A DNA stretch of 64,000 bases from Roseateles depolymerans (GTDB lineage: Bacteria; Pseudomonadota; Gammaproteobacteria; Burkholderiales; Burkholderiaceae_C): positions 620,001 to 684,000 of the forward strand of contig NZ_QUMT01000003.1 of assembly GCF_003387155.1 (NCBI RefSeq). The letters are read 5' to 3'. The notes under the pieces were generated by a model, which was given only the letters and a program-made list of their open reading frames with translations, was not told the DNA's origin and did no database searches. The position numbers were made by a program, and so were the translations under genes. This document shows positions 1-64,000 of the stretch, in pieces (position 1 is the first letter of the stretch; each line of letters opens with the position of its first letter).

Positions 1-1
1 C

Positions 2-1429
2 TTTGCCGCCGCGGTGAAGGCCGCCAACACCCTGTGCGGCGCCAACGGCAGCACCTATGTGGCCGCCTGCGACGACGCCTATTACGCCGGCTCCGGCCTG
101 CGCAATGACGAGCTGGCCGGCGCCTCGCTGGACCTGCGCCTGGCGGACCACACCACCTGGAAGACCACCGTCTACCACCACCACAACAAGGGGGCAGGCC
201 TGTGGTTCACGCCCTACCAGGCCTCGCCGGACGGCACGCCCGTGTCGGTGCGCACCACCGAATACAGCATCCACCGCTGGGGCGTGGTCTCCAACGCGGA
301 AATGGAGCTGGGCGACCATCTGGTCAAGGCCGGCGTCTGGTTCGAGGACAACGACTTCGACCAGGCCCGCCGCTTCTACGCCGCCAGCCCCAATGCCATT
401 CCCAGCGTCTACGAGTTCCCGAGCAATCCGTTCCTGACGCAGTGGCAATACGCGTTCAACACCAAGACCACCCAGTTCTCCCTGTCCGACACCTGGACCC
501 TGACCCGCGACCTGACGCTGGGCGCCGGCTTCAAGTCGCTGCGGGTGGCCACCGACGGCCAGCTCGAGCGCGGCACCGGCCTGCCGTCCGGCAAGATCAC
601 GGCGAAGAAGGGCTTCCTGCCGCAACTGGGCGTGAACTGGCGCCTGACCGAGAGCAACGAGCTCTACGCCACCGTGGCCAAGAACATGCGCGCCTTCCAG
701 GCCGCAGGCACCGGCACCTCGCCCTATGCCACCACCGCGGCTGGTTTCGAGGCCATCAAGGGTTCGCTCAAGCCGGAAACCTCCGACACCTACGAAGCCG
801 GCTGGCGGACCCGGGGTCGCGGTTATGAGGGCTCGGTCAGCGCCTACCTGGTCAACTTCCATGACCGGCTGCTGAGCGTGCAGCAGGGCTCCGGCATCCA
901 GGGCAATCCGGTCGTGCTGTCCAACGTCGGCAATGTGCGGGCCACCGGCATGGAAGGCTCCTTGTCCTTCCGCCTGAGCAGCACCGTGAGCTGGTACAAC
1001 AGCCTGAGCCTGTCCAAGGCCGAGTACCGGGACGATGTGGTCAGCAACAACGTGACCGTCGCCATCAAGGGCAAGCGGGTGACGGATGCGCCGGACACGA
1101 TGTTCAAGTCGCAGCTGGGTTATGACGACGGCGCGCTGTTCGGCACGCTGGGGGTGGACTACCTGTCCAAGCGCTACTACACCTACACCAACGACAACTC
1201 GGTGCCGGACCGCACGCTGGTGAACCTCACCGCCGGCTATCGCATGAAGAACGTGGGCCTGCTGCGCGAGCTCAGCCTGCAGGGCAGTGTGAACAACCTG
1301 CTGGACAAGCACTACATCTCCACCATCGGCAGCAACGGCTTCACCAACAGCGACCCCACCGGCACCTACGCCACGCTGCTGCCTGGTGCGCCGCGCCAGG
1401 TCTTCGTGACCCTCACCGGCAAGTTCTGA
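2..1429 (+). CDS. TonB-dependent outer-membrane receptor, C-terminal part (5' end outside window)
   Basis: The frame is open from base 2, so only the last 475 residues are present. They show the alternating aromatic/polar pattern of a TonB-dependent receptor beta-barrel, with the usual late motif NNLLDKHY and a C-terminal phenylalanine (LTGKF) that acts as the barrel-assembly signal. The plug and TonB box are missing because of the window edge. Receptors of this family carry scarce solutes across the outer membrane using TonB energy. One base separates it from the PhoD-like phosphatase gene, and an ABC importer follows, so it probably supplies the periplasmic step of that uptake route. The substrate cannot be read from the barrel alone. 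Confidence 0.9.
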   Translation, partial: FAAAVKAANTLCGANGSTYVAACDDAYYAGSGLRNDELAGASLDLRLADHTTWKTTVYHHHNKGAGLWFTPYQASPDGTPVSVRTTEYSIHRWGVVSNAEMELGDHLVKAGVWFEDNDFDQARRFYAASPNAIPSVYEFPSNPFLTQWQYAFNTKTTQFSLSDTWTLTRDLTLGAGFKSLRVATDGQLERGTGLPSGKITAKKGFLPQLGVNWRLTESNELYATVAKNMRAFQAAGTGTSPYATTAAGFEAIKGSLKPETSDTYEAGWRTRGRGYEGSVSAYLVNFHDRLLSVQQGSGIQGNPVVLSNVGNVRATGMEGSLSFRLSSTVSWYNSLSLSKAEYRDDVVSNNVTVAIKGKRVTDAPDTMFKSQLGYDDGALFGTLGVDYLSKRYYTYTNDNSVPDRTLVNLTAGYRMKNVGLLRELSLQGSVNNLLDKHYISTIGSNGFTNSDPTGTYATLLPGAPRQVFVTLTGKF

Positions 1430-1430
1430 C

Positions 1431-2696
1431 ATGGACGGCAAGCCTCTAGGCACGGGGGAGGACCGCCTTCCCCTCAGCAGGCGCCGCCTGATGCTGGCGG
1501 GCTCTTTGGCCGCCAGCCCGCTGGCGGCGGTGGGGCAGGCGATGGCTGCGCCAGCGCCGGCGGTGGCCGTGGGCGCGGCCTCGGGGGCCTCCGGGGCATC
1601 GGGGGCATCGGCGGCATCGGGTTCGCAGCCCGGTGGCCCCGCTGCCGCCGGTCGCACCCGCATGCGCATCGCCTTCGGCTCGTGCGCGAAGCAAAGCAAG
1701 CCGCAGCCGATCTGGCAGGCGATTCGCGCCGCGCAGCCGGACCTGTTCATCTTCCTGGGCGACAACCTCTATGCCGACGCCCGGGACGAAGCCACGCTGC
1801 GCCAGCGGTATGCCGAGTTCATGGCCGTCGAGCCGCTGCAGGCTTTCCGTCGCGACACGCCGCACATCGCCATCTGGGACGACCATGATTTCGGCGATGA
1901 CGACGAAGGCGCGGACTATCCGCTCAAGCGTCTGTCCCAGCAGCTGTTCTGCGATGCATGGAATGAGCCGGCGGACTCCCCCCGCCGCCGCAATGACGGC
2001 ATCTACACCCACTCCCACTACGAGGTGGCGGGCCGCCGCGTGCAGGTCATCCTGCCCGACCTGCGCTTCAACCGCAGCGCGCTGACCAACGACCCGCGGC
2101 TCAAGTCGAGTTACGGGGCCATGGTGCTGCGGGCCAAGCTCAGCGGCCAACCGATGACCGGCTGGTATGTGCCCGACCCCTCCCCCAGCGCCACCATGCT
2201 GGGCGAGGCGCAGTGGCGCTGGCTGGAAGCCTGTCTGCGGGAGCCGGCGGACATCCGCCTGATCGGCTCCAGCGTCCAGTTCGCCGCCGAGGGCAGCGGC
2301 TGGGAATGCTGGGCAAATTTTCCGCATGAGCGGGAGCGGCTGATCCGCCTCATCCAGGAGACCGGCGCCAACGGCGTGGTCTTCCTCAGCGGGGACATGC
2401 ACTACGCGGAGATGTCGCGCCTGGACGTGCCGGACGCCTATCCGCTCTGGGACGCCACCTCCAGCGGGCTGACCGAGGTCTGGAACATCCCCACGCCCAA
2501 CCGCAATCGCCAGTCCGAGGTGCTGGCCGCCTGCAACTTCGGCCTGCTCGACCTCGAAGCCGACGGCGCCGACCTGCAGCTGCGCTTCTCGCTGTGTGAC
2601 CAGCAGGGAGAGCCCCGGCTCACCCGGACGCTGGCCTTGTCCTCCCTGCGCCTGCCCACCGCCGGGCCTGCGCCTTCCACCGATCGCCTGCCATGA
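1431..2696 (+). CDS. PhoD-like alkaline phosphatase D family metallophosphoesterase, exported
   Basis: 421 residues. The N-terminus has a Tat-like signal (SRRRLMLAG) followed by an Ala/Gly/Ser-rich spacer at about residues 45-68. The catalytic domain carries metallophosphatase motifs: RIAFGSCAKQ, FLGDNLYAD, IWDDHDFGDDD and FLSGDMHYAEM, which hold the Asp, Asn and His metal ligands of PhoD-like enzymes. Family members are exported phosphomonoesterases or phosphodiesterases, often made during phosphate limitation. The gene starts 1 nt after the receptor stop and its own stop overlaps the next start (ATGA), so it belongs to the uptake operon. It may release phosphate or trim an organophosphorus compound before import. 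Family assignment is firm; the exact substrate is unknown. Confidence 0.85.
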   Translation: MDGKPLGTGEDRLPLSRRRLMLAGSLAASPLAAVGQAMAAPAPAVAVGAASGASGASGASAASGSQPGGPAAAGRTRMRIAFGSCAKQSKPQPIWQAIRAAQPDLFIFLGDNLYADARDEATLRQRYAEFMAVEPLQAFRRDTPHIAIWDDHDFGDDDEGADYPLKRLSQQLFCDAWNEPADSPRRRNDGIYTHSHYEVAGRRVQVILPDLRFNRSALTNDPRLKSSYGAMVLRAKLSGQPMTGWYVPDPSPSATMLGEAQWRWLEACLREPADIRLIGSSVQFAAEGSGWECWANFPHERERLIRLIQETGANGVVFLSGDMHYAEMSRLDVPDAYPLWDATSSGLTEVWNIPTPNRNRQSEVLAACNFGLLDLEADGADLQLRFSLCDQQGEPRLTRTLALSSLRLPTAGPAPSTDRLP

Positions 2697-3790
2697 GCGC
2701 CATGCTGTCCCGTCGCCACCTGCTCCATGCGGCGCCTGCCCTGCTGGGCGGCGCCTTGCCCTCCCTGCTGCGGGCCCAGCCCGGCGAGGCCACGTCGGCC
2801 TCGCCCGCGCTGCAGGCGCTGATCGCCGGCGCGCGGCAGGAGGGACGCATCCACAGCCTGGGCATGCCGGACGACTGGGCCAACTGGCGTGCGGTGTGGG
2901 CGGATCTGCAGCGCCTGTACGGACTGGTGCATGTCGACACCGACATGAGCAGCGCAGAAGAGATCGCCAAGATGGAAGCCGAGCGCAGCAATGCAACGGC
3001 CGACATCGGCGACGTGGGCTTCGAATTCGGCCCCATTGCCAAGGCGCGAGGCCTCACGCGGCCCTACAAGCCCTCCACCTGGGCGCAGGTGCCGGACTGG
3101 GCCAAGGATGCCGACGGCCACTGGGCGCTGGCCTACACTGGCACGCTGGCCTTCGCGGTGAACCGCCGCCGCGTCAAGGACATTCCGCGCAGCTGGCAGG
3201 CCCTGCTGGCCAGCGATGCGCGGGTGCTGGTCGGCGAGGTGGGGCGCGCTGCGCAGTCCAATGCCGCCGTGCTGGCCGCGGCCATCGCCCTGGGTGGAGA
3301 CGAGACCCGCCTGGCGCCGGCCCTGGCCGCCTTCGCCCGGCTGTCGGCGCAGCGCCGGCTGGTGCATGTGAACGGCAGTCCGGCACTGATGGAACGCGCA
3401 GAGGCGGATGTCTTCCTGCTCTGGGACTTCAATGCCCTGAGCTACCGCAAGAAGCTGCCCAATGCGGCCGACTATGAGGTGCTGATCCCGTCGGACGGCT
3501 CGGTCACCAGCGGCTACACGACGCTGCTGAACCGTTATGCGCCGCATCCGAACGCGGCGCAACTGACCCGCGAATTCATCTTCAGCGATGCCGGCCAACT
3601 GCACCTGGCGCGCGGCCATGCACGCCCCATCCGCATCGACCATCTCAGCCTGCCGGCCGACGTGACCGCCACGCTGCTGCCTGCCGCGCAATATGCCAAG
3701 GCCCGCGCGCTAAAACCCACGGTCTGGACCGAGGAAGTGAAGAAGCTGCCCCGTGCCTGGCAACGTGAGGTGCTGGGAGCCGGGCGGTGA
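2693..3790 (+). CDS. ABC transporter periplasmic substrate-binding protein (family 1, Fe3+/aminoethylphosphonate/polyamine-like)
   Basis: 365 residues with an export signal containing a Tat-like SRRHLL motif before a hydrophobic stretch. The mature protein has the layout of family-1 solute-binding proteins: an early two-lobe start (ALIAGARQEGRIHSLGMPDD), a central GYTTLLNRYAPHPNAAQLT segment and a C-terminal segment typical of Fe3+- and 2-aminoethylphosphonate-type receptors. The start codon overlaps the PhoD stop (ATGA) and the stop overlaps the next start (GTGA), indicating translational coupling. It should deliver solute to the two permeases and ATPase downstream. The neighbouring phosphatase and phosphodiesterase favour an organophosphorus ligand over iron; that is inference. 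Confidence 0.8.
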   Translation: MSAMLSRRHLLHAAPALLGGALPSLLRAQPGEATSASPALQALIAGARQEGRIHSLGMPDDWANWRAVWADLQRLYGLVHVDTDMSSAEEIAKMEAERSNATADIGDVGFEFGPIAKARGLTRPYKPSTWAQVPDWAKDADGHWALAYTGTLAFAVNRRRVKDIPRSWQALLASDARVLVGEVGRAAQSNAAVLAAAIALGGDETRLAPALAAFARLSAQRRLVHVNGSPALMERAEADVFLLWDFNALSYRKKLPNAADYEVLIPSDGSVTSGYTTLLNRYAPHPNAAQLTREFIFSDAGQLHLARGHARPIRIDHLSLPADVTATLLPAAQYAKARALKPTVWTEEVKKLPRAWQREVLGAGR

Positions 3791-4707
3791 ACGCGTCTTC
3801 CGCGGAGCTGCCGCGCCGTTTGGTGCTGCTGCTGGCCGATGGCCTGAGGGCCGACACGGCGCGGGACTACATGGGCTATCTGCAGGCGCTGCAGGAAGCG
3901 GGCCGCGCGCGCGCCTGCGAGCTGCGCTGCGAGCTGCCCAGCCTGTCACGACCGCTCTATGCCACGGTCATCAACGGGGAGCCGCCGCTGGTGCACGGCA
4001 TCCTGGGCAACGGACAGGCCGGGCAGGCTCTGCCGCATCATCTGTTCCAGCGTCTGCACGCCCAGGGACTCACCAGCGCGGTAGCGGCCTATCACTGGTT
4101 CCATGAGCTGCTCAGCGGCGAGGTGTTTGATCCGCTGCGCCATCGCGACGCGCTCCCGCCGGGCACCGGCATCGTCGGCGCCCGCTGGTATTGGGAAGAC
4201 GACTATCCGGACAGCCATCTGCTGGCGGATGCCGAGTCGCTGCGGCAGCAGCATGCGCCGTCGCTGCTGTTCATTCATCCGATGGGCCCGGACCTGGCCG
4301 GCCATCAGCATGGGGCGGAGTCGCCCGCCTATGCCATGAGTGCTCGCAAGCTCGACATGCTGCTGTCGCAACTGCTGCCCCGCTGGCATGCGGCCGGCTA
4401 CGACCTGCTGCTCACCAGCGACCACGGCATGAATGCGGACCGCATGCATGGTGGCCCCTTGCCGGTGGAGCGGCTCGTGCCGCTGATCTGGGTGCCTCAC
4501 CCGGCCGGCGAGGCTGGCGAGAGCGGCTCAAGCGGCCCTGGCGCCGGTAGCGCCGGTACCGCCGGTAGCAGCGATAGCACCGACATCACCGACAGCACCG
4601 AGATCGCCACGCACTGGGACCCGCTGGCAATTCCCCTGCCGCAGCGCCAGACCGACATCGCCGGCTGGGTCCTGGACTACCTCGGCGCGGCAGACGGCCC
4701 GCGCTGA
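3787..4707 (+). CDS. Alkaline phosphatase superfamily phosphodiesterase/phosphonate hydrolase-like protein, cytoplasmic
   Basis: 306 residues from a GTG start that overlaps the previous stop. The fold motifs of the nucleotide pyrophosphatase/phosphonoacetate hydrolase group are present: LLADGLRAD (metal ligand Asp18), PSLSRP (candidate nucleophile Ser54 where many relatives have Thr), NGEPPLVHGILGN, PDLAGHQHG (Asp169, His173) and SDHGMN (Asp212, His213). There is no signal peptide, so it should act on imported substrate in the cytoplasm. A Ser/Thr/Asp/Gly-rich low-complexity insert at about residues 240-272 interrupts the C-terminal part. Its place between the binding protein and the permeases ties it to the importer. 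The cleaved bond (phosphodiester, phosphonate or pyrophosphate) cannot be decided. Confidence 0.8.
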   Translation: MNASSAELPRRLVLLLADGLRADTARDYMGYLQALQEAGRARACELRCELPSLSRPLYATVINGEPPLVHGILGNGQAGQALPHHLFQRLHAQGLTSAVAAYHWFHELLSGEVFDPLRHRDALPPGTGIVGARWYWEDDYPDSHLLADAESLRQQHAPSLLFIHPMGPDLAGHQHGAESPAYAMSARKLDMLLSQLLPRWHAAGYDLLLTSDHGMNADRMHGGPLPVERLVPLIWVPHPAGEAGESGSSGPGAGSAGTAGSSDSTDITDSTEIATHWDPLAIPLPQRQTDIAGWVLDYLGAADGPR

Positions 4708-4715
4708 TCCGCATC

Positions 4716-5555
4716 ATGTTCACTCGTCGCGCCGCCGTGGGATGGGCCCTGCCGCTGATGCTGCTGATGGGCGGCGCCCTGGTGCTGCCGTTTGTATGGC
4801 GCACCGGGCTGCTGCTGTCGGACTGTGCGCAGCAGGAGGCCGGCTGCGCCCTGGCCGAACTGGTCGCGGACGATGAATACCTGCGCGCCGCCTGGAACAC
4901 CTGGTGGCTGTCGACGGTCTCGGCCCTGCTGGGCCTGCTGCTGGGACTGGGCAGCGCCGTGGCATTGCGACAGCGTCCCGGCGCGCGACCGGCCCTCTCG
5001 GCGCTGGCGAGCCTGGGCGCCAACCTGTCCGGCGTGCCGCTGGCCATGGCGCTGATGGTGCTGCTGGGGGCGCAGGGCGTGATCCCTCTGGCGGCGGACG
5101 CGATGGGCTGGCCGCTGCGGCTGGATCTGCAGGGCATGGGCGGCCTGCTGCTGGCTTACGTCTGCTTCCAGGCGCCGCTGGCGACGCTGCTGCTGGTGGC
5201 ACCGGTGGGCCTGATGGACCGCTCGCTGCAGGAAGCTGCCGCGACGCTGGGCGCGCCGGACGGACTCTTCTGGCGACGCGTCGGTCTGCCGCTGCTGCTG
5301 CCCAGCCTGGTGGAGACCTTCGGCCTGCTGTTCGCCAATGCCGCGGCGGCCTTTGCCACGCCCTTTGCCTTGTCCGGCACGTCGGCTCAGGTGCTGGCGG
5401 TGCGCATGGCGTCGCTGGTCAGCGGCGACATCTTCGCCCAGCCGGAGCTATCGGCGCTGCTGGCGCTGCTGCTGTTCAGCATGATGGCGGTGATGCTGGC
5501 GGCCAGCCGGTGGGCCGCCGCCCGCTGCCGCCGTCTGCTGGAGGGCACGTCATGA
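4716..5555 (+). CDS. ABC transporter permease, inner-membrane subunit 1
   Basis: 279 residues with about six hydrophobic helices and the cytoplasmic EAA loop (EAAATLGAP) that docks the ATPase. It is the usual size for one half of a binding-protein-dependent importer of the Fe3+/polyamine/aminoethylphosphonate type. It begins 8 nt after the phosphodiesterase stop and its stop overlaps the start of the second permease (ATGA). It forms the heterodimeric channel with that protein. Substrate identity must come from the binding protein. Confidence 0.88.
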   Translation: MFTRRAAVGWALPLMLLMGGALVLPFVWRTGLLLSDCAQQEAGCALAELVADDEYLRAAWNTWWLSTVSALLGLLLGLGSAVALRQRPGARPALSALASLGANLSGVPLAMALMVLLGAQGVIPLAADAMGWPLRLDLQGMGGLLLAYVCFQAPLATLLLVAPVGLMDRSLQEAAATLGAPDGLFWRRVGLPLLLPSLVETFGLLFANAAAAFATPFALSGTSAQVLAVRMASLVSGDIFAQPELSALLALLLFSMMAVMLAASRWAAARCRRLLEGTS

Positions 5556-6466
5556 GCAGGACGCCGGACAGGACCCTGCGCCGATGGAGGGGGCCGTCCT
5601 GGTCTTTCCTGGCGCTGATCATCCTGCTGGTGCTGATCCTGGTGCCGATGATCACGCTGCTGCTGTATGGCCTGAGCGAGCGTTGGGACCAGCACCTGTG
5701 GCCCGAGCACCCGACGCTGCGCTGGCTCACCGAAGCGGCGACGGACCCGCGGGTGCAGAGCGCCGCCGCCCGGACCGCGGCCTACGCACTGGCCAGCGCC
5801 GTGCTGGCCCTGGCCTGCGGCGCGCTGGCGACGGTGCCCGCCGTGCTTGGCGCGCAGCTGGCAGGCGCGGGTTCCGGCGGTGGGCGTCGCAGCGGGCGTC
5901 GCGGTGGACGCGCGCATGGGGAAGGCGGCGGGCTGCTGCGCCTGCTGGACGCCCTGGCGTTGCTGCCCTTTGCGATCGCGCCGGTGGTGATCGCCATCAG
6001 CGCGCTGGAGCTGTTTGTGGGGCGTCTGGGCGCCTGGCTGCCCACGCCGCTGGTGTACGCGGCGGTGGTCGCGCCCACCCTGTTTCCGCTGGTGCACAAG
6101 ACGCTGCAGTCGGCCCTGCATCAGCTGCAGGCCGCCGCGCTGGTGGAAGCCGGACGCACGCTCGGCGCCAGCGATGCGCATCTGCTGCGCCGCGTGTTGC
6201 TGCCGCTGCTGGCACCGGCCCTGCTGGCGGCGCTGATGCTGGCCTGGGTCACGGCGGCCATGGAATTTGCCATCGCCAACCTGCTGCTGGGCGGCGAGCA
6301 GGAACTGCTGCAACCGCTGATGAACAGCCTGCGCAACGTCAACGGTCACCAGGCGGCGGCCTTGATGACGCTGGTGCTGGTCGGCATGGCCGCATTGATG
6401 GCGCTGGCGGGCCTGCTCACTTCCTTTCAACGCACGCGCGCCGGCGCGTCTCGCTCCACGACATGA
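5552..6466 (+). CDS. ABC transporter permease, inner-membrane subunit 2
   Basis: 304 residues from the ATG that overlaps the previous stop codon; the same frame is open further upstream but that part lies inside the first permease. It has about six membrane helices and an EAA-type loop (EAGRTLGAS). An unusual Gly/Arg-rich insert at about residues 110-130 sits between helices where relatives have a short loop; it is probably cytoplasmic and disordered. It pairs with the first permease. Its stop overlaps the ATPase start, keeping the chain of coupled starts intact. Confidence 0.87.
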   Translation: MSRTPDRTLRRWRGPSWSFLALIILLVLILVPMITLLLYGLSERWDQHLWPEHPTLRWLTEAATDPRVQSAAARTAAYALASAVLALACGALATVPAVLGAQLAGAGSGGGRRSGRRGGRAHGEGGGLLRLLDALALLPFAIAPVVIAISALELFVGRLGAWLPTPLVYAAVVAPTLFPLVHKTLQSALHQLQAAALVEAGRTLGASDAHLLRRVLLPLLAPALLAALMLAWVTAAMEFAIANLLLGGEQELLQPLMNSLRNVNGHQAAALMTLVLVGMAALMALAGLLTSFQRTRAGASRSTT

Positions 6467-7602
6467 CACTGATGGCCGATACGCCGCACCAGGCGCCCTC
6501 CACATCCCCCGATGCCGACATGCAGTTGCACGTGGACGAGGCCTGCCTGAGCCTGGGAGGTCGCACGGTGCTGGACGCCGTGAGCCTGCGCCTGGCGCCG
6601 GGAGAGGTGGTCGCGCTGCTGGGTCCCTCGGGCTGCGGCAAGACCAGCCTGCTGCGCAGCATCGCCGGCCTGCAGCGGCTGGACGGGGGACGCATCCACA
6701 TCGCCGGGCGCGACGTCAGCGACTGGCCGGCCCAGGCGCGGGAGATCGGCATGATGTTCCAGCACTACGCGCTGTTTCCCAACCTGAGCGTGCAGGAGAA
6801 CATCGGTTTCGGCCTGCGGGCCCGGGGCGCGCAGCCGCAGGCCGTGGCCGCGCGCACGCAGGCCTTGCTGGCGATGGTCGATCTGCAGGCCCTGGCGTCG
6901 CGCCTGCCGGCGGCGCTGTCCGGCGGGCAACGGCAGCGGGTCGCGCTGGCCCGCGCGCTGGCGCCGCAGCCGCGACTGCTGCTGATGGATGAGCCGTTCT
7001 CGGCCCTCGATGAGCACTTCCGGCTGCCGCTGCGGCGGCAGTTCCGTCAGCTGCAACGGGCCCTGGGGCAGTCCTGCCTGATCGTCACCCATGACCGGGA
7101 AGAGGCCTTCGAACTGGCGGACCGGGTGGCCGTGATGCTGGGGGGTCGGATCGTGCAGTGCGCGTCGCCGCGTACCTTGTGGCGGGAGCCGGCGACGGTG
7201 GCGGTGGCGGACTTCCTGGGCGTGTTCAATCGCCTGGACGCTCGCGGGCTGGAGGGCGCGTGGCGACGGGAGAGCGGGCAGTGGCTGGCGCCCATCGAGG
7301 CGATGCAATGGCTGCCCGCAGGCATCCCGTGGCCGGAGGATGCACTGCGCCTGCAGGCACGGCTGCAGGCGGTGTATTGGGGGCAGCAGCGGGTGGCGAT
7401 GGAGCTGCTGCTGGAGGGATGCGAACGGTGGGGCGACGCTGGCGTTGCGTCAGCTTCAACGGCAACGGCAGCGTCAGCGGCCGCGTCTCAGCATCCGCGT
7501 CCCCTCACCGTCTGGTGCGACCATCATGCATCGTTGCCTGAACCCGGGCAGGTGCTGCGGCTGGCAGTGCCGGCCTCGGCGCTATGCTGGTTGCCCGATT
7601 AG
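6463..7602 (+). CDS. ABC transporter ATP-binding protein (Fe3+/polyamine/phosphonate-type importer)
   Basis: 379 residues starting at the ATGA overlap with permease 2. Walker A is GPSGCGKTS, the Q-loop region is MMFQHYALFP, the signature is LSGGQRQRVALARAL, and Walker B is LLLMDEPFSALD, followed by the switch histidine in IVTHDREEA. This order is typical of PotA/FbpC-like ATPases. The C-terminal 120 residues form a regulatory TOBE-like extension that contains an Ala/Ser/Thr low-complexity insert near residue 330. It powers the importer encoded just upstream and closes the operon; the next gene is convergent. Confidence 0.92.
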   Translation: MTLMADTPHQAPSTSPDADMQLHVDEACLSLGGRTVLDAVSLRLAPGEVVALLGPSGCGKTSLLRSIAGLQRLDGGRIHIAGRDVSDWPAQAREIGMMFQHYALFPNLSVQENIGFGLRARGAQPQAVAARTQALLAMVDLQALASRLPAALSGGQRQRVALARALAPQPRLLLMDEPFSALDEHFRLPLRRQFRQLQRALGQSCLIVTHDREEAFELADRVAVMLGGRIVQCASPRTLWREPATVAVADFLGVFNRLDARGLEGAWRRESGQWLAPIEAMQWLPAGIPWPEDALRLQARLQAVYWGQQRVAMELLLEGCERWGDAGVASASTATAASAAASQHPRPLTVWCDHHASLPEPGQVLRLAVPASALCWLPD

Positions 7603-7665
7603 GCGACGGCTGCCGGCAGACTATCCGTTGACAGCACGCCCCTTTGGACCCGTCCCGTCAGCCGA

Positions 7666-8805
7666 TCATCCCGTCAGCCCGCTCTCCGTCAATGCCTCAC
7701 GCCAATGCCGCTGATGGGCGGCAAACTGGCCCCACACCTCGGTGGCCAGGGCCTCATGGCGCTGCGCATCCGCCGTCTCGCCGAGCAGGCGGTAGACCTG
7801 GGCCAGCCGGCTGTGGGTGATGGCCTGGTCGTCCAGGTCGCAGCGCGGATCGAGTTCGATCTCGGCCTCGCGGGCCTGCAGCAGCGCCAGGTCCGGCTGC
7901 CCGCTGTTGGCACGGCACCAGGCCACATCGGACAGCAGGCTGCTGCCCAGCCGCTCCAGGCCCAGTGACATGGCCTGCGGCAGGTGCTGTTCATACAGCT
8001 GCCGCGCCTCCTCGAAGCGACCTTCGACGGTGAGCACCTGGGCGCGCAGCACCGGGGTGAGCTCGTTCATCATGGCTGCGCCGACGGCGGCGTCGTAGTG
8101 ATCGACCGAATCGACGCTCAGCAGCATTTCCTGCACCCGCACCGCCCCGCTGAGGCTTTCGCGGCGCAGCTGTGCCACCCGCATGGCCGCCATGTTGTAC
8201 ATGAGGGCCGACAAGGTGGTGTCGTCTCCTTCGGCCGTGGCGTGGCGGCGGGCCTGCTGGTACCAGCGCTGGGCCGTTTCGCTCTCCCCCGTGAAATGCC
8301 AGGACACGCCCAGCGCCATGCCCAGCCGCGCCAGAGCGCCGTGGTCCACGTCGGGCCGCGCCAGCGACAGGCAGCGACGCGCATGCAGGATCAGCCCGTC
8401 CAGCTCGTGCCGCACAAAGGCCAGTTGCGTCAGCCAGGCATCGGCCAGCACCTGCACCTCTTCCAGCCCGGGATGGGTGGAGGCGATCACATGGGCACGC
8501 TGGATGCGCTCCTGGGCCGGCTGCAGGGCAAAGCCGTTGTAGTAGGCCATCAGGCCTTCGGCCAGGTGCAGCCAGGCGCCGATGTCCGCATGGGGATGCT
8601 GGAAGGACAGCTGGTGCAGCACCGTCAGCGCTTCACGCGCCTCCGACAGGGCGCCGTGACGGGCCAGTTGCATGGCCCGGCGGGCCCGCGGGCCGACCGA
8701 TGCCATCGGCGACGGGGCCGCGGCGACCTGCTGGTCCAGCTGCTTGAAGAGTCGCGACTTGATGGCCGCGGTGGCGGCGCTGGAGGCGGGTGTGGGAGCG
8801 TCCAT
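7666..8805 (-). CDS. TPR-type helical-repeat protein of unknown function
   Basis: 379 residues, no signal peptide and no membrane helix. From about residue 40 onward it is made of helical pairs of about 34-40 residues with TPR-like small/aromatic positions (for example LGMALGVSWHFTGESETA, then VEGRFEEARQLYEQHLP and SRLAQVYRLLGETADAQ). I recognise no catalytic motif. Such proteins usually act as binding scaffolds or sensor parts of regulators. It starts 13 nt after the purC stop on the same strand, so it may be cotranscribed with purC, and its 3' end faces the ABC operon. No function is assigned. Confidence 0.65.
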   Translation of the reverse strand: MDAPTPASSAATAAIKSRLFKQLDQQVAAAPSPMASVGPRARRAMQLARHGALSEAREALTVLHQLSFQHPHADIGAWLHLAEGLMAYYNGFALQPAQERIQRAHVIASTHPGLEEVQVLADAWLTQLAFVRHELDGLILHARRCLSLARPDVDHGALARLGMALGVSWHFTGESETAQRWYQQARRHATAEGDDTTLSALMYNMAAMRVAQLRRESLSGAVRVQEMLLSVDSVDHYDAAVGAAMMNELTPVLRAQVLTVEGRFEEARQLYEQHLPQAMSLGLERLGSSLLSDVAWCRANSGQPDLALLQAREAEIELDPRCDLDDQAITHSRLAQVYRLLGETADAQRHEALATEVWGQFAAHQRHWREALTESGLTG

Positions 8806-8818
8806 GGCCGTTGCGCTT

Positions 8819-9715
8819 TCAGCGTGTCAGCCGTTCAAGCGCTTCCTGGTACTTCTCGGAAGTCTTGGTGATGACGTCAGCGGGCAGCGTGGGCGGCGGT
8901 GCCACCTTGCCCCAGGGCTGGCCGTTGACGGTGGCCTGCTCCAGCCAGTCGCGCAGGAATTGCTTGTCGTAGCTGGGCGGGTTGCTGCCGACGGCGTAGC
9001 TTTCAGCCGGCCAGTAGCGGGACGAATCGGGCGTGAGCACCTCGTCCATGAGGGTCAGGGTGCCGTCGGCGTCCAGGCCGAATTCGAACTTGGTGTCGGC
9101 AATGATGATGCCCTTGGTCAAGGCGTAATCAGCCGCACGGCGGTAGAGCTGGATGGCGATGTCGCGCACCCGCTCGGCCATGTCGCGGCCGATGATGGCG
9201 ACGCAGCGCTCGAAGTCGATGTTCTCGTCGTGGTCGCCCATCTCGGCCTTGGTGGCCGGGGTGAAGATGGGCTCGGGCAGCTTGCTGGCGTTCTGCAGGC
9301 CGGGCGGCAGTTGCACGCCGCAGACGGTGCCGCTGGCCTTGTATTCGGACCAGCCGCTGCCGGCCAGGTAGCCGCGCACCACGGCTTCGATGGGCAGGGG
9401 CTTGAGCCGCTTGACCAGCATGGCGCGGCCACGGACCTGGTCCTGCTCATCCGCCGTCACGACCGACAGCGGATCGTCGCCGGTGAGGTGGTTGGGGACG
9501 ATGCCCTCGAGCTTGTCGAACCAGAACAGCGCCATCTGCGTCAGCAACGCGCCCTTGCCGGGAATGGGCTGGTCCATGATGACGTCGAAGGCCGAGATGC
9601 GGTCCGACGCGATCATCAGGATGCGGTCTTCACCCACGGCATAGTTCTCGCGCACCTTGCCGCGGGCAAGGAGGGGAAGGGAGCGGATGGAGGAGGTATG
9701 CAGGGCGGCGGTCAT
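8819..9715 (-). CDS. purC: Phosphoribosylaminoimidazole-succinocarboxamide synthase (SAICAR synthetase)
   Basis: 298 residues, the length of the yeast/betaproteobacterial form of PurC. Motifs seen are [14 protein letters not shown] (ATP-binding loop), [12 protein letters not shown], and the aspartate-binding region [13 protein letters not shown]. It joins aspartate to CAIR with ATP in purine synthesis, in the cytosol. A TAGAAT -10-like hexamer lies at 9764-9769 on the minus strand, about 46 nt upstream of the ATG. The gene for a TPR protein follows closely. The nearby fba is a frequent partner in Burkholderiales. Confidence 0.96.
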
Positions 9716-9821
9716 GGACGGTGCGCACAGGGCAGTGCGAGGCTGGTGCGGGAGAACTTCGGGATTCTAGGGAAGTTCTGCGTCAGGTCCGAGATCCGCG
9801 CTTGTGGTTCTGGGGGGGCGG

Positions 9822-10265
9822 TCAGCCGGCTGTGGGCGGCTTGGTCGCGTCGAAGCCCGCATACTGCTCGATGAAGCGGGCCTTGCCCTCGCTGGCAAAG
9901 CGCGCTTCATCCCACGCGCCGGGCTCCAGGGCGGCAGCCCGGTCTTCCTTGAAGAGATAGGTCCAGGCCCGCAGGGGCAGGCCGTCCGGGCCGGTGATCA
10001 GCACTTCGCTGCGCTGGTAGTCGTCGCCTTCGAAGGCATCGAGCCGGGGCCAGGCGGCCTCGGGCAGGTCCAGGTAGACGCAGCCGGAGACATCGCCGCC
10101 GGTGTGGGGACGCAGGCCGGGATAGTCCTGGCCGCGGACCGGATGGCGCGCATGGTCCGCCAGTCGGGCCGGCTGCGGGGGATGGGCGGGCGCGGCGTCG
10201 GGTCCGCAGACCCGGGCCATGATGTCGGCCCACATGAGCGAGCCGTAGACGAAGAGGTGGGCCAC
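9822..10265 (-). CDS. Gamma-glutamylcyclotransferase-like (AIG2/GGCT fold) protein
   Basis: 147 residues if translation starts at the GTG 17 nt downstream of the fba stop. The N-terminal VYGSLM motif marks the GGCT fold, and the likely catalytic glutamate lies in DAFEGDDYQR. Family members release pyroglutamate from gamma-glutamyl amines, or act on other gamma-glutamyl compounds. The frame is open further upstream, but that part overlaps fba, so the GTG is preferred. The upstream sequence has no strong ribosome-binding site, so expression may depend on coupling to fba. The substrate is not known. Confidence 0.78.
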   Translation of the reverse strand: MAHLFVYGSLMWADIMARVCGPDAAPAHPPQPARLADHARHPVRGQDYPGLRPHTGGDVSGCVYLDLPEAAWPRLDAFEGDDYQRSEVLITGPDGLPLRAWTYLFKEDRAAALEPGAWDEARFASEGKARFIEQYAGFDATKPPTAG

Positions 10266-10281
10266 GTCGCCGCGCGCCGGT

Positions 10282-11346
10282 TTACTGCACCACCTGGGCC
10301 AGTTCGCCGCTGGCGTAGGCCTTGGCGGTGTCCGCCAGGCTGCGCGGCTTGATCTTGCCGGCCTGGCCTTCGCAGCCAAACTCCACATAGCGCTGCTTGC
10401 AGATCAGCTTGGCCGCTTCGCGGGCCGGCTTGAGCCACTCCCGGGCATCGAACTTTTCCGGGTTCTCATGCAGGAACTTGCGGACGGCGCCGGTCATGGC
10501 CAGGCGGATGTCGGTGTCGATGTTGATCTTGCGGACGCCATACTTGATGGCTTCCTGGATCTCCGACACTGGCACGCCGTAGGTTTCCTTCATGTTGCCG
10601 CCGTACTGGCGGATGATCTCCAGCAGGTCCTGGGGCACGCTGGAGGAGCCGTGCATGACCAGGTGGGTGTTGGGGATGCGGGCGTGGATTTCCTTGACGC
10701 GGCTGATGGCCAAAATGTCGCCGGTGGGCTGGCGGGTAAATTTGTAGGCGCCGTGGCTGGTGCCGATGGCAATGGCCAGCGCATCCAGACCGGTGGCCTT
10801 GACGAATTGCGCCGCTTCTTCAGGATCGGTCAGCAGGGAGGCATGGTCCAGCACGCCTTCGGCGCCGATGCCGTCTTCCTCACCGGCCATGCCGGTTTCG
10901 AGGGAGCCCAGGCAGCCGAGTTCGCCTTCGACGGTCACGCCGACGCGGTGCGACAGTTGCACCACTTGGCGGGTCACGTCGATGTTGTACTCGAAGGAGG
11001 CGGGCGTCTTGCCGTCGGGCATGAGCGAGCCGTCCATCATGACCGAGCTGAAGCCCAGGTCGATGGCGCCCTGGCAGATGGCCGGGGTTTGGCCGTGATC
11101 CTGGTGCATGACCAGGGGGATGTGGGGATACGCTTCGACTGCCGCCTGGATCAGGTGCTTGATGAAGCTTTCGCCGGCATATTTGCGGGCGCCGGCGCTG
11201 GCCTGGAGGATGACCGGGGCGTTGACTTCGTCAGCCGCCGCCATCACCGCCTGGACTTGCTCCAGGTTGTTGACGTTGAATGCAGGAATGCCATAGCCCT
11301 GTTCAGCGGCATGATCCAGCAGTTGGCGCATCGAGACGAGTGCCAT
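10282..11346 (-). CDS. fba: Class II fructose-1,6-bisphosphate aldolase, zinc-dependent
   Basis: 354 residues starting at [20 protein letters not shown], preceded by a GGAGA ribosome-binding site. Class II features are the zinc-binding MHQDHGQ, the [10 protein letters not shown] segment with an active-site Asp, and the phosphate-binding [10 protein letters not shown] loop. It cleaves fructose-1,6-bisphosphate in glycolysis and makes it in gluconeogenesis. Length and sequence match the CbbA-like form of betaproteobacteria. A minus-strand TAGAAT hexamer at 11430-11435 could be its -10 element. It is part of a dispersed glycolytic cluster with pyk and pgk. Confidence 0.96.
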
Positions 11347-11635
11347 GAGAGTTCTCCGGAGAAGTGAATAATTCTTGAGGCGTGGACGCACCCGGGGGCA
11401 GGCGATGTAACCACGCCGTAACTGCAACGATTCTAGCCAGCCCCTGTGAGGTCCCTGTGTCGGCAGCTGTAACGTCCCCCAAACAAGTGCTGCGAGCCAT
11501 GGAGGAGCCGCGTTCACAGTCGCCCCTGGAACGGGGGTCTGTGCGCTTGCACACCGACAAGCGGCGCCGGTAGGCTTGCGGACCAGGGGGAGCAAACTTC
11601 GTGCCTTCGCCCCAAGCTGTCATTCGTGGAGTTTC

Positions 11636-12655
11636 ATGACCCGTCTTGTGCTGGACCAGTTGACGTTGTGGATCACCGCCGCTGCCAATGAACATGGGCT
11701 GGATCTGGCCTCGTATGTGGAGGAGCGCACCGGCGCGAGTCGGCGGGCGGCGCAGGCGGCGCTGAAGCGGCTGGTGGACGCCCAGTGGCTGGTGCGCAGT
11801 GGGACGGGACGGCGTCCGATGTACGCCCCCGGTCCGCTGCGGCAGGTGGTGCGCAGCTTCACGCTGCACCAGTTGCAGGAGGACGTGGCTTGGCAACGGG
11901 ATTTCGCGCCCCACTTTGATTTCCCCCGGCATGTGCAGCGGATGGTGCAGCATGCCTTCACCGAGCTGGTGAACAACGCGATTGATCACAGCGGCGGGAC
12001 GAGCGTGACGGTGTCGCTGCGGCAGACGCCGCGGCATGCGCAGTTGCTGGTGTCGGACGATGGATGCGGAGTGTTCGAGAAGATCTGCGGCACCTACGAG
12101 CTGACCGATGCTCAGCATGCGATGCTCGAATTGAGCAAGGGCCGGCTGACGACCCAGCCTCAGGCCCACACCGGGCGGGGGCTGTTCTTCAGTTCGCAGT
12201 TGGCGGATGTGTTCGATATCCATGCCAACGGAAAAGCCTTCCAGCGACGCGCCTGGGAAGGCAACGCCTGGCAACCCGGGCGCGGGCTTTCGCGTCAGGG
12301 AAGCTCCATCTACATGGCCGTTTCTCTGGACACCTCCCGAACCCTCGATCAAGTCCTCGGTCAGTGGAGCATCGACGGCTCCGGCATCGCGTTCGATCAG
12401 ACACGCGTCATGCTTCAGCTCGTCGTCGGGCCAGGTCAGATGCTCGACTCCCGCGCCCAAGCGCGCCGTGTGGCCACCCGGTTGCCTCAATTCAAACGCG
12501 CTGAAGTCGACTTCGCTGGCGTCGAGGATGTCGGGCATGCGTTCGCCGATGAGCTGTTTCGGGTGTTCGCTAAAGCGCATCAGGAAGTGGAACTCGTGCC
12601 GGTCAATATGTCGCCCAGGGTCGCTGCGTTGGTGGAGGCGGTGAAGAACGTTTGA
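11636..12655 (+). CDS. Winged-helix/HATPase/STAS-like (DUF4325) regulatory protein
   Basis: 339 residues starting at MTRLVLDQLTLW, with GTGGAG upstream. Three parts can be seen: an N-terminal winged-helix-like domain (about 1-70, with ASRRAAQAALKRLVDAQWLV resembling a recognition helix), a GHKL ATPase domain (about 90-215; N-box TELVNNAIDHS at 109-119, G1 box DDGCGVF at 141-147, then GRGLFFSS), and a C-terminal STAS-like DUF4325 domain (about 240-339, DFAGVEDVGHAFADELFRVF). There is no histidine phosphoacceptor or receiver domain. The layout suggests an anti-sigma-type kinase joined to its own STAS-like partner and a DNA-binding head. Function is not established. Confidence 0.75.
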   Translation: MTRLVLDQLTLWITAAANEHGLDLASYVEERTGASRRAAQAALKRLVDAQWLVRSGTGRRPMYAPGPLRQVVRSFTLHQLQEDVAWQRDFAPHFDFPRHVQRMVQHAFTELVNNAIDHSGGTSVTVSLRQTPRHAQLLVSDDGCGVFEKICGTYELTDAQHAMLELSKGRLTTQPQAHTGRGLFFSSQLADVFDIHANGKAFQRRAWEGNAWQPGRGLSRQGSSIYMAVSLDTSRTLDQVLGQWSIDGSGIAFDQTRVMLQLVVGPGQMLDSRAQARRVATRLPQFKRAEVDFAGVEDVGHAFADELFRVFAKAHQEVELVPVNMSPRVAALVEAVKNV

Positions 12656-12734
12656 AGCGGTGTTCGAACGGTCGTGTTTTTGGCGTGGATCGGCGGGGGG
12701 GGAGTTGTCACGGCGCGCTGGGGGGGCCGAGCGA

Positions 12735-12977
12735 GGAAGCAGGATGGGGGCGGGCTGGGGGTTGCGAGTCCGGAGGTCTTGAGGGCAAAGCCCTCAAGAC
12801 TCCCCTGCGGTGCTCGGAAGTCGGGGCGGGCCCAACTCGCTTCGCTCACCTTCGGCTCGCTACGCTCAAACAGCCGGTCCCTCTAGCTAGTCATTGATGC
12901 GCGCTCCGCGCGCCCCCGACTTCCTCCGCTCCTCGGCTCCTCCCACGCAACCCCCAGCCCGCCCCCATCCCGCTTCC
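12735..12977. repeat. 243-nt element with 32-bp terminal inverted repeats and nested hairpins
   Basis: The left arm 12735-12766 is the reverse complement of the right arm 12946-12977 with one mismatch in 32 positions. Inside are an 11-bp inverted repeat (12816-12826 with 12914-12924), a hairpin at 12776-12800 and the short hairpin GCGCGCTCCGCGCGC at 12899-12913. The match continues weakly outward: GCGCTG at 12715-12720 faces CAGCGC at 12988-12993. I see no coding sequence with plausible composition. The element lies between two convergent genes. It may be a MITE-like or REP-like dispersed repeat, or a structured RNA; copies elsewhere in the genome would decide. Confidence 0.7.
12776..12800. 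repeat. 11-bp perfect hairpin within the inverted-repeat element
   Basis: GTCTTGAGGGC pairs with GCCCTCAAGAC around an AAA loop. No T-run follows on either strand, so it does not look like a standard intrinsic terminator. It is 120 nt downstream of the winged-helix/HATPase gene stop and could still stabilise or end that transcript. Confidence 0.6.
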
Positions 12978-13060
12978 CTTCCCCGTTCAGCGCACACTCG
13001 GGGAAAAACTCCCCCCTTCAAGACCTTCAGCCTTGGGAGGAAACAACAGGGGTCAGCGCG

Positions 13061-13162
13061 CAGCAGTCAGCAGTCAGCAGTCAGCAGTCAGCAGTCAGCG
13101 GTTAGCCGTTAGCCGTTAGCCGTTAGCCGTTAGCCGTTAGCCGTTAGCCGTTAGCCGTTAGC
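13061..13162. repeat. Heptamer tandem repeats (AGTCAGC type, then GTTAGCC type)
   Basis: From 13061 to about 13099 the unit AGTCAGC (read as CAGCAGT) repeats about five times. It changes at 13100 into GTTAGCC, repeated eight times without error at 13101-13156 and ending in a partial copy at 13157-13162. The two units differ at a few positions and share the AGC core, so one array probably evolved from the other. The array lies in the convergent gap just past the pyk stop, so it is not a promoter. The rest of the gap from 12656 to 13221 holds the inverted-repeat element and no gene that I can support. Confidence 0.9.
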
Positions 13163-13221
13163 GTTTTGGAGGTTAGCGGTTGGCGGCTTTCGCTTGGCGT
13201 CCAGCGTCTCGGCTCTCTGGC

Positions 13222-14652
13222 TCAGCCGACGCGGCAGACCTTCAGCATGTTCGTGCCGCCGGGGTAGCCCATCGGCTCGCCGCAGGTGATCGCGTAGGTG
13301 TCTCCCGGCTTGAGCACGCCGCGCGCGACCAGCAGCTCTTCCGCCGCCTTCAAGGCCTGGTCACGGTCATCAAAGTTGGGCATCAGCACCGGCGTGACAT
13401 TGCGGTAGAGCGCCATCTTGCGGTGGGTCAGCACTTGCGATGTCAGCGCATAGATCGGGACATGGATGCGGTGACGGCTCATCCACAGTGCCGTCGAACC
13501 CGACTCGGTCAGCGCAACGATGGCCTTGCAGCCCAAATGGTGCGCAGTGAAGAGCGCGCCCATGGCGATGGACTGGTCAATGCGGCCAAACTGCCGGTTG
13601 GCAAAGTCAGTGTCCAGGCTCACGAATTCGGCGTTCTCCGCCTCCAGCGCAATGCTGGCCATCTGCTCGATGGTCTCGACCGGGAAGCGGCCCGCGGCCG
13701 TCTCGGCACTCAGCATGACCGCATCGGTGCCGTCCAGCACGGCATTGGCGACGTCGGACACCTCCGCACGCGTAGGCACCGGGTTGACGATCATGGACTC
13801 CATCATTTGCGTGGCCGTGATGCAGAGCTTGTCCAGCTCCAGCGCCATGCGGATCATGCGCTTTTGCAGCGCCGGAACCGCCGCATGGCCCACTTCCACG
13901 GCCAGGTCGCCCCGCGCCACCATGATGCCGTCGCTGGCCTTGAGGATGGCTTCCAGGTGCGGAATGGCTTCGTAGCGCTCGATCTTGGCAATCATGCCGG
14001 GCTTGTGGCGCCAGCGCTCACCCGCCACGTTGGCCAGTTGCCGGGCCATTTCCATGTCGGTGGCATTCTTGGGGAAGCTCACCGCCAGGTATTCGCACTG
14101 GAAGGACATCGCCGTCTTGATGTCCTCCATGTCCTTGGCCGTCAGAGCCGGCGCCGTGAGGCCGCCGCCCTGCTTGTTGATGCCCTTGTTGTTGGACAGC
14201 TCACCGCCCTGCTTGACGATGGTGTGCACCTGCGAGCCGCGCACCGACTCCACCGTCAGCACCAGCAGGCCGTCATTGAGCAGCAAGGTGTCGCCAGGCT
14301 TCACGTCGCGCGGCAGTTCCTTGTAGTCCAGGCCCACGCACTGTTCATTGCCCAGCTCGGTACGGTCGGCATCCAGCACAAAAGGCGTGCCGTTGATCAG
14401 CTCGATCTTGCCGTTCTCGAACTTGCCCACCCGAATCTTGGGGCCCTGCAGGTCGGCCATGATGGCCACTTCCTTGCCGGCCCGCGCCGCCGCTTCCCGC
14501 ACCAGACGCGCACGGTCAATGTGATCCTGCGCCTTGCCGTGCGAGAAGTTCAGACGCACCACGTCCACCCCCGACTGAATCATCCGCTCCAGCACCTCCG
14601 GCGAAGAAGATGCAGGACCCAGGGTAGCGACGATCTTGGTGGCGCGGAACAT
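13222..14652 (-). CDS. pyk: Pyruvate kinase
   Basis: 476 residues. The start MFRATKIVATLGPAS and the segment DVVRLNFSHG are the conserved N-terminal active-site strand. Further in are MADLQGPKIRVG, the lysine/Mg motif MVARGDLAVEVG and the TQMMESMI segment, in the right order. A C-terminal allosteric domain of normal length follows. It converts phosphoenolpyruvate and ADP to pyruvate and ATP. The gene is minus strand, 140 nt downstream of maeB; an 8-bp hairpin at 14748-14778 lies between them. Confidence 0.97.
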   Translation of the reverse strand: MFRATKIVATLGPASSSPEVLERMIQSGVDVVRLNFSHGKAQDHIDRARLVREAAARAGKEVAIMADLQGPKIRVGKFENGKIELINGTPFVLDADRTELGNEQCVGLDYKELPRDVKPGDTLLLNDGLLVLTVESVRGSQVHTIVKQGGELSNNKGINKQGGGLTAPALTAKDMEDIKTAMSFQCEYLAVSFPKNATDMEMARQLANVAGERWRHKPGMIAKIERYEAIPHLEAILKASDGIMVARGDLAVEVGHAAVPALQKRMIRMALELDKLCITATQMMESMIVNPVPTRAEVSDVANAVLDGTDAVMLSAETAAGRFPVETIEQMASIALEAENAEFVSLDTDFANRQFGRIDQSIAMGALFTAHHLGCKAIVALTESGSTALWMSRHRIHVPIYALTSQVLTHRKMALYRNVTPVLMPNFDDRDQALKAAEELLVARGVLKPGDTYAITCGEPMGYPGGTNMLKVCRVG

Positions 14653-14747
14653 GGCGTTGTCTCGGTCTGAAATTTAGTTACAGCAGCCGATTATGGATCG
14701 CATCCAGGTCGGCGAGAGGTTCCTGAAGGTTACCAGCGGGTTTCCAA

Positions 14748-14778
14748 CACGGGGAACCGGCAAGCGCGGCTCCCCGTG
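14748..14778 (-). terminator. Hairpin between maeB and pyk, weak terminator candidate
   Basis: CACGGGGA (14748-14755) pairs with TCCCCGTG (14771-14778), just after the maeB stop on the minus strand. There is no clear T-run behind the stem, so termination may be partial or the hairpin may only protect the maeB 3' end. Confidence 0.45.
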
Positions 14779-14792
14779 CGAACCTCAGACAG

Positions 14793-17114
14793 TCAGGCCG
14801 CCCGGTTGGCCTGGACGTCCGCCACCGCCAGCGCCGTCATGTTGACGATGCGGCGCACCGTGGCCGACGGCGTCAGGATGTGCACCGGACGCGCCGCCCC
14901 CAGCAGGATGGGGCCCACCGTGACGCCCTGGCCGCCGACGATCTTCAGCACGTTGAAGAGGATGTTGGCCGCATCCAGCGTCGGCAGCACCAGCAGGTTG
15001 GCCTCGCCCTTGAGGGTGCTGTCCGGCAGGAAGGTGTGACGCACGTCCTCGGAAAGAGCGGCGTCACCATGCATTTCGCCGTCGCATTCCACGTCCGGAT
15101 GCTGTTCGACGAAGAGGTCACGCGCCTCGCGCATCTTCACCGCCGACGGCCGCTTGCTGGAACCGAACATCGAATGCGAGAGGAAGGCCAGCTTGGGCGG
15201 CAGGCCAAAGCGCTTGAGCTCGTCCACCGCCTGAGCCGCAATTTCTGCAAGCTGGTCGGCATCCGGGTCGTCATTGACGAAGGTGTCGGCAATGAACAGG
15301 GTGCGCTGGTCCAGCATGAGCGCATTCATGGTGGCGAAGTTGCGCACGCCGGGCTTGAGGCCAATGAGGTTGTTGACATGCTCCAGGTGAGAGTCAAACC
15401 GGCCGACCAGGCCGCAGATCATGGCGTCCGCATCGCCCAGGTGGATGGCCAGCGCCCCAATGGTGGTGTTGGAGCGGCGCACCGCCGACTTGGACATCTC
15501 CGGCGTGAAGCCCTCGCGGCCCATGATCTGGTGATACGCCTCCCAGTACTGGCGGAAGCGGGCATCGTTCTCGGGGTCGATGACGGCCACATCCTCGCCC
15601 AGCTTCAGGCGCAGGCCCGCACGCTGGATGCGCATCTGGATGACTTCCGGACGTCCGATCAGCGTGGGACGGGCCAGGCCTTCATCCAGCGCGACCTGCA
15701 CGGCGCGCAGCACGCGTTCGTCCTCGCCTTCCGCATAGATGACACGGGCCGGCGAGGCCTTGGCCGCAGCAAACACCGGGCGCATGAACATGCCGGTCTG
15801 GTAGACGAAGCGCGAGAGCTGCTCGCGGTAGGCGTCCATGTCCTGGATCGGCCGCGTGGCCACGCCGGACTCCGCCGCTGCCTTGGCCACCGCCGGCGCA
15901 ATACGCAAGATCAGGCGGGCATCAAAGGGCTTGGGAATGATGTAGTCCGGGCCGAAGACCAGCTCCTGGCCTGCATAGGCCGCCGCCACTTCCGGCGGTG
16001 TCTCGGCCTTGGCCAGCGCGGCAATCTCGCGCACGCAGGCCAGCTTCATGGCTTCGGTGATCTTGGTGGCGCCACAGTCCAGCGCGCCGCGGAAGATGTA
16101 GGGGAAGCACAGCACGTTGTTGACCTGGTTCGGATAGTCCGAACGGCCCGTGGCCATGATGCAGTCCGGCCGCGCCTGCTTGGCCAGCTCCGGACGGATC
16201 TCCGGCTCCGGATTGGCCAGCGCCAGGATGATGGGCTGGCGGGCCATGGTGGCCACCATCTCACCGGTCAGCACGCCCGCAGCGGAGCAGCCCAGGAAGA
16301 CGTCAGCCCCCTGCACCACGTCCGCCAGGGTGCGGGCCGGCGTGGTCTGGCAGTACCGGCGTTTGGACTCGTCCAGCTTGGACGCATCGGCACGGTCGGT
16401 CTGGATGACACCCTTGGAGTCCACGACGAAGATGTTCTCGCGCTTGACGCCCAGGCCCACCATCACGTCCAGGCAGGCAATGGCCGCAGCGCCCGCGCCC
16501 GACACCGCCACCTTGACCGCCCCAATGTCCTTGCCCACCAGCTCCAGGCCGTTGAGCAGCGCCGCGCTGGAGATGATGGCCGTGCCGTGCTGGTCGTCGT
16601 GGAAGACCGGAATGTTCATCCGGGCGCTGAGCTGCTTCTCGATGTAGAAGCACTCCGGCGCCTTGATGTCTTCCAAATTGATGCCGCCCAGCGTGGGCTC
16701 CATCGCCGCAATGATCTCGACCAGCTTGTCCGGGTCCCGCTCGGCCAGCTCGATGTCAAACACATCAATGCCGGCAAACTTCTTGAACAGGCAGCCCTTG
16801 CCCTCCATCACCGGCTTGGCAGCTAGCGGACCGATGTCGCCCAGGCCCAGCACCGCCGTGCCATTGGTGATCACTCCCACCAGGTTGCCCCGCGAGGTGT
16901 ACTCCGCCGCCAGGGTCGGGTCCTTCTCGATGTCCAGGCACGGATACGCCACCCCCGGCGAATACGCCAGGGACAGGTCGCGCTGGTTGGACAGGGCCTT
17001 GGTCGGCGTGACGGCAATCTTGCCGCGGGTCGGCAGGCGGTGATAGTCCAGCGCAGCCTCACGCAGCGCCGCTTCGGCAGGACTCAGGCCGTGGCCGTCG
17101 TTGTGTTCACTCAT
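14793..17114 (-). CDS. maeB: NADP-dependent malic enzyme with C-terminal phosphotransacetylase-like domain
   Basis: 773 residues from [14 protein letters not shown], chosen because GGAGAACC lies just upstream; an in-frame start 11 codons earlier has no such site. The first 430 residues are malic enzyme: [30 protein letters not shown], the substrate/metal region [12 protein letters not shown], and the nucleotide-binding [13 protein letters not shown]. Residues from about 440 are a phosphate acetyltransferase-like domain ([14 protein letters not shown]...), which in this family usually regulates rather than catalyses. It decarboxylates malate to pyruvate and makes NADPH. It sits upstream of pyk on the same strand, so both feed the pyruvate node. 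Confidence 0.95.
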
Positions 17115-17467
17115 GCGGGTTCTCCATCGCGACCTATCGCGAACCATCGCGAATCGGGATCTGAATTCGACAGGGGTTGAATCGGCAGCCAGCAGCCTTC
17201 AGGCCGCCATGCGCCCCATTAGACAGGAGCCCCTACTCCCGCAAACGGGCCCGAAGCTTAAAGGCTGTTGAAAGCCCGTGCCGATGCTTTCAGTTTTGAC
17301 TTCCATGCAAAGATGGCCTTCGATCGGGCGCTGTCCAACCCCCTGGCTGCAACATTCGCACAACACCTGGAGAGCGCTCCCCAGAAACCGCAGCTGCAAC
17401 GACATGTTTCTGAGGCATGCCCTCCCTAGAATCGCGCCCGCCTCCCAGCCTTCGTGATTGCCAGAGC
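17115..17467. other. Divergent intergenic region between maeB and pstS
   Basis: 353 nt without a supportable gene. It holds the GGAGAACC ribosome-binding site for maeB at its left edge and a TAGAAT hexamer at 17427-17432 that could be the -10 of pstS. I looked for the paired CTGTCAT-type repeats of a Pho box and found no convincing copy. Confidence 0.5.
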
Positions 17468-18619
17468 ATGCCTTTCAAGATTTCCTGTCTGTCCTTGTCC
17501 GTTCCCGGCGCGTGCAGTGCTGCGACCACCACATCCACGCCCGCCCGTGCCCGCACGGCCCGCCAGGGCGGGCTCCGTCCCCTCCTGCTGGGCGCCCTGA
17601 TGACGCTCACGGTGACGCTCTCAGGCAGCGCATTCGCGCAGGTCAAGGGCGCGGGGGCCTCGTTCCCCTCCCTGGTCTACGGCCGCTGGGCCGTCGCCTA
17701 CGAAAAGAGCAGCGGCGGCCAGCCCGTGACCTACAAGGCCACCGGCTCGGGCGATGGCGTAAAGCGCATCACCGCCCGCGAGGTGCAATTCGGCGGCAGT
17801 GATTCGCCGCTGTCCGCGGAAGAGCTGGCCAAGCGCCATCTGGTGCAGATTCCGATGCTGGTGGGCGGCATCGTGCCGGTGGTGCAGTTGCCCAGCGTTC
17901 CGGAAGGCCGCCTGCAACTGAGCGGCGAGGTGCTCGCCGACCTGATGGCCGGGCGCATCCGTCAATGGAACGATCCGCGCATCGCAGCGCTGAACCCGGG
18001 CCTTCCCCTGCCCGCCCTGGCCGTGCGGCGCGTGGTGCGGGCGGACAAGTCCGGCACGTCCGAAGGCTTCACCCGCTACCTGAGCGAGGTCTCGCCGGAA
18101 TTCGCGGCGGAGATCGGCGTGAATGCCCAGCCCAAGTGGCCCGGCGAGGTGGAACGGGCCGAAGGCAACGACGGCATGGTCAAGGCCCTGAAGGCAGCGC
18201 CCGGCTCGATCGCCTATGTCAGCTATGACCGGGTGCAGGCGGAGCGGCTCAATGCGGTGAAGCTGCGCAATGCCGCTGGTCAATGGGTGAGCGCCACCGA
18301 AGCGGGCTTCCGGGCCGCCATCGCCGAAAGCGATCTGTCGCGTCGTGGCGATGACCTGGCGTCCCTGATGAACCGGCCCGGCGCCAACAGCTGGCCCATC
18401 ACCATGACCAGTTTCATCCTGATCGACGCCACGCCGCCCAAGGGAGAGGAAGCCTCCCCGGTGATGCGCTTCCTCTACTGGTGCTTCATGCACGGCGACG
18501 ACCTGACCCGCGGCACCGGCTTTGCACCGCTGCCGCTGACGCTTCAGTCGAAGCTGGCCGCTCGCTTTGGCGCCGTGAAGGCGCAGGACGGCAAAGCGCC
18601 GGTCTATCAGGCGATGTAA
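17468..18619 (+). CDS. PstS-like phosphate ABC transporter substrate-binding protein
   Basis: 383 residues from the ATG at 17468, which lies behind a TAGAAT -10-like box; an earlier in-frame ATG at 17417 would precede that box. A long n-region leads into the signal peptide core LLLGALMTLTVTLSGSAFA. The mature protein starts VKGAGASFPS and has the phosphate-binding loops TYKATGSGDG, FGGSDSPLS and ADKSGTSEGFTRYL, with later VERAEGNDGMV. It binds phosphate in the periplasm. No pstC, pstA, pstB or phoU is adjacent, so it is an orphan binding protein or is served by a transporter encoded elsewhere. It converges with pgk. Confidence 0.85.
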   Translation: MPFKISCLSLSVPGACSAATTTSTPARARTARQGGLRPLLLGALMTLTVTLSGSAFAQVKGAGASFPSLVYGRWAVAYEKSSGGQPVTYKATGSGDGVKRITAREVQFGGSDSPLSAEELAKRHLVQIPMLVGGIVPVVQLPSVPEGRLQLSGEVLADLMAGRIRQWNDPRIAALNPGLPLPALAVRRVVRADKSGTSEGFTRYLSEVSPEFAAEIGVNAQPKWPGEVERAEGNDGMVKALKAAPGSIAYVSYDRVQAERLNAVKLRNAAGQWVSATEAGFRAAIAESDLSRRGDDLASLMNRPGANSWPITMTSFILIDATPPKGEEASPVMRFLYWCFMHGDDLTRGTGFAPLPLTLQSKLAARFGAVKAQDGKAPVYQAM

Positions 18620-18626
18620 TCGCAGC

Positions 18627-18642
18627 GGGCCCCGAAGGGCCC
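18627..18642. terminator. GGGCCC hairpin between convergent pstS and pgk
   Basis: GGGCCC pairs with GGGCCC around a CGAA loop, 8 nt after the pstS stop and 8 nt before the pgk stop. The 6-bp all-GC stem could serve both convergent genes. There is no T-run, so it is only a candidate. Confidence 0.4.
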
Positions 18643-18649
18643 TGGATGC

Positions 18650-19843
18650 TCAGCCCGCCGCGCGGCGGCTGAGGATCTCGAAGGCCGGCAAGGTCTTGCC
18701 TTCCAGCACTTCCAGGAAGGCGCCACCGCCGGTGGAGATGTAGCCCACGTCCTTCTCGATGCCGTACTTGGCAATCGCCGCCAGGGTGTCGCCACCGCCG
18801 GCAATGGAGAAGGCGTCCGACGCCGCAATGGCGCGGGCGATGGTCTCGGTGCCCTTGGCGAAGGCATCGAACTCGAACACCCCCACCGGACCGTTCCACA
18901 CCACCGTGCCGGCCGCCTTGAGTTGCTCGGCCAGTTGCGCCGCGGTCTTGGGGCCGATGTCCAGGATCAGGTCATCGTCCGCCACGTCCGTCGCCGCCTT
19001 GACAGTGGCCGGCGCGTCCGCGGCAAAAGCCTTGGCCGTCACCACATCCACCGGAATCGGCACGGCCGCGCCGCGCGCCTTCATGGCTTCGATCACCGCC
19101 TTGGCTTCGTCCACCAGGTCCGGCTCGGCCAGCGATTTGCCGATCTTCAGGCCCGCCGCCAGCATGAAGGTGTTGGCAATGCCGCCGCCCACGATCAGGC
19201 CGTCCACATTGGCCGACAGCGACTTGAGGATGGTCAGCTTGGTCGAGACCTTGGAGCCGGCCACGATGGCCACCAGCGGTCGCTTCGGATTGGCCAGGGC
19301 CTTGGTGATGGCATCGATTTCCGCGGCCAGCAGCGGCCCGGCGCAGGCAATCTTGGCGAACTGCGCGATGCCGTAGGTGGACGCTTCGGCCCGGTGCGCA
19401 GTGCCGAAGGCGTCGTGCACGAAGATGTCGCACAGGGCAGCCATCTTGCGCGAGAGTTCTTCGCTGTTCTTCTTCTCGCCCTTGTTGACGCGGCAGTTCT
19501 CCAGCAGCACGACCTGGCCCGGGGCCACGTCCACGCCGTCCACCCAGTTGGCCTTCAAGGGCACGTCGCGGCCCAGCAGCTCACTCAGGCGACGGGCCAC
19601 CGGGGCCAGCGAGTCTTCCGGCTTGAATTCCCCTTCGGTGGGGCGACCCAGGTGGGAGGTGACCATCACCGCAGCGCCCGCCTTCAGGGCCATCTCGATG
19701 GCGGGAATGCTGGCCCGCACGCGGGTGTCCTCGGTGATCTCGCCCGCGTCATTGAGCGGCACGTTGAGGTCTGCGCGGATGAACACACGCTGCTGGTCGA
19801 CCTTGCCGGCACTGATCAGGTCGGCGAAACGCAAGACATTCAT
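18650..19843 (-). CDS. pgk: Phosphoglycerate kinase
   Basis: 397 residues starting at [14 protein letters not shown]; 12 further in-frame codons upstream are less likely. The 1,3-bisphosphoglycerate site [10 protein letters not shown], the substrate motif SHLGRP, the hinge region and the nucleotide loop ([12 protein letters not shown]) are present in order. It makes ATP from 1,3-bisphosphoglycerate in glycolysis. It is on the minus strand upstream of the maeB-pyk-fba series, with pstS and maeB lying between pgk and pyk. Confidence 0.97.
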
Positions 19844-20008
19844 GGTGGATAGGCTGAAGTTGTGGGAAATCTGCGGCATGAGCCATGCCAGTCGGGGCGA
19901 AGCTTACCAAGAGGCAGAGGCTCGCCCGACGCGGCGCGTGTCCAAAAGCAGGGACTGCACGGGCAGCCCGGCCCGGCCCGGCCAGGGCCAGTGCCCAGGC
20001 TCAAGCGC

Positions 20009-20338
20009 TCACCACCCCAGGCCGATGCGCAGCGACAGCATCACCACCGTGCCGCTGACGATGGTGCCCAGAATGCCGCGCTTCCAGAAGAAGTAGGCCG
20101 TGGCCACCGCAGTGGCGTACAGACGCGCATCCTTCCAGGTGGACACCAGCTCGCCCTGCGTCATGACGATCTCCGGCACGATCACCGCCGCCAGGGCCGC
20201 CAGCGGCGCATACCGCAGGCCGTCCCGCAGCCAGTCGGGCATGGGCACCTCTCGGTCCGGAATGAGGAAGAAGCCGCGGGTCAGCACCGTGATCAGCGCC
20301 ATGCCCGCAATGCCCAGCACCGTTTCCCAGCCGCTCAT
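20009..20338 (-). CDS. azlD: AzlD-family branched-chain amino acid exporter small subunit
   Basis: 109 residues, almost all hydrophobic, with about four helices: WETVLGIAGMALITVLTRG, an LRYAPLAALAAVIVPEI segment and a C-terminal helix pair. The RYAPLAALAAVIVPE region is typical of AzlD. It overlaps azlC by the ATGA 4-nt junction, so the two are translated together. AzlCD pairs export branched-chain amino acids or analogues; the substrate here is not proven. Confidence 0.85.
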   Translation of the reverse strand: MSGWETVLGIAGMALITVLTRGFFLIPDREVPMPDWLRDGLRYAPLAALAAVIVPEIVMTQGELVSTWKDARLYATAVATAYFFWKRGILGTIVSGTVVMLSLRIGLGW

Positions 20339-21072
20339 GCTGCCCTCCCGCCGCGTGCGTCGGTGGCTGGGGCCCAGCGCTCCATCATGAGCCCGGCCGC
20401 CACGGCCGCCGCAATCGCCACCAGGATGTTCAGACGCAGCGGCAGGCCGTAGGCCGCCACCGCCGCACAGGCCGCCACGGCCGCGGACACCCAGGTGTTG
20501 CGGTTGCCCAGCAGCGAATAACTCAGGCCCAGCAGAGCCAGCACGCCGGCAAAGCCCAGACCCCAGTTCGTCGGTATCCGGTCAGCCAGGAAGATGCCGG
20601 CCACAGCGGGTACCTGCCAGGCAAACCAGTTGATCGCCACGCCGCCCCAGAAGTACGGCACCTGCCGCTCCGGGTCGGGTTTCATGTCCGGGAAGCGCTT
20701 GAGGAAGGCGACGTAATTGAGGTCGGCGGCGAAGTAGGCCATCCACAGGCGCTGGCCCCGGGGCAAGGGCGCGAGGTAGTGCCGCCACTGCGTGCTGAAG
20801 ATGACGAAACGCAGGTTGACGCAGAAAGAGGTGGCCCACAGCACCCACAGCGGCGCGCCGCTGGCCAGCAGCGGCAGGGAGGCCAGCTGCGAGCTGCCCG
20901 CAAACACCACCAGGCTCATGAAGAGCGCCATGCCGGCGCTCAGGCCGCTCTTGACCATGGCTACTCCGGTCACCAGCCCCCAGGCGGAAATGCCCAGGGT
21001 GATGCCCAGCATGTCGCGGGCGCCTTGGCGGAATTCAGGATGGCGCCAGTGCGCGGGAAAAAGGTCGGCCAT
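20335..21072 (-). CDS. azlC: AzlC-family branched-chain amino acid exporter large subunit
   Basis: 245 residues with about six to seven membrane helices. The motif GVAMVKSGLSAGMALFMSL, the following VFAGSSQLASLPLL and the FCVNLRFVIFS segment are characteristic of AzlC. It works with AzlD in the inner membrane to export branched-chain amino acids. It is the first gene of a two-gene minus-strand operon. The 171 nt upstream (21073-21243) separate it from the next gene on the same strand and hold nothing else that I recognise. Confidence 0.88.
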   Translation of the reverse strand: MADLFPAHWRHPEFRQGARDMLGITLGISAWGLVTGVAMVKSGLSAGMALFMSLVVFAGSSQLASLPLLASGAPLWVLWATSFCVNLRFVIFSTQWRHYLAPLPRGQRLWMAYFAADLNYVAFLKRFPDMKPDPERQVPYFWGGVAINWFAWQVPAVAGIFLADRIPTNWGLGFAGVLALLGLSYSLLGNRNTWVSAAVAACAAVAAYGLPLRLNILVAIAAAVAAGLMMERWAPATDARGGRAA

Positions 21073-21243
21073 AGCGGGATTGTCGGGCCTGGACTGTCAG
21101 CGGTGTCGTCCCTCGCCCACGCCGGACCCGGGGCAGGTCCGGCATTCGCCCGGCATCGGGGGGAACGGCCGCCGCCCAGCCATGGGCAGGACCTCGACAG
21201 CCGTGCGATGGATGGAAGTTGGGCGGGCTTATCCCGCCCGCGC

Positions 21244-22008
21244 TCAGTCCTTCAGGCGACGCACCGAGCCCGAGCCGGCGTTGGACATGCTGATTTCCGG
21301 GTTGCCCACATAGCCGACGTCGCCAGAGCCCGCGATGCTCACATCCAGTTTGCGGCGGGCCTGGACGGTCACGTCCCCGCTGCCGGCGATGCTGACCTTG
21401 GCGGCTTCCACCGCCAGCTCCCGGGCCTTCACGTCGCCGCTGCCGGTCACGCTGACCGCGAGCACGTTGGCCTTGCCATTGGCCGCGATATCCCCGCTAC
21501 CAGAGACCCGCAGGCCGATGCGGTCGGCTTCGACACCGATCAGGCGGATGTCCCCGCTGCCGGCGATGCTCGCATCCAGGGGGCCGCTGGTCTTCATGCC
21601 CTCGACCCGGATCTCGCCCGATCCGCTGATCGACACGCCGCGCAGGTCCCGCAGCTCGATGGTGATGACCGGCGTGGTGCTGCTGTTGAGGTGATAACCG
21701 CGCTTGGAGGTGACCTCCAGCGTGCGCCCTGCGCGTCCGCTGACCACCTTCGTCTCGAGGTAGGGCTGCAGGTTGCTGTCCGTGCGGACCTCGACCTTGT
21801 CGGCACCGGCCTGGCGCACCATGACCTTGAAGCTGCTGGACAGGGCGACCGCCTCGAAGCTTTCCAGGTCGCGCCGCTCGGTCGTTACGTCCCCGTTGCC
21901 CTCCACCCGCTGGGAACCCCCGATGCTCCAGGACCACGCGTGGGCGGAACCGGCCGCGGCCAGTCCGATCAGCGTGAGGGCGAAGCAGCGGCGTGTGGTC
22001 TTGTTCAT
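21244..22008 (-). CDS. Exported GSGD-repeat protein (GIN/DUF2807 auto-transporter-adhesin-like domain)
   Basis: 254 residues with a signal peptide (CFALTLIGLAAAGSAHA) and AGGAGA upstream. The mature part has the DUF2807 head-GIN pattern: an early DLESFEAVALSSSFKVMV strand, then seven repeats spaced by about 16-22 residues with the core SGSGE/AGSGD/TGSGD/AGSGS, each followed by a beta strand. This predicts a right-handed parallel beta-helix in the periplasm or at the surface. The last repeat is degenerate. Biological roles in this family are poorly known. Confidence 0.85.
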   Translation of the reverse strand: MNKTTRRCFALTLIGLAAAGSAHAWSWSIGGSQRVEGNGDVTTERRDLESFEAVALSSSFKVMVRQAGADKVEVRTDSNLQPYLETKVVSGRAGRTLEVTSKRGYHLNSSTTPVITIELRDLRGVSISGSGEIRVEGMKTSGPLDASIAGSGDIRLIGVEADRIGLRVSGSGDIAANGKANVLAVSVTGSGDVKARELAVEAAKVSIAGSGDVTVQARRKLDVSIAGSGDVGYVGNPEISMSNAGSGSVRRLKD

Positions 22009-22113
22009 GGATGCAATCTCCTGGGATTCGGAATGATCGCATCTTCGGCCCGACCCCCAGCAGGGGGCCAGCCCCGGGTGACGAACTGCAAGGGCGCGGG
22101 GATGAACTGCTCG

Positions 22114-22713
22114 TCAGCCCTTGCTCTTTGTGCCCTTGTCGGACTTTTCAGCCTTGTCGGCTTTCTCCCCCTTGGCCGACTTGGCAGGAGGCTCGTCCTC
22201 CTCGGCCTGCGAGGCGCTGTCCGCCGGTTTGCTGGCCGCACCGTGCGCCACGACCGGCCGGGTGCCCTCCAGCTTGTTCTCGCGCATGTATTCGTCCATC
22301 TCGCGCCAGCCGTCGTACACCGCCGCCTTCTGGGCCTTGGGATTGAGGGCGTAGCAGTCCTCGATGGCCCGCATCGCATTGCGGCAGGCGCCACCGATGG
22401 CCTTGCCCTCGGCCTCCTTGGCCGCCGCCACCTTGGCCGGGTCCTCGATGCCGAGCTGGTCGCAGCCGGACAGCAGTATCGCCACGCCCAGCGCGGAGGG
22501 CAGCAGACCCAAACGCAGGCGCCGGTGAGAACGGCTGCGGGCCGCCGGCAGGGTTGCCGACGCCGAACCCGCCGCATGAACAGCCGCGTGAACAGCCGCA
22601 GGAACAGGAACAGGAGAGGAAACAGAAACGGGCCCCATGTCGGAGCCCGCAGGATCAGCCACCGCGTCGGGAATGCGGTGGGGGGAGGACAGGGGCCAGC
22701 TCAGCTTCATCAT
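22114..22713 (-). CDS. Hypothetical lipoprotein with Lys/Glu/Ser-rich tail
   Basis: 199 residues in the longest frame. A lipobox (ALGVAILLSGC) ends a hydrophobic stretch near residue 84, so about 60 residues come before the signal peptide. That is unusual and suggests the true start is later, possibly the ATG of MGPVSVSS, or that the N-terminus is extended. After the lipid-accepting Cys comes a short helical domain (ACRNAMRAIEDCYALNPKAQ) with two further cysteines that could pair. The last 45 residues are a charged low-complexity tail (KSAKGEKADKAEKSDKGTKS). I recognise no known function. Confidence 0.6.
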   Translation of the reverse strand: MMKLSWPLSSPHRIPDAVADPAGSDMGPVSVSSPVPVPAAVHAAVHAAGSASATLPAARSRSHRRLRLGLLPSALGVAILLSGCDQLGIEDPAKVAAAKEAEGKAIGGACRNAMRAIEDCYALNPKAQKAAVYDGWREMDEYMRENKLEGTRPVVAHGAASKPADSASQAEEDEPPAKSAKGEKADKAEKSDKGTKSKG

Positions 22714-22751
22714 GTCGATATCGGCCGGGCGAGGCGCCCCTTGAGCCGCAG

Positions 22752-23597
22752 TTACCGGCGCACCATCGCCATCAGGCGCGCAATGCGCTCCTCGGTCGAG
22801 GGGTGCGTGCTGAACAGGCCCCGCAGCCCACCGCCCGAGAGCGGGTTCATGATCATCATCTGGGCCGTTTCCGGATGGCGTTCGGTGGTCTCCAGAGGAA
22901 TGCCCTGAGCATACCGGTGGATCTTGTCCAGCGCAGCGGCCAGCGCCTGCGGGTCGCCGGAGATTTCCGCACCGCCGCGGTCGGCTTCAAATTCACGGGC
23001 CCGGCTGATGGCCATCTGGATCAGGCTGGCCGCGATCGGCGCCAGCAGCGCCACCAGCAGACCCACCAGCGGGTTGGCCGGACGGCCTTCACTGTCGCGA
23101 CCGCTGAAGAACATGGCGAAGTTGGCCAGGGCGGAGATGGCACCCGCCATCGTGGCGCTGATGGTAGAGATCAGGATGTCCCGATGCTTCACGTGGGCCA
23201 GTTCATGCGCCATCACGCCGCGCAGCTCACGCTCGCTCAGCACCCGCAGGATGCCGGTGGTGGCCGCCACCGCCGCGTTGGCCGGGTTGCGGCCGGTGGC
23301 GAAGGCGTTGGGCGCGTCTTCCTGGATCAGGTAGACCTTGGGCATCGGCAGCTGCGCACGCTGCGCCAGTTCCTGCACCATGCGGTAGAACTGCGGCGCG
23401 CTGCGCTCGTCCACCTCCTGGGCGTTGTACATCTTCAGCACCAGCTTGTCCGAGAACCAGTAGCTGAAGAAGTTCATGGCCAGCGCGAACACCAGCGCCA
23501 GCATCATGCCCTGCTGTCCTCCGATGACGGACCCGATCACCATGAAGAGCGCGGTGATCGCGGCCATCAGGATGGCGGTCTTCATCAGGTTGAACAT
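22752..23597 (-). CDS. htpX: HtpX zinc metalloprotease (inner membrane)
   Basis: 281 residues starting at [13 protein letters not shown], directly behind GAGGAGATTGCC. Two N-terminal membrane helices lead to the M48 catalytic motif [12 protein letters not shown] (HExxH), two more helices, and a downstream Glu ligand in FEADRGGAE. It degrades misfolded membrane proteins together with FtsH. The neighbouring order htpX-fmt-def-LysM-dprA-smg is common in Burkholderiales. Upstream (23598-23829) is a 232-nt gap with the 12-mer CCCGGGCTCGGG repeated twice at 23781-23804. Confidence 0.96.
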
Positions 23598-23829
23598 GGC
23601 AATCTCCTCAATCCTCACAGCAGATGGAATGGACCCAGTGCACAGTACACCGTCCTGAGGAACCATGTGACGGCAATACCGGCCACTTCAAGTCGGCCCG
23701 GCCTGATGACACCATCGGAATACACGAAGTTGGTTCGTTGAAGACCTCGGAAATTCCGCAAGCCGCCGGCGGGTCTCAGGCCCGGGCTCGGGCCCGGGCT
23801 CGGGCTCCAGCGAGGGCTGGGGCCTAGGC

Positions 23830-24828
23830 TCAGCCCAGCCGCTCCCCAGGTTTGAGCGGCCGCGACTGCAGGAAGGCCGCCGCAGGCAGGCGCTTGCCGC
23901 CGGCGCGCTGAAGCTCCAGCAGGCGCACCGCCCCTTCGCCGCAGGCCACCACCGGTCCTTCGGGAGACACCGCCAGCACCTCGCCGGGGTCGCCGGAGCG
24001 CCCTTGGCCATCCGCCACCTCGGCACGCCAGACCTTGAGCGCTTCGCCCTCCAATTGCGCCACGCCGCCCGGGAAGGGGTCGAAGGCGCGCAAGCGGCGG
24101 GCAATCTGCTCCGCGCTGTCGCTCCAGCGGATCTGGCTCTCGGCCTTGTCGATCTTGTGGGCGTAGGTGACACCCTCCTCCGGCTGGCGCCTGGGTTGCA
24201 GACGGCCGGTCGCAGCCTGCACCAGCGCCGCGATGATCAGCTTGCCCCCCAATGCCGCCAGGCGGTCATGCAGCCGGGCGGTGGTGTCGTCAGCGGCAAT
24301 CGGCTCGCGCGCTTCGAGCAGCATGTCGCCGGTGTCCAGGCCCTCGTCCATCTGCATGATGGTGATGCCGGTCTGCGCGTCGCCGGCCTCGATGGCCCGA
24401 TGGATGGGGGCGGCACCGCGCCAGCGCGGCAGCAGCGAAGCATGGATGTTCAGGCACCCCAGGCGCGGCGTGGTCAGCACCCAGGCCGGCAGGATGAGGC
24501 CATAGGCGGCCACCACGAGCACGTCCAGGCGGGCAGCTTCCAGAGCCGCGCGACCGGCCTGCGCCTCGTCCGGGAACTTGCCGTCCAGGCGCAGGCTCCG
24601 CGGCTGTGCCACCGGCAGCTGATGCTGCACAGCCAGTTGCTTGACCGGAGACGCCTGCAGCTTCATGCCGCGGCCGGCCGGACGGTCGGGCTGGCTCAAG
24701 ACCAGCGGCACGGTCACGCCGGCCTCCAGCAGCGCGGCCAGCGCCACGGCCGCGAACTCGGGCGTGCCCGCAAAACCCACGCGCAGACCGCGCAGGGCAC
24801 TCAGGTCGTCCGGGGACAGGCCTTGCAT
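23830..24828 (-). CDS. fmt: Methionyl-tRNA formyltransferase
   Basis: 332 residues. The formyl-transferase core is clear: [14 protein letters not shown] at the start, [13 protein letters not shown], then [20 protein letters not shown] with the catalytic His, and [11 protein letters not shown]. The C-terminal tRNA-binding domain follows. It formylates initiator methionyl-tRNA. The start codon overlaps the def stop by one base (TGATG), so the two are translationally coupled. Two initiator tRNA genes lie elsewhere in this window. Confidence 0.97.
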
Positions 24829-25343
24829 CAGCGGACCTTGGCGTCTTCGCGTGCTTTTTTCACGAGCTTGGTCTTGATGCGCTCCCGTTTCAGGGGGCTC
24901 AGGTATTCCACGAACACCTTGCCGGCCAGATGATCCATCTCATGCTGGACGCAGACGGACAGCAGGCCTTCGGCATCGAACTGGAAGGTGTTGCCGTCGC
25001 GGTCCAGGGCCTGGACGGTGACCTTGCGGTGGCGCATGACCTTGTCGTAGATGGTGGGCACCGACAGGCAGCCCTCCTCACCTTCGATGAGGTCGTCGCT
25101 CTTGAAGACCAGCTCCGGATTGACCAGCACCAGCGGCTGATTGCGCTCTTCCGAGACATCCATCACGAGAACGCGCTCATGCACATCCACCTGCGTGGCG
25201 GCCAGGCCCACCCCTTCGGCGGCATACATGGTCTCGAGCATGTCGTCCGCCAGTTGGCGGATGCGGTCGTCCACCGCTGCCACAGGCTGGGCCACGGTAT
25301 GCAGGCGAGGATCGGGATAACGAAGAATGTTGAGTTTGGACAT
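24828..25343 (-). CDS. def: Peptide deformylase
   Basis: 171 residues starting at [15 protein letters not shown]; the open frame extends 19 codons upstream but this start fits the family. Motif 1 GVGLAATQV, motif 2 EEGCLSVP (metal Cys) and motif 3 [12 protein letters not shown] (HEMDH, metal His and catalytic Glu) are all intact. It removes the formyl group from new proteins. It pairs with fmt downstream and is divergent from the LysM-protein gene, with a shared 214-nt intergenic region. Confidence 0.97.
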
Positions 25344-25557
25344 GTTGAAGACCTGTGCGCTTGTGGACACAACACAACGCCGGTTTGTAAGGGCTTGCAA
25401 GCGGGGGCGGCTCCCTTCATTGCGGGTACCCCTGAATCTGGGCAGAATCGCCGCCAGCGTTCAGCGGATTTTCGCCGATTTGGGATCTACCGCCGCTCGT
25501 TCGCTGAAAGCGCCACTGGCCACGAGGGGCCTTCACTACGGCGATGGAGAACAAGGA

Positions 25558-26712
25558 ATGACGCAACGGCGGCCGCTGGGCTTGACGACCATTTATGCAG
25601 CGCTGCTCGCCGGCGCTCTCATCAGCGCCCCTGCACTGGCGGCTGGTGATTACCCCATCACGCCCAAGCAGCGTGAAACCGCCCAGAAGGTGGCTCAGGC
25701 CGGCGTTCCGCTGTCGGAGCTGGCCCCCAATGCGCCGGACACCTACACCGTCAAGCGCGGTGACACGCTGTGGGCCATCTCGAGCCTGTTCCTGAAGTCT
25801 CCGTGGCGCTGGCCCGAGCTCTGGGGCATGAACGACGACCAGATCAAGAACCCCCACCTGATCTACCCCGGCCAGGTGCTGGTGCTGGTCAAGGCCGACG
25901 GCCGCGCCCGCCTGCAACTGGGCCGCGACGTCACCGGCGGCACCAACGGCGATGTGAAGCTGTCGCCGCGCGTGCGCTCCACCAGCCTGGATGACGGCTC
26001 CATCGCCTCCATCCCGCAGCACCTGATCGAGCCGTTCCTGAACGAAGCGATCGTGCTGAACACCGACGAACTCGCCACCGCGCCCCGCATCGTCGCCGCC
26101 CAGGAGAACCGGGTGTGGATGACCAAGGGCGAGCTGGCCTATGCCCGCGGCGAATTCACCGGCGACTCGGAATACCGCATCTTCCGCAAGGCCAAGCCGC
26201 TGGTGGACCCGGTCACCAAGGAAGTGCTGGGCTATGAGGCTGCTTATGTCGGCACCGCCGATGTGGTGCGCCCGGGCAGCAATGCCGGCGGCGCGCAGGA
26301 AGTGCCCACCACGCTGAAGATCGGCGTGGCGCGCCAGGAAGTGGGCGTGGGCGACCGCCTGGCCCCCATCCCGGCCCGCGGCTACACCAGCTACATGCCC
26401 CATGCCCCGTCGGGCCCGGTGGACGGCCTGATCGTCTCGGTCTACGGCGACGCCATCAACGCCGGCCAGAACCAGATCGTGGCGCTGAACCGCGGTTCGG
26501 CCAACGGCATGGAAAAGGGCCACGTGCTGGCCCTGTGGCGCACCGGCCGCGTGGTGCGGGACGGCACGACCGAAGCCAATGACGCCATCCGCCTGCCGGA
26601 TGAACGCCACGGCTCGCTGTTCGTGTTCCAGGTCTTCGACCGGGTGTCCTACGCCCTGGTGCTGACCGTGCAGGAGCCGGTGACCGCCGGCGACCGCTTC
26701 ACCCAGCCTTAG
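25558..26712 (+). CDS. Exported LysM-domain protein
   Basis: 384 residues starting at MTQRRPLGLTTIY with AAGGA just ahead. A signal peptide (ALLAGALISAPALAAG) is followed by one LysM domain at about residues 60-105 (YTVKRGDTLWAISSLFLKSP, then NPHLIYPGQVLVL). The remaining 270 residues have no motif that I recognise. The protein should bind peptidoglycan in the periplasm. It is the first plus-strand gene of a unit with dprA (23 nt later) and is divergent from def. This gene order is common in Burkholderiales. Confidence 0.9.
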   Translation: MTQRRPLGLTTIYAALLAGALISAPALAAGDYPITPKQRETAQKVAQAGVPLSELAPNAPDTYTVKRGDTLWAISSLFLKSPWRWPELWGMNDDQIKNPHLIYPGQVLVLVKADGRARLQLGRDVTGGTNGDVKLSPRVRSTSLDDGSIASIPQHLIEPFLNEAIVLNTDELATAPRIVAAQENRVWMTKGELAYARGEFTGDSEYRIFRKAKPLVDPVTKEVLGYEAAYVGTADVVRPGSNAGGAQEVPTTLKIGVARQEVGVGDRLAPIPARGYTSYMPHAPSGPVDGLIVSVYGDAINAGQNQIVALNRGSANGMEKGHVLALWRTGRVVRDGTTEANDAIRLPDERHGSLFVFQVFDRVSYALVLTVQEPVTAGDRFTQP

Positions 26713-26735
26713 TCGGCTTCCCCGACGCCCCCGCG

Positions 26736-27980
26736 ATGCAGCACGAGGACCTCCGGACCTGGCTGCATCTGCTGGACAGCGTCGGGCGCGCCGCCGCGCG
26801 GCGGCTGCTGGCGCGGCACGGCGACCCTGCTGAGATCCTGAAGGCGGGCCCGTCTGGCTGGACGGGCCTGATCACCGCGGCGGAATCCCAGCGCCTCAGG
26901 GACGGCCCGCCCAAGCTGGATCAGATCTGGCAACGCACCCTGGCGTGGCTCGACGCCTCGCCCACCCACAGCATCCTGCTGCTGGGGGATCCCGATTACC
27001 CCCCTGCCCTCCTCCACACGGCCGACCCGCCGCTGATGCTGCATTTGGCCGGCCGGCGCGAGCTGCTGAACCGTCGCGCCATTGCGGTGGTGGGCAGCCG
27101 TCATCCCACCCCTCAGGGCGAGGACAACGCCCGGCTGTTTGCGCAGGGGCTGGGGGAGGCCGGCTTCTGCGTGATCTCTGGACTGGCTACCGGCATCGAT
27201 GGCGCGGCCCATGAAGCTGCACTCCACACCCCCGGCGGCACCGTGGCCGTGCTGGGCACCGGCATCGATCAGGTCTATCCGCTGGCCCATGAGGACCTGG
27301 CGCGGCATATCCGCCGGGGCGGCCTGCTGGTGAGCGAATACTTTGTCGGCACCCCTCCGCTGCCGCCCAATTTCCCGCAGCGCAACCGGATCATTGCCGG
27401 ACTGGCAGAAGGCTGCCTGGTCGTGGAAGCGGCCGTGAAATCCGGCTCGTTGATCACCGCGCGCATGGCCAGTGAGGCGGGCCGCGAGGTGTTCGCCATT
27501 CCCGGCTCCATCCATGCGGCCCAGTCGCGCGGTTGCCACCACCTGCTCAAGCAAGGCGCCTGCCTCGTGCAGACCCTGGACGATCTGCTGTGTGAGTTGC
27601 CGCCGATGGCGAAGGGCGGGCAGGCCGGGCAGGCAGGACAGAGCGGCTCGCCTGGGGACGCCGCGGTAGCGTCCTTGGAAGCTGAGCGGGATGCGCAAGC
27701 CCGTGGCACCCATGGCGCCCATCACACCCTTCACGCCAATGACGCAAGTGCCGCCGGCGAAGCGGAAGCGCCCTTCGAATCGGCCGACGCCCCAGCAGAC
27801 GACACCACACTCCATCCCGTGCTGCGCGCCCTCGGCCATGACCCCTTGTCGCTCGAACAGCTGGGACAACGCACCGGCTGGCCGGTGGAATCGCTGTCGG
27901 CCGCGCTGCTGGATCTGGAACTCGACGGTCAGATTGCCCGGCTGCCGGGCGCCCGTTTTCAGCGGCGGGTGCGGGCCTGA
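26736..27980 (+). CDS. dprA: DNA-processing protein DprA (Smf)
   Basis: 414 residues. An N-terminal SAM-like helical part (about 1-95) precedes the Rossmann domain: VVGSRHPTPQGEDNA, FCVISGLATGIDGAAHEA, TVAVLGTGIDQVYP, NFPQRNRIIAGLAEGCLVVE and GSLITARMASEAGREVFAIP. A low-complexity linker of about 65 residues (Gly/Ala/Gln/Asp-rich) then leads to a C-terminal winged-helix domain (about 358-414). DprA protects incoming single-stranded DNA and loads RecA during transformation. The linker is longer than in most relatives. Confidence 0.95.
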   Translation: MQHEDLRTWLHLLDSVGRAAARRLLARHGDPAEILKAGPSGWTGLITAAESQRLRDGPPKLDQIWQRTLAWLDASPTHSILLLGDPDYPPALLHTADPPLMLHLAGRRELLNRRAIAVVGSRHPTPQGEDNARLFAQGLGEAGFCVISGLATGIDGAAHEAALHTPGGTVAVLGTGIDQVYPLAHEDLARHIRRGGLLVSEYFVGTPPLPPNFPQRNRIIAGLAEGCLVVEAAVKSGSLITARMASEAGREVFAIPGSIHAAQSRGCHHLLKQGACLVQTLDDLLCELPPMAKGGQAGQAGQSGSPGDAAVASLEAERDAQARGTHGAHHTLHANDASAAGEAEAPFESADAPADDTTLHPVLRALGHDPLSLEQLGQRTGWPVESLSAALLDLELDGQIARLPGARFQRRVRA

Positions 27981-28009
27981 CCGGCGCTGAAACCGCGCCA
28001 TAGCGGCCT

Positions 28010-28023
28010 GGGGCGCGCGCCCC
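28010..28023. terminator. GC palindrome after dprA
   Basis: GGGGCGCGCGCCCC is a perfect 14-nt palindrome 30 nt after the dprA stop. It may form a cruciform or weak terminator between dprA and smg; there is no T-run. Confidence 0.35.
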
Positions 28024-28092
28024 GCCGCCCATCCGGGAATATCCGTGCGCGGGCCCTTTCATTTCGCTCGGGAGGGGTTTCGGGCCCTGGGG

Positions 28093-28098
28093 TATAGT
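28093..28098 (+). promoter_or_regulatory. TATAGT -10 box placed for leaderless smg transcription
   Basis: TATAGT ends 6 nt before the smg ATG at 28105. With the usual 6-7 nt to the start site, transcription would begin at or next to the A of the ATG. The only purine-rich stretch nearby (GGGAGGGG at 28072-28079) is 26 nt upstream, too far to act as a ribosome-binding site for this start. No good -35 hexamer is visible. Confidence 0.55.
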
Positions 28099-28104
28099 CC
28101 CCTC

Positions 28105-28557
28105 ATGTTTGACGTGCTCGTCTATCTGTACGAAACCTATTGGCGGCCTGACGCCTGCCCGGATCACGCCCAGTTGACCCGGAAACTGTCGGCCGTGGGG
28201 TTCGAAGACGAAGAAATCCGGGACGCTCTGTCCTGGCTGGATGGTCTGGCCGCATCGGCCCAGTCCCACCATGCCGAACCCGGCGATCGCAGTCTGCGCA
28301 TCTATTCGCGGGATGAACAGGAACATCTGGGCGATGCCTCGATGGGCTTCATCAGCTTCCTGGCCTCCGCCGGTGTGTTGCCCACCGCCATGCGTGAGAT
28401 GGTCATCGACCGTGCCATGGCGATCCCCGGGGGCCCGCTGGACCTGGAAGACCTGAAGATCATCGTGCTGATGGTGTTCTGGAGCCTGGGTGAAGAGCCC
28501 GATGCGCTGATTCTGGACGAGCTGTTCGTCGCCCCGGAAGAGCGTCTGATCCACTGA
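28105..28557 (+). CDS. smg: Smg/DUF494 family protein
   Basis: 150 residues starting at MFDVLVYLYETYWRP, the family start. The segments LTRKLSAVGFEDEEIRDALSWL and, near the end, LKIIVLMVFWSLGEEPDAL are characteristic of Smg. The protein is small, acidic and probably cytoplasmic; its role is still unclear, though it is usually encoded next to dprA, def and fmt as here. The start follows a TATAGT box by 6 nt, so the mRNA may be leaderless. Confidence 0.92.
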   Translation: MFDVLVYLYETYWRPDACPDHAQLTRKLSAVGFEDEEIRDALSWLDGLAASAQSHHAEPGDRSLRIYSRDEQEHLGDASMGFISFLASAGVLPTAMREMVIDRAMAIPGGPLDLEDLKIIVLMVFWSLGEEPDALILDELFVAPEERLIH

Positions 28558-28631
28558 TTCGCTGTTGATCGGCTGATCCGCGCTGCGCTGCGGCGCCCCT
28601 GTGTTGCGGCCAAGCTGCGTTCAGAAGAAAC

Positions 28632-28666
28632 AAAAAGCCTCAGGCGTATCGCGCTGAGGCTTTTTT
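28632..28666. terminator. Bidirectional intrinsic terminator between smg and the DUF1631 gene
   Basis: GCCTCAG (28637-28643) pairs with CTGAGGC (28654-28660); AAAAA precedes the stem and TTTTTT follows it. On either strand the stem is followed by a run of T, so it can end both convergent transcripts (smg ends at 28557, the DUF1631 gene at 28683). Confidence 0.9.
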
Positions 28667-28682
28667 GCAATCAGGCCAGCCA

Positions 28683-31157
28683 TCAGGCCAGCAAACGGGT
28701 GGGATCCACTTCCAGCTTGGCCAGCGCATTGCGGGTGGCCTTGACGGTCAGCGACTCGTCCTGTGCCGGCAACATCAGCCCGGCCTGCAGGAAGGCGCCC
28801 AGCCGGCTCAGCTGGAACAGCACCCCTCTCCCGTGCGGCGACACGAAGAGGATCAGGTGGTGGCGCATACCCCGCCAGACCAACTGCACCGGTTCCACCC
28901 GGTTGCGATAGTCCAGCATGTACCAGCTGCCGACCTGCAGCTCCCGCGCCCAGGCCAGCATGGCCGGCGTGGGCGGCGTGCCACCTTCGGCCACGACTTC
29001 CAGGCCGTCCACCTCGTGGCTGGACAGGTCCCGCACCAGCGACTCGTTGATCTCCACACCCGCTTCGGTGCTGGGCAACATGGCTTCCAGCGTTTCCAGC
29101 TGGCTCATCAGTTCGTCCAGCCGTTCGCGCGGAATCGCCGCCGTCTTGGCGGTGAAGGCCGCCGCCAGGGCGTTGTTGAGCGAGCGGATCTGCTCGTCCT
29201 GCCGGTCGGCCGTCATGCCGGCGTGGCCCATGCCGTCGCGCAGCGTCTTGAGCAGCGGGGGCAGTCGGCGGATGACTTCGGCCCGGTCCTCCCGCGAGAC
29301 CTTGGCGCTGGCGGACCAGATCAGGTCCGCGGCGGCCCGCTTCATCAGCTTGGTCTGGTCGGCCTGCGGGCCATAACGCACGCCGGTGACGGCCAGCACA
29401 TCGGCCCAGATCTGGAAGAGGAAATCCCGCACGCCGTCCTGCACCGGCACCTCGGAGAGCATCTTGCGCAGCTCGATGGTGTACTGGATGGCCAGCGTCT
29501 CGCGCTGCTCCACCTGCTGGGCCAGGGACACGCCCTTGCGGGAGACTTCGTTTTCCTGTTGGAAATAGTGGTCGAGGAACTTCTCGAATTCGGTGAGCAC
29601 CGTCTGGAAGACGCGCCGACCGGTGTCCGGATAGGCTTCCACCACCTGGACTACACGTTTGATCTCCCGCTCCAGTGCGTCGCCGATGTCGGCTGCGGAA
29701 GCGCTGAAGCCCATGACGCAGGCGCCCATCCGGTCGATCAGGCGCCGGGCTGGATGATCTTCCGCGGCGAAGAAGTCAGGTTCTCCGATGGCCACGCGCA
29801 GCACCGGCATCTGGAGCCGGGCGAACCAGACCCGCAGGGCTGGCGGAATGCGCTCTTCCTGCAGGATGGCCTGGAACAAGAGCGCCACCAGTTCGATGGT
29901 GGCGCGTTCGGCGGGCGTGTCGGCGGCCTGTTTCAGGGCCGATTTGAGCGTCTGGTTGCGCTGGCGGATTTCATCCAGCGCCTGAGGCGCCGTCATGTGA
30001 ATGTCCACGCCGGGCGCTTCCGCCTGCTCGACCCGTCGCTGGACGGTTTCCTGGGCCATGTTGATGGCCGCGCCGAGCCGCTGCGAATGCGGCACCTGGG
30101 CCGCATGGCGGGACAGAGGCGCGCCCATCTGCGTCGTGCTCACACCGGTGACCGTGGCGCGGCCCGGGCCAGCGCCCATCTGGGACGGACGGGCCGGCAC
30201 GGTAGGCGCTGATGCGGACGCCGATCCGCGCGCCAGTTCCGGCACATGACGGGCCAGCACCCGCTGGAGCTGGGCCATGACCTGCTGGGCGGACTGGGTG
30301 GCGGGGGTCAGTGCTGGCGTCCCGGACTGGGCCTGGACGGCGGCCTGCGGTGCGATGCCGGCTGCGACCGCGGCCCCATGGGTGGGGTGGGCGGGATGGC
30401 CAGAATGGGCTGAATGGGCCGGCGTGGGCGCACCGCCTGCCGGGACCTGGGCGGCGGCATGGCCCGCCTGCGCTGCACTGGCGGCCGAGGTCGGCAGCGC
30501 GGACGCGTTGCGCCGGATCAGCGGACGCAGATCCACCTCCGGCATGACGCCCTGGGTCAGCAGCAGGTGGTTGGCATCGTGGTAGGCCTCCAGCAGCAGC
30601 TGGGACAGTTCCTGATGCAGCGGACGCTGCAGCATCTGCCAGACCGAGCTGCTCAGGCCCGATTCGAACCAGGCGTCCAGCACCAGGCGGGCCAGTACCT
30701 GGGCCCGCAGCAAGTCCTGATGGGGGAGATCTTCCAGGCCCTCGAGCCGCTGCATGCGGTTGCGCAGGTCGCTGAATTCCCAGCTGGCCTTGTCCATCAT
30801 GGCCAGGGCAAGCCGGGAGGCGATGATCTCGCGCTCGATCGTGTCGTCATCCACCAGCGACAGATTCTGCGGACGGCTGGAGAGCGAGGCCGAGCGGGAG
30901 TCCCCCGGCCCATGGTGATACACATGCCGCAGCGACTTGCCCAGACGGGCATGCCAGGGCGTGGCACAACGCTGCCACGCTTCAAAAGCGTCGCGTCGGG
31001 CCATCTGCAGCGCGTGCTCGGCGGGCTGGGACAGCAGGTCCTGCACCGCCGAAGTGAGTGTGGCCACGACGGACGGCAGGCCCCGCAGCAGCACTTCCGT
31101 GTGAACGCGCCGCGCCTGGGTAGCCAGTGCCTGTGAACGAGCGTCTGCGGCGGTCAT
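28683..31157 (-). CDS. DUF1631 family protein
   Basis: 824 residues, no signal peptide or membrane helix. N- and C-terminal parts match the DUF1631 pattern: an early AWQRCATPWHARLGKSL region, the segment LSLVDDDTIEREIIASRLA, and a late WYMLDYRNRVEPVQLVWRG motif. A Pro/Ala/His/Ser-rich low-complexity stretch lies at about residues 225-300. DUF1631 proteins are abundant in beta- and gammaproteobacteria and some are linked to c-di-GMP signalling through a late PilZ-like region; that function is not visible here with certainty. It converges with smg across a bidirectional terminator. Confidence 0.85.
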   Translation of the reverse strand: MTAADARSQALATQARRVHTEVLLRGLPSVVATLTSAVQDLLSQPAEHALQMARRDAFEAWQRCATPWHARLGKSLRHVYHHGPGDSRSASLSSRPQNLSLVDDDTIEREIIASRLALAMMDKASWEFSDLRNRMQRLEGLEDLPHQDLLRAQVLARLVLDAWFESGLSSSVWQMLQRPLHQELSQLLLEAYHDANHLLLTQGVMPEVDLRPLIRRNASALPTSAASAAQAGHAAAQVPAGGAPTPAHSAHSGHPAHPTHGAAVAAGIAPQAAVQAQSGTPALTPATQSAQQVMAQLQRVLARHVPELARGSASASAPTVPARPSQMGAGPGRATVTGVSTTQMGAPLSRHAAQVPHSQRLGAAINMAQETVQRRVEQAEAPGVDIHMTAPQALDEIRQRNQTLKSALKQAADTPAERATIELVALLFQAILQEERIPPALRVWFARLQMPVLRVAIGEPDFFAAEDHPARRLIDRMGACVMGFSASAADIGDALEREIKRVVQVVEAYPDTGRRVFQTVLTEFEKFLDHYFQQENEVSRKGVSLAQQVEQRETLAIQYTIELRKMLSEVPVQDGVRDFLFQIWADVLAVTGVRYGPQADQTKLMKRAAADLIWSASAKVSREDRAEVIRRLPPLLKTLRDGMGHAGMTADRQDEQIRSLNNALAAAFTAKTAAIPRERLDELMSQLETLEAMLPSTEAGVEINESLVRDLSSHEVDGLEVVAEGGTPPTPAMLAWARELQVGSWYMLDYRNRVEPVQLVWRGMRHHLILFVSPHGRGVLFQLSRLGAFLQAGLMLPAQDESLTVKATRNALAKLEVDPTRLLA

Positions 31158-31191
31158 CGAAAAAAGGAGTGGAGAACTGCAGCTGACTCTA

Positions 31192-32223
31192 CTACACCAC
31201 CGCGCCAGCGTTGGGGTCGTCAGGATCCTCCCGCTTGACGGATTGCTTCACCAGGTCCTCGCGCTTGACACCCAGCCACATGGCGATCGCCGCCGCCACG
31301 AAGACGGAGGAGTAGATGCCGAACAGGATGCCGATCGTCAGGGCGATGGCGAAGTAATGCAGGGTCGGGCCGCCGAACAGCAGCATCGACAGCACCATCA
31401 TCTGGGTCGAGCCGTGGGTGATGATGGTGCGGCTGATGGTGGAGGTGATGGCATGGTCGATCACCTGGTGGGTGTTGAAGGTCCGGTACTTGCGGAAAGC
31501 CTCGCGAACCCGGTCAAAAATCACGACCGACTCGTTCACCGAATACCCCAGCACCGCCAGCACCGCCGCCAGCACCGCCAGCGAGAACTCCCACTGGAAG
31601 TAGGCGAAGAAGCCCAGGATGATCACCACGTCGTGCAGGTTGGCGATGATGCCGGCCACGGCGAACTTCCACTCGAAGCGGAAGGCCAGGTACAGCATGA
31701 TGCCGATGACGGTGGCGGCCAGCGCATAGGCTGCATTGGTGGCCAGCTCGGCGCCCACGGAGGGCCCGATCAGCTCGCTCTTGGACAGCGACAACGGTTC
31801 GGCCTGCCCCACCACGCAGGTGGGCTTGCTGACCGATTCGCCTTGCGGCGTCACCGACTGGTGCTGCTCGACCGTGCCGTTCTCGGCCTTGCACAGCGCC
31901 TCGAACACCTTGCCGACGATGACGTCCTGCTTGACCTCCGGACGCACCGGCAGGCGGATCATCACGTCACGGGTGGTGCCGAAGTTGGTGACCTGCACCT
32001 CGCCGAAGCCCATCTGCTCGACCACCTGCCGGGTCTTGTTGATGTCCGCCGGCTGGCTGTAGGCCACCTCGATCGAGGTGCCCCCGGTGAATTCGATGGA
32101 GAAATGCAGCCCCTTGGTGAACAGGAAGAACACGGCGGCGGCGAAGGTCAGGAAGGACACGACGTTGAAGACCAACGCGTGCTTCATGAACGGGATGTCC
32201 CGTTTGATTCGGAAGAATTCCAT
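31192..32223 (-). CDS. secF: Protein translocase subunit SecF
   Basis: 343 residues. The N-terminus MEFFRIKRDIPFMKHALVFN leads to a first helix, then the conserved FSIEFTGGTSIEV motif, a periplasmic domain with an extra Cys-containing part (QHQSVTPQGESVSKPTCVVG), and the late helix series with NESVVIFDRVREAFR, GSTQMMVLSMLLFGG and GIYSSVFVAA. It works with SecD and YajC to help SecYEG release and pull translocated proteins. It is the last gene of the yajC-secD-secF set. Confidence 0.97.
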   Translation of the reverse strand: MEFFRIKRDIPFMKHALVFNVVSFLTFAAAVFFLFTKGLHFSIEFTGGTSIEVAYSQPADINKTRQVVEQMGFGEVQVTNFGTTRDVMIRLPVRPEVKQDVIVGKVFEALCKAENGTVEQHQSVTPQGESVSKPTCVVGQAEPLSLSKSELIGPSVGAELATNAAYALAATVIGIMLYLAFRFEWKFAVAGIIANLHDVVIILGFFAYFQWEFSLAVLAAVLAVLGYSVNESVVIFDRVREAFRKYRTFNTHQVIDHAITSTISRTIITHGSTQMMVLSMLLFGGPTLHYFAIALTIGILFGIYSSVFVAAAIAMWLGVKREDLVKQSVKREDPDDPNAGAVV

Positions 32224-32264
32224 GGCGGTGTGTGCTCGCGACTGGAGGGATGGGGGGCAAGGCC

Positions 32265-34205
32265 TCAGCGGGCCTTTGCCACCTCGGTGGCTTCGCTGCT
32301 GACGGCAGCGTCAGCAGCAGCGCCCGGCTCAGGCGTGGGTTTCCAGATGGTGCCGATGGACACGCCCTTCAGGCGCTTGCGGCGGCCATACCAGAGGTTC
32401 ACCAGCGCCCGCGAGAACATCACCGAGGAGATCATCGAAGTGATGATGCCCAGGCAGTGCACGACGGCGAAGCCCTTGATGGGGCCGGAGCCGAAGGCCA
32501 GCAGCGCCAGGCCGGCGATCAGCGTGGTGACGTTGGAGTCCAGGATGGTGGCCCAGGCCCGCTCGTAACCGGCGTGGATGGCCTGCTGGGGCGCCAGGCC
32601 CGCCCGCAGTTCTTCCCGCACCCGCTCGTTGATCAGCACGTTGGCGTCGATGGCCATGCCCAGCACCAGCGCAATGGCCGCGATGCCGGGCAGGCTCAGC
32701 GTGGCCTGCATCAGCGACAGCACCGCCAGCAGCAGCAGCAGGTTGAAGCCCAGCGCCAGGGCAGAGAAGACACCGAACATCATGTAGTACAGGCACATGA
32801 AGACGGCGACCGCCACAAAGCCCCAGGTCACCGAGGCGATGCCCTTGTCGATGTTTTCCTTGCCCAGGCTCGGGCCGATGGTGCGTTCCTCGATGATGTC
32901 CATCGGCGCGGCCAGCGAGCCGGCGCGCAGCAGCAGCGCGGTGTCGGCGGCTTGCTGGGTGTCCATCGAGCCGGTGATGCTGAAGCGGTTGCCCAGCTCG
33001 CCGCGGATGGTCGGCGACGTGACCACCTCACCCTTGCCCTTTTCGAACAGGATGATGGCCATGCGCTTGCCGATGTTCTCGCGCGAGACGTCCTTCATGA
33101 TGCGGGCGCCCTTGGCATCCACGCTCAGGTTGACCGACGGGTTGTGACCCTCGTCGAAACCGGGCTGCGCGTCATTCAGGTTGTCACCGGTGATGATGAC
33201 GGTGCGCTTGACGATGATGGGAATGAGTTGATCGTTGCGGCGCTCCATGTAGCGCTCGGACCCGAAGGGCACCGGACCACTGCCGCTCAGCGCGGCCTGG
33301 GCTTCGGCGCTTTCGTCCACCATGCGCAGCTCCAGCGTGGCGGTGCGGCCGATGATGTCCTTGGCCTTGGCGGTGTCCTGCACGCCCGGCAACTGGACGA
33401 TGACGCGGTCACGGCCCTGCTGCTGGATGACGGGTTCGGCCACGCCCAGCTCGTTCACCCGGTTGTGCAGCGTGGTGATGTTCTGCTTGATGGCGGCGTC
33501 CTGGACGGCGATGACGGCAGCCGGGGTCAGCGCACCGGTCAGGCGCAGCTCGCTGCCTTCGCCGGAGGAGGTCCAGGCCACTTCGGTGGTCATGCCGCGC
33601 AGGGCGTCCAGCGCCTGGTTGCGGGTGGCGTCGTCGCGGAAGTTGATGACGACGTTGTTGCCGTCCCGGGCGATGCCGGCATGGCGGATGTTCTTGTCAC
33701 GCAGCAGGGTGCGGGCGTCGCTGGAGAGGGCGTCGGCCCGCTTGGTCAGCGCGGCCTTCATGTCCACCTGCATCATGAAGTGGACGCCGCCGCGCAGGTC
33801 CAGGCCCAGGTACATGGGGAAGGCATGCAGCGCGGTGAGCCATTCGGGCGAGCGGGACACCAGGTTCAGCGCCACGATGTAGGGCGGCTCGCCGCTGTCC
33901 CCGCCGGTGGCGGTGCCGTTGAGTTGCCGGGAGATGACGTCCTTGGCCTTGAGCTGGCTGTCGGTGTCGCCGAATCGGGCGCGGACCGAATTGCCTTCCA
34001 GGTGCACGAAATCGGGCTTCAGGTTGGCCTGGGCCAGGGCCTGCTCCACGCGCTGGCGGACGCTGTCGTCCACCTTGATCGTGACCTTGGCGCTCGACAC
34101 CTGCACCGCCGGCGCTTCGCCGAACAGGTTGGGCAGGGTGTAGATGAAGCCCACCAGCAGTGCCACCAGCAGCACCGCATATTTCCAGAGCGGGTAACGG
34201 TTCAT
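32265..34205 (-). CDS. secD: Protein translocase subunit SecD
   Basis: 646 residues starting at MNRYPLWKYAVLLVALLVG; six earlier in-frame codons are less likely. There is one N-terminal helix, the conserved LGLDLRGGVHFMMQVD motif, P1/head domains, and a C-terminal set of five helices with GMAIDANVLINERVREELR and the GSGPIKGFAV region. It uses the proton motive force with SecF to promote export. Three GC-rich hairpins lie in the gap between yajC and this gene. Confidence 0.97.
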   Translation of the reverse strand: MNRYPLWKYAVLLVALLVGFIYTLPNLFGEAPAVQVSSAKVTIKVDDSVRQRVEQALAQANLKPDFVHLEGNSVRARFGDTDSQLKAKDVISRQLNGTATGGDSGEPPYIVALNLVSRSPEWLTALHAFPMYLGLDLRGGVHFMMQVDMKAALTKRADALSSDARTLLRDKNIRHAGIARDGNNVVINFRDDATRNQALDALRGMTTEVAWTSSGEGSELRLTGALTPAAVIAVQDAAIKQNITTLHNRVNELGVAEPVIQQQGRDRVIVQLPGVQDTAKAKDIIGRTATLELRMVDESAEAQAALSGSGPVPFGSERYMERRNDQLIPIIVKRTVIITGDNLNDAQPGFDEGHNPSVNLSVDAKGARIMKDVSRENIGKRMAIILFEKGKGEVVTSPTIRGELGNRFSITGSMDTQQAADTALLLRAGSLAAPMDIIEERTIGPSLGKENIDKGIASVTWGFVAVAVFMCLYYMMFGVFSALALGFNLLLLLAVLSLMQATLSLPGIAAIALVLGMAIDANVLINERVREELRAGLAPQQAIHAGYERAWATILDSNVTTLIAGLALLAFGSGPIKGFAVVHCLGIITSMISSVMFSRALVNLWYGRRKRLKGVSIGTIWKPTPEPGAAADAAVSSEATEVAKAR

Positions 34206-34258
34206 GAGGACATCCTCTGACAACCAGGCGGGGCGTCCGACGCCGCCACCTCAAGCGG

Positions 34259-34321
34259 AACCCGGCCGGTGCCAAGGCACGGGCCGGGTCTTGGGGGGAA
34301 GCCGGTCACCGGGTGACCGGC
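34259..34321 (-). other. Hairpins between yajC and secD
   Basis: ACCCGGCC (34260-34267) pairs with GGCCGGGT (34282-34289), and GCCGGTCAC (34301-34309) with GTGACCGGC (34313-34321). The second stem starts right behind the yajC stop on the minus strand. No T-run follows. They may stabilise yajC mRNA or set the secD level, rather than end transcription. Confidence 0.5.
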
Positions 34322-34328
34322 AGGGCCG

Positions 34329-34652
34329 TCACTTGGTGACGGTGCCCTTGGGCAGCACCTGCAGCACGGCCGAGCGCTGCAGCTGCACTTCGGTGCCGGG
34401 GGCGATCTCGACGGTCAGGTAGGTCTCGCCGACCTTGGTGATCTTGGCCAGGATGCCGCTGTTGGTGATGATTTCATCGCCCTTGGCCAGGGCCTCGACC
34501 AGCGCGCGATGCTCCTTCTGACGCTTCATCTGCGGACGGATCATCACAAAGTACATGACCACGAACATCAGCACCAGCGGCAGCATGCCGAGGAAGCCCC
34601 CTGTCGGATCGGAACCAGTCGCCGTCTGGGCGTAAGCGTTGGAAATAAACAC
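34329..34652 (-). CDS. yajC: Sec translocon accessory subunit YajC
   Basis: 107 residues from a GTG start with GAGGGA about 8 nt upstream (MFISNAYAQTATGSDPT). One membrane helix (MLPLVLMFVVMYFVMIRPQM) is followed by the conserved RPQMKRQKEHRALVEALAKG and GDEIITNSGILAKI segments. YajC joins SecDF in the inner membrane. It is the first gene of yajC-secD-secF; tgt and queA, which often precede it, are not here. Confidence 0.96.
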   Translation of the reverse strand: MFISNAYAQTATGSDPTGGFLGMLPLVLMFVVMYFVMIRPQMKRQKEHRALVEALAKGDEIITNSGILAKITKVGETYLTVEIAPGTEVQLQRSAVLQVLPKGTVTK

Positions 34653-34888
34653 GTCGATATCCCTCAGAAATGGGTCATCCCTGCATCAGGCCTTCAGCCC
34701 TTTGCTGGACGAATGAACCGGTGATTGTATGCGTCCGGTCCGCACCAGCCCCACCCGCTTCCGCGCGGATTCATCGGGGGGCGCCATCGGAAACCCCGAA
34801 AGCCCGCCAGGGCGCCCGCGTCAAGCCGGGGAAGCGAGCGCCAGCGCGGCCCGCAAGCCGATTGTTCGAACTGCGATGATGTCTACCC

Positions 34889-35554
34889 ATGACTTCAGAC
34901 ACCCTCGAAGAACTAGAACAGGACAAGCGCCGCCAGGCCGACCAGGCCTTTGATGCCATCGAGAACATGGTCGCCACGCTGCAGCTGCGGCCCGGCACGC
35001 CGGTGGTGGAGTCGGACCTGATCGCCCGCATCGCGCTGGGACGCACGCCGACCCGGGAAGCGCTGATGCGGCTGGTGGCCCACGGACTGATCGTGCAGTT
35101 GCCCCGGCGCGGGATGATGGTCAGCGACATCCAGGTCGCCGAGCAGTTCGACCTGCTGGATGCACGCCGCCCGCTGGAGCGGCTGATCGCCTGCTGTTCG
35201 GCCCGCCGCGCCACGCCGGCGCAGCGGCAGGCGCTGCTGGACTGTGCCGCGCGGATGGCGGAGGCGGCCGCCCGGGAAGACCTGGACGCCTACATGCGGG
35301 TCGACCAGGTGCTGGACCGGGTGAACCATGCGGCCTGCCGCAACCGCTTCGCCGCCGGGGCGGTGATGCCGATGATCATCCAGTGCAGACGCTTCTGGTA
35401 CGCTTACCGGCACCTGGGCGACGTGGCGGTGGGGGCCCGCTGCCATCAGCGCCTGGCCGAGGCCATCGCCAGTGGCGACGGCGAGGCGGCTACCCAGGCC
35501 TCCGATGCGTTGATCGACGCCCTGCGCGAGTTTGCCCAACAGGTGATCAGGTGA
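34889..35554 (+). CDS. GntR/FadR-family transcriptional regulator
   Basis: 221 residues. A winged-helix DNA-binding domain (about 25-82; LIARIALGRTPTREALMRLV is the recognition region and HGLIVQLPRRGMMVSDI the wing) is followed by an all-helical FCD-type effector domain (about 90-221). It lies 4 nt upstream of the hydroxyproline-epimerase gene and probably controls it and the transporter behind it, using an amino acid-derived effector. The family is firm; the effector is inferred from context. Upstream (34653-34888) is a 236-nt gap with the divergent yajC promoter region. Confidence 0.85.
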   Translation: MTSDTLEELEQDKRRQADQAFDAIENMVATLQLRPGTPVVESDLIARIALGRTPTREALMRLVAHGLIVQLPRRGMMVSDIQVAEQFDLLDARRPLERLIACCSARRATPAQRQALLDCAARMAEAAAREDLDAYMRVDQVLDRVNHAACRNRFAAGAVMPMIIQCRRFWYAYRHLGDVAVGARCHQRLAEAIASGDGEAATQASDALIDALREFAQQVIR

Positions 35555-35558
35555 TGGC

Positions 35559-36560
35559 ATGACGCTTTCCGCCCTTCCGCTGGGCCTGCCTGCCGGCGTG
35601 CTGCCCGGTGGGCTGGACACGACCACCCGGGTGGTCGATTCCCACACCGGTGGCGCGCCCACCCGGGTGGTGGTGAGCGGCGGACCGGCGCTGTACGGGG
35701 TGACGATGGCGCAGCGCCTGCAGGAGCTGCGGGAGCATCACGATGCCTGGCGACGGGCCCTGGTGACGGCCCCACGCGGCCACGACGGCCTGGTGGGCGC
35801 CCTGCTCACCGAACCCGAACGTCCCGGCAGCCAGGCCGGCGTGATCTTCTTCGACCACCACGGCTATCTGGGCATGTGCGGCCACGGCACCATCGGCGTG
35901 GTGGCGTCGCTGGCGCATCTGGGCAAGGTGCGGCCGGGTCCGCTGTGGCTGGACACGCCGGTGGGTACGGTGCATGCAGAGTTTGCGCTGGACGGCAGCG
36001 TCAGCCTGGAGAACGTGCCGGCCTTTTGCCATCAGAGCGCGGTGGAGGTGGAGGTACAGGGGCGCACGGTGCATGGCGATGTCGCCTGGGGCGGCAACTG
36101 GTTCTTCATCTGTGAGGACCATGGGCTGGTGCTGAAGGAAGATGAGGCGCCGCGACTCACGGCGTTCTGCCAGCACCTGCGGGAGGCGCTGAAGGCACAG
36201 GGCATCACCGGCGCGGAGGGCGCGGCGCTGGAGCAGATCCAGCTCACCGGCACGGCGCTGGACCCGGCCCACGACAGTCGCAACTTCGTGCTGATGGCCG
36301 GCGCCAGCTGGGACCGCAGCGCCTGCGGCACCGGCACCAGCGCACGGCTGGCCTGCCTGGCGGCGCAGGGGCGCCTGCAAGCCGGCGAGGTCTGGAGGCA
36401 GGAGAGCATCACCGGCAGCGTGATGGAGGCGCATTGGCAGCCCGCGCCGCAAGCCGGGCAGGTCCTGCCGACGCTGGTGGCGCGGGCCTACGTGATGATG
36501 GAAGGCACCGTTGTGATTCAGCAGGATGACCCGCTGGGATGGGGAGTCTCCCCTGTCTAG
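35559..36560 (+). CDS. 4-hydroxyproline 2-epimerase / proline racemase family enzyme
   Basis: 333 residues. Both catalytic cysteines of the two-base mechanism are present: Cys107 in MCGHGTIG and Cys256 in SACGTGTSA. The dehydratase branch of this family lacks one of them, so epimerase or racemase activity is expected. The strand VVDSHTGGAPTRVVVSGGP is the usual N-terminal signature. It should convert trans-4-hydroxy-L-proline to cis-4-hydroxy-D-proline; the GntR regulator beside it fits hydroxyproline use. The D-amino acid oxidase and later catabolic enzymes are not adjacent. The 3' end overlaps the transporter start by 35 nt. Confidence 0.87.
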   Translation: MTLSALPLGLPAGVLPGGLDTTTRVVDSHTGGAPTRVVVSGGPALYGVTMAQRLQELREHHDAWRRALVTAPRGHDGLVGALLTEPERPGSQAGVIFFDHHGYLGMCGHGTIGVVASLAHLGKVRPGPLWLDTPVGTVHAEFALDGSVSLENVPAFCHQSAVEVEVQGRTVHGDVAWGGNWFFICEDHGLVLKEDEAPRLTAFCQHLREALKAQGITGAEGAALEQIQLTGTALDPAHDSRNFVLMAGASWDRSACGTGTSARLACLAAQGRLQAGEVWRQESITGSVMEAHWQPAPQAGQVLPTLVARAYVMMEGTVVIQQDDPLGWGVSPV

Positions 36561-38397
36561 CACGACGCTCGTTCCTCTGTTGCAGCGCCTGCTTCTGAAT
36601 GTCCTGATCCTGCTGATGGTGGGACTGATCGGGCTTGGCCTGCCGGCACCGCAGGCGCGGGCGCAATCCGCCACCCAGACACTCTCGCAGACAACGGCAT
36701 CGGCGAAGGGTCAAGCACAGACCCTGGCGCCGTCCGTCACACAGACCGGCACGGCAGCAGCGACGGCATCAGGGGCTGCACAAGGGGCGGCATCAGCGAC
36801 AGCATCGGCGACCGCTCCCCGCCCAAGCACCGAAGGCCGCGAACCGCTGCGCATCGGCTCCAAGCGCTTCACCGAGAGCTACATCCTGGCCGAGGTGCTG
36901 GCCCGCACCGTGCGGGACCAAGACCCCGCCGCCCGGGTCGAAGTGCGCCAGGGCCTGGGCAACACCGCCATCGTGCTGGCGGCGCTGAAGGCCGGCAGCA
37001 TCGATGTCTACGCGGAATACACGGGCACCATCGAACGGGAGATCCTGGGCCTGCGCGGTGCCGGGGTTGCCGCGGGTGCGGGGGGTGCCGGCGCTGCCGC
37101 CGGCCACGCAGACTCGCTGGACCGACTGCGCGCGGCGCTGCGTCCGATGGGGCTGGGCGTGGACGTGCCACTGGGCTTCAACAACGGGTATGCGCTGGCG
37201 ATGCGGGGCGACGTGTCGCGCCGGCTGTCCCTGACCCGTCTGTCCCAGCTGAAGGACCATGCGGACCTGCGGCTGGGCCTGAGCAATGAATTCATCGGCC
37301 GCGCCGACGGCTGGCCCGGTCTCGCCCAGCGGTATGGGCTGCCGCAGCGCCCCCAGGGCCTGGACCACGGACTGGCCTACCAGGCGCTGCGCAGCGGCCA
37401 GATCGACCTGACCGACATCTACACGACCGATGCCCAGATCGCCGCCCAGGGGCTGGTGGTGCTGGACGACGACGACGGCTACTTCCCGCGCTACGACGCG
37501 GTGCTGCTCTACCGCCTGGCGCTGCCGCAGCAGCACCCCAAGGCCTGGGCGGCCCTTCAGTCGCTGCAAGGCCGCATCCACGAACCGGCCATGATCGCGA
37601 TGAACGCCCAGGCCGAGCTGCAGGCGCAGCCGTTCGATCGCATCGCCGCGGCGTTCCTCGCCGGGAAGATCGGGGCGGCGGCGCCGCCGGAGGGAAGCGC
37701 GGCGCAGGCAGCGAGCGGTGCCAGTTCCGCTGCTAGCGCCGGTACCGGTGCCGGCATCGGGGACGCTGCCACGCTCTGGTCCCGCATCGCCGGCCCGGAC
37801 CTGCCCCGCCTGACGCGCCAGCACCTGACCCTGGTGGTGGTGTCCGTCGCACTGGCCACGCTGATCGGTCTGCCGCTGGCCTTGCTGCTGCACCCCTGGC
37901 CCCGCTGGCGCAGTGCTTTGCTGGCGGTGAGCGCCCTGCTGCAGACCGTGCCCTCCCTGGCCTTGCTGGCGGTGCTGATCTGGGCGATGGGGCGCATCGG
38001 CCCGGGGCCGGCGCTGGTGGCCCTGTCGCTTTATGCGCTGCTGCCCATCCTGCGCAATGGCACGGTGGGGCTGGACGAGGTGCCCGAGGGGCTGGCGACG
38101 GCGGGCAAGGCGCTGGGCCTGACCCGCACGCAGGTGCTGCGCTTCATCCAGTGGCCCCTGGCCCTGCCGGTGATGCTGGCGGGCGTGCGCACGGCCACCA
38201 GCCTGTCAGTGGGGACGGCGACGATGGCCGCCTTCATCGGCGCCGGTGGATTCGGTGAGCGCATCGTCACCGGGCTGGCTCTGAACGACCCCGCGCTGCT
38301 GCTGGCCGGGGCCTTGCCAGCGGCCGCACTGGCCCTGGCCTTCGAGGGACTGTTCAGCCTGCTGGCATGGTGGCTGGCGCGTCGCCCGAGGCATTGA
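36526..38397 (+). CDS. Fused ABC binding protein-permease, osmoprotectant/glycine betaine type
   Basis: 623 residues. A signal-like helix (LLLNVLILLMVGLIGLGLP) and a Thr/Ala/Gln-rich linker (about 45-100) precede an OpuAC-like binding domain (about 105-385; IGSKRFTESYILAEVL, then VYAEYTGTIEREIL). A second low-complexity linker leads to a permease domain with about six helices and an EGLATAGKALGLTRTQVL EAA-like loop (about 425-623). The usual fusion has the permease first; here the binding part is first. No ATPase gene is adjacent. It overlaps the epimerase by 35 nt, so the two are probably coupled. Likely substrates are betaines, including proline-derived ones. Confidence 0.82.
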   Translation: MTRWDGESPLSSTTLVPLLQRLLLNVLILLMVGLIGLGLPAPQARAQSATQTLSQTTASAKGQAQTLAPSVTQTGTAAATASGAAQGAASATASATAPRPSTEGREPLRIGSKRFTESYILAEVLARTVRDQDPAARVEVRQGLGNTAIVLAALKAGSIDVYAEYTGTIEREILGLRGAGVAAGAGGAGAAAGHADSLDRLRAALRPMGLGVDVPLGFNNGYALAMRGDVSRRLSLTRLSQLKDHADLRLGLSNEFIGRADGWPGLAQRYGLPQRPQGLDHGLAYQALRSGQIDLTDIYTTDAQIAAQGLVVLDDDDGYFPRYDAVLLYRLALPQQHPKAWAALQSLQGRIHEPAMIAMNAQAELQAQPFDRIAAAFLAGKIGAAAPPEGSAAQAASGASSAASAGTGAGIGDAATLWSRIAGPDLPRLTRQHLTLVVVSVALATLIGLPLALLLHPWPRWRSALLAVSALLQTVPSLALLAVLIWAMGRIGPGPALVALSLYALLPILRNGTVGLDEVPEGLATAGKALGLTRTQVLRFIQWPLALPVMLAGVRTATSLSVGTATMAAFIGAGGFGERIVTGLALNDPALLLAGALPAAALALAFEGLFSLLAWWLARRPRH

Positions 38398-39502
38398 AGC
38401 GCTCTTCCAGCGCCGCATAGGCCCGCTGACGGGACGGGGACCAATCGCCGAGCTGAGACACCGTCAGCCCCGGTTGCATCAGATGGCGCAGGGCCACTGC
38501 ATGCGCCTCACGCACGGTCTCGGACAGCAGGGCCACTTCGGCGCCCTGCCCAGCACGCTGGGACAGTGCTTCCGCCACCCGCCCCGGGAAGCCCCAGTGC
38601 GTGACGATGCGGGCCGACCAGTCGCAGGACATCGGCAGCAGCTGACGGTGCAGACCTTCCCGGTCCAGCGCGGGACGCTGGGCGACCGGCAGGCCATCCA
38701 GCACACGCAGCAGCGCCATCATGCCGACCTGCGCCCCCAGCCCCGCCAGGTAGGCCGCGAACCGCTCATCCCCCGGAGGCGCCAGCCGCATCGCCGCCAG
38801 CGCGCAGCGTTCGCCCAGGTCCCACAGCAGTGTGCCGGCCTGACGGCTGAAGCGCCCCTGCCGGTCCTGGTTGAAGATCGGCCGCAGGGTGACCCGCAGC
38901 ACCACCTGGTTCAGGCCCTCATGACCGATGACCATGACGGCGCTGGCCAGATCGGTGATCTCCCGCTCGGGCCGGTACAGCGCCGAGTTGGCCATGCGCA
39001 TGAGTTCCCCGACCAGGCTCGGATCCCGCGACAGCAGGTCCACCAGCTCGCGGGAGGACAGATTCTCGCGCCGCATCAGGCGCATCAACTGCGGCAGCAC
39101 CGCCGGCAGTCGCGGCAGCAGATCGGCCCAGTCGGGTCCGGAGCGGGCCTGCAGGCGCTGCAGCAGCGGCGCTTCCTGCGGATGCGGCGGCACGTCCCGC
39201 AGCCGCTGGAAACCAAACAGCCGGGCGCTGAACTGCAGCCACTCCGGCGAGGCCTGCAGCGGGGCGCCGGACAGCTCGGCCGGTGCGCTGGCGGTGACCA
39301 GGGCCACGGCGGCCACCGTCGTCGGCAGTCCCGAGGCCGCCGGCAGCGCCGAAGGGCTCGCGGGGGACCCGGGCGGTATCGACACCCCCGGCTGGCTGCC
39401 GGGACCGCTCACGCGTGATGAGAGGCCGGCGTCCGTCCCCGGCGCAGCGGGACGTTCACCGGAGGAGGACAGGAGTTTGCGCAGGGAGTTCAGCAGGGCC
39501 AT
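38354..39502 (-). CDS. HDOD-domain signalling protein
   Basis: 382 residues. An N-terminal Pro/Ser/Gly-rich disordered stretch (about 10-85) leads to a HDOD domain (about 115-330): LMRLMRRENLSSRELVDLLS, DPSLVGELMRMANSALY, then MVIGHEGLNQVVLRVTL and an ALLSETVREAHAVALRH helix. The HD metal residues are changed, as in the HDOD family, so no phosphodiesterase activity is expected. Such proteins act in signalling. The gene converges with the betaine transporter and the coding sequences overlap by 44 nt at their 3' ends. Confidence 0.85.
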   Translation of the reverse strand: MALLNSLRKLLSSSGERPAAPGTDAGLSSRVSGPGSQPGVSIPPGSPASPSALPAASGLPTTVAAVALVTASAPAELSGAPLQASPEWLQFSARLFGFQRLRDVPPHPQEAPLLQRLQARSGPDWADLLPRLPAVLPQLMRLMRRENLSSRELVDLLSRDPSLVGELMRMANSALYRPEREITDLASAVMVIGHEGLNQVVLRVTLRPIFNQDRQGRFSRQAGTLLWDLGERCALAAMRLAPPGDERFAAYLAGLGAQVGMMALLRVLDGLPVAQRPALDREGLHRQLLPMSCDWSARIVTHWGFPGRVAEALSQRAGQGAEVALLSETVREAHAVALRHLMQPGLTVSQLGDWSPSRQRAYAALEERFNASGDAPATMPAG

Positions 39503-39625
39503 GATCGTTGATGCGAATTATCTGGCGCCCCTGCGGCGCCATGGCGACCGCCACCCCCTCCCCCCTCATGCAGGGTGGCCGGCCGCCGTGGATTTCGCAC
39601 GCAACACGCCGGCTTTGCAAAGCGG

Positions 39626-40366
39626 TCATCCCACCGGCGTCGCCCGGCGGCTGCTGCCGAGGTAGGTGTCGACCACGCGCGGGTCCTTGGCCAGGTCGGC
39701 GGCGCGTCCCTCCAGCGCGATCTCGCCGGTCTCCAGCACATAGGCGTGGTCGGCCACTTCCAGCGCCGCACGGGCGTTCTGCTCGACCAGCAGAATCGAC
39801 ACGCCCGTCTCGCGCAAACGGGCCACGATGCGGAAGATGTCCTTGACGATCAGCGGCGCCAGGCCAAGGCTGGGTTCGTCCAGCATCAGCACTGTCGGCC
39901 GGCCCATCAGCGCGCGGCCCACCGCGAGCATCTGCCGCTCTCCGCCGGACAAGGTGCCGGCCAGTTGCTGGCGGCGTTCACGCAGACGCGGGAACAGCCC
40001 GTAGACCGTCTCGAGCTGGTCCCGCCAGTCCCGCTGGCCGAGCTTCATCGGACGAAAGCCGCCCAGGACCAGGTTGTCCTCGACCGACATGGTGGTGAAG
40101 AGTTCACGCTTCTCCGGGACCAGGGCCAGCCCCTTCATCACCCGCTCTTCCAGGTCCAGGCCCTGCAGGTCCTCTCCGTTGAAGCGGATGCAGCCGCGCG
40201 ACGGCAGCACGCCCATCAGGGCGTTCAGCGTCGTGCTCTTGCCGGCCCCGTTCGGGCCGATCACGGTCACGACCTCGCCCTGGCGCAGCCGCAGGTTCAG
40301 GCCGGTCAACACCTCGGCGCGGCCGTAGGCGGCGCACAGTCCCTGCACCTCGAGAAGATCGCTCAT
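39626..40366 (-). CDS. Branched-chain amino acid-type ABC transporter ATPase, LivF-like
   Basis: 246 residues. Walker A is GPNGAGKST, the signature is LSGGERQMLAVGRAL, Walker B is VLMLDEPSLGLAP, and the H-loop lies in LLVEQNARAAL, which is typical of LivF rather than LivG. It pairs with the LivG part of the fused protein upstream to energise the importer. It begins 1 nt after the fused gene. The family transports branched-chain amino acids, urea or aromatic acids; the substrate is not fixed here because no binding protein is adjacent. Confidence 0.9.
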   Translation of the reverse strand: MSDLLEVQGLCAAYGRAEVLTGLNLRLRQGEVVTVIGPNGAGKSTTLNALMGVLPSRGCIRFNGEDLQGLDLEERVMKGLALVPEKRELFTTMSVEDNLVLGGFRPMKLGQRDWRDQLETVYGLFPRLRERRQQLAGTLSGGERQMLAVGRALMGRPTVLMLDEPSLGLAPLIVKDIFRIVARLRETGVSILLVEQNARAALEVADHAYVLETGEIALEGRAADLAKDPRVVDTYLGSSRRATPVG

Positions 40367-40367
40367 G

Positions 40368-42428
40368 TCAGTGCTCCGTCCCCAGATACGCGGCCCGTAC
40401 CGCTGGACTGGCCTGCACCTCCTGGGGCGTGCCTTCCATCAAGCGGGTGCCGAACTCCATCACCACGATGCGGTCGGTCAGCCCCATCACGAAGTCCATG
40501 TCGTGCTCGACCAGCAGGATGCTCAGCCCTTCCTGGCGCAACTGGCGCAGCACGTCCGCCAGCGCCTGCTTTTCCTTGAGCCGCAGACCGGCCGCCGGTT
40601 CGTCCAGCAGGAGCAGCGCCGGGTCGCTGCACAAGGCGCGGGCGATCTCCATCAGCCGCTGCGGGCCCAGGGCCAGGTTGCCGGCCAGCTCATGGGCATG
40701 GTCCTGCATGCCGATGCGCTGCAGTTGCCGCTGCGCTTCCGCCATCAGCTGACGCTCCTCCGCCCGGTCCAGTCGCAGCATCGCCTTGAGCGTGCCGCTG
40801 CGGCCGCGCAGATAGCCGCCCAGGGCGACGTTCTCCAGCACCGTCATGTCCGGAATCATCTTCACATGCTGGAAGGTGCGCGAGAGCCCCAGGCGGGCAA
40901 TGCGCCGCGACGGCCAGCCGGTGACCGGCGTGCCGGCCATCTCGACGCGGCCCGACGACGCGGACAGCACGCCCGAGATGAGATTGAAGGTGGTGGACTT
41001 GCCGGCGCCGTTGGGACCGATCAGGCCCATGATCTCGCCGGCATGCAGGGTGAAGCTGACATCGTTCACCGCCACCAGCCCGCCGAACTGCTTGCGCAGC
41101 CGGTCCACTCGCAGCAGCGGCGTTCCGCGCGCGGGCTGGGCACGCCTGGGCAGCGCGGCGGTGGTGGATGGCGCGCCAACGGCATCGCGGTGGGGGCGGC
41201 GCTGCGCAGATGCGTCGGCGTCGGCGTTGGCGTTGGCGTTAGCGTTGGTGCCGACCGGGCGATGGCCCAGCGCACGCGTCGGCTGCAGCCGCGCCGTCAG
41301 CAGACGTGCGGCCGGCCACAGCCCCTTGGGCGCGTACTTGAGCATCAGCACCAGCACAACGCCCAGCACGATGATCTCGAAATTGCCGTTGCTGCCCAGC
41401 AGCCGCGGCAGCAGTTCCTTGAGCTGGTCCTCGATGATCTTGAACACGCCGGCGCCCACAAACGCGCCCCACACGCTGGACACACCCCCGACCACCGCCA
41501 TGAACAGGTATTCAATGCCCATGCGCAGGCCGAAGGGGCTGGGATTGACGGTGCGCTGCACGTGGGCGAATAGCCAGCCGGACACCGAAGCCAGCAGCGC
41601 CGCCAGCAGGAAGACGATGACCTTGTACCGGTAGGTGGACACGCCCATGGCCTCGGCCATGACAGTGGCGCCGCCGAGCGCCCGGATGGCGCGACCCGGC
41701 CGCGAATCCAGCAGATGCCGCACCGCCACAGCGCCCAGCAGCGCACACAGCCAGATGAGGTAGTAGATGCTGCGGCCGTCCGCCAAACTGACGCCCAGGA
41801 ACTCCAGCGCCGGCACGCCCAGGATGCCGTCGTACTTGCCCAGCACATCGAGGTTGGCGATGGTGTAGTTGAGGCTGAGCGCCCAGGCGATGGTGGCCAG
41901 CGGCAGGTAGTGGCCGGACATGCGCAGCGTGATCCACCCCAGCACCAGGGCCACGACCAGCGTGACCATCAGCCCTGCGAAGAGGCCCAGCCAGGGTGAG
42001 ACGCCATATCGGCTGCTCAGCAGCGCGGTGGTGTAGGCGCCGAGTCCCACAAAGGCGGCCTGTCCGAAGGAGGTGAGCCCGGCCACGCCGGTGAGCAGCA
42101 CCAGGCCCAGCACCACCAGCGCGAACATGCCGATGTAGTTGGCCTGCGTGATCCAGAACTCGGGCACGGGCAGCAGCGGGAGCGCGGCCAGCACCAGGAG
42201 CGCAAAACCCGCGGCGATGCGGCCCGCGTGATCCTTCCAACCGGATGTGGAGGAACGCCCTGCGAGCGCAGCAGCGGCCGTTGCAGCCGCAACCCCTGGC
42301 GGCTGCAGAGGCCGCGTGGAATCGCCGGAGTCAGGGGCGTCAGGGGCGTCAGGGGCGTCAGGGGCGCTGGGCGCGCTGGGGACATCGGGGGTATCGGCGG
42401 CGTGGGTCATGGCATCTCTCATCGGCAT
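40368..42428 (-). CDS. LivM-LivG fusion: ABC permease joined to ATPase, branched-chain amino acid type
   Basis: 686 residues. The N-terminal 65 residues are a low-complexity Ala/Pro/Asp repeat (SAPDAPDAPDAPDS) encoded by GGGGCGTCA-like DNA repeats. A LivM permease domain (about 70-385) has the motif VAGLTSFGQAAFVGLGAYT and about eight to nine helices. After a linker comes a LivG ATPase domain (about 440-686): Walker A GPNGAGKST, LSRTFQHVKMIP, a slightly changed signature LALGPQRLMEIARA, and Walker B ALLLLDEPAAGL. The start ATG follows AGGACGCG. LivM-LivG fusions occur in some Burkholderiales. The missing piece is a binding protein. Confidence 0.88.
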   Translation of the reverse strand: MPMRDAMTHAADTPDVPSAPSAPDAPDAPDAPDSGDSTRPLQPPGVAAATAAAALAGRSSTSGWKDHAGRIAAGFALLVLAALPLLPVPEFWITQANYIGMFALVVLGLVLLTGVAGLTSFGQAAFVGLGAYTTALLSSRYGVSPWLGLFAGLMVTLVVALVLGWITLRMSGHYLPLATIAWALSLNYTIANLDVLGKYDGILGVPALEFLGVSLADGRSIYYLIWLCALLGAVAVRHLLDSRPGRAIRALGGATVMAEAMGVSTYRYKVIVFLLAALLASVSGWLFAHVQRTVNPSPFGLRMGIEYLFMAVVGGVSSVWGAFVGAGVFKIIEDQLKELLPRLLGSNGNFEIIVLGVVLVLMLKYAPKGLWPAARLLTARLQPTRALGHRPVGTNANANANADADASAQRRPHRDAVGAPSTTAALPRRAQPARGTPLLRVDRLRKQFGGLVAVNDVSFTLHAGEIMGLIGPNGAGKSTTFNLISGVLSASSGRVEMAGTPVTGWPSRRIARLGLSRTFQHVKMIPDMTVLENVALGGYLRGRSGTLKAMLRLDRAEERQLMAEAQRQLQRIGMQDHAHELAGNLALGPQRLMEIARALCSDPALLLLDEPAAGLRLKEKQALADVLRQLRQEGLSILLVEHDMDFVMGLTDRIVVMEFGTRLMEGTPQEVQASPAVRAAYLGTEH

Positions 42429-42441
42429 CGCGTCCTGTCCC

Positions 42442-43479
42442 TCAATGCTCTTCGTGATGCGGGTCCCGCCAGCTGCGCCACAGCAGCACTGGCAAGATGG
42501 TGGTGAAGACGATCACCTCCTTGAAGGCGCTGGCCCAGAAAGAGCTGAAGGACTCGATCAGCCCGACCGCGATCGCCCCCAGCGCCGCCCCCGGATAGCT
42601 GGACAGACCGGCAAACACCGCGGCCACGAAGCCCTTGAGGCCGATGAGAAAACCGCTGTCGTAGAAGATGGTGGTGGTGGGGCTGATCAGCAGCCCGGAC
42701 AGGGCGCCGATGAAGGCCGCCAGCGTGAAGGACAGGCGTCCGGCGGACGCACTGGAAATGCCCATCAGGCGCGCGCCCAGCCGGTTGACCGCGGTCGCGC
42801 GAAGCGCCTTGCCCTGCAGGCTTTTCTCGAAGAACAGCCACAGCGCCAGGATCAGCGCGGCCGATGCGCCGATGATGATCAGCGCCTGCCCGGACAGCAT
42901 CAGCGGCCCTGCCGAGAGCGAGGCGTCCCAGAAGCTCGGATTGCGCGAGCCCTCGGCGCCGAAGAACACCAGGCCCAGGCCGGTCAGCGCAAAGTGCACG
43001 CCGACCGACACGATCAGCAGCACCAGCACCGACGCATCGGCCAGCGATTGATAGGCGAGCCGGTAGACCAGGCCGCCCATCGGCGTGACGATGGCCAGGG
43101 TCAGCAGCACCTGCGCCAGCAGCGGCAGACGCATCGGCGCCAGCCACAGGGCCAGCAAGCCGATCACCAGTCCCGGCAGCGCCCGCGGCAGATGCAGCCG
43201 CAGCGCCCTCATCAGCGGAAGGTGCGCCCGCACGGCCGCGATCAGGTCCAGCACCAGGGCCATCGCCACCAGTACCAGCAGGAAGTGGATGGTCAGCGGC
43301 GTCTGGCCCATCTGCAGACCGGCCAGCGTGAGCGCGCCAAAGGCCACGAACTCGCCCTGCGGAATGAAGATGACGCGGGTGACCGCGAAGACCAGGACCA
43401 GGGCCAGTGCCAGCAGCGCATAAATGGCGCCATTGGTCAGCCCGTCCAGCATGAGGATGCCCGCGATCGTCCCGTCCAC
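42442..43479 (-). CDS. Branched-chain amino acid-type ABC transporter permease, LivH-like
   Basis: 345 residues from a GTG start ([17 protein letters not shown]), chosen because AGGAGA lies about 5 nt upstream; an open frame continues 30 codons before it without such a site. The motif [20 protein letters not shown] at the start and [19 protein letters not shown] near the end are typical of LivH. It has about eight helices and pairs with the LivM part of the next gene. It heads the minus-strand unit livH-livMG-livF. No livK-type gene is in the window. Confidence 0.9.
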
Positions 43480-43632
43480 TGTGTCTCCTGTGGGGGTAGT
43501 CCCTTTTATCGTTGGGCCCACTCTAGCCACATTCCCCCACCCGCCCGTCAGTGGATGCCGCATTGACAAGCCGGCAGTGAATCAGCCGACCGGTCGGTCG
43601 AGCCATGCGCCGGCAGGGCTAGACTGCGCGTC

Positions 43633-44394
43633 ATGGCGCATGACAAGACTCCCTCGCTGGACATCGACGGACCGCTGGCACGCATCACGCTGCGTCGGCC
43701 GGAGGTGGCCAACCGGCTGGAACTGGCGGACCTGGAAGCGCTCCAGGCACAGCTCAAGATCGTCAACGACACCGAATCCGTGCGGGTGCTGCTGCTGCAG
43801 GCGCAGGGCCGTCATTTCTGCAGCGGCTTTCATATCGATGCGATGCCTGGCGTTGACGCCGGTGCCCTGTTCGAGCGCCTGACCGACGCCTGGGAGAACG
43901 CACGGCCGGTCACCGTGGCGGCGATCCAGGGAGGCGTCTATGGCGGCGCGACCGATCTGGCGCTGGCCTGCGATTTCAGGCTGGGGGTGAATGCCTGCGA
44001 GATGTTCGTGCCCGCCGCGCGGCTGGGCCTGCATTTCTATCGGGGCGGCATGGAGCGGTATGTGCAGCGGCTGGGACTGGCCACGGCCAAACGCCTGCTG
44101 CTGGCCGGCGAGTCCTTTGATGCGCCCGCCATGCTGGCCATGGGCTATCTGGATTCACTGCATGCGGACGGCGGCGCGCTGGAGGCAGCGGCCGATGCAC
44201 TGTGCCGTCAGCTCGCCGCGATGGCGCCGCTGGCGCTGGCGGGCATGAAGCGGCATCTCAATGCGATGGCACGCGGGCAACTGGACCGGGCCGCCCTGCA
44301 GGCGGACATCGACCGCTGCAATGCCTCGGACGACCTGGCCGAAGGCATCAAAGCCTGGCGTGACAAGCGGGTGCCGACGTTTCAGGGCCGGTGA
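43633..44394 (+). CDS. Enoyl-CoA hydratase/isomerase-fold (crotonase) protein with changed active site
   Basis: 253 residues with crotonase-fold landmarks: LARITLRRPEVANRL, the oxyanion-hole strand GRHFCSGFHIDAM, a second oxyanion loop GGVYGGATDLALACDFRLG, and FVPAARLGLHFYRGGMERYV. Aligning this with the enoyl-CoA hydratase signature places Asp108 where the first catalytic Glu should be and Ala128 where the second Glu should be, so ordinary hydratase chemistry is unlikely. It may be an isomerase-, decarboxylase- or thioesterase-like branch. It is divergent from livH and convergent with the GAF gene. Expression and substrate are unknown. Confidence 0.8.
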   Translation: MAHDKTPSLDIDGPLARITLRRPEVANRLELADLEALQAQLKIVNDTESVRVLLLQAQGRHFCSGFHIDAMPGVDAGALFERLTDAWENARPVTVAAIQGGVYGGATDLALACDFRLGVNACEMFVPAARLGLHFYRGGMERYVQRLGLATAKRLLLAGESFDAPAMLAMGYLDSLHADGGALEAAADALCRQLAAMAPLALAGMKRHLNAMARGQLDRAALQADIDRCNASDDLAEGIKAWRDKRVPTFQGR

Positions 44395-44411
44395 TCGGCG
44401 CGCGCCGATCA
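44392..44411. terminator. 20-nt palindrome spanning both convergent stop codons
   Basis: TGATCGGCGCGCGCCGATCA is a perfect palindrome. Its first three bases are the stop codon of the crotonase gene and its last three, read on the minus strand, are the stop codon of the GAF gene. The RNA of either strand can fold into a GC-rich hairpin right at the end of translation, which could end or protect both transcripts. Confidence 0.6.
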
Positions 44412-44930
44412 GACGGTTTCGAGTTCGTGCCGCAGGCCGTGCAGACGCAGGCAGGTCTTGGCGGTCGCCCGGCGCAGGTCCAGTTCTTCGCGACGCGTCC
44501 AGACGCGGGGGGCGCCGCGCTGCCCCAGCGCCAGCACCCCCACCGTGCGGCCATTGATCTGGCCCGCCATGTCCAGCATGGAGCGCCAGGTGGGTGGGTT
44601 CAGCCCGAACAGACGGGGATCGGAGGCGGCGTCCTCACAGCGGAACATGCCGTCGCGCAGCAGCGTGTCGAAGTAGCCGGGAAAGGCCTGCTGGTCGCAC
44701 ACCGGCGGTTGCTGGCTGGGGCCGTCCGATTCGAAGCTGCCCAGGCAGCGCAGCCGGTAGCGGCCCGGCGCCCCATCCAGCAGCCACAGGCTTGCATGCG
44801 AGCTGCTGAAATGCTGGCACAGGGCCTGGCTCGTCTGGCGGGCAAAGGGCGCCAGTCCGGCGTTGCCTTCCCAGTCCAGGATGTGGGCCGCACTCCGCAT
44901 GGCGGAGTACAGCGACTCGATGCTGTCCAT
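44409..44930 (-). CDS. GAF-domain protein
   Basis: 173 residues starting at MDSIESLYSAMRSAAHILDW; a longer frame is open upstream but has atypical composition. The protein looks like a single GAF domain: HFSSSHASLWLLDGAPGRYR, a central variable loop and the late VGVLALGQRGAPRVWTRRE strands. There is no kinase, cyclase or DNA-binding partner domain, so it is a stand-alone sensor or a remnant. A minus-strand TAGAAT at 45163-45168 could be its -10, which would give a leader of about 225 nt. Confidence 0.7.
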   Translation of the reverse strand: MDSIESLYSAMRSAAHILDWEGNAGLAPFARQTSQALCQHFSSSHASLWLLDGAPGRYRLRCLGSFESDGPSQQPPVCDQQAFPGYFDTLLRDGMFRCEDAASDPRLFGLNPPTWRSMLDMAGQINGRTVGVLALGQRGAPRVWTRREELDLRRATAKTCLRLHGLRHELETV

Positions 44931-45539
44931 TCGGTGCGTTCGCTTCCCTGATGTTGCGCGGAGACTTCCGCCCACTGCGCTGCGCCGCTTCTGGTGTGAA
45001 GCCTTGCATGCCGTGTTTTGCGCTGATCGTGGCGCTGATCGTTGCGGAGTCTTTGCATGGGTCTGCGGTCCGGCCGGAACGTCACGATGGGCCGGATACC
45101 TGCAGAACGAAGCGGCGCCTTGACAGGGGCGCGTCCCGAACGACTTCTTGATGAAAGCGCGGATTCTAGGTAGTTTCCCTAAAGGGCGTCGAAGCGTTAC
45201 ATCTGTGTTGAAAGACAAACGGTACGGCGAGCTGCGTTGTTCGAGGGCACGCCGTACGGCGCGGGCAGGCGGTCGCCACGCGCCCGGACGCACCGCCATG
45301 GTGTGCACAGCGACCTCAATTGCAGGGCATTAGCGATGGCCCGATACGGAGAGGGTCCCGGATATAGGAAAATACGGCTTTTGCCGATCGCCTTCAGGGA
45401 GGCTTGGACGGCTCTTCCCAAGTGTTCTTGCAAAGAACGTGCCAGGGGGAACGGTATCAAAGAGGACGCCCGTGTCTGGCAAGGATACGTGCAGTCTCGA
45501 CGGCAGCAGGCATTTCACCCTTTCAACATCAGGATCAGC
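44931..45539. other. Intergenic region between the GAF and first small cysteine-protein genes
   Basis: 609 nt with no gene that I can support. It contains the minus-strand TAGAAT at 45163-45168, next to an imperfect dyad TTAGGGAAACTACCTAG on that strand. At 45363-45368 TATAGG lies on the plus strand. The sequence is less GC-biased around 45160-45400 than its surroundings, which fits a regulatory region. Confidence 0.45.
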
Positions 45540-45776
45540 GTGGCCAAGGAAACGACCAAGACGACCATCGAAGCTGATGGTTTGCGCTATCGCTCTAAAG
45601 CTCCCGGTTCGCCGTTCGCGGCAACCTCCTCGTTTGGCGCGGCGACCATGTCGTGCTTCCTCTGCGGCAAGCATCGCCCCCGTGCGCTGCTGAAGTCGCG
45701 CAAGCTGCTGGGCAAGTCCCAGCCGGTCTGCGCGCCTTCCTGCAAGGAACTGGAAGAGCAGTTGTCGAAGAAGTAA
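45540..45776 (+). CDS. Small cysteine-motif (zinc-ribbon-like) protein, paralogue 1
   Basis: 78 residues from a GTG start (AKETTKTTIEADGLRY) with AGGA six nt ahead; the frame extends upstream but has no better start. Four cysteines form two pairs in the segment SCFLCGKHRP and CAPSC, with HRP between them, as in a small zinc-binding fold. It has the same order of motifs as the protein at 46604-46807: DGLRY, SK, GSPF, SCFxCG[KR]HRP, then LLGK and a second C-x3-C pair. I know no function. It lies 3' to the GAF gene and is convergent with tdk. Confidence 0.7.
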   Translation: MAKETTKTTIEADGLRYRSKAPGSPFAATSSFGAATMSCFLCGKHRPRALLKSRKLLGKSQPVCAPSCKELEEQLSKK

Positions 45777-45805
45777 GGCAAGGCCCGCAAGGGCGTTGCC
45801 ACCGC

Positions 45806-45841
45806 CTCTGCCCCCCGCGCATCCCGCCGGGGGAGACAGAG
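45806..45841. terminator. Hairpin between the small cysteine-protein gene and tdk
   Basis: CTCTG (45806-45810) pairs with CAGAG (45837-45841) around an inner C-run/G-run stem (CCCCCGCG and CCGGGGG). It lies in the convergent gap of 82 nt, 30 nt past the small gene and 18 nt past the tdk stop. It is GC-rich and has no long T-run. Confidence 0.5.
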
Positions 45842-45858
45842 CGGGCCCTCAGGTCTGA

Positions 45859-46419
45859 TCAGGCCGCTCGGAAGCAGCGGCCACAGACGGAGCGGTAACG
45901 GGAGTTACCGCCGATCTCCACTTGCGCCCCTTCGGTCTGTTTGCGGCCCGAAGCATCCACGCGCATGTTCATCGTGGCCTTGCGACCGCAGTCGCAGATG
46001 GTCTTCATCTCGTCCATTTCATCCGCCAGGCCCAGCAGCGATGCCGAGCCGGGGAACAGTTCGCCCTGGAAGTCGGTGCGCAGGCCATAGCAGATCACCG
46101 GGATGTGCTGCAGGTGCGCAATCTCGTGCAGGGCCCAGACCTGCGGCTTGGTGAGGAACTGGGCCTCGTCGATCAGCACGCAGGCGATGCGCGGCGTGGC
46201 CGCGAGCAGTTCCCGGAAGTCGGTGTCGCGGGTGAAGACCTCGGTCTGACGCTGCGGCCCCAGGCGGGAGGTGACTTTGCCCTGTCCGTAACGATCGTCC
46301 ACGGCTGCGGTGAAGATCCGGACCGTGTGGCCTCGTTCCTCATAGTTGTGCGCCACCTGCAGCAATGCGGTGGACTTGCCCGCATTCATTGCGGCGTACC
46401 GGAAAAACAATTTGGCCAT
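45859..46419 (-). CDS. tdk: Thymidine kinase (type II)
   Basis: 186 residues from MAKLFFRYAAMNAGKSTALL; a second possible start (MSRQSPS) is 21 nt upstream and cannot be excluded. Walker A is AMNAGKST, the Walker B-like motif is VLIDEAQFL, and a zinc site is formed by CDCGRKATMN and CGRCF. It phosphorylates thymidine from the salvage route. It lies between two paralogous small cysteine-protein genes, of which one converges with it and one diverges from it. Confidence 0.95.
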   Translation of the reverse strand: MAKLFFRYAAMNAGKSTALLQVAHNYEERGHTVRIFTAAVDDRYGQGKVTSRLGPQRQTEVFTRDTDFRELLAATPRIACVLIDEAQFLTKPQVWALHEIAHLQHIPVICYGLRTDFQGELFPGSASLLGLADEMDEMKTICDCGRKATMNMRVDASGRKQTEGAQVEIGGNSRYRSVCGRCFRAA

Positions 46420-46603
46420 TGAGGGCGATTGTCGGCTCATTTCCGACCGTTCGTCGGTTGGCCGGTGCGAGGGCCCCACACCCCCGGGCAAGCGATGTGG
46501 CGGATCGTCACATCGCCCCCCTACTATGGTCTGGCGAGGGAATCCAGGAACCGGCACGTACTGCGCGCCGGCACCGTCTGAAAGCGTCAAGCAAAGCGAG
46601 ACC

Positions 46604-46807
46604 ATGAGCAAAGACACCTGCACCGCCGTTCGGGAAGACGGCCTGCGCTATGCCTCCAAGCTGGGGGGATCGCCATTCCAGGGGAGCGGACAGACACGTT
46701 CCTGCTTCAAATGCGGTCGCCACCGCCCCTCCAGCAGCCTGCAATCCAAACGCATCCTGGGCCGCACGGAACTGATCTGCAAACCCGCTTGTGAGCCCAA
46801 AGTCTGA
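46604..46807 (+). CDS. Small cysteine-motif (zinc-ribbon-like) protein, paralogue 2
   Basis: 67 residues starting at MSKDTCTAVREDGLRYASK. The cysteines lie in SCFKCGRHRP and CKPAC, as in the paralogue at 45540-45776, with the same spacing of the LGR segment between the pairs. An additional Cys6 is not shared. A TACTAT hexamer at 46522-46527 could be a -10. It is divergent from tdk. The two small proteins are about 45% alike by eye over their shared part, so they come from a duplication with tdk between them. Function unknown. Confidence 0.7.
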   Translation: MSKDTCTAVREDGLRYASKLGGSPFQGSGQTRSCFKCGRHRPSSSLQSKRILGRTELICKPACEPKV

Positions 46808-46893
46808 ACCCACGGCCGGGGCAGGGCCCGGCTGAATACCTGCCAGGAAGACGGTTCGAACGGCCGGTTCATGCAGTTCGGCAAATTTGTGAT

Positions 46894-46923
46894 TTGCCAC
46901 GCCCGCGCGGCTATGGGCACAAT
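46894..46923 (+). promoter_or_regulatory. Sigma70-like promoter of proQ
   Basis: TTGCCA (46894-46899), an 18-nt spacer and CACAAT (46918-46923). Transcription would start near 46930, 36 nt ahead of the chosen ATG. It matches the consensus TTGACA and TATAAT at five and four of six positions. Confidence 0.6.
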
Positions 46924-46965
46924 CCCGCTTTTACCCGGATGGCCGGCCTGCGCGCCGCACGATTC

Positions 46966-48006
46966 ATGTCTTCCAGCACCCAGCCGACCTCGGCGCAACC
47001 CGGCGACGCCGCTTCCTCGACTCCGGAGACGGCGCCCGAGAGCCTGACGCCTTCGGCTTCCGAGTCGGCCAGCGCCTCCTCAACAGCCGCTGAGGCTCCC
47101 TCTGATGACGTCGCCGCCGGCGAAGGCACGCCATGGGCTGACACCGTTGCTGCCGACACCGCCGAGCAGGCGGCACAGCCGTCGGCAGAGCCAGGCGCAG
47201 CAGACGGCACCCAGGCCAGCGATGGCGCGGTGTCCGCAGACAAGCCCCACCCCAAATCCTCCGGCAAGGCCGCACAGGATGGCGGCCGTGTGGACGTGCC
47301 CGCCGTGGCCGCCGCCCTCAAGGACCTGTTCCCGGCGCTGTTCAACGGTCCGGCCAAGCCCGTCAAGCTGCGCATCCAGGCCGACATCCAGGAGCGTGCG
47401 CCCGGCAAGTTCAGCAAGCAGCAGTTGTCCGCATTCTTGCGCCGCTACACCGGCGGTACCGGCTATCTGATCGGTTTGACCAAGGCCAAGCATCGCTTTG
47501 ACCTCGACGGGCAACCCGCTGGTGAGATTTCCGATGAACATCGCCAGGCCGCCCAGGAAGAACTGACCCGCCGCCGCGGCATCACCGAGACCCGTCGCGC
47601 CGATGAAGAACGCGGCCGTCAGGAACGTGCGCAGTTGCTGCGGGACTTCTCCCGCACCACGCTGACGCCGGCGAATTTCTGCGCCCTCAAGGGTCTGACG
47701 CAGGAACAGCTGGACGCCCAGCTGGCACTGGCCCGCGAAGAAGAGGCCCAACAGCCGCCGCGTCCCCCTCGGGATGATCGCGGCCCCCGTGGGGATCGTC
47801 GTCCGCAGGGTCAGGGACGGCCGGATGGTGGTCGCGGGGGTGAGCGTCGTGGGGACCGCCCGGCCGGAGGCGGAGAGCGCCGCGGCGAGGGGGGACAACG
47901 CCCTGCGCGCGGAGACGGTCGCCCGCGCGGCGATGGGCCCGATCGCCAGGACGGTGGCAGGCGCCCCGACGGTGGCAAGCGTCCGCCACGACGCAGCAAC
48001 GGCTGA
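46966..48006 (+). CDS. proQ: ProQ/FinO-family RNA chaperone with acidic head and RGG-rich tail
   Basis: 346 residues from MSSSTQPTSAQPGD; a start 27 nt upstream would follow the predicted transcription start by only 9 nt. Three parts are clear: an acidic Ser/Ala/Thr-rich head (about 1-108), a ProQ/FinO domain (about 109-210, PVKLRIQADIQERAPGKFSK then LSAFLRRYTGGTGYLIGL), and a tail from about residue 260 made of Arg-Gly-Gly, Arg-Pro and Asp-Arg repeats. ProQ proteins bind sRNA and mRNA ends. The RGG-like tail is a strong extension over the minimal family and suggests extra RNA binding or phase behaviour. Confidence 0.88.
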   Translation: MSSSTQPTSAQPGDAASSTPETAPESLTPSASESASASSTAAEAPSDDVAAGEGTPWADTVAADTAEQAAQPSAEPGAADGTQASDGAVSADKPHPKSSGKAAQDGGRVDVPAVAAALKDLFPALFNGPAKPVKLRIQADIQERAPGKFSKQQLSAFLRRYTGGTGYLIGLTKAKHRFDLDGQPAGEISDEHRQAAQEELTRRRGITETRRADEERGRQERAQLLRDFSRTTLTPANFCALKGLTQEQLDAQLALAREEEAQQPPRPPRDDRGPRGDRRPQGQGRPDGGRGGERRGDRPAGGGERRGEGGQRPARGDGRPRGDGPDRQDGGRRPDGGKRPPRRSNG

Positions 48007-48094
48007 GGCCGCTGACGGACCGAGGGGATGCACCGCTGTCTCCTTCCATGAAGACCCGGCCCCCCGGTCGCGCGCCAGCGGCGCATGCCTCAGC

Positions 48095-48715
48095 ATGACG
48101 CCGCTTTCTTCTTCTCGCGCCCGCTGCGACACCTGCCATCGACCGCTGGCCGGTTGCTGGTGCGCCTGCGTGCGCCGGGTCCTCAATCCGGTGCCGGTCC
48201 TGCTGCTGCAGCATCCGCAGGAACTGCGGCAGGTGAAGAACACCGCCGGGCTGCTGCATCGCTGCCTGGCCCATGTCCGGGTGGAGGTGGGCGAGCGTCT
48301 GCAGGCGCCCGCTTCCACCGACGGCATGGCCCTGCTGTATCCCAGCACGGCCGCCGACCCGGATCTGCCCTCGCCAAGGGCCTGGCCACCGCCCGGTGGC
48401 GTGCAGACGCTGGTGGTGATCGACGCCACCTGGCGCAAGAGCCGCCGCATGCTGCATTTGAATCCCTGGCTGGCCGCCTTGCCTCGACTCAGCCTGGTGG
48501 CGACACCGCCGTCCCGGTATGCCATCCGGCGGGTTCGGGGCGATGACCAGCGCAGCACGCTGGAAGCCTGCGCCCTGGCCCTGGCCCAGCTCGAGGGCGA
48601 CGACAGCCGCTATCTCCCCCTGTGGGAGGCCATGGACGCCTTCGTGACCTTGCAGCAGCGATTGCTGCGCGAGGGCCGTGCCGGTCGCGACGCCGGGGAA
48701 TCCACGAGCGGGTAA
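48095..48715 (+). CDS. DTW-domain protein, tRNA acp3U-type modification
   Basis: 206 residues from MTPLSSSRARCDTCHRPLAG. A cysteine-rich N-terminus (CDTCHRPLAGCWCAC) comes first. The DTW family signature is present as VVIDATWRKSRRM, with YAIRR downstream. DTW proteins of the TapT type transfer an aminocarboxypropyl group to uridine 47 of tRNA. The classical DTW is DATW here, which is common in the family. Gene order: proQ upstream, selD 25 nt downstream. Confidence 0.82.
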   Translation: MTPLSSSRARCDTCHRPLAGCWCACVRRVLNPVPVLLLQHPQELRQVKNTAGLLHRCLAHVRVEVGERLQAPASTDGMALLYPSTAADPDLPSPRAWPPPGGVQTLVVIDATWRKSRRMLHLNPWLAALPRLSLVATPPSRYAIRRVRGDDQRSTLEACALALAQLEGDDSRYLPLWEAMDAFVTLQQRLLREGRAGRDAGESTSG

Positions 48716-48740
48716 GCTTTCGGCTGCTCTGGAGACCTCG

Positions 48741-49808
48741 ATGACTCACACCCCTGCTGCCACCGAACCGCGTCTGACCTCCCTCTCCCACGGGGGCGGG
48801 TGCGGCTGCAAGATTGCACCGGGCGTGCTGTCCGACATCCTCAAAGGCAGCAATGGACTGCCGATGCCACCGGAACTGCTGGTCGGCATCGAGACCTCGG
48901 ATGACGCCGCGGTCTACCGCCTGAACGATGAGCAGGCCCTGGTGGCCACTACCGATTTCTTCATGCCGATCGTGGACGATCCGCATGACTTCGGCCGCAT
49001 TGCGGCGACCAATGCCATCAGCGATGTCTACGCCATGGGGGGCCGGCCCATCATGGCGCTGGCGCTGGTGGGCATGCCGATCTCGGTGCTGAGCACCGCC
49101 ACCATCGGGCGCATCCTGGACGGCGGCGCGTCGGTCTGCAGACAGGCCGGCATTCCGGTGGCGGGTGGCCACACGATCGACTCGGTGGAGCCGATCTATG
49201 GCCTGGTGGCGCTCGGGCTGGTGCATCCCGACCGGGTGCGCCGCAATTCCGACGCGAAGCCCGGCGACGTGCTGGTGCTGAGCAAGGCGCTGGGCGTCGG
49301 GGTGATGTCGGCGGCGTTGAAGAAGGGGCATCTGGATGCCGCGCTGTACCAACGCATGATCGCCACCACCACGCAGCTCAACACGCCGGGGCCGGATCTC
49401 GCCGCGATCGACGGGGTGCATGCCATCACCGATGTCACCGGGTTTGGGCTGGCGGGGCATGCACTCGAGATGGCACGGGGCTCGCGCTGCCAGGTGCGGC
49501 TGGATTGGTCGGCGGTGCCGCTGCTGGAGGGCGTGCCCGGACTCGCGCGGGAAGGCTTTGTGACCGGCGCTTCGGGACGCAACTGGGCCGCCTATGGGCA
49601 GGAGGTGTCGTTGTCAGCGGCCTTGCCCGGTGAAGCGCAGGCGCTGCTCAGCGATCCGCAAACCAGCGGAGGCCTGCTGGTGTCCTGCGCGCCGCAGGCG
49701 CTGGATGCGGTGATGCGCGTCTTCGCGCAGCATGGCTTCAGCGCCGCTGCCGTGATTGGAGACGTGGGGGCCGCTGAGGCGCAGGGGGCTGCGCTCGTGG
49801 TTGCCTGA
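48741..49808 (+). CDS. selD: Selenide, water dikinase (selenophosphate synthetase)
   Basis: 355 residues starting at MTHTPAATEPRL, with CTGGAG 8 nt upstream. The ATP-binding, catalytic GGGCGCKIAP loop holds Cys in place of selenocysteine; the adjoining Lys is intact. Later GIETSDDAAVY, the SDVYAMGGRPIMAL segment, and DPQTSGGLLVS fit SelD. It makes selenophosphate from selenide and ATP. No selA, selB or mnmH is in the window, so its use in selenocysteine or 2-selenouridine synthesis cannot be told. It follows the DTW gene closely on the same strand and is the last plus-strand gene before the tRNA and ribosomal regions. Confidence 0.95.
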   Translation: MTHTPAATEPRLTSLSHGGGCGCKIAPGVLSDILKGSNGLPMPPELLVGIETSDDAAVYRLNDEQALVATTDFFMPIVDDPHDFGRIAATNAISDVYAMGGRPIMALALVGMPISVLSTATIGRILDGGASVCRQAGIPVAGGHTIDSVEPIYGLVALGLVHPDRVRRNSDAKPGDVLVLSKALGVGVMSAALKKGHLDAALYQRMIATTTQLNTPGPDLAAIDGVHAITDVTGFGLAGHALEMARGSRCQVRLDWSAVPLLEGVPGLAREGFVTGASGRNWAAYGQEVSLSAALPGEAQALLSDPQTSGGLLVSCAPQALDAVMRVFAQHGFSAAAVIGDVGAAEAQGAALVVA

Positions 49809-49925
49809 ACGACAGACGCCGCAGTCGCCATAGTCGCGCGCGCCTGAGGGCATTTCAGCGGGCGTGCGATGGACTATCGGGCCGGATGCGGAGAGCGGAA
49901 GGCCATGGCGGGACCAAAACCGGTT

Positions 49926-49958
49926 GCAAGTCCAAGGCAAGTCCAAGGCAAGTCCAAG
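49926..49958. repeat. Three tandem copies of an 11-mer (GCAAGTCCAAG)
   Basis: The 11-mer GCAAGTCCAAG is repeated three times without error, just outside the terminator of the downstream initiator tRNA gene. Its purpose is unknown; it may simply be a slippage product. Confidence 0.85.
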
Positions 49959-49963
49959 AAGCG

Positions 49964-49996
49964 AAAAAGCCGTTCCAACTTTCGTTGAAACGGCTT
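49964..49996 (-). terminator. Intrinsic terminator of the initiator tRNA unit
   Basis: AAGCCGTTCCAAC (49967-49979) pairs with GTTGAAACGGCTT (49984-49996) with one mismatch; the minus-strand transcript runs from the stem into TTTTT (49968-49964). It sits 7 nt after the 3' end of the downstream tRNA. Confidence 0.85.
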
Positions 49997-50003
49997 CTCA
50001 CGT

Positions 50004-50080
<77 letters not shown>

Positions 50081-50254
50081 ACTGTTCTGTCGCGTCGCCT
50101 GCTGATCACTGCGAATGAATCTATGAATGACCCATACAGTGGCAGACCACTTTGTTGAGGTTGGCCAGCTTGGCTTGTTAGCTTCGCTGCTTTCCTCAAG
50201 CCCTTCGATGCACGCAGCCTGCGCTGCAACACTTCTCGAAAGACCTCTGAATTC

Positions 50255-50331
<77 letters not shown>

Positions 50332-50344
50332 ACTGAGAAGCGAG

Positions 50345-50350
50345 AGTCTA
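50345..50350 (-). promoter_or_regulatory. TAGACT -10 element of the tRNA unit
   Basis: TAGACT on the minus strand, 14 nt upstream of the first base of tRNA copy 2. This is the right place for a stable-RNA promoter. No good -35 hexamer was found at 16-18 nt. Confidence 0.5.
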
Positions 50351-50408
50351 GCACGATTCCCGACTTCAGGGCGAATCTATACCGTCCCTTCGCAGGATTG
50401 TGCGAGGG

Positions 50409-52385
50409 TCAGCGAATGCCCGCGTCACTGAGTGACTGCAGGAAGCGCTCGGCCTTCTGGAATCCAATGACGCGCACCTGGGTGATCTCCTGACCTTGGG
50501 CATCGAAGAAGATCGTTCCGGGCGGTCCGAACAGACGGAAGCGCTTGAGCAGTTCGCGGTCAGCTTCGCTGTTGGCCGTGACGTCGGCCTTGAGCAGCAG
50601 CATGCCCCGGAGCTTGGCCTGTACCTGCGGATCGGTGAAGGTGTAGCGCTCCATCTCCTTGCAGGAGACGCACCAGTCCGCATAGAAGTCCAGCATGACC
50701 GGTTTGCCGGCGGTGCGCAGCGCTTCGTCGAGTTCGGCGACGGTGGTGACCTTTTGGAATGTCACCTCGGCACCAGTCGCGGTTGCTGCGGCCACTGCGC
50801 CCGGCAGCGTGCTGGCCGTGGCCGGCGATGCGCCCAGTGCAGCCCCCACGGCGAGTCCGGCCAGCGGCTTGAGCGGATCGGTCCCGCCGGCAGCCACGCC
50901 GACGAACTGAGCCAGTCCGAAGACGGCCGCCCCCACTGCGACGCTCTTGCGCAGCCAGGTCCGAGGCGCATGCGGCTCGGTCGCATGGAACAGGCCGAGC
51001 AAGCCCGCCAGCCCCATCAACCATGCGCCCCACAGGCCCTGCACCAGCACATGCGGCAGGATGGACTGGACGATCCACAGCGCGACGGCCAGCAGCAGCA
51101 GGCCGAAGAAATACTTCACCGAATCCATCCAGGCGCCTGCACGCGGCAGCAGTTCACCCGCCGACAGTCCGACCAGCAGCAGCGGCACACTCATGCCACA
51201 AGCCAGCGCATACAGTGCCCCTCCACCCAGTGCGACATTGCCGGTCTGTCCGATGTAGACCAGCAAGGTCGCGAGCGGCGCGGCCACACAGGGGCTCACG
51301 ATGAGCGCCGACAAGGCGCCCATGACGAAAACGCTGGCGTAACGTCCGCCCGGCAGGCGCTGCGTGACGCCGGACACCCCGCTGGTGAAGCGGCTTGGCA
51401 GCTGCAGCTCATACACGCCAAACATCGACAGCGACAGCACCACCAGCAGCAGGCCGAACAACGCCAGCACCCAGGGCTTTTGCAGATAGGCCGCCAGGCC
51501 CCCACCAATCAGCGCGGCCGCCACCCCCAGCGCGGTGTAGACCAGCGCCATGCCCTGCGAGTAGGACAGCGCCAGCAGGAAGCCGCGGCGGCGTGACACC
51601 TGGCTGCCCTGCCCCACGATGATCGAGGACAGGATGGGCACCATGGGGAGCACACACGGCGTGAAGGACATCAGCACGCCCAGCAGGAAGGCCGCGGCAA
51701 GGGCGGCCTTGAGCTGACCGGACTCCAGCAGGCGCTGAAGGCCAGAGCCGTCGGCCAGGTCCAGGGCATCGGTGGTGTTGGCGCCCGCGCTCGATGTGCC
51801 AGCAGGGTTCGTACCAGCGCCGCCGCCGTTGCCGTCATCCTTCGCTGGGGAGGCAGCGACCGCCTCGGCCAGGCCAAAGCCACTCATCGCATTCTTCGCG
51901 GCGGAGATCTTCACGCTGCCGTCGCCACCAAATCCGCGCAGCCCCAGCATCAGGTCACTGCTCAGCGGCGGATAGCACAGCCCCTTGTCGGCACAGCCCT
52001 GCCCGGTCAGCACCAGATGCACCGGCGCATTCCCCGCGGCCGTAATGGGCACGTCCAGGGTGAGCCGCTCGCGGTAGGTTTCGACCTCCTTGTTGAAGGT
52101 CTCGTCGAATTTGCGCTTGGGCGTGGGCCATTGGATCGGGCCCAGCGTGCCGCCATCCAGCTCGAGCTTGAACTGGTCCCGGTACATGTAATAGCCGGGC
52201 GCGATGTCGAAACGAAGCCGCACCTGGCGGTCGCCCGTGAGTTCGACACTCAGCTTGAAGGCCTGTTCCGGATCCAGAAAGTCGTCCGCGCGCGCAGCCT
52301 GCGAGAAGCCCAAGCCCAGCATGAGGGCCAGCAGCGCCAAGGACAGCAGGCGGCGAAGCACCTGGTGGAGCGGAAGAAGAGTCAT
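50409..52385 (-). CDS. dsbD: Thiol:disulfide interchange protein DsbD
   Basis: 658 residues from MTLLPLHQVLRRLLSLALL. A signal peptide (LSLALLALMLGLGFSQAARA) leads into the periplasmic alpha domain with a Cys pair in GQGCADKGLCYPP. Eight membrane helices follow with Cys in TPCVLPMVPILSS and SPCVAAPLA. The C-terminal thioredoxin-like domain has the CxxC motif in YADWCVSCKEM. The protein passes electrons from cytoplasmic thioredoxin to periplasmic proteins. A low-complexity Asn/Ala/Gly stretch lies between the alpha domain and the first helix. It follows the ribosomal array across a strong terminator. Confidence 0.96.
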   Translation of the reverse strand: MTLLPLHQVLRRLLSLALLALMLGLGFSQAARADDFLDPEQAFKLSVELTGDRQVRLRFDIAPGYYMYRDQFKLELDGGTLGPIQWPTPKRKFDETFNKEVETYRERLTLDVPITAAGNAPVHLVLTGQGCADKGLCYPPLSSDLMLGLRGFGGDGSVKISAAKNAMSGFGLAEAVAASPAKDDGNGGGAGTNPAGTSSAGANTTDALDLADGSGLQRLLESGQLKAALAAAFLLGVLMSFTPCVLPMVPILSSIIVGQGSQVSRRRGFLLALSYSQGMALVYTALGVAAALIGGGLAAYLQKPWVLALFGLLLVVLSLSMFGVYELQLPSRFTSGVSGVTQRLPGGRYASVFVMGALSALIVSPCVAAPLATLLVYIGQTGNVALGGGALYALACGMSVPLLLVGLSAGELLPRAGAWMDSVKYFFGLLLLAVALWIVQSILPHVLVQGLWGAWLMGLAGLLGLFHATEPHAPRTWLRKSVAVGAAVFGLAQFVGVAAGGTDPLKPLAGLAVGAALGASPATASTLPGAVAAATATGAEVTFQKVTTVAELDEALRTAGKPVMLDFYADWCVSCKEMERYTFTDPQVQAKLRGMLLLKADVTANSEADRELLKRFRLFGPPGTIFFDAQGQEITQVRVIGFQKAERFLQSLSDAGIR

Positions 52386-52509
52386 GAGAGCGGCCTTGGC
52401 ACCCGCGTCAGTCGGGTCCACCAACAAGGAGGAAAAACGGGAAGCTTAGCGCGACGGCGCCCCACCATGGGTCAGCCCGGTGACGCCTGTGCGCTGGCAG
52501 ATAAAGAAA

Positions 52510-52532
52510 AAGGCCAGCAGAGCTGGCCTTTT
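52510..52532 (-). terminator. Intrinsic terminator after rplQ
   Basis: AAGGCCAGC pairs with GCTGGCCTT around an AGA loop. On the minus strand the stem is followed by TTTTCTTT, which makes this a strong intrinsic terminator for the long ribosomal-protein unit. It lies 27 nt past the rplQ stop. Confidence 0.92.
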
Positions 52533-52558
52533 CAGGGTGCGTTTCAGCGGGCAGCTGC

Positions 52559-52948
52559 TTATTCAGCAGCGGCTTCGCCTTCGGTCGCTTCCGGACGATC
52601 CACCAGTTCCACGTAGGCCATCGGGGCGTTGTCGCCCACGCGGAAGCCCATCTTCAGGATACGGGTGTAGCCGCCCGGACGGGTGGCGAAACGGGGGCCC
52701 AGCTCGTTGAACAGCTTGCTGACGATGTCCCGGTCACGCAGGCGGTTGAACGCCAGACGACGGTTGGCCAGGGTGGGTTCCTTAGCCAGGGTGATCAGGG
52801 GCTCGACGACGCGACGCAGTTCCTTGGCCTTGGGCAAGGTGGTCTTGATCGCTTCGTGTTGCAGCAGGGACACTGCCATGTTGCGGAGCATCGCGGCGCG
52901 GTGCTCGCTGGTGCGGTTCAGCTTACGGAGGCCGTTACGGTGGCGCAT
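52559..52948 (-). CDS. rplQ: 50S ribosomal protein L17
   Basis: 129 residues. The N-terminus [20 protein letters not shown] is the L17 signature and the segment [20 protein letters not shown] fits. A short acidic C-terminal tail ([12 protein letters not shown]) ends the protein. AAGGAAAG is a strong ribosome-binding site. It is the last gene of the array, directly after rpoA, and ends at the intrinsic terminator. Confidence 0.97.
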
Positions 52949-53043
52949 GGTGCTTTCCTTTCCTTCAGTTATTGCCGGCAGCCGGATCAGGTACTGCCGG
53001 GGGCACCGGGCAGGGGCGCAGCGCCCTTGCCCTCATTCAAAAA

Positions 53044-54036
53044 TCAACGCTTGTCGAGACCTTGCGGCGGCCAGTTCTCGAGACGCGAGCCCAGGGTCAG
53101 GCCGCGCGAAGCGAGCACTTCCTTGATCTCGTTGAGCGACTTGCGACCCAGGTTCGGGGTCTTGAGCAGCTCGGTCTCGGTGCGCTGGATCAGGTCACCG
53201 ATGTAGTAGATGTTTTCGGCCTTCAGGCAGTTGGCCGAACGCACGGTCAGTTCGAGCTCGTCCACCGGGCGCAGCAGGATCGGATCGAAGCTGCTGGAGC
53301 GGGCGGCCGGGGCCTGGTCGAACGCGTCCACCAGATCGGTGCCTTGCAGCTGGGCGAACACGGCCAGTTGCTCCACCAGGATCTTGGCGGAAGCGCGGAT
53401 GGCTTCCTCGGGAGAGATCGCACCGTTGGTTTCGATCTCCATGACCAGCTTGTCCAGGTCGGTGCGCTGTTCCACACGGGCGTTTTCCACGGCGTAGCTG
53501 ACGCGCTTGACCGGGGAGAACGAAGCGTCGAGGACGATGCGGCCGATGGCCTTGGTCGGCTCGTCGCCATAACGGCGCATATTGCCGGGGACATAGCCGC
53601 GGCCCTTCTCAACCTTGATCTGCATGTCCAGCTTGCCGCCTTGCGACAGATGGGCGATGACATGCTCAGGGTTGATGATCTCGACGTCGTGCGGGGTCTG
53701 GATGTCAGCGGCGGTCACGGGACCTTCGCCTTCCTTGCGCAGGACCAGGGTCACTTCTTCGCGGTTGTGCAGGCGGAACACCACGCCCTTGAGGTTCAGC
53801 ATGATGTGAACCACGTCTTCCTGCACGCCGTCGATGGCGGAGTACTCGTGGAGCACGCCTGCGATCGTCACTTCCGTCGGCGCATAACCCACCATCGAAG
53901 ACAGCAGCACACGGCGCAGGGCGTTGCCCAGCGTGTGGCCATAGCCGCGTTCAAACGGCTCCAGGATCACCTTGGCGCGATGACCGCCCAGGGGCTCCAC
54001 AGTGATGGATTTGGGTTTGAGCAGATTCGTTTGCAT
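53044..54036 (-). CDS. rpoA: DNA-directed RNA polymerase alpha subunit
   Basis: 330 residues. An N-terminal assembly domain (about 1-235; [20 protein letters not shown] near the start) and a C-terminal domain (about 250-330; [19 protein letters not shown], then [20 protein letters not shown]) are both intact. The C-terminal domain binds UP elements and activators. It lies between rpsD and rplQ, as in most betaproteobacteria. A 12-bp hairpin lies in the 153-nt gap ahead of it. Confidence 0.97.
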
Positions 54037-54136
54037 GAGGTCTTTCTTTCAATACCCTCGGTTCGTTACACCGATAAGGCTGAGGGACCAACCGGACCCA
54101 CCCCACAACGGGCGGGCAAAGTCCGGACGAGGAAAC

Positions 54137-54176
54137 GCCAAGCGGCCCCTACAGAACAATGTCTGGGCCGCTTGGC
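54137..54176 (-). other. 12-bp hairpin between rpsD and rpoA
   Basis: GCCAAGCGGCCC pairs with GGGCCGCTTGGC around a 16-nt loop, 13 nt after the rpsD stop. The stem is perfect and no T-run follows. It could protect rpsD mRNA, mark an RNase site or control the flow into rpoA. Confidence 0.65.
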
Positions 54177-54189
54177 AGGCACGAAAGAA

Positions 54190-54813
54190 TTAACGCGAGT
54201 ACAACTCAACGATCAGCGATTCGTTGATCTCGGCGCCGAACTCGTCGCGATCCGGCGTCTTCTTGAACACGCCTTCCATCTTCGACACGTCCACGGCCAC
54301 CCAGGCCGGCAGACCGATCGATTCGGCCAGCTTCAGGCTGTCCACGATGCGCAGCTGCTTCTTGGCCTTTTCGCGCACGGCGACGACGTCACCGGCCTTG
54401 ACCAGGTAGGAAGCGATGTTCACGACTTCACCGTTCACGGTGATGCCCTTGTGCGACACGAGCTGACGTGCTTCAGCGCGGGTCGAGCCGAAGCCCATGC
54501 GGTAGACGACGTTGTCCAGGCGCGATTCCAGCAGGACCAGCAGGTTCACGCCGGTCGAGCCCTTGCGGCGCTCGGCTTCAGCGAAGTAGCGACGGAACTG
54601 GCGCTCCAGCACGCCGTACATGCGCTTGACCTTCTGCTTTTCGCGCAGTTGCAGACCGAAGTCCGAGGTGCGCTGGCCGGAAGTGCGGCCGTGTTGGCCA
54701 GGCTTGCTGTCGAACTTGGCCTTGTCGCTGATGGCGCGGCGGGCGCTCTTCAGGAACAGGTCGGTACCTTCACGGCGGGAGAGTTTGGCCTTCGGGCCGA
54801 GATAACGTGCCAC
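54190..54813 (-). CDS. rpsD: 30S ribosomal protein S4
   Basis: 207 residues. [60 protein letters not shown] and the S4-type RNA-binding domain ([20 protein letters not shown]) show clear S4. The four-Cys zinc site found in many other bacteria is missing, as usual for proteobacteria. S4 starts 16S assembly and, in E. coli, represses the alpha operon. Here the gap from rpsK (272 nt) is large and carries a strong hairpin. Confidence 0.97.
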
Positions 54814-55044
54814 TTTGCGTGTCCTTCATCAATCTGACGCGGCCTGGCCTGCCCGGCCTCGAAGGGCTCGGGTGGGCGCAAACTGCGCGAGTCTGGCCAA
54901 CTGTTGTTCTGGGCTCAGACGGTGGGCTTCAAACTGAACGGAAGCACTTGGCCCGCATTCGCGTGCCAGGCGCATCAACTCAGCAAAACGGCCGACTGGC
55001 GCAAGGCACCAGCCGGCAGCATCGGAAAAGAGTCCGAAATTATG

Positions 55045-55068
55045 GCACCAAACCGACCGGTTCGGTGC
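55045..55068 (-). other. 24-nt inverted repeat between rpsK and rpsD
   Basis: On the minus strand the sequence starts with GCACCGAACC and ends with GGTTTGGTGC. The two halves pair over 11 positions with one G-U pair. It lies 17 nt after the rpsK stop and is followed by CATAATTTCGG and a second small stem (CGGA...TCCG). It may be an attenuator or processing site. A CATAAT after it could also be a -10 for rpsD. Confidence 0.6.
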
Positions 55069-55085
55069 ACCTCAGCGCAACAGCC

Positions 55086-55490
55086 TTAGATACGGCGGCG
55101 CTTCTGAGGACGGCAGCCGTTGTGCGGCACCGGGGTCACGTCCGAGATCGAGTTGATCCGGATGCCCAGGGCAGCCAGCGCGCGAACCGACGACTCACGA
55201 CCCGGGCCAGGGCCCTTGATCTTCACGTCCAGGTTCTTGATGCCTTGTTCTTGAGCAGCGCGGCCGGCCACTTCAGCAGCCACCTGGGCAGCGAAGGGGG
55301 TGGACTTGCGCGAGCCCTTGAAGCCCTGGCCGCCCGACGAGGCCCAGGACAGCGCACCACCCTGACGATCGGTGATCGTGATGATGGTGTTGTTGAAAGA
55401 AGCGTGAACGTGGGCGATGCCGTCGGCAACGTTCTTCCGAACCTTCTTGCGAACGCGCTGGGCAGCCGAGTTATTGGGTGCTTTTGCCAT
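55086..55490 (-). CDS. rpsK: 30S ribosomal protein S11
   Basis: 134 residues. [40 protein letters not shown] and the C-terminal THNGCRPxKRRR-like end ([14 protein letters not shown]) are typical. S11 forms the platform near the 3' end of 16S rRNA. It follows rpsM by 25 nt and is followed by a 272-nt gap. Confidence 0.97.
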
Positions 55491-55515
55491 GGTGAGCTTT
55501 CTTCAGTTGCCGCGA

Positions 55516-55881
55516 TTACTTCTTGCCAGTAGCCGCCGACTTGCGCGGACCCTTGCGGGTACGGGCATTCGTGCGGGTACGCTGACCGCGAACCGGCAGG
55601 CCACGGCGATGGCGGAAGCCACGATAGCAACCCAGGTCCATCAGACGCTTGATGTTGATGGACATCTCGCGACGCAGGTCGCCTTCAATGGTCATGCGGC
55701 CCACTTCCTCACGAATCTTTTCCAGATCGGAGTCAGTCAGGTCCTTGACCTTCTTGTCAAACGGAATGCCGCAAGTGGTGCAGATCTTCTGCGCGGTCGT
55801 ACGGCCAATGCCGTAGATCGAGGTCAGACCGATCTCCGTGTGCTTGTGCGGCGGAATGTTGATACCAGCAATACGTGCCAT
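55516..55881 (-). CDS. rpsM: 30S ribosomal protein S13
   Basis: 121 residues. [60 protein letters not shown] and [20 protein letters not shown] form the complete S13 signature. It sits in the head of the 30S subunit and contacts tRNA and the 50S subunit. It lies 33 nt after rpmJ. Confidence 0.97.
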
Positions 55882-55914
55882 TTGCGTCCTCTAATTCGCT
55901 TGCGGTGTTGCCAA

Positions 55915-56028
55915 TCAGCCTTGACGCTGCTTGTGGCGCGGATCGGTACAGATCACACGCACCACGCCATTGCGACGGATGATCTTGCAATTGCGGCACA
56001 TCTTCTTGACGGATGCCGAAACTTTCAT
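55915..56028 (-). CDS. rpmJ: 50S ribosomal protein L36
   Basis: 37 residues, [20 protein letters not shown] followed by [17 protein letters not shown]. The three cysteines and one histidine (C-x2-C ... C ... H) form the zinc site, so this is the zinc-binding form. It lies between infA and rpsM in the usual order. Confidence 0.95.
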
Positions 56029-56090
56029 GGTCTGCTCCTTGACCTAACTTTTCGCTCAATCAGCGTTGATCCGGGGGGTTGCTGTAAAGC

Positions 56091-56309
56091 TCACTTCGCC
56101 CGGAACACGATGCGAGCACGACTCAAATCGTACGGTGTCAATTCCACAGTCACTTTGTCACCGGGAAGGATGCGGATGTAGTGCATGCGCATCTTTCCGG
56201 AGATGTGACCGAGAACGACATGACCGTTCTCCAACTTGACGCGAAAGGTTGCATTGGGGAGGTTTTCAAGAATCTCACCCTGCATTTGAATGACGTCGTC
56301 TTTCGCCAT
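56091..56309 (-). CDS. infA: Translation initiation factor IF-1
   Basis: 72 residues, one OB fold: [20 protein letters not shown], then [20 protein letters not shown], and [20 protein letters not shown] at the end. It binds the A site during initiation together with IF-2 and IF-3. It follows secY and precedes rpmJ. Betaproteobacteria often have a second infA elsewhere; this is the one in the spc region. Confidence 0.97.
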
Positions 56310-56361
56310 ACCTTCGAAACTTGCTGGATAGGGTCGGTGTTAATTTCTGGGGCCCAGCGGC

Positions 56362-57672
56362 TCAGTTGGCTTTGAAACTTGCCTTCTTGAGCAGCGACTC
56401 GTACTGCTGGCTCATCACGTAGGACTGGACCTGGGCCCAGAAGTCCATCGTGACGACCACGATGATCAGCAGCGAGGTGCCACCAAAATAGAACGGTACG
56501 TTGTACTTCAGGGTCAGGAACTCAGGCAGCAGGCACACGCCGGTGATGTACACCGCACCTGCCAGCGTCAGCCGGGACAGGATCTTGTCGATGTGCCGGG
56601 CCGTCTGGTCACCTGGACGGATACCGGGGATGAACGCGCCGCTCTTCTTCAGGTTGTCTGCAGTCTCACGGCTGTTGAACACCAGCGCCGTGTAGAAGAA
56701 GCAGAAGAAGACGATCGCTGCCGAGTACAGCATCACGTAGATGGGACGACCCGGACGGAGTTCGTCCGAGATGTCCTTCAGCCAACGCATGCTGTCACCG
56801 GTGGCGAACCAGCTGACCAGGGTGGTGGGCAGCAGGATGATCGACGACGCGAAGATCGGCGGAATCACGCCAGACATGTTCAGCTTCAGCGGCAGATGGG
56901 AGCTGGTCCCACCGTACACCTTGTTCCCGACCTGGCGCTTCGCGTAGTTGACCAGGATCTTGCGCTGGCCACGCTCCACGAACACCACCAGGAAGGTCAC
57001 GGCGCCGATGATCGCGATCACGATGAGGCACGAGAAGATGCTCATCGAACCGGTACGCACCAGCTCCAGCAGACCGCCCACAGCACCCGGCAGACCCGCG
57101 GCGATACCGCCGAAGATCAGGATGGAGATGCCGTTGCCCAGACCGCGCTCGGTGATCTGCTCACCCAGCCACATCAGGAACATCGTGCCGGCCACCAGGC
57201 TGGTCACGGTGGTGAGACGGAAGCCGAAGCCCGGGCTCAGCACCAGACCCTGGGAGCTCTCCAGAGCGAACGCGATGCTCAGGCTCTGGAAGATCGCCAG
57301 GCCGAGCGTCCCGTAACGGGTGTACTGCGTGATCTTGCGGCGACCCGCCTCGCCTTCCTTCTTCAGCGCTTCCAGGCTCGGCACCACATACGTCATCAAC
57401 TGCATGACGATGGAGGCCGAGATGTAGGGCATGATGCCCAGCGCGAAGACGGTAAAGCGCGACAGCGCACCGCCCGAGAACATGTTGAACAGGCTCAGGA
57501 TCCCGCCCTGCTGACCCTTGAAGAGCTGCTGCAGCTGGGTCGGATCGATGCCCGGCACCGGGATATGCGCCCCGATGCGGTACACGACCAACGCCAGCAA
57601 CAGGAACACGAGCCGGCGACGCAGGTCACCGAACTTGCCGCTCTTGGCCAACTGGGATGCGTTGCTTGCCAC
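56362..57672 (-). CDS. secY: Preprotein translocase channel subunit SecY
   Basis: 436 residues with ten membrane helices. The plug region and early motifs ([40 protein letters not shown]) and late ones ([40 protein letters not shown]) are intact. It forms the protein-conducting channel in the inner membrane with SecE and SecG. It follows rplO by 25 nt in the usual spc order. Confidence 0.97.
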
Positions 57673-57697
57673 TGTTGCCTAGTCCTGTTGACGCCGA

Positions 57698-58129
57698 TTA
57701 AGCGACGGTGCCGCCGGCTGCCTCGATGGCAGCCTTGGCCCCTGCAGTCGCGCCGATGCCCTTGAGGGACACCTTGCGGCTGATTTCGCCCGACTTGATG
57801 ACCTTGACCGTCTTGGCCAGCTCCGACACCAGGCCCACGGCCTTGAGCGTCAGCAGGTCGATCTCTTCGGACGTCAGCGCGTGCAGTTCCGACAGGGTCA
57901 CTTCAGCGTTGTAGGGACGAGCCAGGGACTTGAAGCCACGCTTGGGCAGGCGACGCTGCAGCGGCATCTGGCCGCCTTCGAAGCCGACCTTGTGGAAGCC
58001 ACCAGCACGCGACTTCTGACCCTTGTGGCCACGGCCTGCGGTCTTGCCCAGACCGGAGCCGATGCCACGGCCCACGCGACGCTTGGCGTGCTTGGCACCA
58101 GCGGCAGGCTTGATGGTATTGAGTTGCAT
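57698..58129 (-). CDS. rplO: 50S ribosomal protein L15
   Basis: 143 residues. [20 protein letters not shown] then [20 protein letters not shown] and [20 protein letters not shown] make the assignment certain. It is a late 50S assembly protein. It starts 25 nt after rpmD. Confidence 0.97.
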
Positions 58130-58154
58130 CTTCTTTCCTCGATTCGCGCGGCGC

Positions 58155-58337
58155 TTACAGCACCTGCACGAGGTAGGCGATCTTGTTGATCATGCCGCGC
58201 ACTGCGGGCGTGTCTTCCAGCGTGCGAGTGCTGTTGAGCTTGCGAAGGCCCAGGCCAGTCACGGTGGCACGGTGGGAGGCACGGCAACCGATAGGGCTGC
58301 GCACCAGCTTGACCGTCAGAGTTTTCTTGTCAGACAT
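58155..58337 (-). CDS. rpmD: 50S ribosomal protein L30
   Basis: 60 residues, [20 protein letters not shown] followed by the typical [20 protein letters not shown]. The start at 58337 gives the family length. It lies between rpsE and rplO. Confidence 0.96.
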
Positions 58338-58353
58338 CTCGATCTCCCGGCGA

Positions 58354-58872
58354 TCAGTTGAAGATCTCTTCAACAGTCTTGCCGCGCTTGGCCGCCACTT
58401 CGGCGGGCGTGGAGCAGCGCTTGAGCGCGTCCAGCGTGGCACGAACCATGTTGTACGGGTTGGTCGAACCGTGGCTCTTGGTCACGATGTCGGTCACGCC
58501 CATCACTTCGAACACGGCGCGCATCGGGCCGCCGGCGATCACGCCGGTACCAGCGGGAGCCGGAGCCATGATCACGTGTGCTGCACCGTGCTCACCCACC
58601 ACGTTGTGCTGGATGGTGCCGTTGCGCAGCTGCACCTTGATCATGTTGCGACGAGCAGATTCCATCGCCTTTTGCACGGCCACGGGCACTTCCTTGGCCT
58701 TGCCCTTGCCCATACCGATGCGACCGTCGCCGTCACCGACCACCGTCAGCGCTGCGAAGGACAGCGTGCGGCCGCCCTTCACCACCTTGGTGACGCGGTT
58801 GACCGCAATCATCTTTTCCTTCAGGCCGTCGTCGTTGCCTTCGGTCTGAGCGCGGGGTTGAAACTTTGCCAT
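58354..58872 (-). CDS. rpsE: 30S ribosomal protein S5
   Basis: 172 residues. [20 protein letters not shown], then [20 protein letters not shown] and the C-terminal domain with [20 protein letters not shown] and [17 protein letters not shown]5 takes part in decoding accuracy and the mRNA entry channel. It is 17 nt upstream of rpmD. Confidence 0.97.
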
Positions 58873-58890
58873 TTCCTAATCCTTTGTGCG

Positions 58891-59250
58891 TCAGAACTGC
58901 AGGCCAGCCTCGCGAGCGGCTTCTGCCAGGGCCTTGACACGGCCGTGGTAGGCGAAACCAGCGCGATCGAAAGCCACCTTCTCGACGCCGGCAGCCTTCG
59001 CCTTCTCGGCGATACGCTTGCCGATCAGCGTGGCAGCGGCCACGTTGCCACCCTTGCCAGCGAGTTGGGCGCGGACGTCCTTCTCGGCGGTCGAGGCGCT
59101 GGCCAGCACGCGCTGACCGTCCTCGGAGATGACCGAAGCGTAGATGTGCAGGTTCGAGCGGAAGACCGTCAGACGGGCCACGCGCTGCAGCGCAATGCGG
59201 GCACGCGTTTGACGCGAACGACGCAGGCGTTGTTCCTTCTTGTTCAGCAT
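58891..59250 (-). CDS. rplR: 50S ribosomal protein L18
   Basis: 119 residues. [20 protein letters not shown], the [20 protein letters not shown] strand and the C-terminal [20 protein letters not shown] are L18. It binds 5S rRNA. GGAGCC is the ribosome-binding site. Confidence 0.97.
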
Positions 59251-59261
59251 GGCGCGGCTCC

Positions 59262-59795
59262 TTACTTCTTCTTGGTCTCTTTGAGAGAGACCTTTTCGTC
59301 GGCGTAACGGATGCCCTTGCCCTTGTAAGGCTCCGGCGGACGGATGGCGCGCACTTCAGCTGCCAACTGGCCGACCACTTGGCGATCCGCGCCCTTGATC
59401 AAGATTTCGGTCTGGGTCGGGCATTCCACCTTGATGCCGGCGGGCATGTCCTTCACAACCGGGTGCGAGAAGCCGATCTGCAGGTTCAGCTTCTGACCTT
59501 GAGCCTGGGCACGGAAGCCCACGCCAACCAGGTTCAGCTTCTTTTCGAAGCCCTTGCTGACACCGTTGACCATGTTGGCCAGCAGCGCACGCATCGTGCC
59601 GCTCATCGCATCGGCTTCAGCCGATTCGTTGGTCGGGACGAAGGTCAGCTTGCCACCTTCCGACTTCACCGTGACCAGAGGGTTCACGGCCACGAACAGG
59701 GTACCTTGGGTACCCTTGACGCTGATCTTCTCAGCAGCGATCGTCACTTCCACGCCTTGCGGGACGACGACCGGCATTTTTCCAACGCGGGACAT
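59262..59795 (-). CDS. rplF: 50S ribosomal protein L6
   Basis: 177 residues from [20 protein letters not shown]. The second domain has [20 protein letters not shown] and the C-terminal [20 protein letters not shown] motif. L6 lies near the factor-binding centre. The frame is open upstream by 18 codons but the start shown is the family start. It lies between rpsH and rplR. Confidence 0.97.
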
Positions 59796-59814
59796 TGTCT
59801 GTCTCTCCTTGCGC

Positions 59815-60210
59815 TTAGGCGACGTAGCAAAGCACTTCGCCGCCGACACCGGCTTGACGTGCCTTGCGGTCAGTCATCACACCCTTGGGCGTGGTGACGA
59901 TCGCCACACCCAGGCCATTCATGACCTGAGGAATGTCGTGGCGGCCCTTGTAGATGCGCAGGCCAGGACGGCTCACGCGCTCGATGCGCTCGATCACCGG
60001 GCGACCGGCGTAATACTTCAGCGCAATTTCGAGCTCGGGGCGGGCGGCATCGCCACGCACCGCGAAATCGTCGATATAGCCTTCATCCTTCAGGACCTTG
60101 GCGATCGCGACCTTCAGCTTGGAGGAAGGCATCACGACGCTGGCCTTCTCAACGCTTTGGGCGTTGCGAATGCGGGTCAGCATATCGGCGATAGGATCAC
60201 TCATGCTCAT
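59815..60210 (-). CDS. rpsH: 30S ribosomal protein S8
   Basis: 131 residues from [20 protein letters not shown], the ATG preceded by GGAGA at six nt; an ATG two codons later is possible. [20 protein letters not shown] and the end [20 protein letters not shown] are S8. S8 binds the central 16S domain and represses the spc operon in E. coli. The regulatory target, near rplE, is not obvious in this array. Confidence 0.97.
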
Positions 60211-60233
60211 ACGAAATCTCCTAAACCTGCCGA

Positions 60234-60539
60234 TTACCAGCTGGCCTTGACGACACCGGGGATGTCGCCCTTGAAGGCCAGCTCACGAATCTTGTTACGT
60301 GCCAGGCCGAACTTGCGGAAGGTGCCACGGGGGCGACCGGTCAGCTCGCAGCGGTTGCGCTGGCGGGTGGGGTTGGCGTTGCGAGGCAGCTTCTGCAGCT
60401 CCAGGCGGGCGAGGTAGCGCTCTTCATCCGACTTCTTGCTGTCGTTGATGATGGCCTTCAGTTCCTCGTACTTCTTGGCGTACTTGGCGACCAGTTGGGC
60501 GCGCTTCAGCTCACGTTGCTTGATCGAGAGTTTTGCCAC
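60234..60539 (-). CDS. rpsN: 30S ribosomal protein S14
   Basis: 101 residues, the long form that has a single Cys and no zinc ribbon. [20 protein letters not shown] and the end [20 protein letters not shown] are diagnostic. It helps form the head of the 30S subunit. It lies 8 nt after rplE. Confidence 0.97.
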
Positions 60540-60547
60540 AAGTCACC

Positions 60548-61087
60548 TCAGTTCTTGAACGGGAACTTGAACGCAGCCAGCAGAGCCTTGGCTTCGTCGT
60601 CCGTCTTGGCGGTCGTCGTGATGCTGATGTTCAGACCACGCAGAGCATCCACCTTGTCGTATTCGATTTCGGGGAAGATGATCTGTTCTTTGACGCCGAT
60701 GTTGTAGTTGCCACGTCCATCGAACGAGCGACCGGAGATACCACGGAAGTCACGCACGCGCGGCAGGGCCACGGTCACGAAACGGTCCAGGAATTCGTAC
60801 ATCTGTGCGCCGCGCAGGGTCACCATGCAGCCGATGGGCACGCCGTCACGGATCTTGAAGCCGGCAATCGCCTTCTTCGACTTCGTGACCACGGGCTTCT
60901 GGCCGGCGATCTTGGTCAGGTCGCCCACGGCGTGGTCCATGACCTTCTTGTCGGCAACAGCCTCGCTCACGCCCATGTTCAGGGTGATCTTGGTGATGCG
61001 CGGCACTTCCATCACGGACTTGTACCCGAACTTCTCGGTCAGGCTGGGCACGACCTTTTCGCGATAAAACGCTTGCAAACGAGCCAT
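60548..61087 (-). CDS. rplE: 50S ribosomal protein L5
   Basis: 179 residues from [60 protein letters not shown] and [20 protein letters not shown] are characteristic. L5 binds 5S rRNA and the P-site tRNA. The open frame extends upstream into rplX; the start chosen is the family start. Confidence 0.97.
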
Positions 61088-61097
61088 GTCTAACCTC

Positions 61098-61415
61098 TTA
61101 AGCCTTGATCTCTTCGCCGGTCGACTTGAACACGCGCACCCGCTTGCCGTCGGCGCCGAGCTTGATGCCCACGCGATCGGCCTTGCCGGAGGCGGCGTTG
61201 AAGATCGCCACGTTGGATTGATGGATGGGCATGGCCTTGTCGACGATGCCACCAGTCGTGCCCTTCATGGGGTTGGGCTTGACATGCTTCTTGACGATGT
61301 TGATGCCGTCGACCACCACGTGGTCTTCATCAACGCGCAGCGTCACGGTGCCGCGCTTACCTTTGTCGCGGCCGGTCAGAACGATGACCTCGTCGCCTTT
61401 GCGGATCTTGTTCAT
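61098..61415 (-). CDS. rplX: 50S ribosomal protein L24
   Basis: 105 residues from [20 protein letters not shown], with AAAGG nine nt upstream; a TTG two codons earlier is too close to that site. The KOW motif and the [19 protein letters not shown] segment are L24. L24 starts 50S assembly. It lies between rplN and rplE. Confidence 0.96.
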
Positions 61416-61441
61416 TGGCAATACCTTTGTCTGTGCGAGGC

Positions 61442-61810
61442 TTACAGCACCTCAGGCGCCAGCGACACGATCTTCATGAAGCGCTCGGTACGCAGTTCAC
61501 GCGTGACCGGGCCGAAGATACGGGTGCCGATGGGCTCCAGCTTGGCGTTCAGCAGCACGGCGGCATTGCCGTCGAACTTGACCAGGGAGCCGTCTTGACG
61601 GCGAACGCCCTTGGCCGTGCGAACCACCACCGCGTTGTAAACCTCGCCTTTTTTGACGCGGCCGCGCGGAGCAGCTTCTTTGATGCTGACCTTGATGATG
61701 TCGCCAATATGGGCATAACGGCGCTTGGAACCACCCAGCACCTTGATGCACATGACGGACTTGGCGCCAGTGTTGTCCGCGACGTCGAGTCGCGATTGCA
61801 TTTGGATCAT
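61442..61810 (-). CDS. rplN: 50S ribosomal protein L14
   Basis: 122 residues from [20 protein letters not shown], the family start. [20 protein letters not shown] and [20 protein letters not shown] are standard. It is the first gene behind a strong promoter and a 315-nt leader, and is separated from rpsQ by a peroxiredoxin gene. In E. coli rplN follows rpsQ directly. L14 is at the subunit interface. Confidence 0.97.
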
Positions 61811-62084
61811 GTCTGTCCCCAACTTTTCCCGTTCAGGCAACTGCGACCATCGCAGCCATCCAGAGCGGTCAGTCTTGGGCCCGTAAGCCATTCACCTGTC
61901 GCTTGATGCCGCGACCCGCGCCTGGCCTGCTTGGGCAAGAAACCGAGAACCGAAGTAAGCACAGTGTTTGTCAGCGTTGGAGGGGCCTTGTGAAGACCCT
62001 GACTGGCAAACCCCGCACTGTGGATTGATTTGGCTTTTCCGCCCTTCTCAGCAGCACTGGCCAACCGTCTTGTTGGCTAGGCTC

Positions 62085-62100
62085 CTGCATCCGGATGCAG
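62085..62100. other. 16-nt perfect palindrome in the rplN leader
   Basis: CTGCATCCGGATGCAG reads the same on both strands. It lies about 25 nt after the predicted transcription start, where it could form a hairpin in the leader RNA or serve as an operator. Confidence 0.7.
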
Positions 62101-62131
62101 CAAGCAAAATCGCACTTCGGCGAAGCAGCGG

Positions 62132-62161
62132 ATTATGCCTGGGGCATTCTCCGCGTGTCAA
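62132..62161 (-). promoter_or_regulatory. Sigma70-type promoter in front of rplN
   Basis: Minus strand: TTGACA (62161-62156), an 18-nt spacer, then CATAAT (62137-62132). The -35 matches the consensus fully and the -10 at five of six positions. Transcription should begin near 62125, about 315 nt upstream of the rplN ATG. Confidence 0.85.
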
Positions 62162-62200
62162 CCCAAGGCGTTGCGGCGAACCTCATCGCCCCGGGTCTTT

Positions 62201-62223
62201 GGCATCGGCATGACGCCGATGCC
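62201..62223 (-). terminator. Hairpin after the peroxiredoxin gene
   Basis: GGCATCGGC (62201-62209) pairs with GCCGATGCC (62215-62223) around a five-base loop. It begins 14 nt after the peroxiredoxin stop on the minus strand. There is no T-run, so it may end the transcript only in part. Confidence 0.5.
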
Positions 62224-62237
62224 GGATGAATCGTGAC

Positions 62238-62747
62238 TTACTGCGCCTTGGCCTGCGCCAGCAGGGTCGCCGCGTCGCTGACTTCGAACTTGCCAGGGGC
62301 TTCGATGTTCAGCGTCTTCACCACACCGTCGTTCACCAGCATGGAATAACGCTGCGAACGCAGACCCATGCCGCGGGCGGCCAGGTCCAGCGTCAGGCCG
62401 GTCGCCTGTGTGAAGGTGGCGCTGCCGTCGGCCATCATGCGGACCTTGCCGGCGGTCTTCTGATCGCGGCCCCAGGCGCCCATCACGAACGCGTCGTTCA
62501 CCGACACGCACCAGATCTCATCCACGCCTGCCGCCTTGAAGTCCTCCGCAGCCGCCACATAGCCCGGCACATGCTGGGCCGAGCAGGTCGGCGTGAAGGC
62601 GCCAGGCAGCGCGAAGATGGCAATGGTCTTGCCGGCGGTGAGCTTCTGGATGTCGAAGGTGTTCGGACCCAGCGAGCAGCCCTCGCCTTCCACTTCAATG
62701 AATTCCTGCAGGCTGCCTGCGGGCAGATGGTCGCCAACTTTCAACAT
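62238..62747 (-). CDS. Peroxiredoxin, Prx5/hybrid-type
   Basis: 169 residues from MLKVGDHLPAGSLQEFIEVE, directly behind AAGGAGAGAACC. The peroxidatic site is PGAFTPTCSAQH (Cys55) and another Cys lies at about residue 80 in DEIWCVSVND. The rest matches the Prx5 pattern (RDQKTAGKVRMMADGSATF, RGMGLRSQRYSML). It reduces H2O2 and organic peroxides, usually with glutaredoxin or thioredoxin. It is inserted in the ribosomal array between rpsQ and rplN, with its own 198-nt upstream region. This could be a stress-linked arrangement or just a tolerated insertion. Confidence 0.94.
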   Translation of the reverse strand: MLKVGDHLPAGSLQEFIEVEGEGCSLGPNTFDIQKLTAGKTIAIFALPGAFTPTCSAQHVPGYVAAAEDFKAAGVDEIWCVSVNDAFVMGAWGRDQKTAGKVRMMADGSATFTQATGLTLDLAARGMGLRSQRYSMLVNDGVVKTLNIEAPGKFEVSDAATLLAQAKAQ

Positions 62748-62945
62748 GGTTCTCTCCTTGGAAGCAAGGCCGCGATCATGCCCGGTCCCGCAAGACCGAT
62801 CCAGATCGAGGCCAAAGAAAAAGGCTGGACACCGGTCACCCGGCATTCCAACCTCTTCATGTCATCGGAGCCGCACAGTCACGCCCCGAGGATTCACTGC
62901 CTTAAATCCCGAAAGAATCAGGCAGCGAAGTTCAGGCAGCGCAGA

Positions 62946-63215
62946 TCAGACCAGCTGAGCCTTCTCGACCAGGCGGGTCACCACCCAGCTCTTGGTCTTG
63001 GACAGCGGACGGCCTTCGGCGATCTCGACCACGTCACCCATCTTGTACTCGCCCTTTTCGTCATGGGCGTGGTACTTGCGGGAACGAGCGACGATCTTGC
63101 CATACAGCTCGTGCTTGGCACGGCGCTCCACCAGCACGGTCACGGTCTTGGCGCGCTTGTCGCTGACGACGCGACCGACCAGGGTGCGGGTGTTCTTTTC
63201 TTGAGCTTGCGTCAT
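62946..63215 (-). CDS. rpsQ: 30S ribosomal protein S17
   Basis: 89 residues. [20 protein letters not shown], then [20 protein letters not shown] and [20 protein letters not shown] are S17. The start overlaps the rpmC stop by four nt (ATGA). It ends 198 nt ahead of the peroxiredoxin gene. S17 binds the 5' domain of 16S rRNA. Confidence 0.97.
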
Positions 63216-63409
63216 TTCGCGGCTCCCTTCTTCTCGGCCAGGATGGTCTTGGCGCGGGCGATGTCACGACGCGTCTTGCCCAGCACCGAGGTGTCGGACA
63301 GTTGTTGCGTCGCCTTTTGCATGCGCAGACCGAAGTGAGCCTTCAGCAGATCGGTGACTTCCTTTTCCAGGGCAGCCACGTCCTTGGCGCGCAGTTCAGA
63401 TGCTTTCAT
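63212..63409 (-). CDS. rpmC: 50S ribosomal protein L29
   Basis: 65 residues. [20 protein letters not shown] and [20 protein letters not shown] then [14 protein letters not shown] fit L29. L29 lies at the exit tunnel and contacts trigger factor. It is coupled to rpsQ by the ATGA overlap. Confidence 0.97.
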
Positions 63410-63422
63410 GGGTTTTCTCCAA

Positions 63423-63839
63423 TCAGGCGCCGAGCTGGCGGGTCACGAAGGTGCAACGCAGCGGCAGCTTTGCAGAGGCCAGCGTGAATGCTTCGCGAGC
63501 CAGAGCTTCAGGCACGCCGTTGATCTCGTAGAGCACCTTGCCGGGCTGGATCTCAGCCACGTAGTACTCCGGGTTGCCCTTACCGTTACCCATACGGACT
63601 TCGGCAGGCTTCTGCGAGATCGGCTTGTCCGGGAAGATGCGGATGAAGATACGGCCACCGCGCTTGATATGGCGCGAGATGGCACGACGGGCCGCTTCGA
63701 TCTGACGAGCCGTGATACGGCCGCGTTCGGTGGCCTTCAGGCCGAAGTCACCGAAAGCAACGGTAGCGCCGCGAGTCGCCACACCGGTGTTACGACCCTT
63801 TTGCTCCTTGCGGTATTTGCGACGAGCAGGTTGCAGCAT
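63423..63839 (-). CDS. rplP: 50S ribosomal protein L16
   Basis: 138 residues. [60 protein letters not shown], and [20 protein letters not shown] are L16. It is near the peptidyl-transferase centre. AAAGGAG lies inside the end of rpsC and serves as its ribosome-binding site. Confidence 0.97.
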
Positions 63840-63841
63840 GT

Positions 63842-64000
63842 TTATTCTCCTTTGGCGTCACCAGCGGCGGGCTTGCGCACCACACGCTTGGCTGCCGGCT
63901 TGGCATCGCCACCTTCGGCGGGCTTGTCGCCACGGCCACGGCCACCCGGGGCACCCGGACGAGCGTTGCGACGCGGACGACGATCGTCTTCAGCACCAGC
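63842..64000 (-). CDS. rpsC: 30S ribosomal protein S3, C-terminal end (gene continues past the window)
   Basis: Only the last 52 residues are seen, ending PAAGDAKGE. They form a basic Gly/Arg/Ala/Lys tail ([20 protein letters not shown] and KRVVRKP), which is a common C-terminal extension of S3 in Burkholderiales. The assignment rests on this tail, the frame, and the fixed order rpsC-rplP-rpmC-rpsQ. The stop is 2 nt ahead of rplP. Confidence 0.85.

Follow-up and report, generated by a model that had tools for sequence, protein, structure and literature searches.

Gene content and organization of the operon

What does a bacterium take up through an operon that joins a TonB-dependent outer-membrane receptor to an ABC importer and two phosphatase-type enzymes? 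The question is raised by the beginning of a 64,000-nucleotide stretch of the Roseateles depolymerans genome (contig NZ_QUMT01000003.1, positions 620,001 to 684,000; hereafter the window), for which a preliminary description, made from the letters alone, had proposed uptake and cleavage of an organophosphorus compound. ORF coordinates and a profile search of each protein bear out the seven head-to-tail genes that it listed, all on the + strand (Table 1), and its chained start/stop overlaps are correct (ATGA at 2693, GTGA at 3787, ATGA at 5552 and ATGA at 6463); at the remaining two junctions, the genes stand 1 and 8 bases apart. The full receptor gene occupies L004:9168-11429 and encodes 753 aa, its 5′ part lying upstream of the window, as does the regulator, which the description could not see.

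Table 1. Genes of the operon and its regulator
Feature	Coordinates	Strand	Profile matches and remarks
TonB-dependent outer-membrane receptor (TBDR), C-terminal part	2-1429	+	PF00593 138.1 bits
Exported PhoD-like metallophosphoesterase	1431-2696	+	PF09423 84 bits, cut-off 27; twin-arginine N-terminus SRRRLML
Periplasmic substrate-binding protein (SBP), AepS/PhnS-like class	2693-3790	+	PF13343 71.5 bits
NPP-like hydrolase (PDE), alkaline-phosphatase superfamily, apparently cytosolic	3787-4707	+	PF01663 66.8 bits, cut-off 23
ABC permease 1	4716-5555	+	no Pfam match; PotC, PhnU2 and PhnU-type NCBIfam matches below cut-off
ABC permease 2	5552-6466	+	PF00528 38.1 bits, cut-off 26.4
ABC ATPase	6463-7602	+	PF00005 126.7 bits; nearest NCBIfam PhnT2 305.6 bits, cut-off 457.7
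DeoR-family regulator, divergent, beside TBDR gene	L004:8143-8994	-	outside the window

The full receptor carries both a plug (PF07715, 36.8 bits) and a barrel (PF00593, 131.7 bits). Homologous receptors have a phosphoesterase gene directly downstream in 5 of the 14 places fetched; at the other nine none was found beside the receptor, the neighbours at L149, L151, L155 and L159 being without a Pfam scan, and three of these nine receptors share a conserved gene neighbourhood that includes a citrate transporter. The PhoD-like protein has an arginine pair near its N terminus in 24/24 homologue rows, three duplicate genomes included, with the strict RRx pattern in 22. It scores below the cut-off for the classical alkaline phosphatase PhoD (NF058638, 20.9 of 1000 bits), and a Pfam profile search found no PhoD_N domain in it.

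Conservation of the operon and of a five-gene core

The preliminary description had suggested looking for the same gene order in relatives. Of 22 related loci, with the operon genes mapped by tblastn, 16 hold the regulator and all seven genes in this order and 20 hold a five-gene core (SBP, PDE, two permeases and ATPase), L012 being counted although its contig begins within the SBP gene; the other two loci, L019 and L026, which lie on separate contigs of a single MAG, break off inside the operon. Because the order recurs, whole or as the core, the arrangement is not due to chance. Divergence is shared among the five core proteins: over 49 loci, their matrices of pairwise identity correlate at 0.91-0.98, to which common host ancestry contributes.

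In other gammaproteobacteria, the core lies behind a PhnR-like GntR regulator and is usually followed by a HAD phosphatase, an HAD-IB gene accompanying it in 22 of the 24 GntR-led loci fetched, and on the one Enterococcus (E. faecium) plasmid read it stands beside a PHP protein. Roseateles relatives thus have PhoD as the phosphatase-type neighbour of the core, GntR-led loci HAD-IB and E. faecium PHP, a different family each time. Since PDE homologues also adjoin an Opp-type importer unrelated to that of the core, at L087, where the PDE keeps its HAD gene, and, more distantly, at L102-L105, cleavage following import may be a recurring arrangement.

Relation to described systems

The operon shares its PF13343 binding protein and importer class with AepSTU of Pseudomonas putida BIRD-1 (PPUBIRD1_3890-3895), and, as there, the gene of the pfam13343 protein stands in one operon with those of the permeases and the ATPase. 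The spacing of the AepSTU locus tags fits the order GntR, SBP, PDE, permease, permease, ATPase of Pseudomonas-type loci, orthology being judged here from that spacing and from Pfam class. The two types differ in their regulator, DeoR in the window's operon and GntR in the other, and P. aeruginosa and most related loci lack both TonB receptor and PhoD and close with a HAD gene. AepSTU has been published as an auxiliary 2-aminoethylphosphonate (2AEP) importer of P. putida (PMC8316502), and the aepXVW aepP aepSTU triple mutant does not use 2AEP as sole phosphorus source (PMC5082522, PMC8316502); the word phosphodiesterase does not appear in the main text of PMC8316502. The Salmonella-type AEP importer PhnSTUV is built from a binding protein, an ATPase and a permease of the same general class, but the window's importer falls below the cut-offs of all the PhnS, PhnT, PhnU and PhnV models (for the SBP against PhnS, 40.4 of 395.3 bits with TIGR03227 and 42.9 of 310 with NF011620).

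The outer-membrane part recalls the PUS loci of Flavobacterium, in which a TonB-type transporter, phosphoesterases and inner-membrane organophosphorus transporters are likewise clustered; phosphate depletion induces these loci, which comprise PusCD with phosphatases and diesterases (PMC8115612). The PUS transporter is a SusC/SusD pair, whereas profile search of the eight proteins gave no SusD match. No paper was found that names two or more of the genes PA3250-PA3255 and PP_1721-PP_1726, single terms matching AepSTU and PA3250, and searches demanding all or nearly all features together found no paper on an operon joining TonB and phosphodiester. The earlier statement that no such system has been described thus stands for the full gene set, as far as searched, but not for its parts, given an ABC core of AepSTU type and a PUS-like outer-membrane logic.

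Possible phosphate control

PHO-box-like sites, scored against a consensus, match at least 11 of 14 positions in 22 of 26 GntR/SBP intergenic regions versus 12 of 353 control upstream regions, the controls belonging to genes from a crude ORF caller that is unreliable in GC-rich loci. Among Roseateles relatives, at least 10 of 14 positions match in 14 of 17 loci versus 25 of 207 controls; these loci are closely related and the core bases differ. The consensus serves poorly in this genome, where the region ahead of one pstS scores only 10. Because the conserved 11-bp-spaced repeat of the Roseateles promoters is TTGTCGT, versus CTGTCAT, phosphate control of the Roseateles operon is unproven. The PHO-box-like pattern occurs at four places genome-wide, one of them the operon's own site, versus two control matches, and no phosphate genes were seen among the ORFs at two of the three other places, so that it calibrates nothing.

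In P. putida, PPUBIRD1_3890 (GntR) and 3895 (ATPase) are up under phosphate depletion and undetected in a phoBR mutant, and PPUBIRD1_3891 is AepS (PMC5082522, PMC8316502), which is reported as constitutive (PMC8316502) and also rises in the phoBR mutant in phosphate-depletion proteomics (PMC5082522). PA3250 appears in the listed phosphate-starvation exoproteome of P. aeruginosa (PMC4899797).

The hydrolase and the phosphonate alternative

The preliminary description had singled out Ser54 and Asp169 of the hydrolase, and both positions are correct: D18, S54, N75, D169, H173, D212, H213 and H221 are invariant in an alignment of 61/61 distinct homologues. Their roles, which we assign by alignment to Xac NPP, fit an NPP-type pattern with a predicted two-metal site, a Ser/Thr nucleophile and a conserved Asn. 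An AlphaFold model (mean pLDDT 78.5, several active-site loops below 50, used for fold matching only) resembles NPP3, PhnA and ENPP6, with TM-scores against NPPs of about 0.43-0.51. Members of PF01663 are chiefly diesterases, and the family also includes phosphonoacetate hydrolase; from family and modelled fold, the enzyme is probably a diesterase. It shares PF01663, the nucleophile and metal-ligand pattern and the fold with NPP/ENPP phosphodiesterases, from which it differs in its 306-aa length, in having no apparent export signal and in being encoded with an importer. An exported PhoD-like enzyme and a cytosolic hydrolase, as first described, are plausible. A hydrophobicity measure for export signals gave 0.86 for the PDE, 1.78 for PhoD and 1.21 for the SBP, and separates exported proteins poorly, given the low SBP value and 9 of 65 PDE homologues above 1.6.

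One alternative is that the operon takes up 2-aminoethylphosphonate (AEP) or another phosphonate, the NPP-like enzyme being a C-P hydrolase or a helper. AepSTU is functional in 2AEP import in P. putida (PMC8316502), the regulators of non-Burkholderiales cassettes come near PhnR (TIGR03337, 247-289 bits in nine proteins, cut-off 296.75), and PhnW and PhnX both score over cut-off in the pair of such cassette genomes examined (G359 and G577). Profile search of the window's genome for PhnW, PhnX and PhnJ, however, found none over cut-off, which makes AEP an unlikely substrate there, and the seven Burkholderiales cassette genomes have PhnW in two, PhnX in three and PhnJ in none. Against a phosphonate also stand the PDE's score with the PhnA (phosphonoacetate hydrolase) model, 20.1 bits at a cut-off of 407.55, and its conserved positions, which include no lysine at 97% or more of 55 core homologues, the leaving-group lysine pair of phosphonoacetate hydrolase being missing. 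A phnWX mutant of P. putida does not grow on AEP (PMC9311074). Phosphonate cargo, one of the substrates first suggested, is thereby weakened, and we regard this alternative as quite unlikely.

The binding protein and its possible ligands

The best PDB match of the window's SBP is 5t1p (E 3.4e-121), which we take to be a Campylobacter jejuni protein of the cj0727-cj0732 operon. An AlphaFold model of the SBP was discarded (mean pLDDT 43.9). The P. aeruginosa homologue has weak PDB relatives that include 4r72-4r75, presumably sugar phosphate binders, and 6wce, named as a pyridoxal-phosphate binder, none of which matched the window SBP. Together with the DeoR family of the regulator, these relatives could speak for import of a phosphomonoester (sugar phosphate or glycerol phosphate) that a DeoR/GlpR-type regulator senses and a cytosolic phosphomonoesterase cleaves; the chiefly diesterase membership of PF01663 argues against this, as does the redundancy of a monoesterase where a separate HAD phosphatase comes next, and we think it unlikely.

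The window SBP also has eight weaker PDB matches, every one of them named iron-binding (7f6e group, E 8e-7 to 2e-5). They would fit an iron-chelate uptake operon, for example for ferric citrate, with a siderophore-type receptor and an iron-binding-type importer, and weigh slightly against the phosphoester reading given below. The best NCBIfam model of the receptor is a siderophore subfamily (107.9 bits, short of its cut-off of 223.5), the citrate transporter near three homologous receptors points the same way, and the C. jejuni gene cj0730 is iron-responsive in two papers (PMC7176700, PMC4491227). FbpA binds iron with an adjacent tyrosine pair, which the window SBP does not have and which is missing in 54 of 55 homologue rows, that of E. 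faecium being the only exception. Because of this, and because the phosphoesterases would have no role in iron uptake, we regard an iron chelate as highly improbable; the response of the P. putida neighbours of AepS to phosphate depletion (PMC5082522, PMC8316502) also speaks against it. The cj0727-cj0732 operon itself is listed as lacking an assigned function (PMC7176700).

A proposed route for organic phosphoesters

On balance, we think it more likely than not that the operon serves to scavenge an organic phosphoester. The best candidate is a small phosphodiester, for instance a deacylated lipid head group resembling glycerophosphoethanolamine. Organophosphorus uptake and cleavage, as first proposed, is supported: AepSTU, the nearest importer that has been studied, allows growth on such a compound, relatives occur in phosphate-starvation proteomes (PMC8316502, PMC5082522, PMC4899797), and every lineage examined has phosphatase-type enzymes beside the core. 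Also in favour are the joint divergence of the core proteins, the PHO-box-like sites of the GntR/SBP regions, the phosphoesterase genes directly after 5 of 14 homologous receptors and the absence of PhnW, PhnX and PhnJ over cut-off from the genome. From gene order, families and catalytic residues we infer a direction and an order of steps, in which the TonB receptor would carry the compound, or a larger parent, through the outer membrane, and the Tat-exported PhoD-like enzyme would trim it. The AepSTU-type binding protein would then capture the remaining (amino)alkyl phosphodiester for the ABC importer to take inside, where the signal-free PDE would cut it via Ser54 at its two-metal site, in the cytoplasm. 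The product would be dephosphorylated or used, the former by the HAD phosphatase in other gammaproteobacteria.

Several observations weigh against this route: 2AEP, the one cargo published for the core importer, is not a diester, G359 and G577 have PhnW and PhnX, AepS is reported as constitutive and up in the phoBR mutant (PMC8316502, PMC5082522), nine of the 14 receptor places have no phosphoesterase found, and the weaker PDB matches of the SBP are iron-named.

A bolder proposal, which we put forward tentatively and with some doubt, is that AepSTU has been mis-cast: its true cargo would be an (amino)alkyl phosphodiester, cut once inside by the cytosolic NPP-like enzyme encoded next to it, and AEP would be carried only because it mimics phosphoethanolamine. 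In Burkholderiales, a single operon would then reach from the outer membrane through the periplasm into the cytoplasm, as the proteobacterial equivalent of PUS, and PhoD, HAD and PHP would have been recruited beside the core in different lineages. Were this so, bacteria could import intact phosphodiesters, which are a common form of organic phosphorus, and cleave them in the cytoplasm, and surveys of secreted phosphatases would overlook such a route. One could also test directly whether an importer published for AEP serves another substrate, and related operons to which no function has been assigned would gain a lead.

Operon anatomy

The Pfam families and positions of the operon genes are listed in the table, L004 being the fetched stretch that includes DNA upstream of the window, which covers C3:620001-684000. 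For the divergent DeoR-family regulator, the top NCBIfam model is a GlpR (169 of 300 bits). The PhoD-like protein reaches 20.9 bits against the classical PhoD model, whose cut-off is 1000, and the Pfam scan gave no PhoD_N match in it. An N-terminal RR is present in 24/24 rows of PhoD-like homologues, three of them from duplicate genomes, and the strict pattern in 22.

Positions of the operon and of other features
Feature	Position	Strand	Remarks
Seven genes	start upstream of base 2, end at 7602	+	junctions +1, -4, -4, +8, -4, -4
Receptor gene	start ~L004:9168 (upstream stretch)		plug and barrel domains
DeoR-family regulator	L004:8143-8994	divergent	PF00455 138.6 bits, PF08220 61.1
Remaining families (Pfam scan)			PhoD-like PF09423; binding protein PF13343; hydrolase PF01663; ABC ATPase and permease
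Hydrolase insertion, residues ~238-278	window 4500-4620		Gly/Ser/Ala/Thr-rich, low complexity; longest there among eight aligned rows
Permease 2 stretch	near 5868-5935		Gly/Arg-rich
Second PstS-like phosphate-binding protein	window 17417-18619	+	TIGR00975 283.9 bits, above cut-off; adjoined by a phosphoglycerate kinase gene on the opposite strand; higher-scoring pstS on contig C2 of the same genome
Hydrolase and HAD pair with importer	L087:4009-8820	-
Receptor and small PhoD type	L150:6137-9707

Recurrence of the operon and its core

A search for related loci returned 22, mostly from Roseateles, Mitsuaria, Pelomonas and Burkholderiales MAGs, and 16 of them have the complete eight-gene order, which runs DeoR (divergent), receptor, PhoD, binding protein, hydrolase, permease, permease, ATPase. 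DeoR is absent from L021 and L022, and both DeoR and PhoD from L013; L012, L019 and L026 lie at contig ends, and one MAG is the source of both L019 and L026. The hydrolase was matched in 8/299 sampled genomes of the family and, at E 1e-10 or better, in 44/398 genomes of the phylum, the window's own genome included in each count. One of the seven non-self family matches (G159) is weak, and the other six all have the full core (binding protein, hydrolase, two permeases and ATPase).

Six of the family matches and, of the 43 non-self matches in the phylum, 34 were retrieved as loci. The full core is present in 30 of these 40, and four of the 30 are from genomes already in the set of related loci. 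Among the other ten, the hydrolase stands without core partners in L073, L091, L093, L101 and L106, and beside another importer in L087 and L102-L105. By GTDB kinship, L074-L092 and L094-L100 belong to the window's class, and L093 and L101-L106 to other classes of the phylum. Named carriers of the core are P. aeruginosa (L027), Halomonas (L029) and E. faecium (L028). L083 and L091 come from one genus and share flanks; the whole core is present in L083 and only the hydrolase was found in L091, which suggests that L091 lost the importer.

Partner genes and receptor

A divergent GntR/UTRA regulator leads 24 fetched full-core loci, and a HAD-IB gene ends 22 of the 24; the two without it are L082 and L083, and the named Halomonas locus (L029) likewise has no HAD-IB gene at its end. 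Judged by sequence, the regulators are PhnR-like: the nine scanned against TIGR03337 (PhnR) scored 247-289 bits, none above the cut-off of 296.75. Histidinol-phosphatase models come closest to the HAD protein, which stays under their cut-offs and passes those of HAD-IB subfamilies; a 37% homologue of it lies elsewhere in the window's genome, at C1:936860. The hydrolase was also matched in 179/199 Enterococcus plasmid records, and in the one plasmid read, the core adjoins a divergent PHP protein, which scores 303.8 bits against PRK07329 (cut-off 303; a model titled hypothetical protein) and falls under the hisJ-family cut-off. In L087, an oligopeptide-type SBP_bac_5 importer follows the hydrolase and HAD pair in place of the AepSTU type. 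In L102-L105, a hydrolase 25-29% identical to that of the window lies downstream of an Opp-type importer, possibly another uptake-and-cleavage system.

Receptor homologues at E 1e-120 or better occur in 15/398 genomes, a count that includes the window's own and rests on no more than two scored candidates in each. In 5 of the 14 places fetched (of 16 non-self), a phosphoesterase gene lies directly downstream, of PF01663 in L146 and L148 and of PhoD type in L150, L152 and L154, one of these three having two PhoD genes. L150, from another class, pairs the same receptor type with the small PhoD type (49%) in a two-gene unit without the ABC core. Elsewhere, the common neighbourhood of L156-L158 includes a citrate transporter, that of L147 a GDSL lipase and a deacetylase, and that of L153 a penicillin amidase; neighbours in L149, L151, L155 and L159 were compared with the query proteins only, outside the Pfam scan.

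The hydrolase

Foldseek neighbours of the hydrolase model are NPP3, phosphonoacetate hydrolase, Xac NPP and ENPP6, a choline-specific glycerophosphodiesterase. D18, S54, N75, D169, H173, D212, H213 and H221 are invariant in 61 distinct homologues; all except H221 align with what we take to be catalytic and metal positions of Xac NPP, and H221 is probably the last metal ligand. The positions kept in 97% or more of the 55 core homologues include no Lys, evidence against leaving-group lysines of the type described, in the text available, for phosphonoacetate hydrolase (PMC10574752). Inspection by eye shows no obvious signal peptide, and the hydrophobicity measure applied is too crude to serve as proof. 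Most homologues begin right at the first catalytic strand, and part of the Roseateles group has an Ala/Ser/Pro-rich tail of up to ~60 residues ahead of it, lengths that depend on start codons picked by a simple rule.

Importer, substrate and regulation

The best PHO-box-like match reaches at least 11 of 14 positions in 22/26 GntR/binding-protein intergenic regions versus 12/353 control upstream regions (p = 7.6e-16, overstated because the loci are related, not independent). Roseateles relatives have a conserved (T/C)TGTCGT-NNNN-(T/C)TGTCGT, with PHO-box spacing and an altered core, a repeat that could equally well be a DeoR operator.

PA3250 is presumably the P. aeruginosa binding protein, and 5t1p presumably a protein from the C. 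jejuni operon cj0727-cj0732. In the portions of the sources available, PA3250 is listed among phosphate-starvation exoproteins (PMC4899797) and the C. jejuni operon is listed without an assigned function (PMC7176700). Less favourable to uptake of an organic phosphoester followed by cytoplasmic cleavage, cj0730 is iron-responsive in two papers, as far as their available text goes, and all eight weaker PDB matches of the window's binding protein are named iron-binding. Unlike it, the P. aeruginosa homologue weakly matches 4r72 and 6wce (pyridoxal-phosphate binding) and also PhnS 4r6y. Also less favourable, PP1726 is listed as strongly lower on one side of a limitation comparison in the accessible part of a P. 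putida proteome (PMC3325844).

The nearest studied system to the window's importer is AepSTU of P. putida. The available text describes AepS (PPUBIRD1_3891, pfam13343) as made constitutively, and reports that the aepXVW aepP aepSTU triple mutant does not grow on 2-aminoethylphosphonate (AEP) as sole P and that growth on it is unaffected in the single aepSTU mutant (PMC8316502). According to the accessible sections of another study, the GntR regulator PPUBIRD1_3890 and the ABC ATPase PPUBIRD1_3895 go up on phosphate depletion and are undetected in a phoBR mutant, and 3891, there called PhnD3, goes up in that mutant too, with a lower exoproteome level (PMC5082522). From their spacing, we infer that tags 3890, 3891 and 3895 match the gene order seen in the fetched loci, namely GntR, binding protein, hydrolase, permease, permease, ATPase; the parts available of published AepSTU accounts name no hydrolase linked to such a core.

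A phnWX mutant of P. putida does not grow on AEP, according to the available text (PMC9311074). In a model search for PhnW, PhnX and PhnJ, none scored above cut-off in the window's genome. Across seven Burkholderiales cassette genomes, PhnW is present in 2 (G238, G067), PhnX in 3 (G288, G238, G067) and PhnJ in 0; both PhnW and PhnX are present in G359 and G577, the remaining cassette genomes searched. The operon therefore occurs where the tested AEP routes are absent.

The operon holds up as real, conserved and coherent. An already known importer type forms its core, and the complete set of eight genes is a new variation on that type. The constant element is the importer-coupled hydrolase, and the partner phosphatase differs between lineages.
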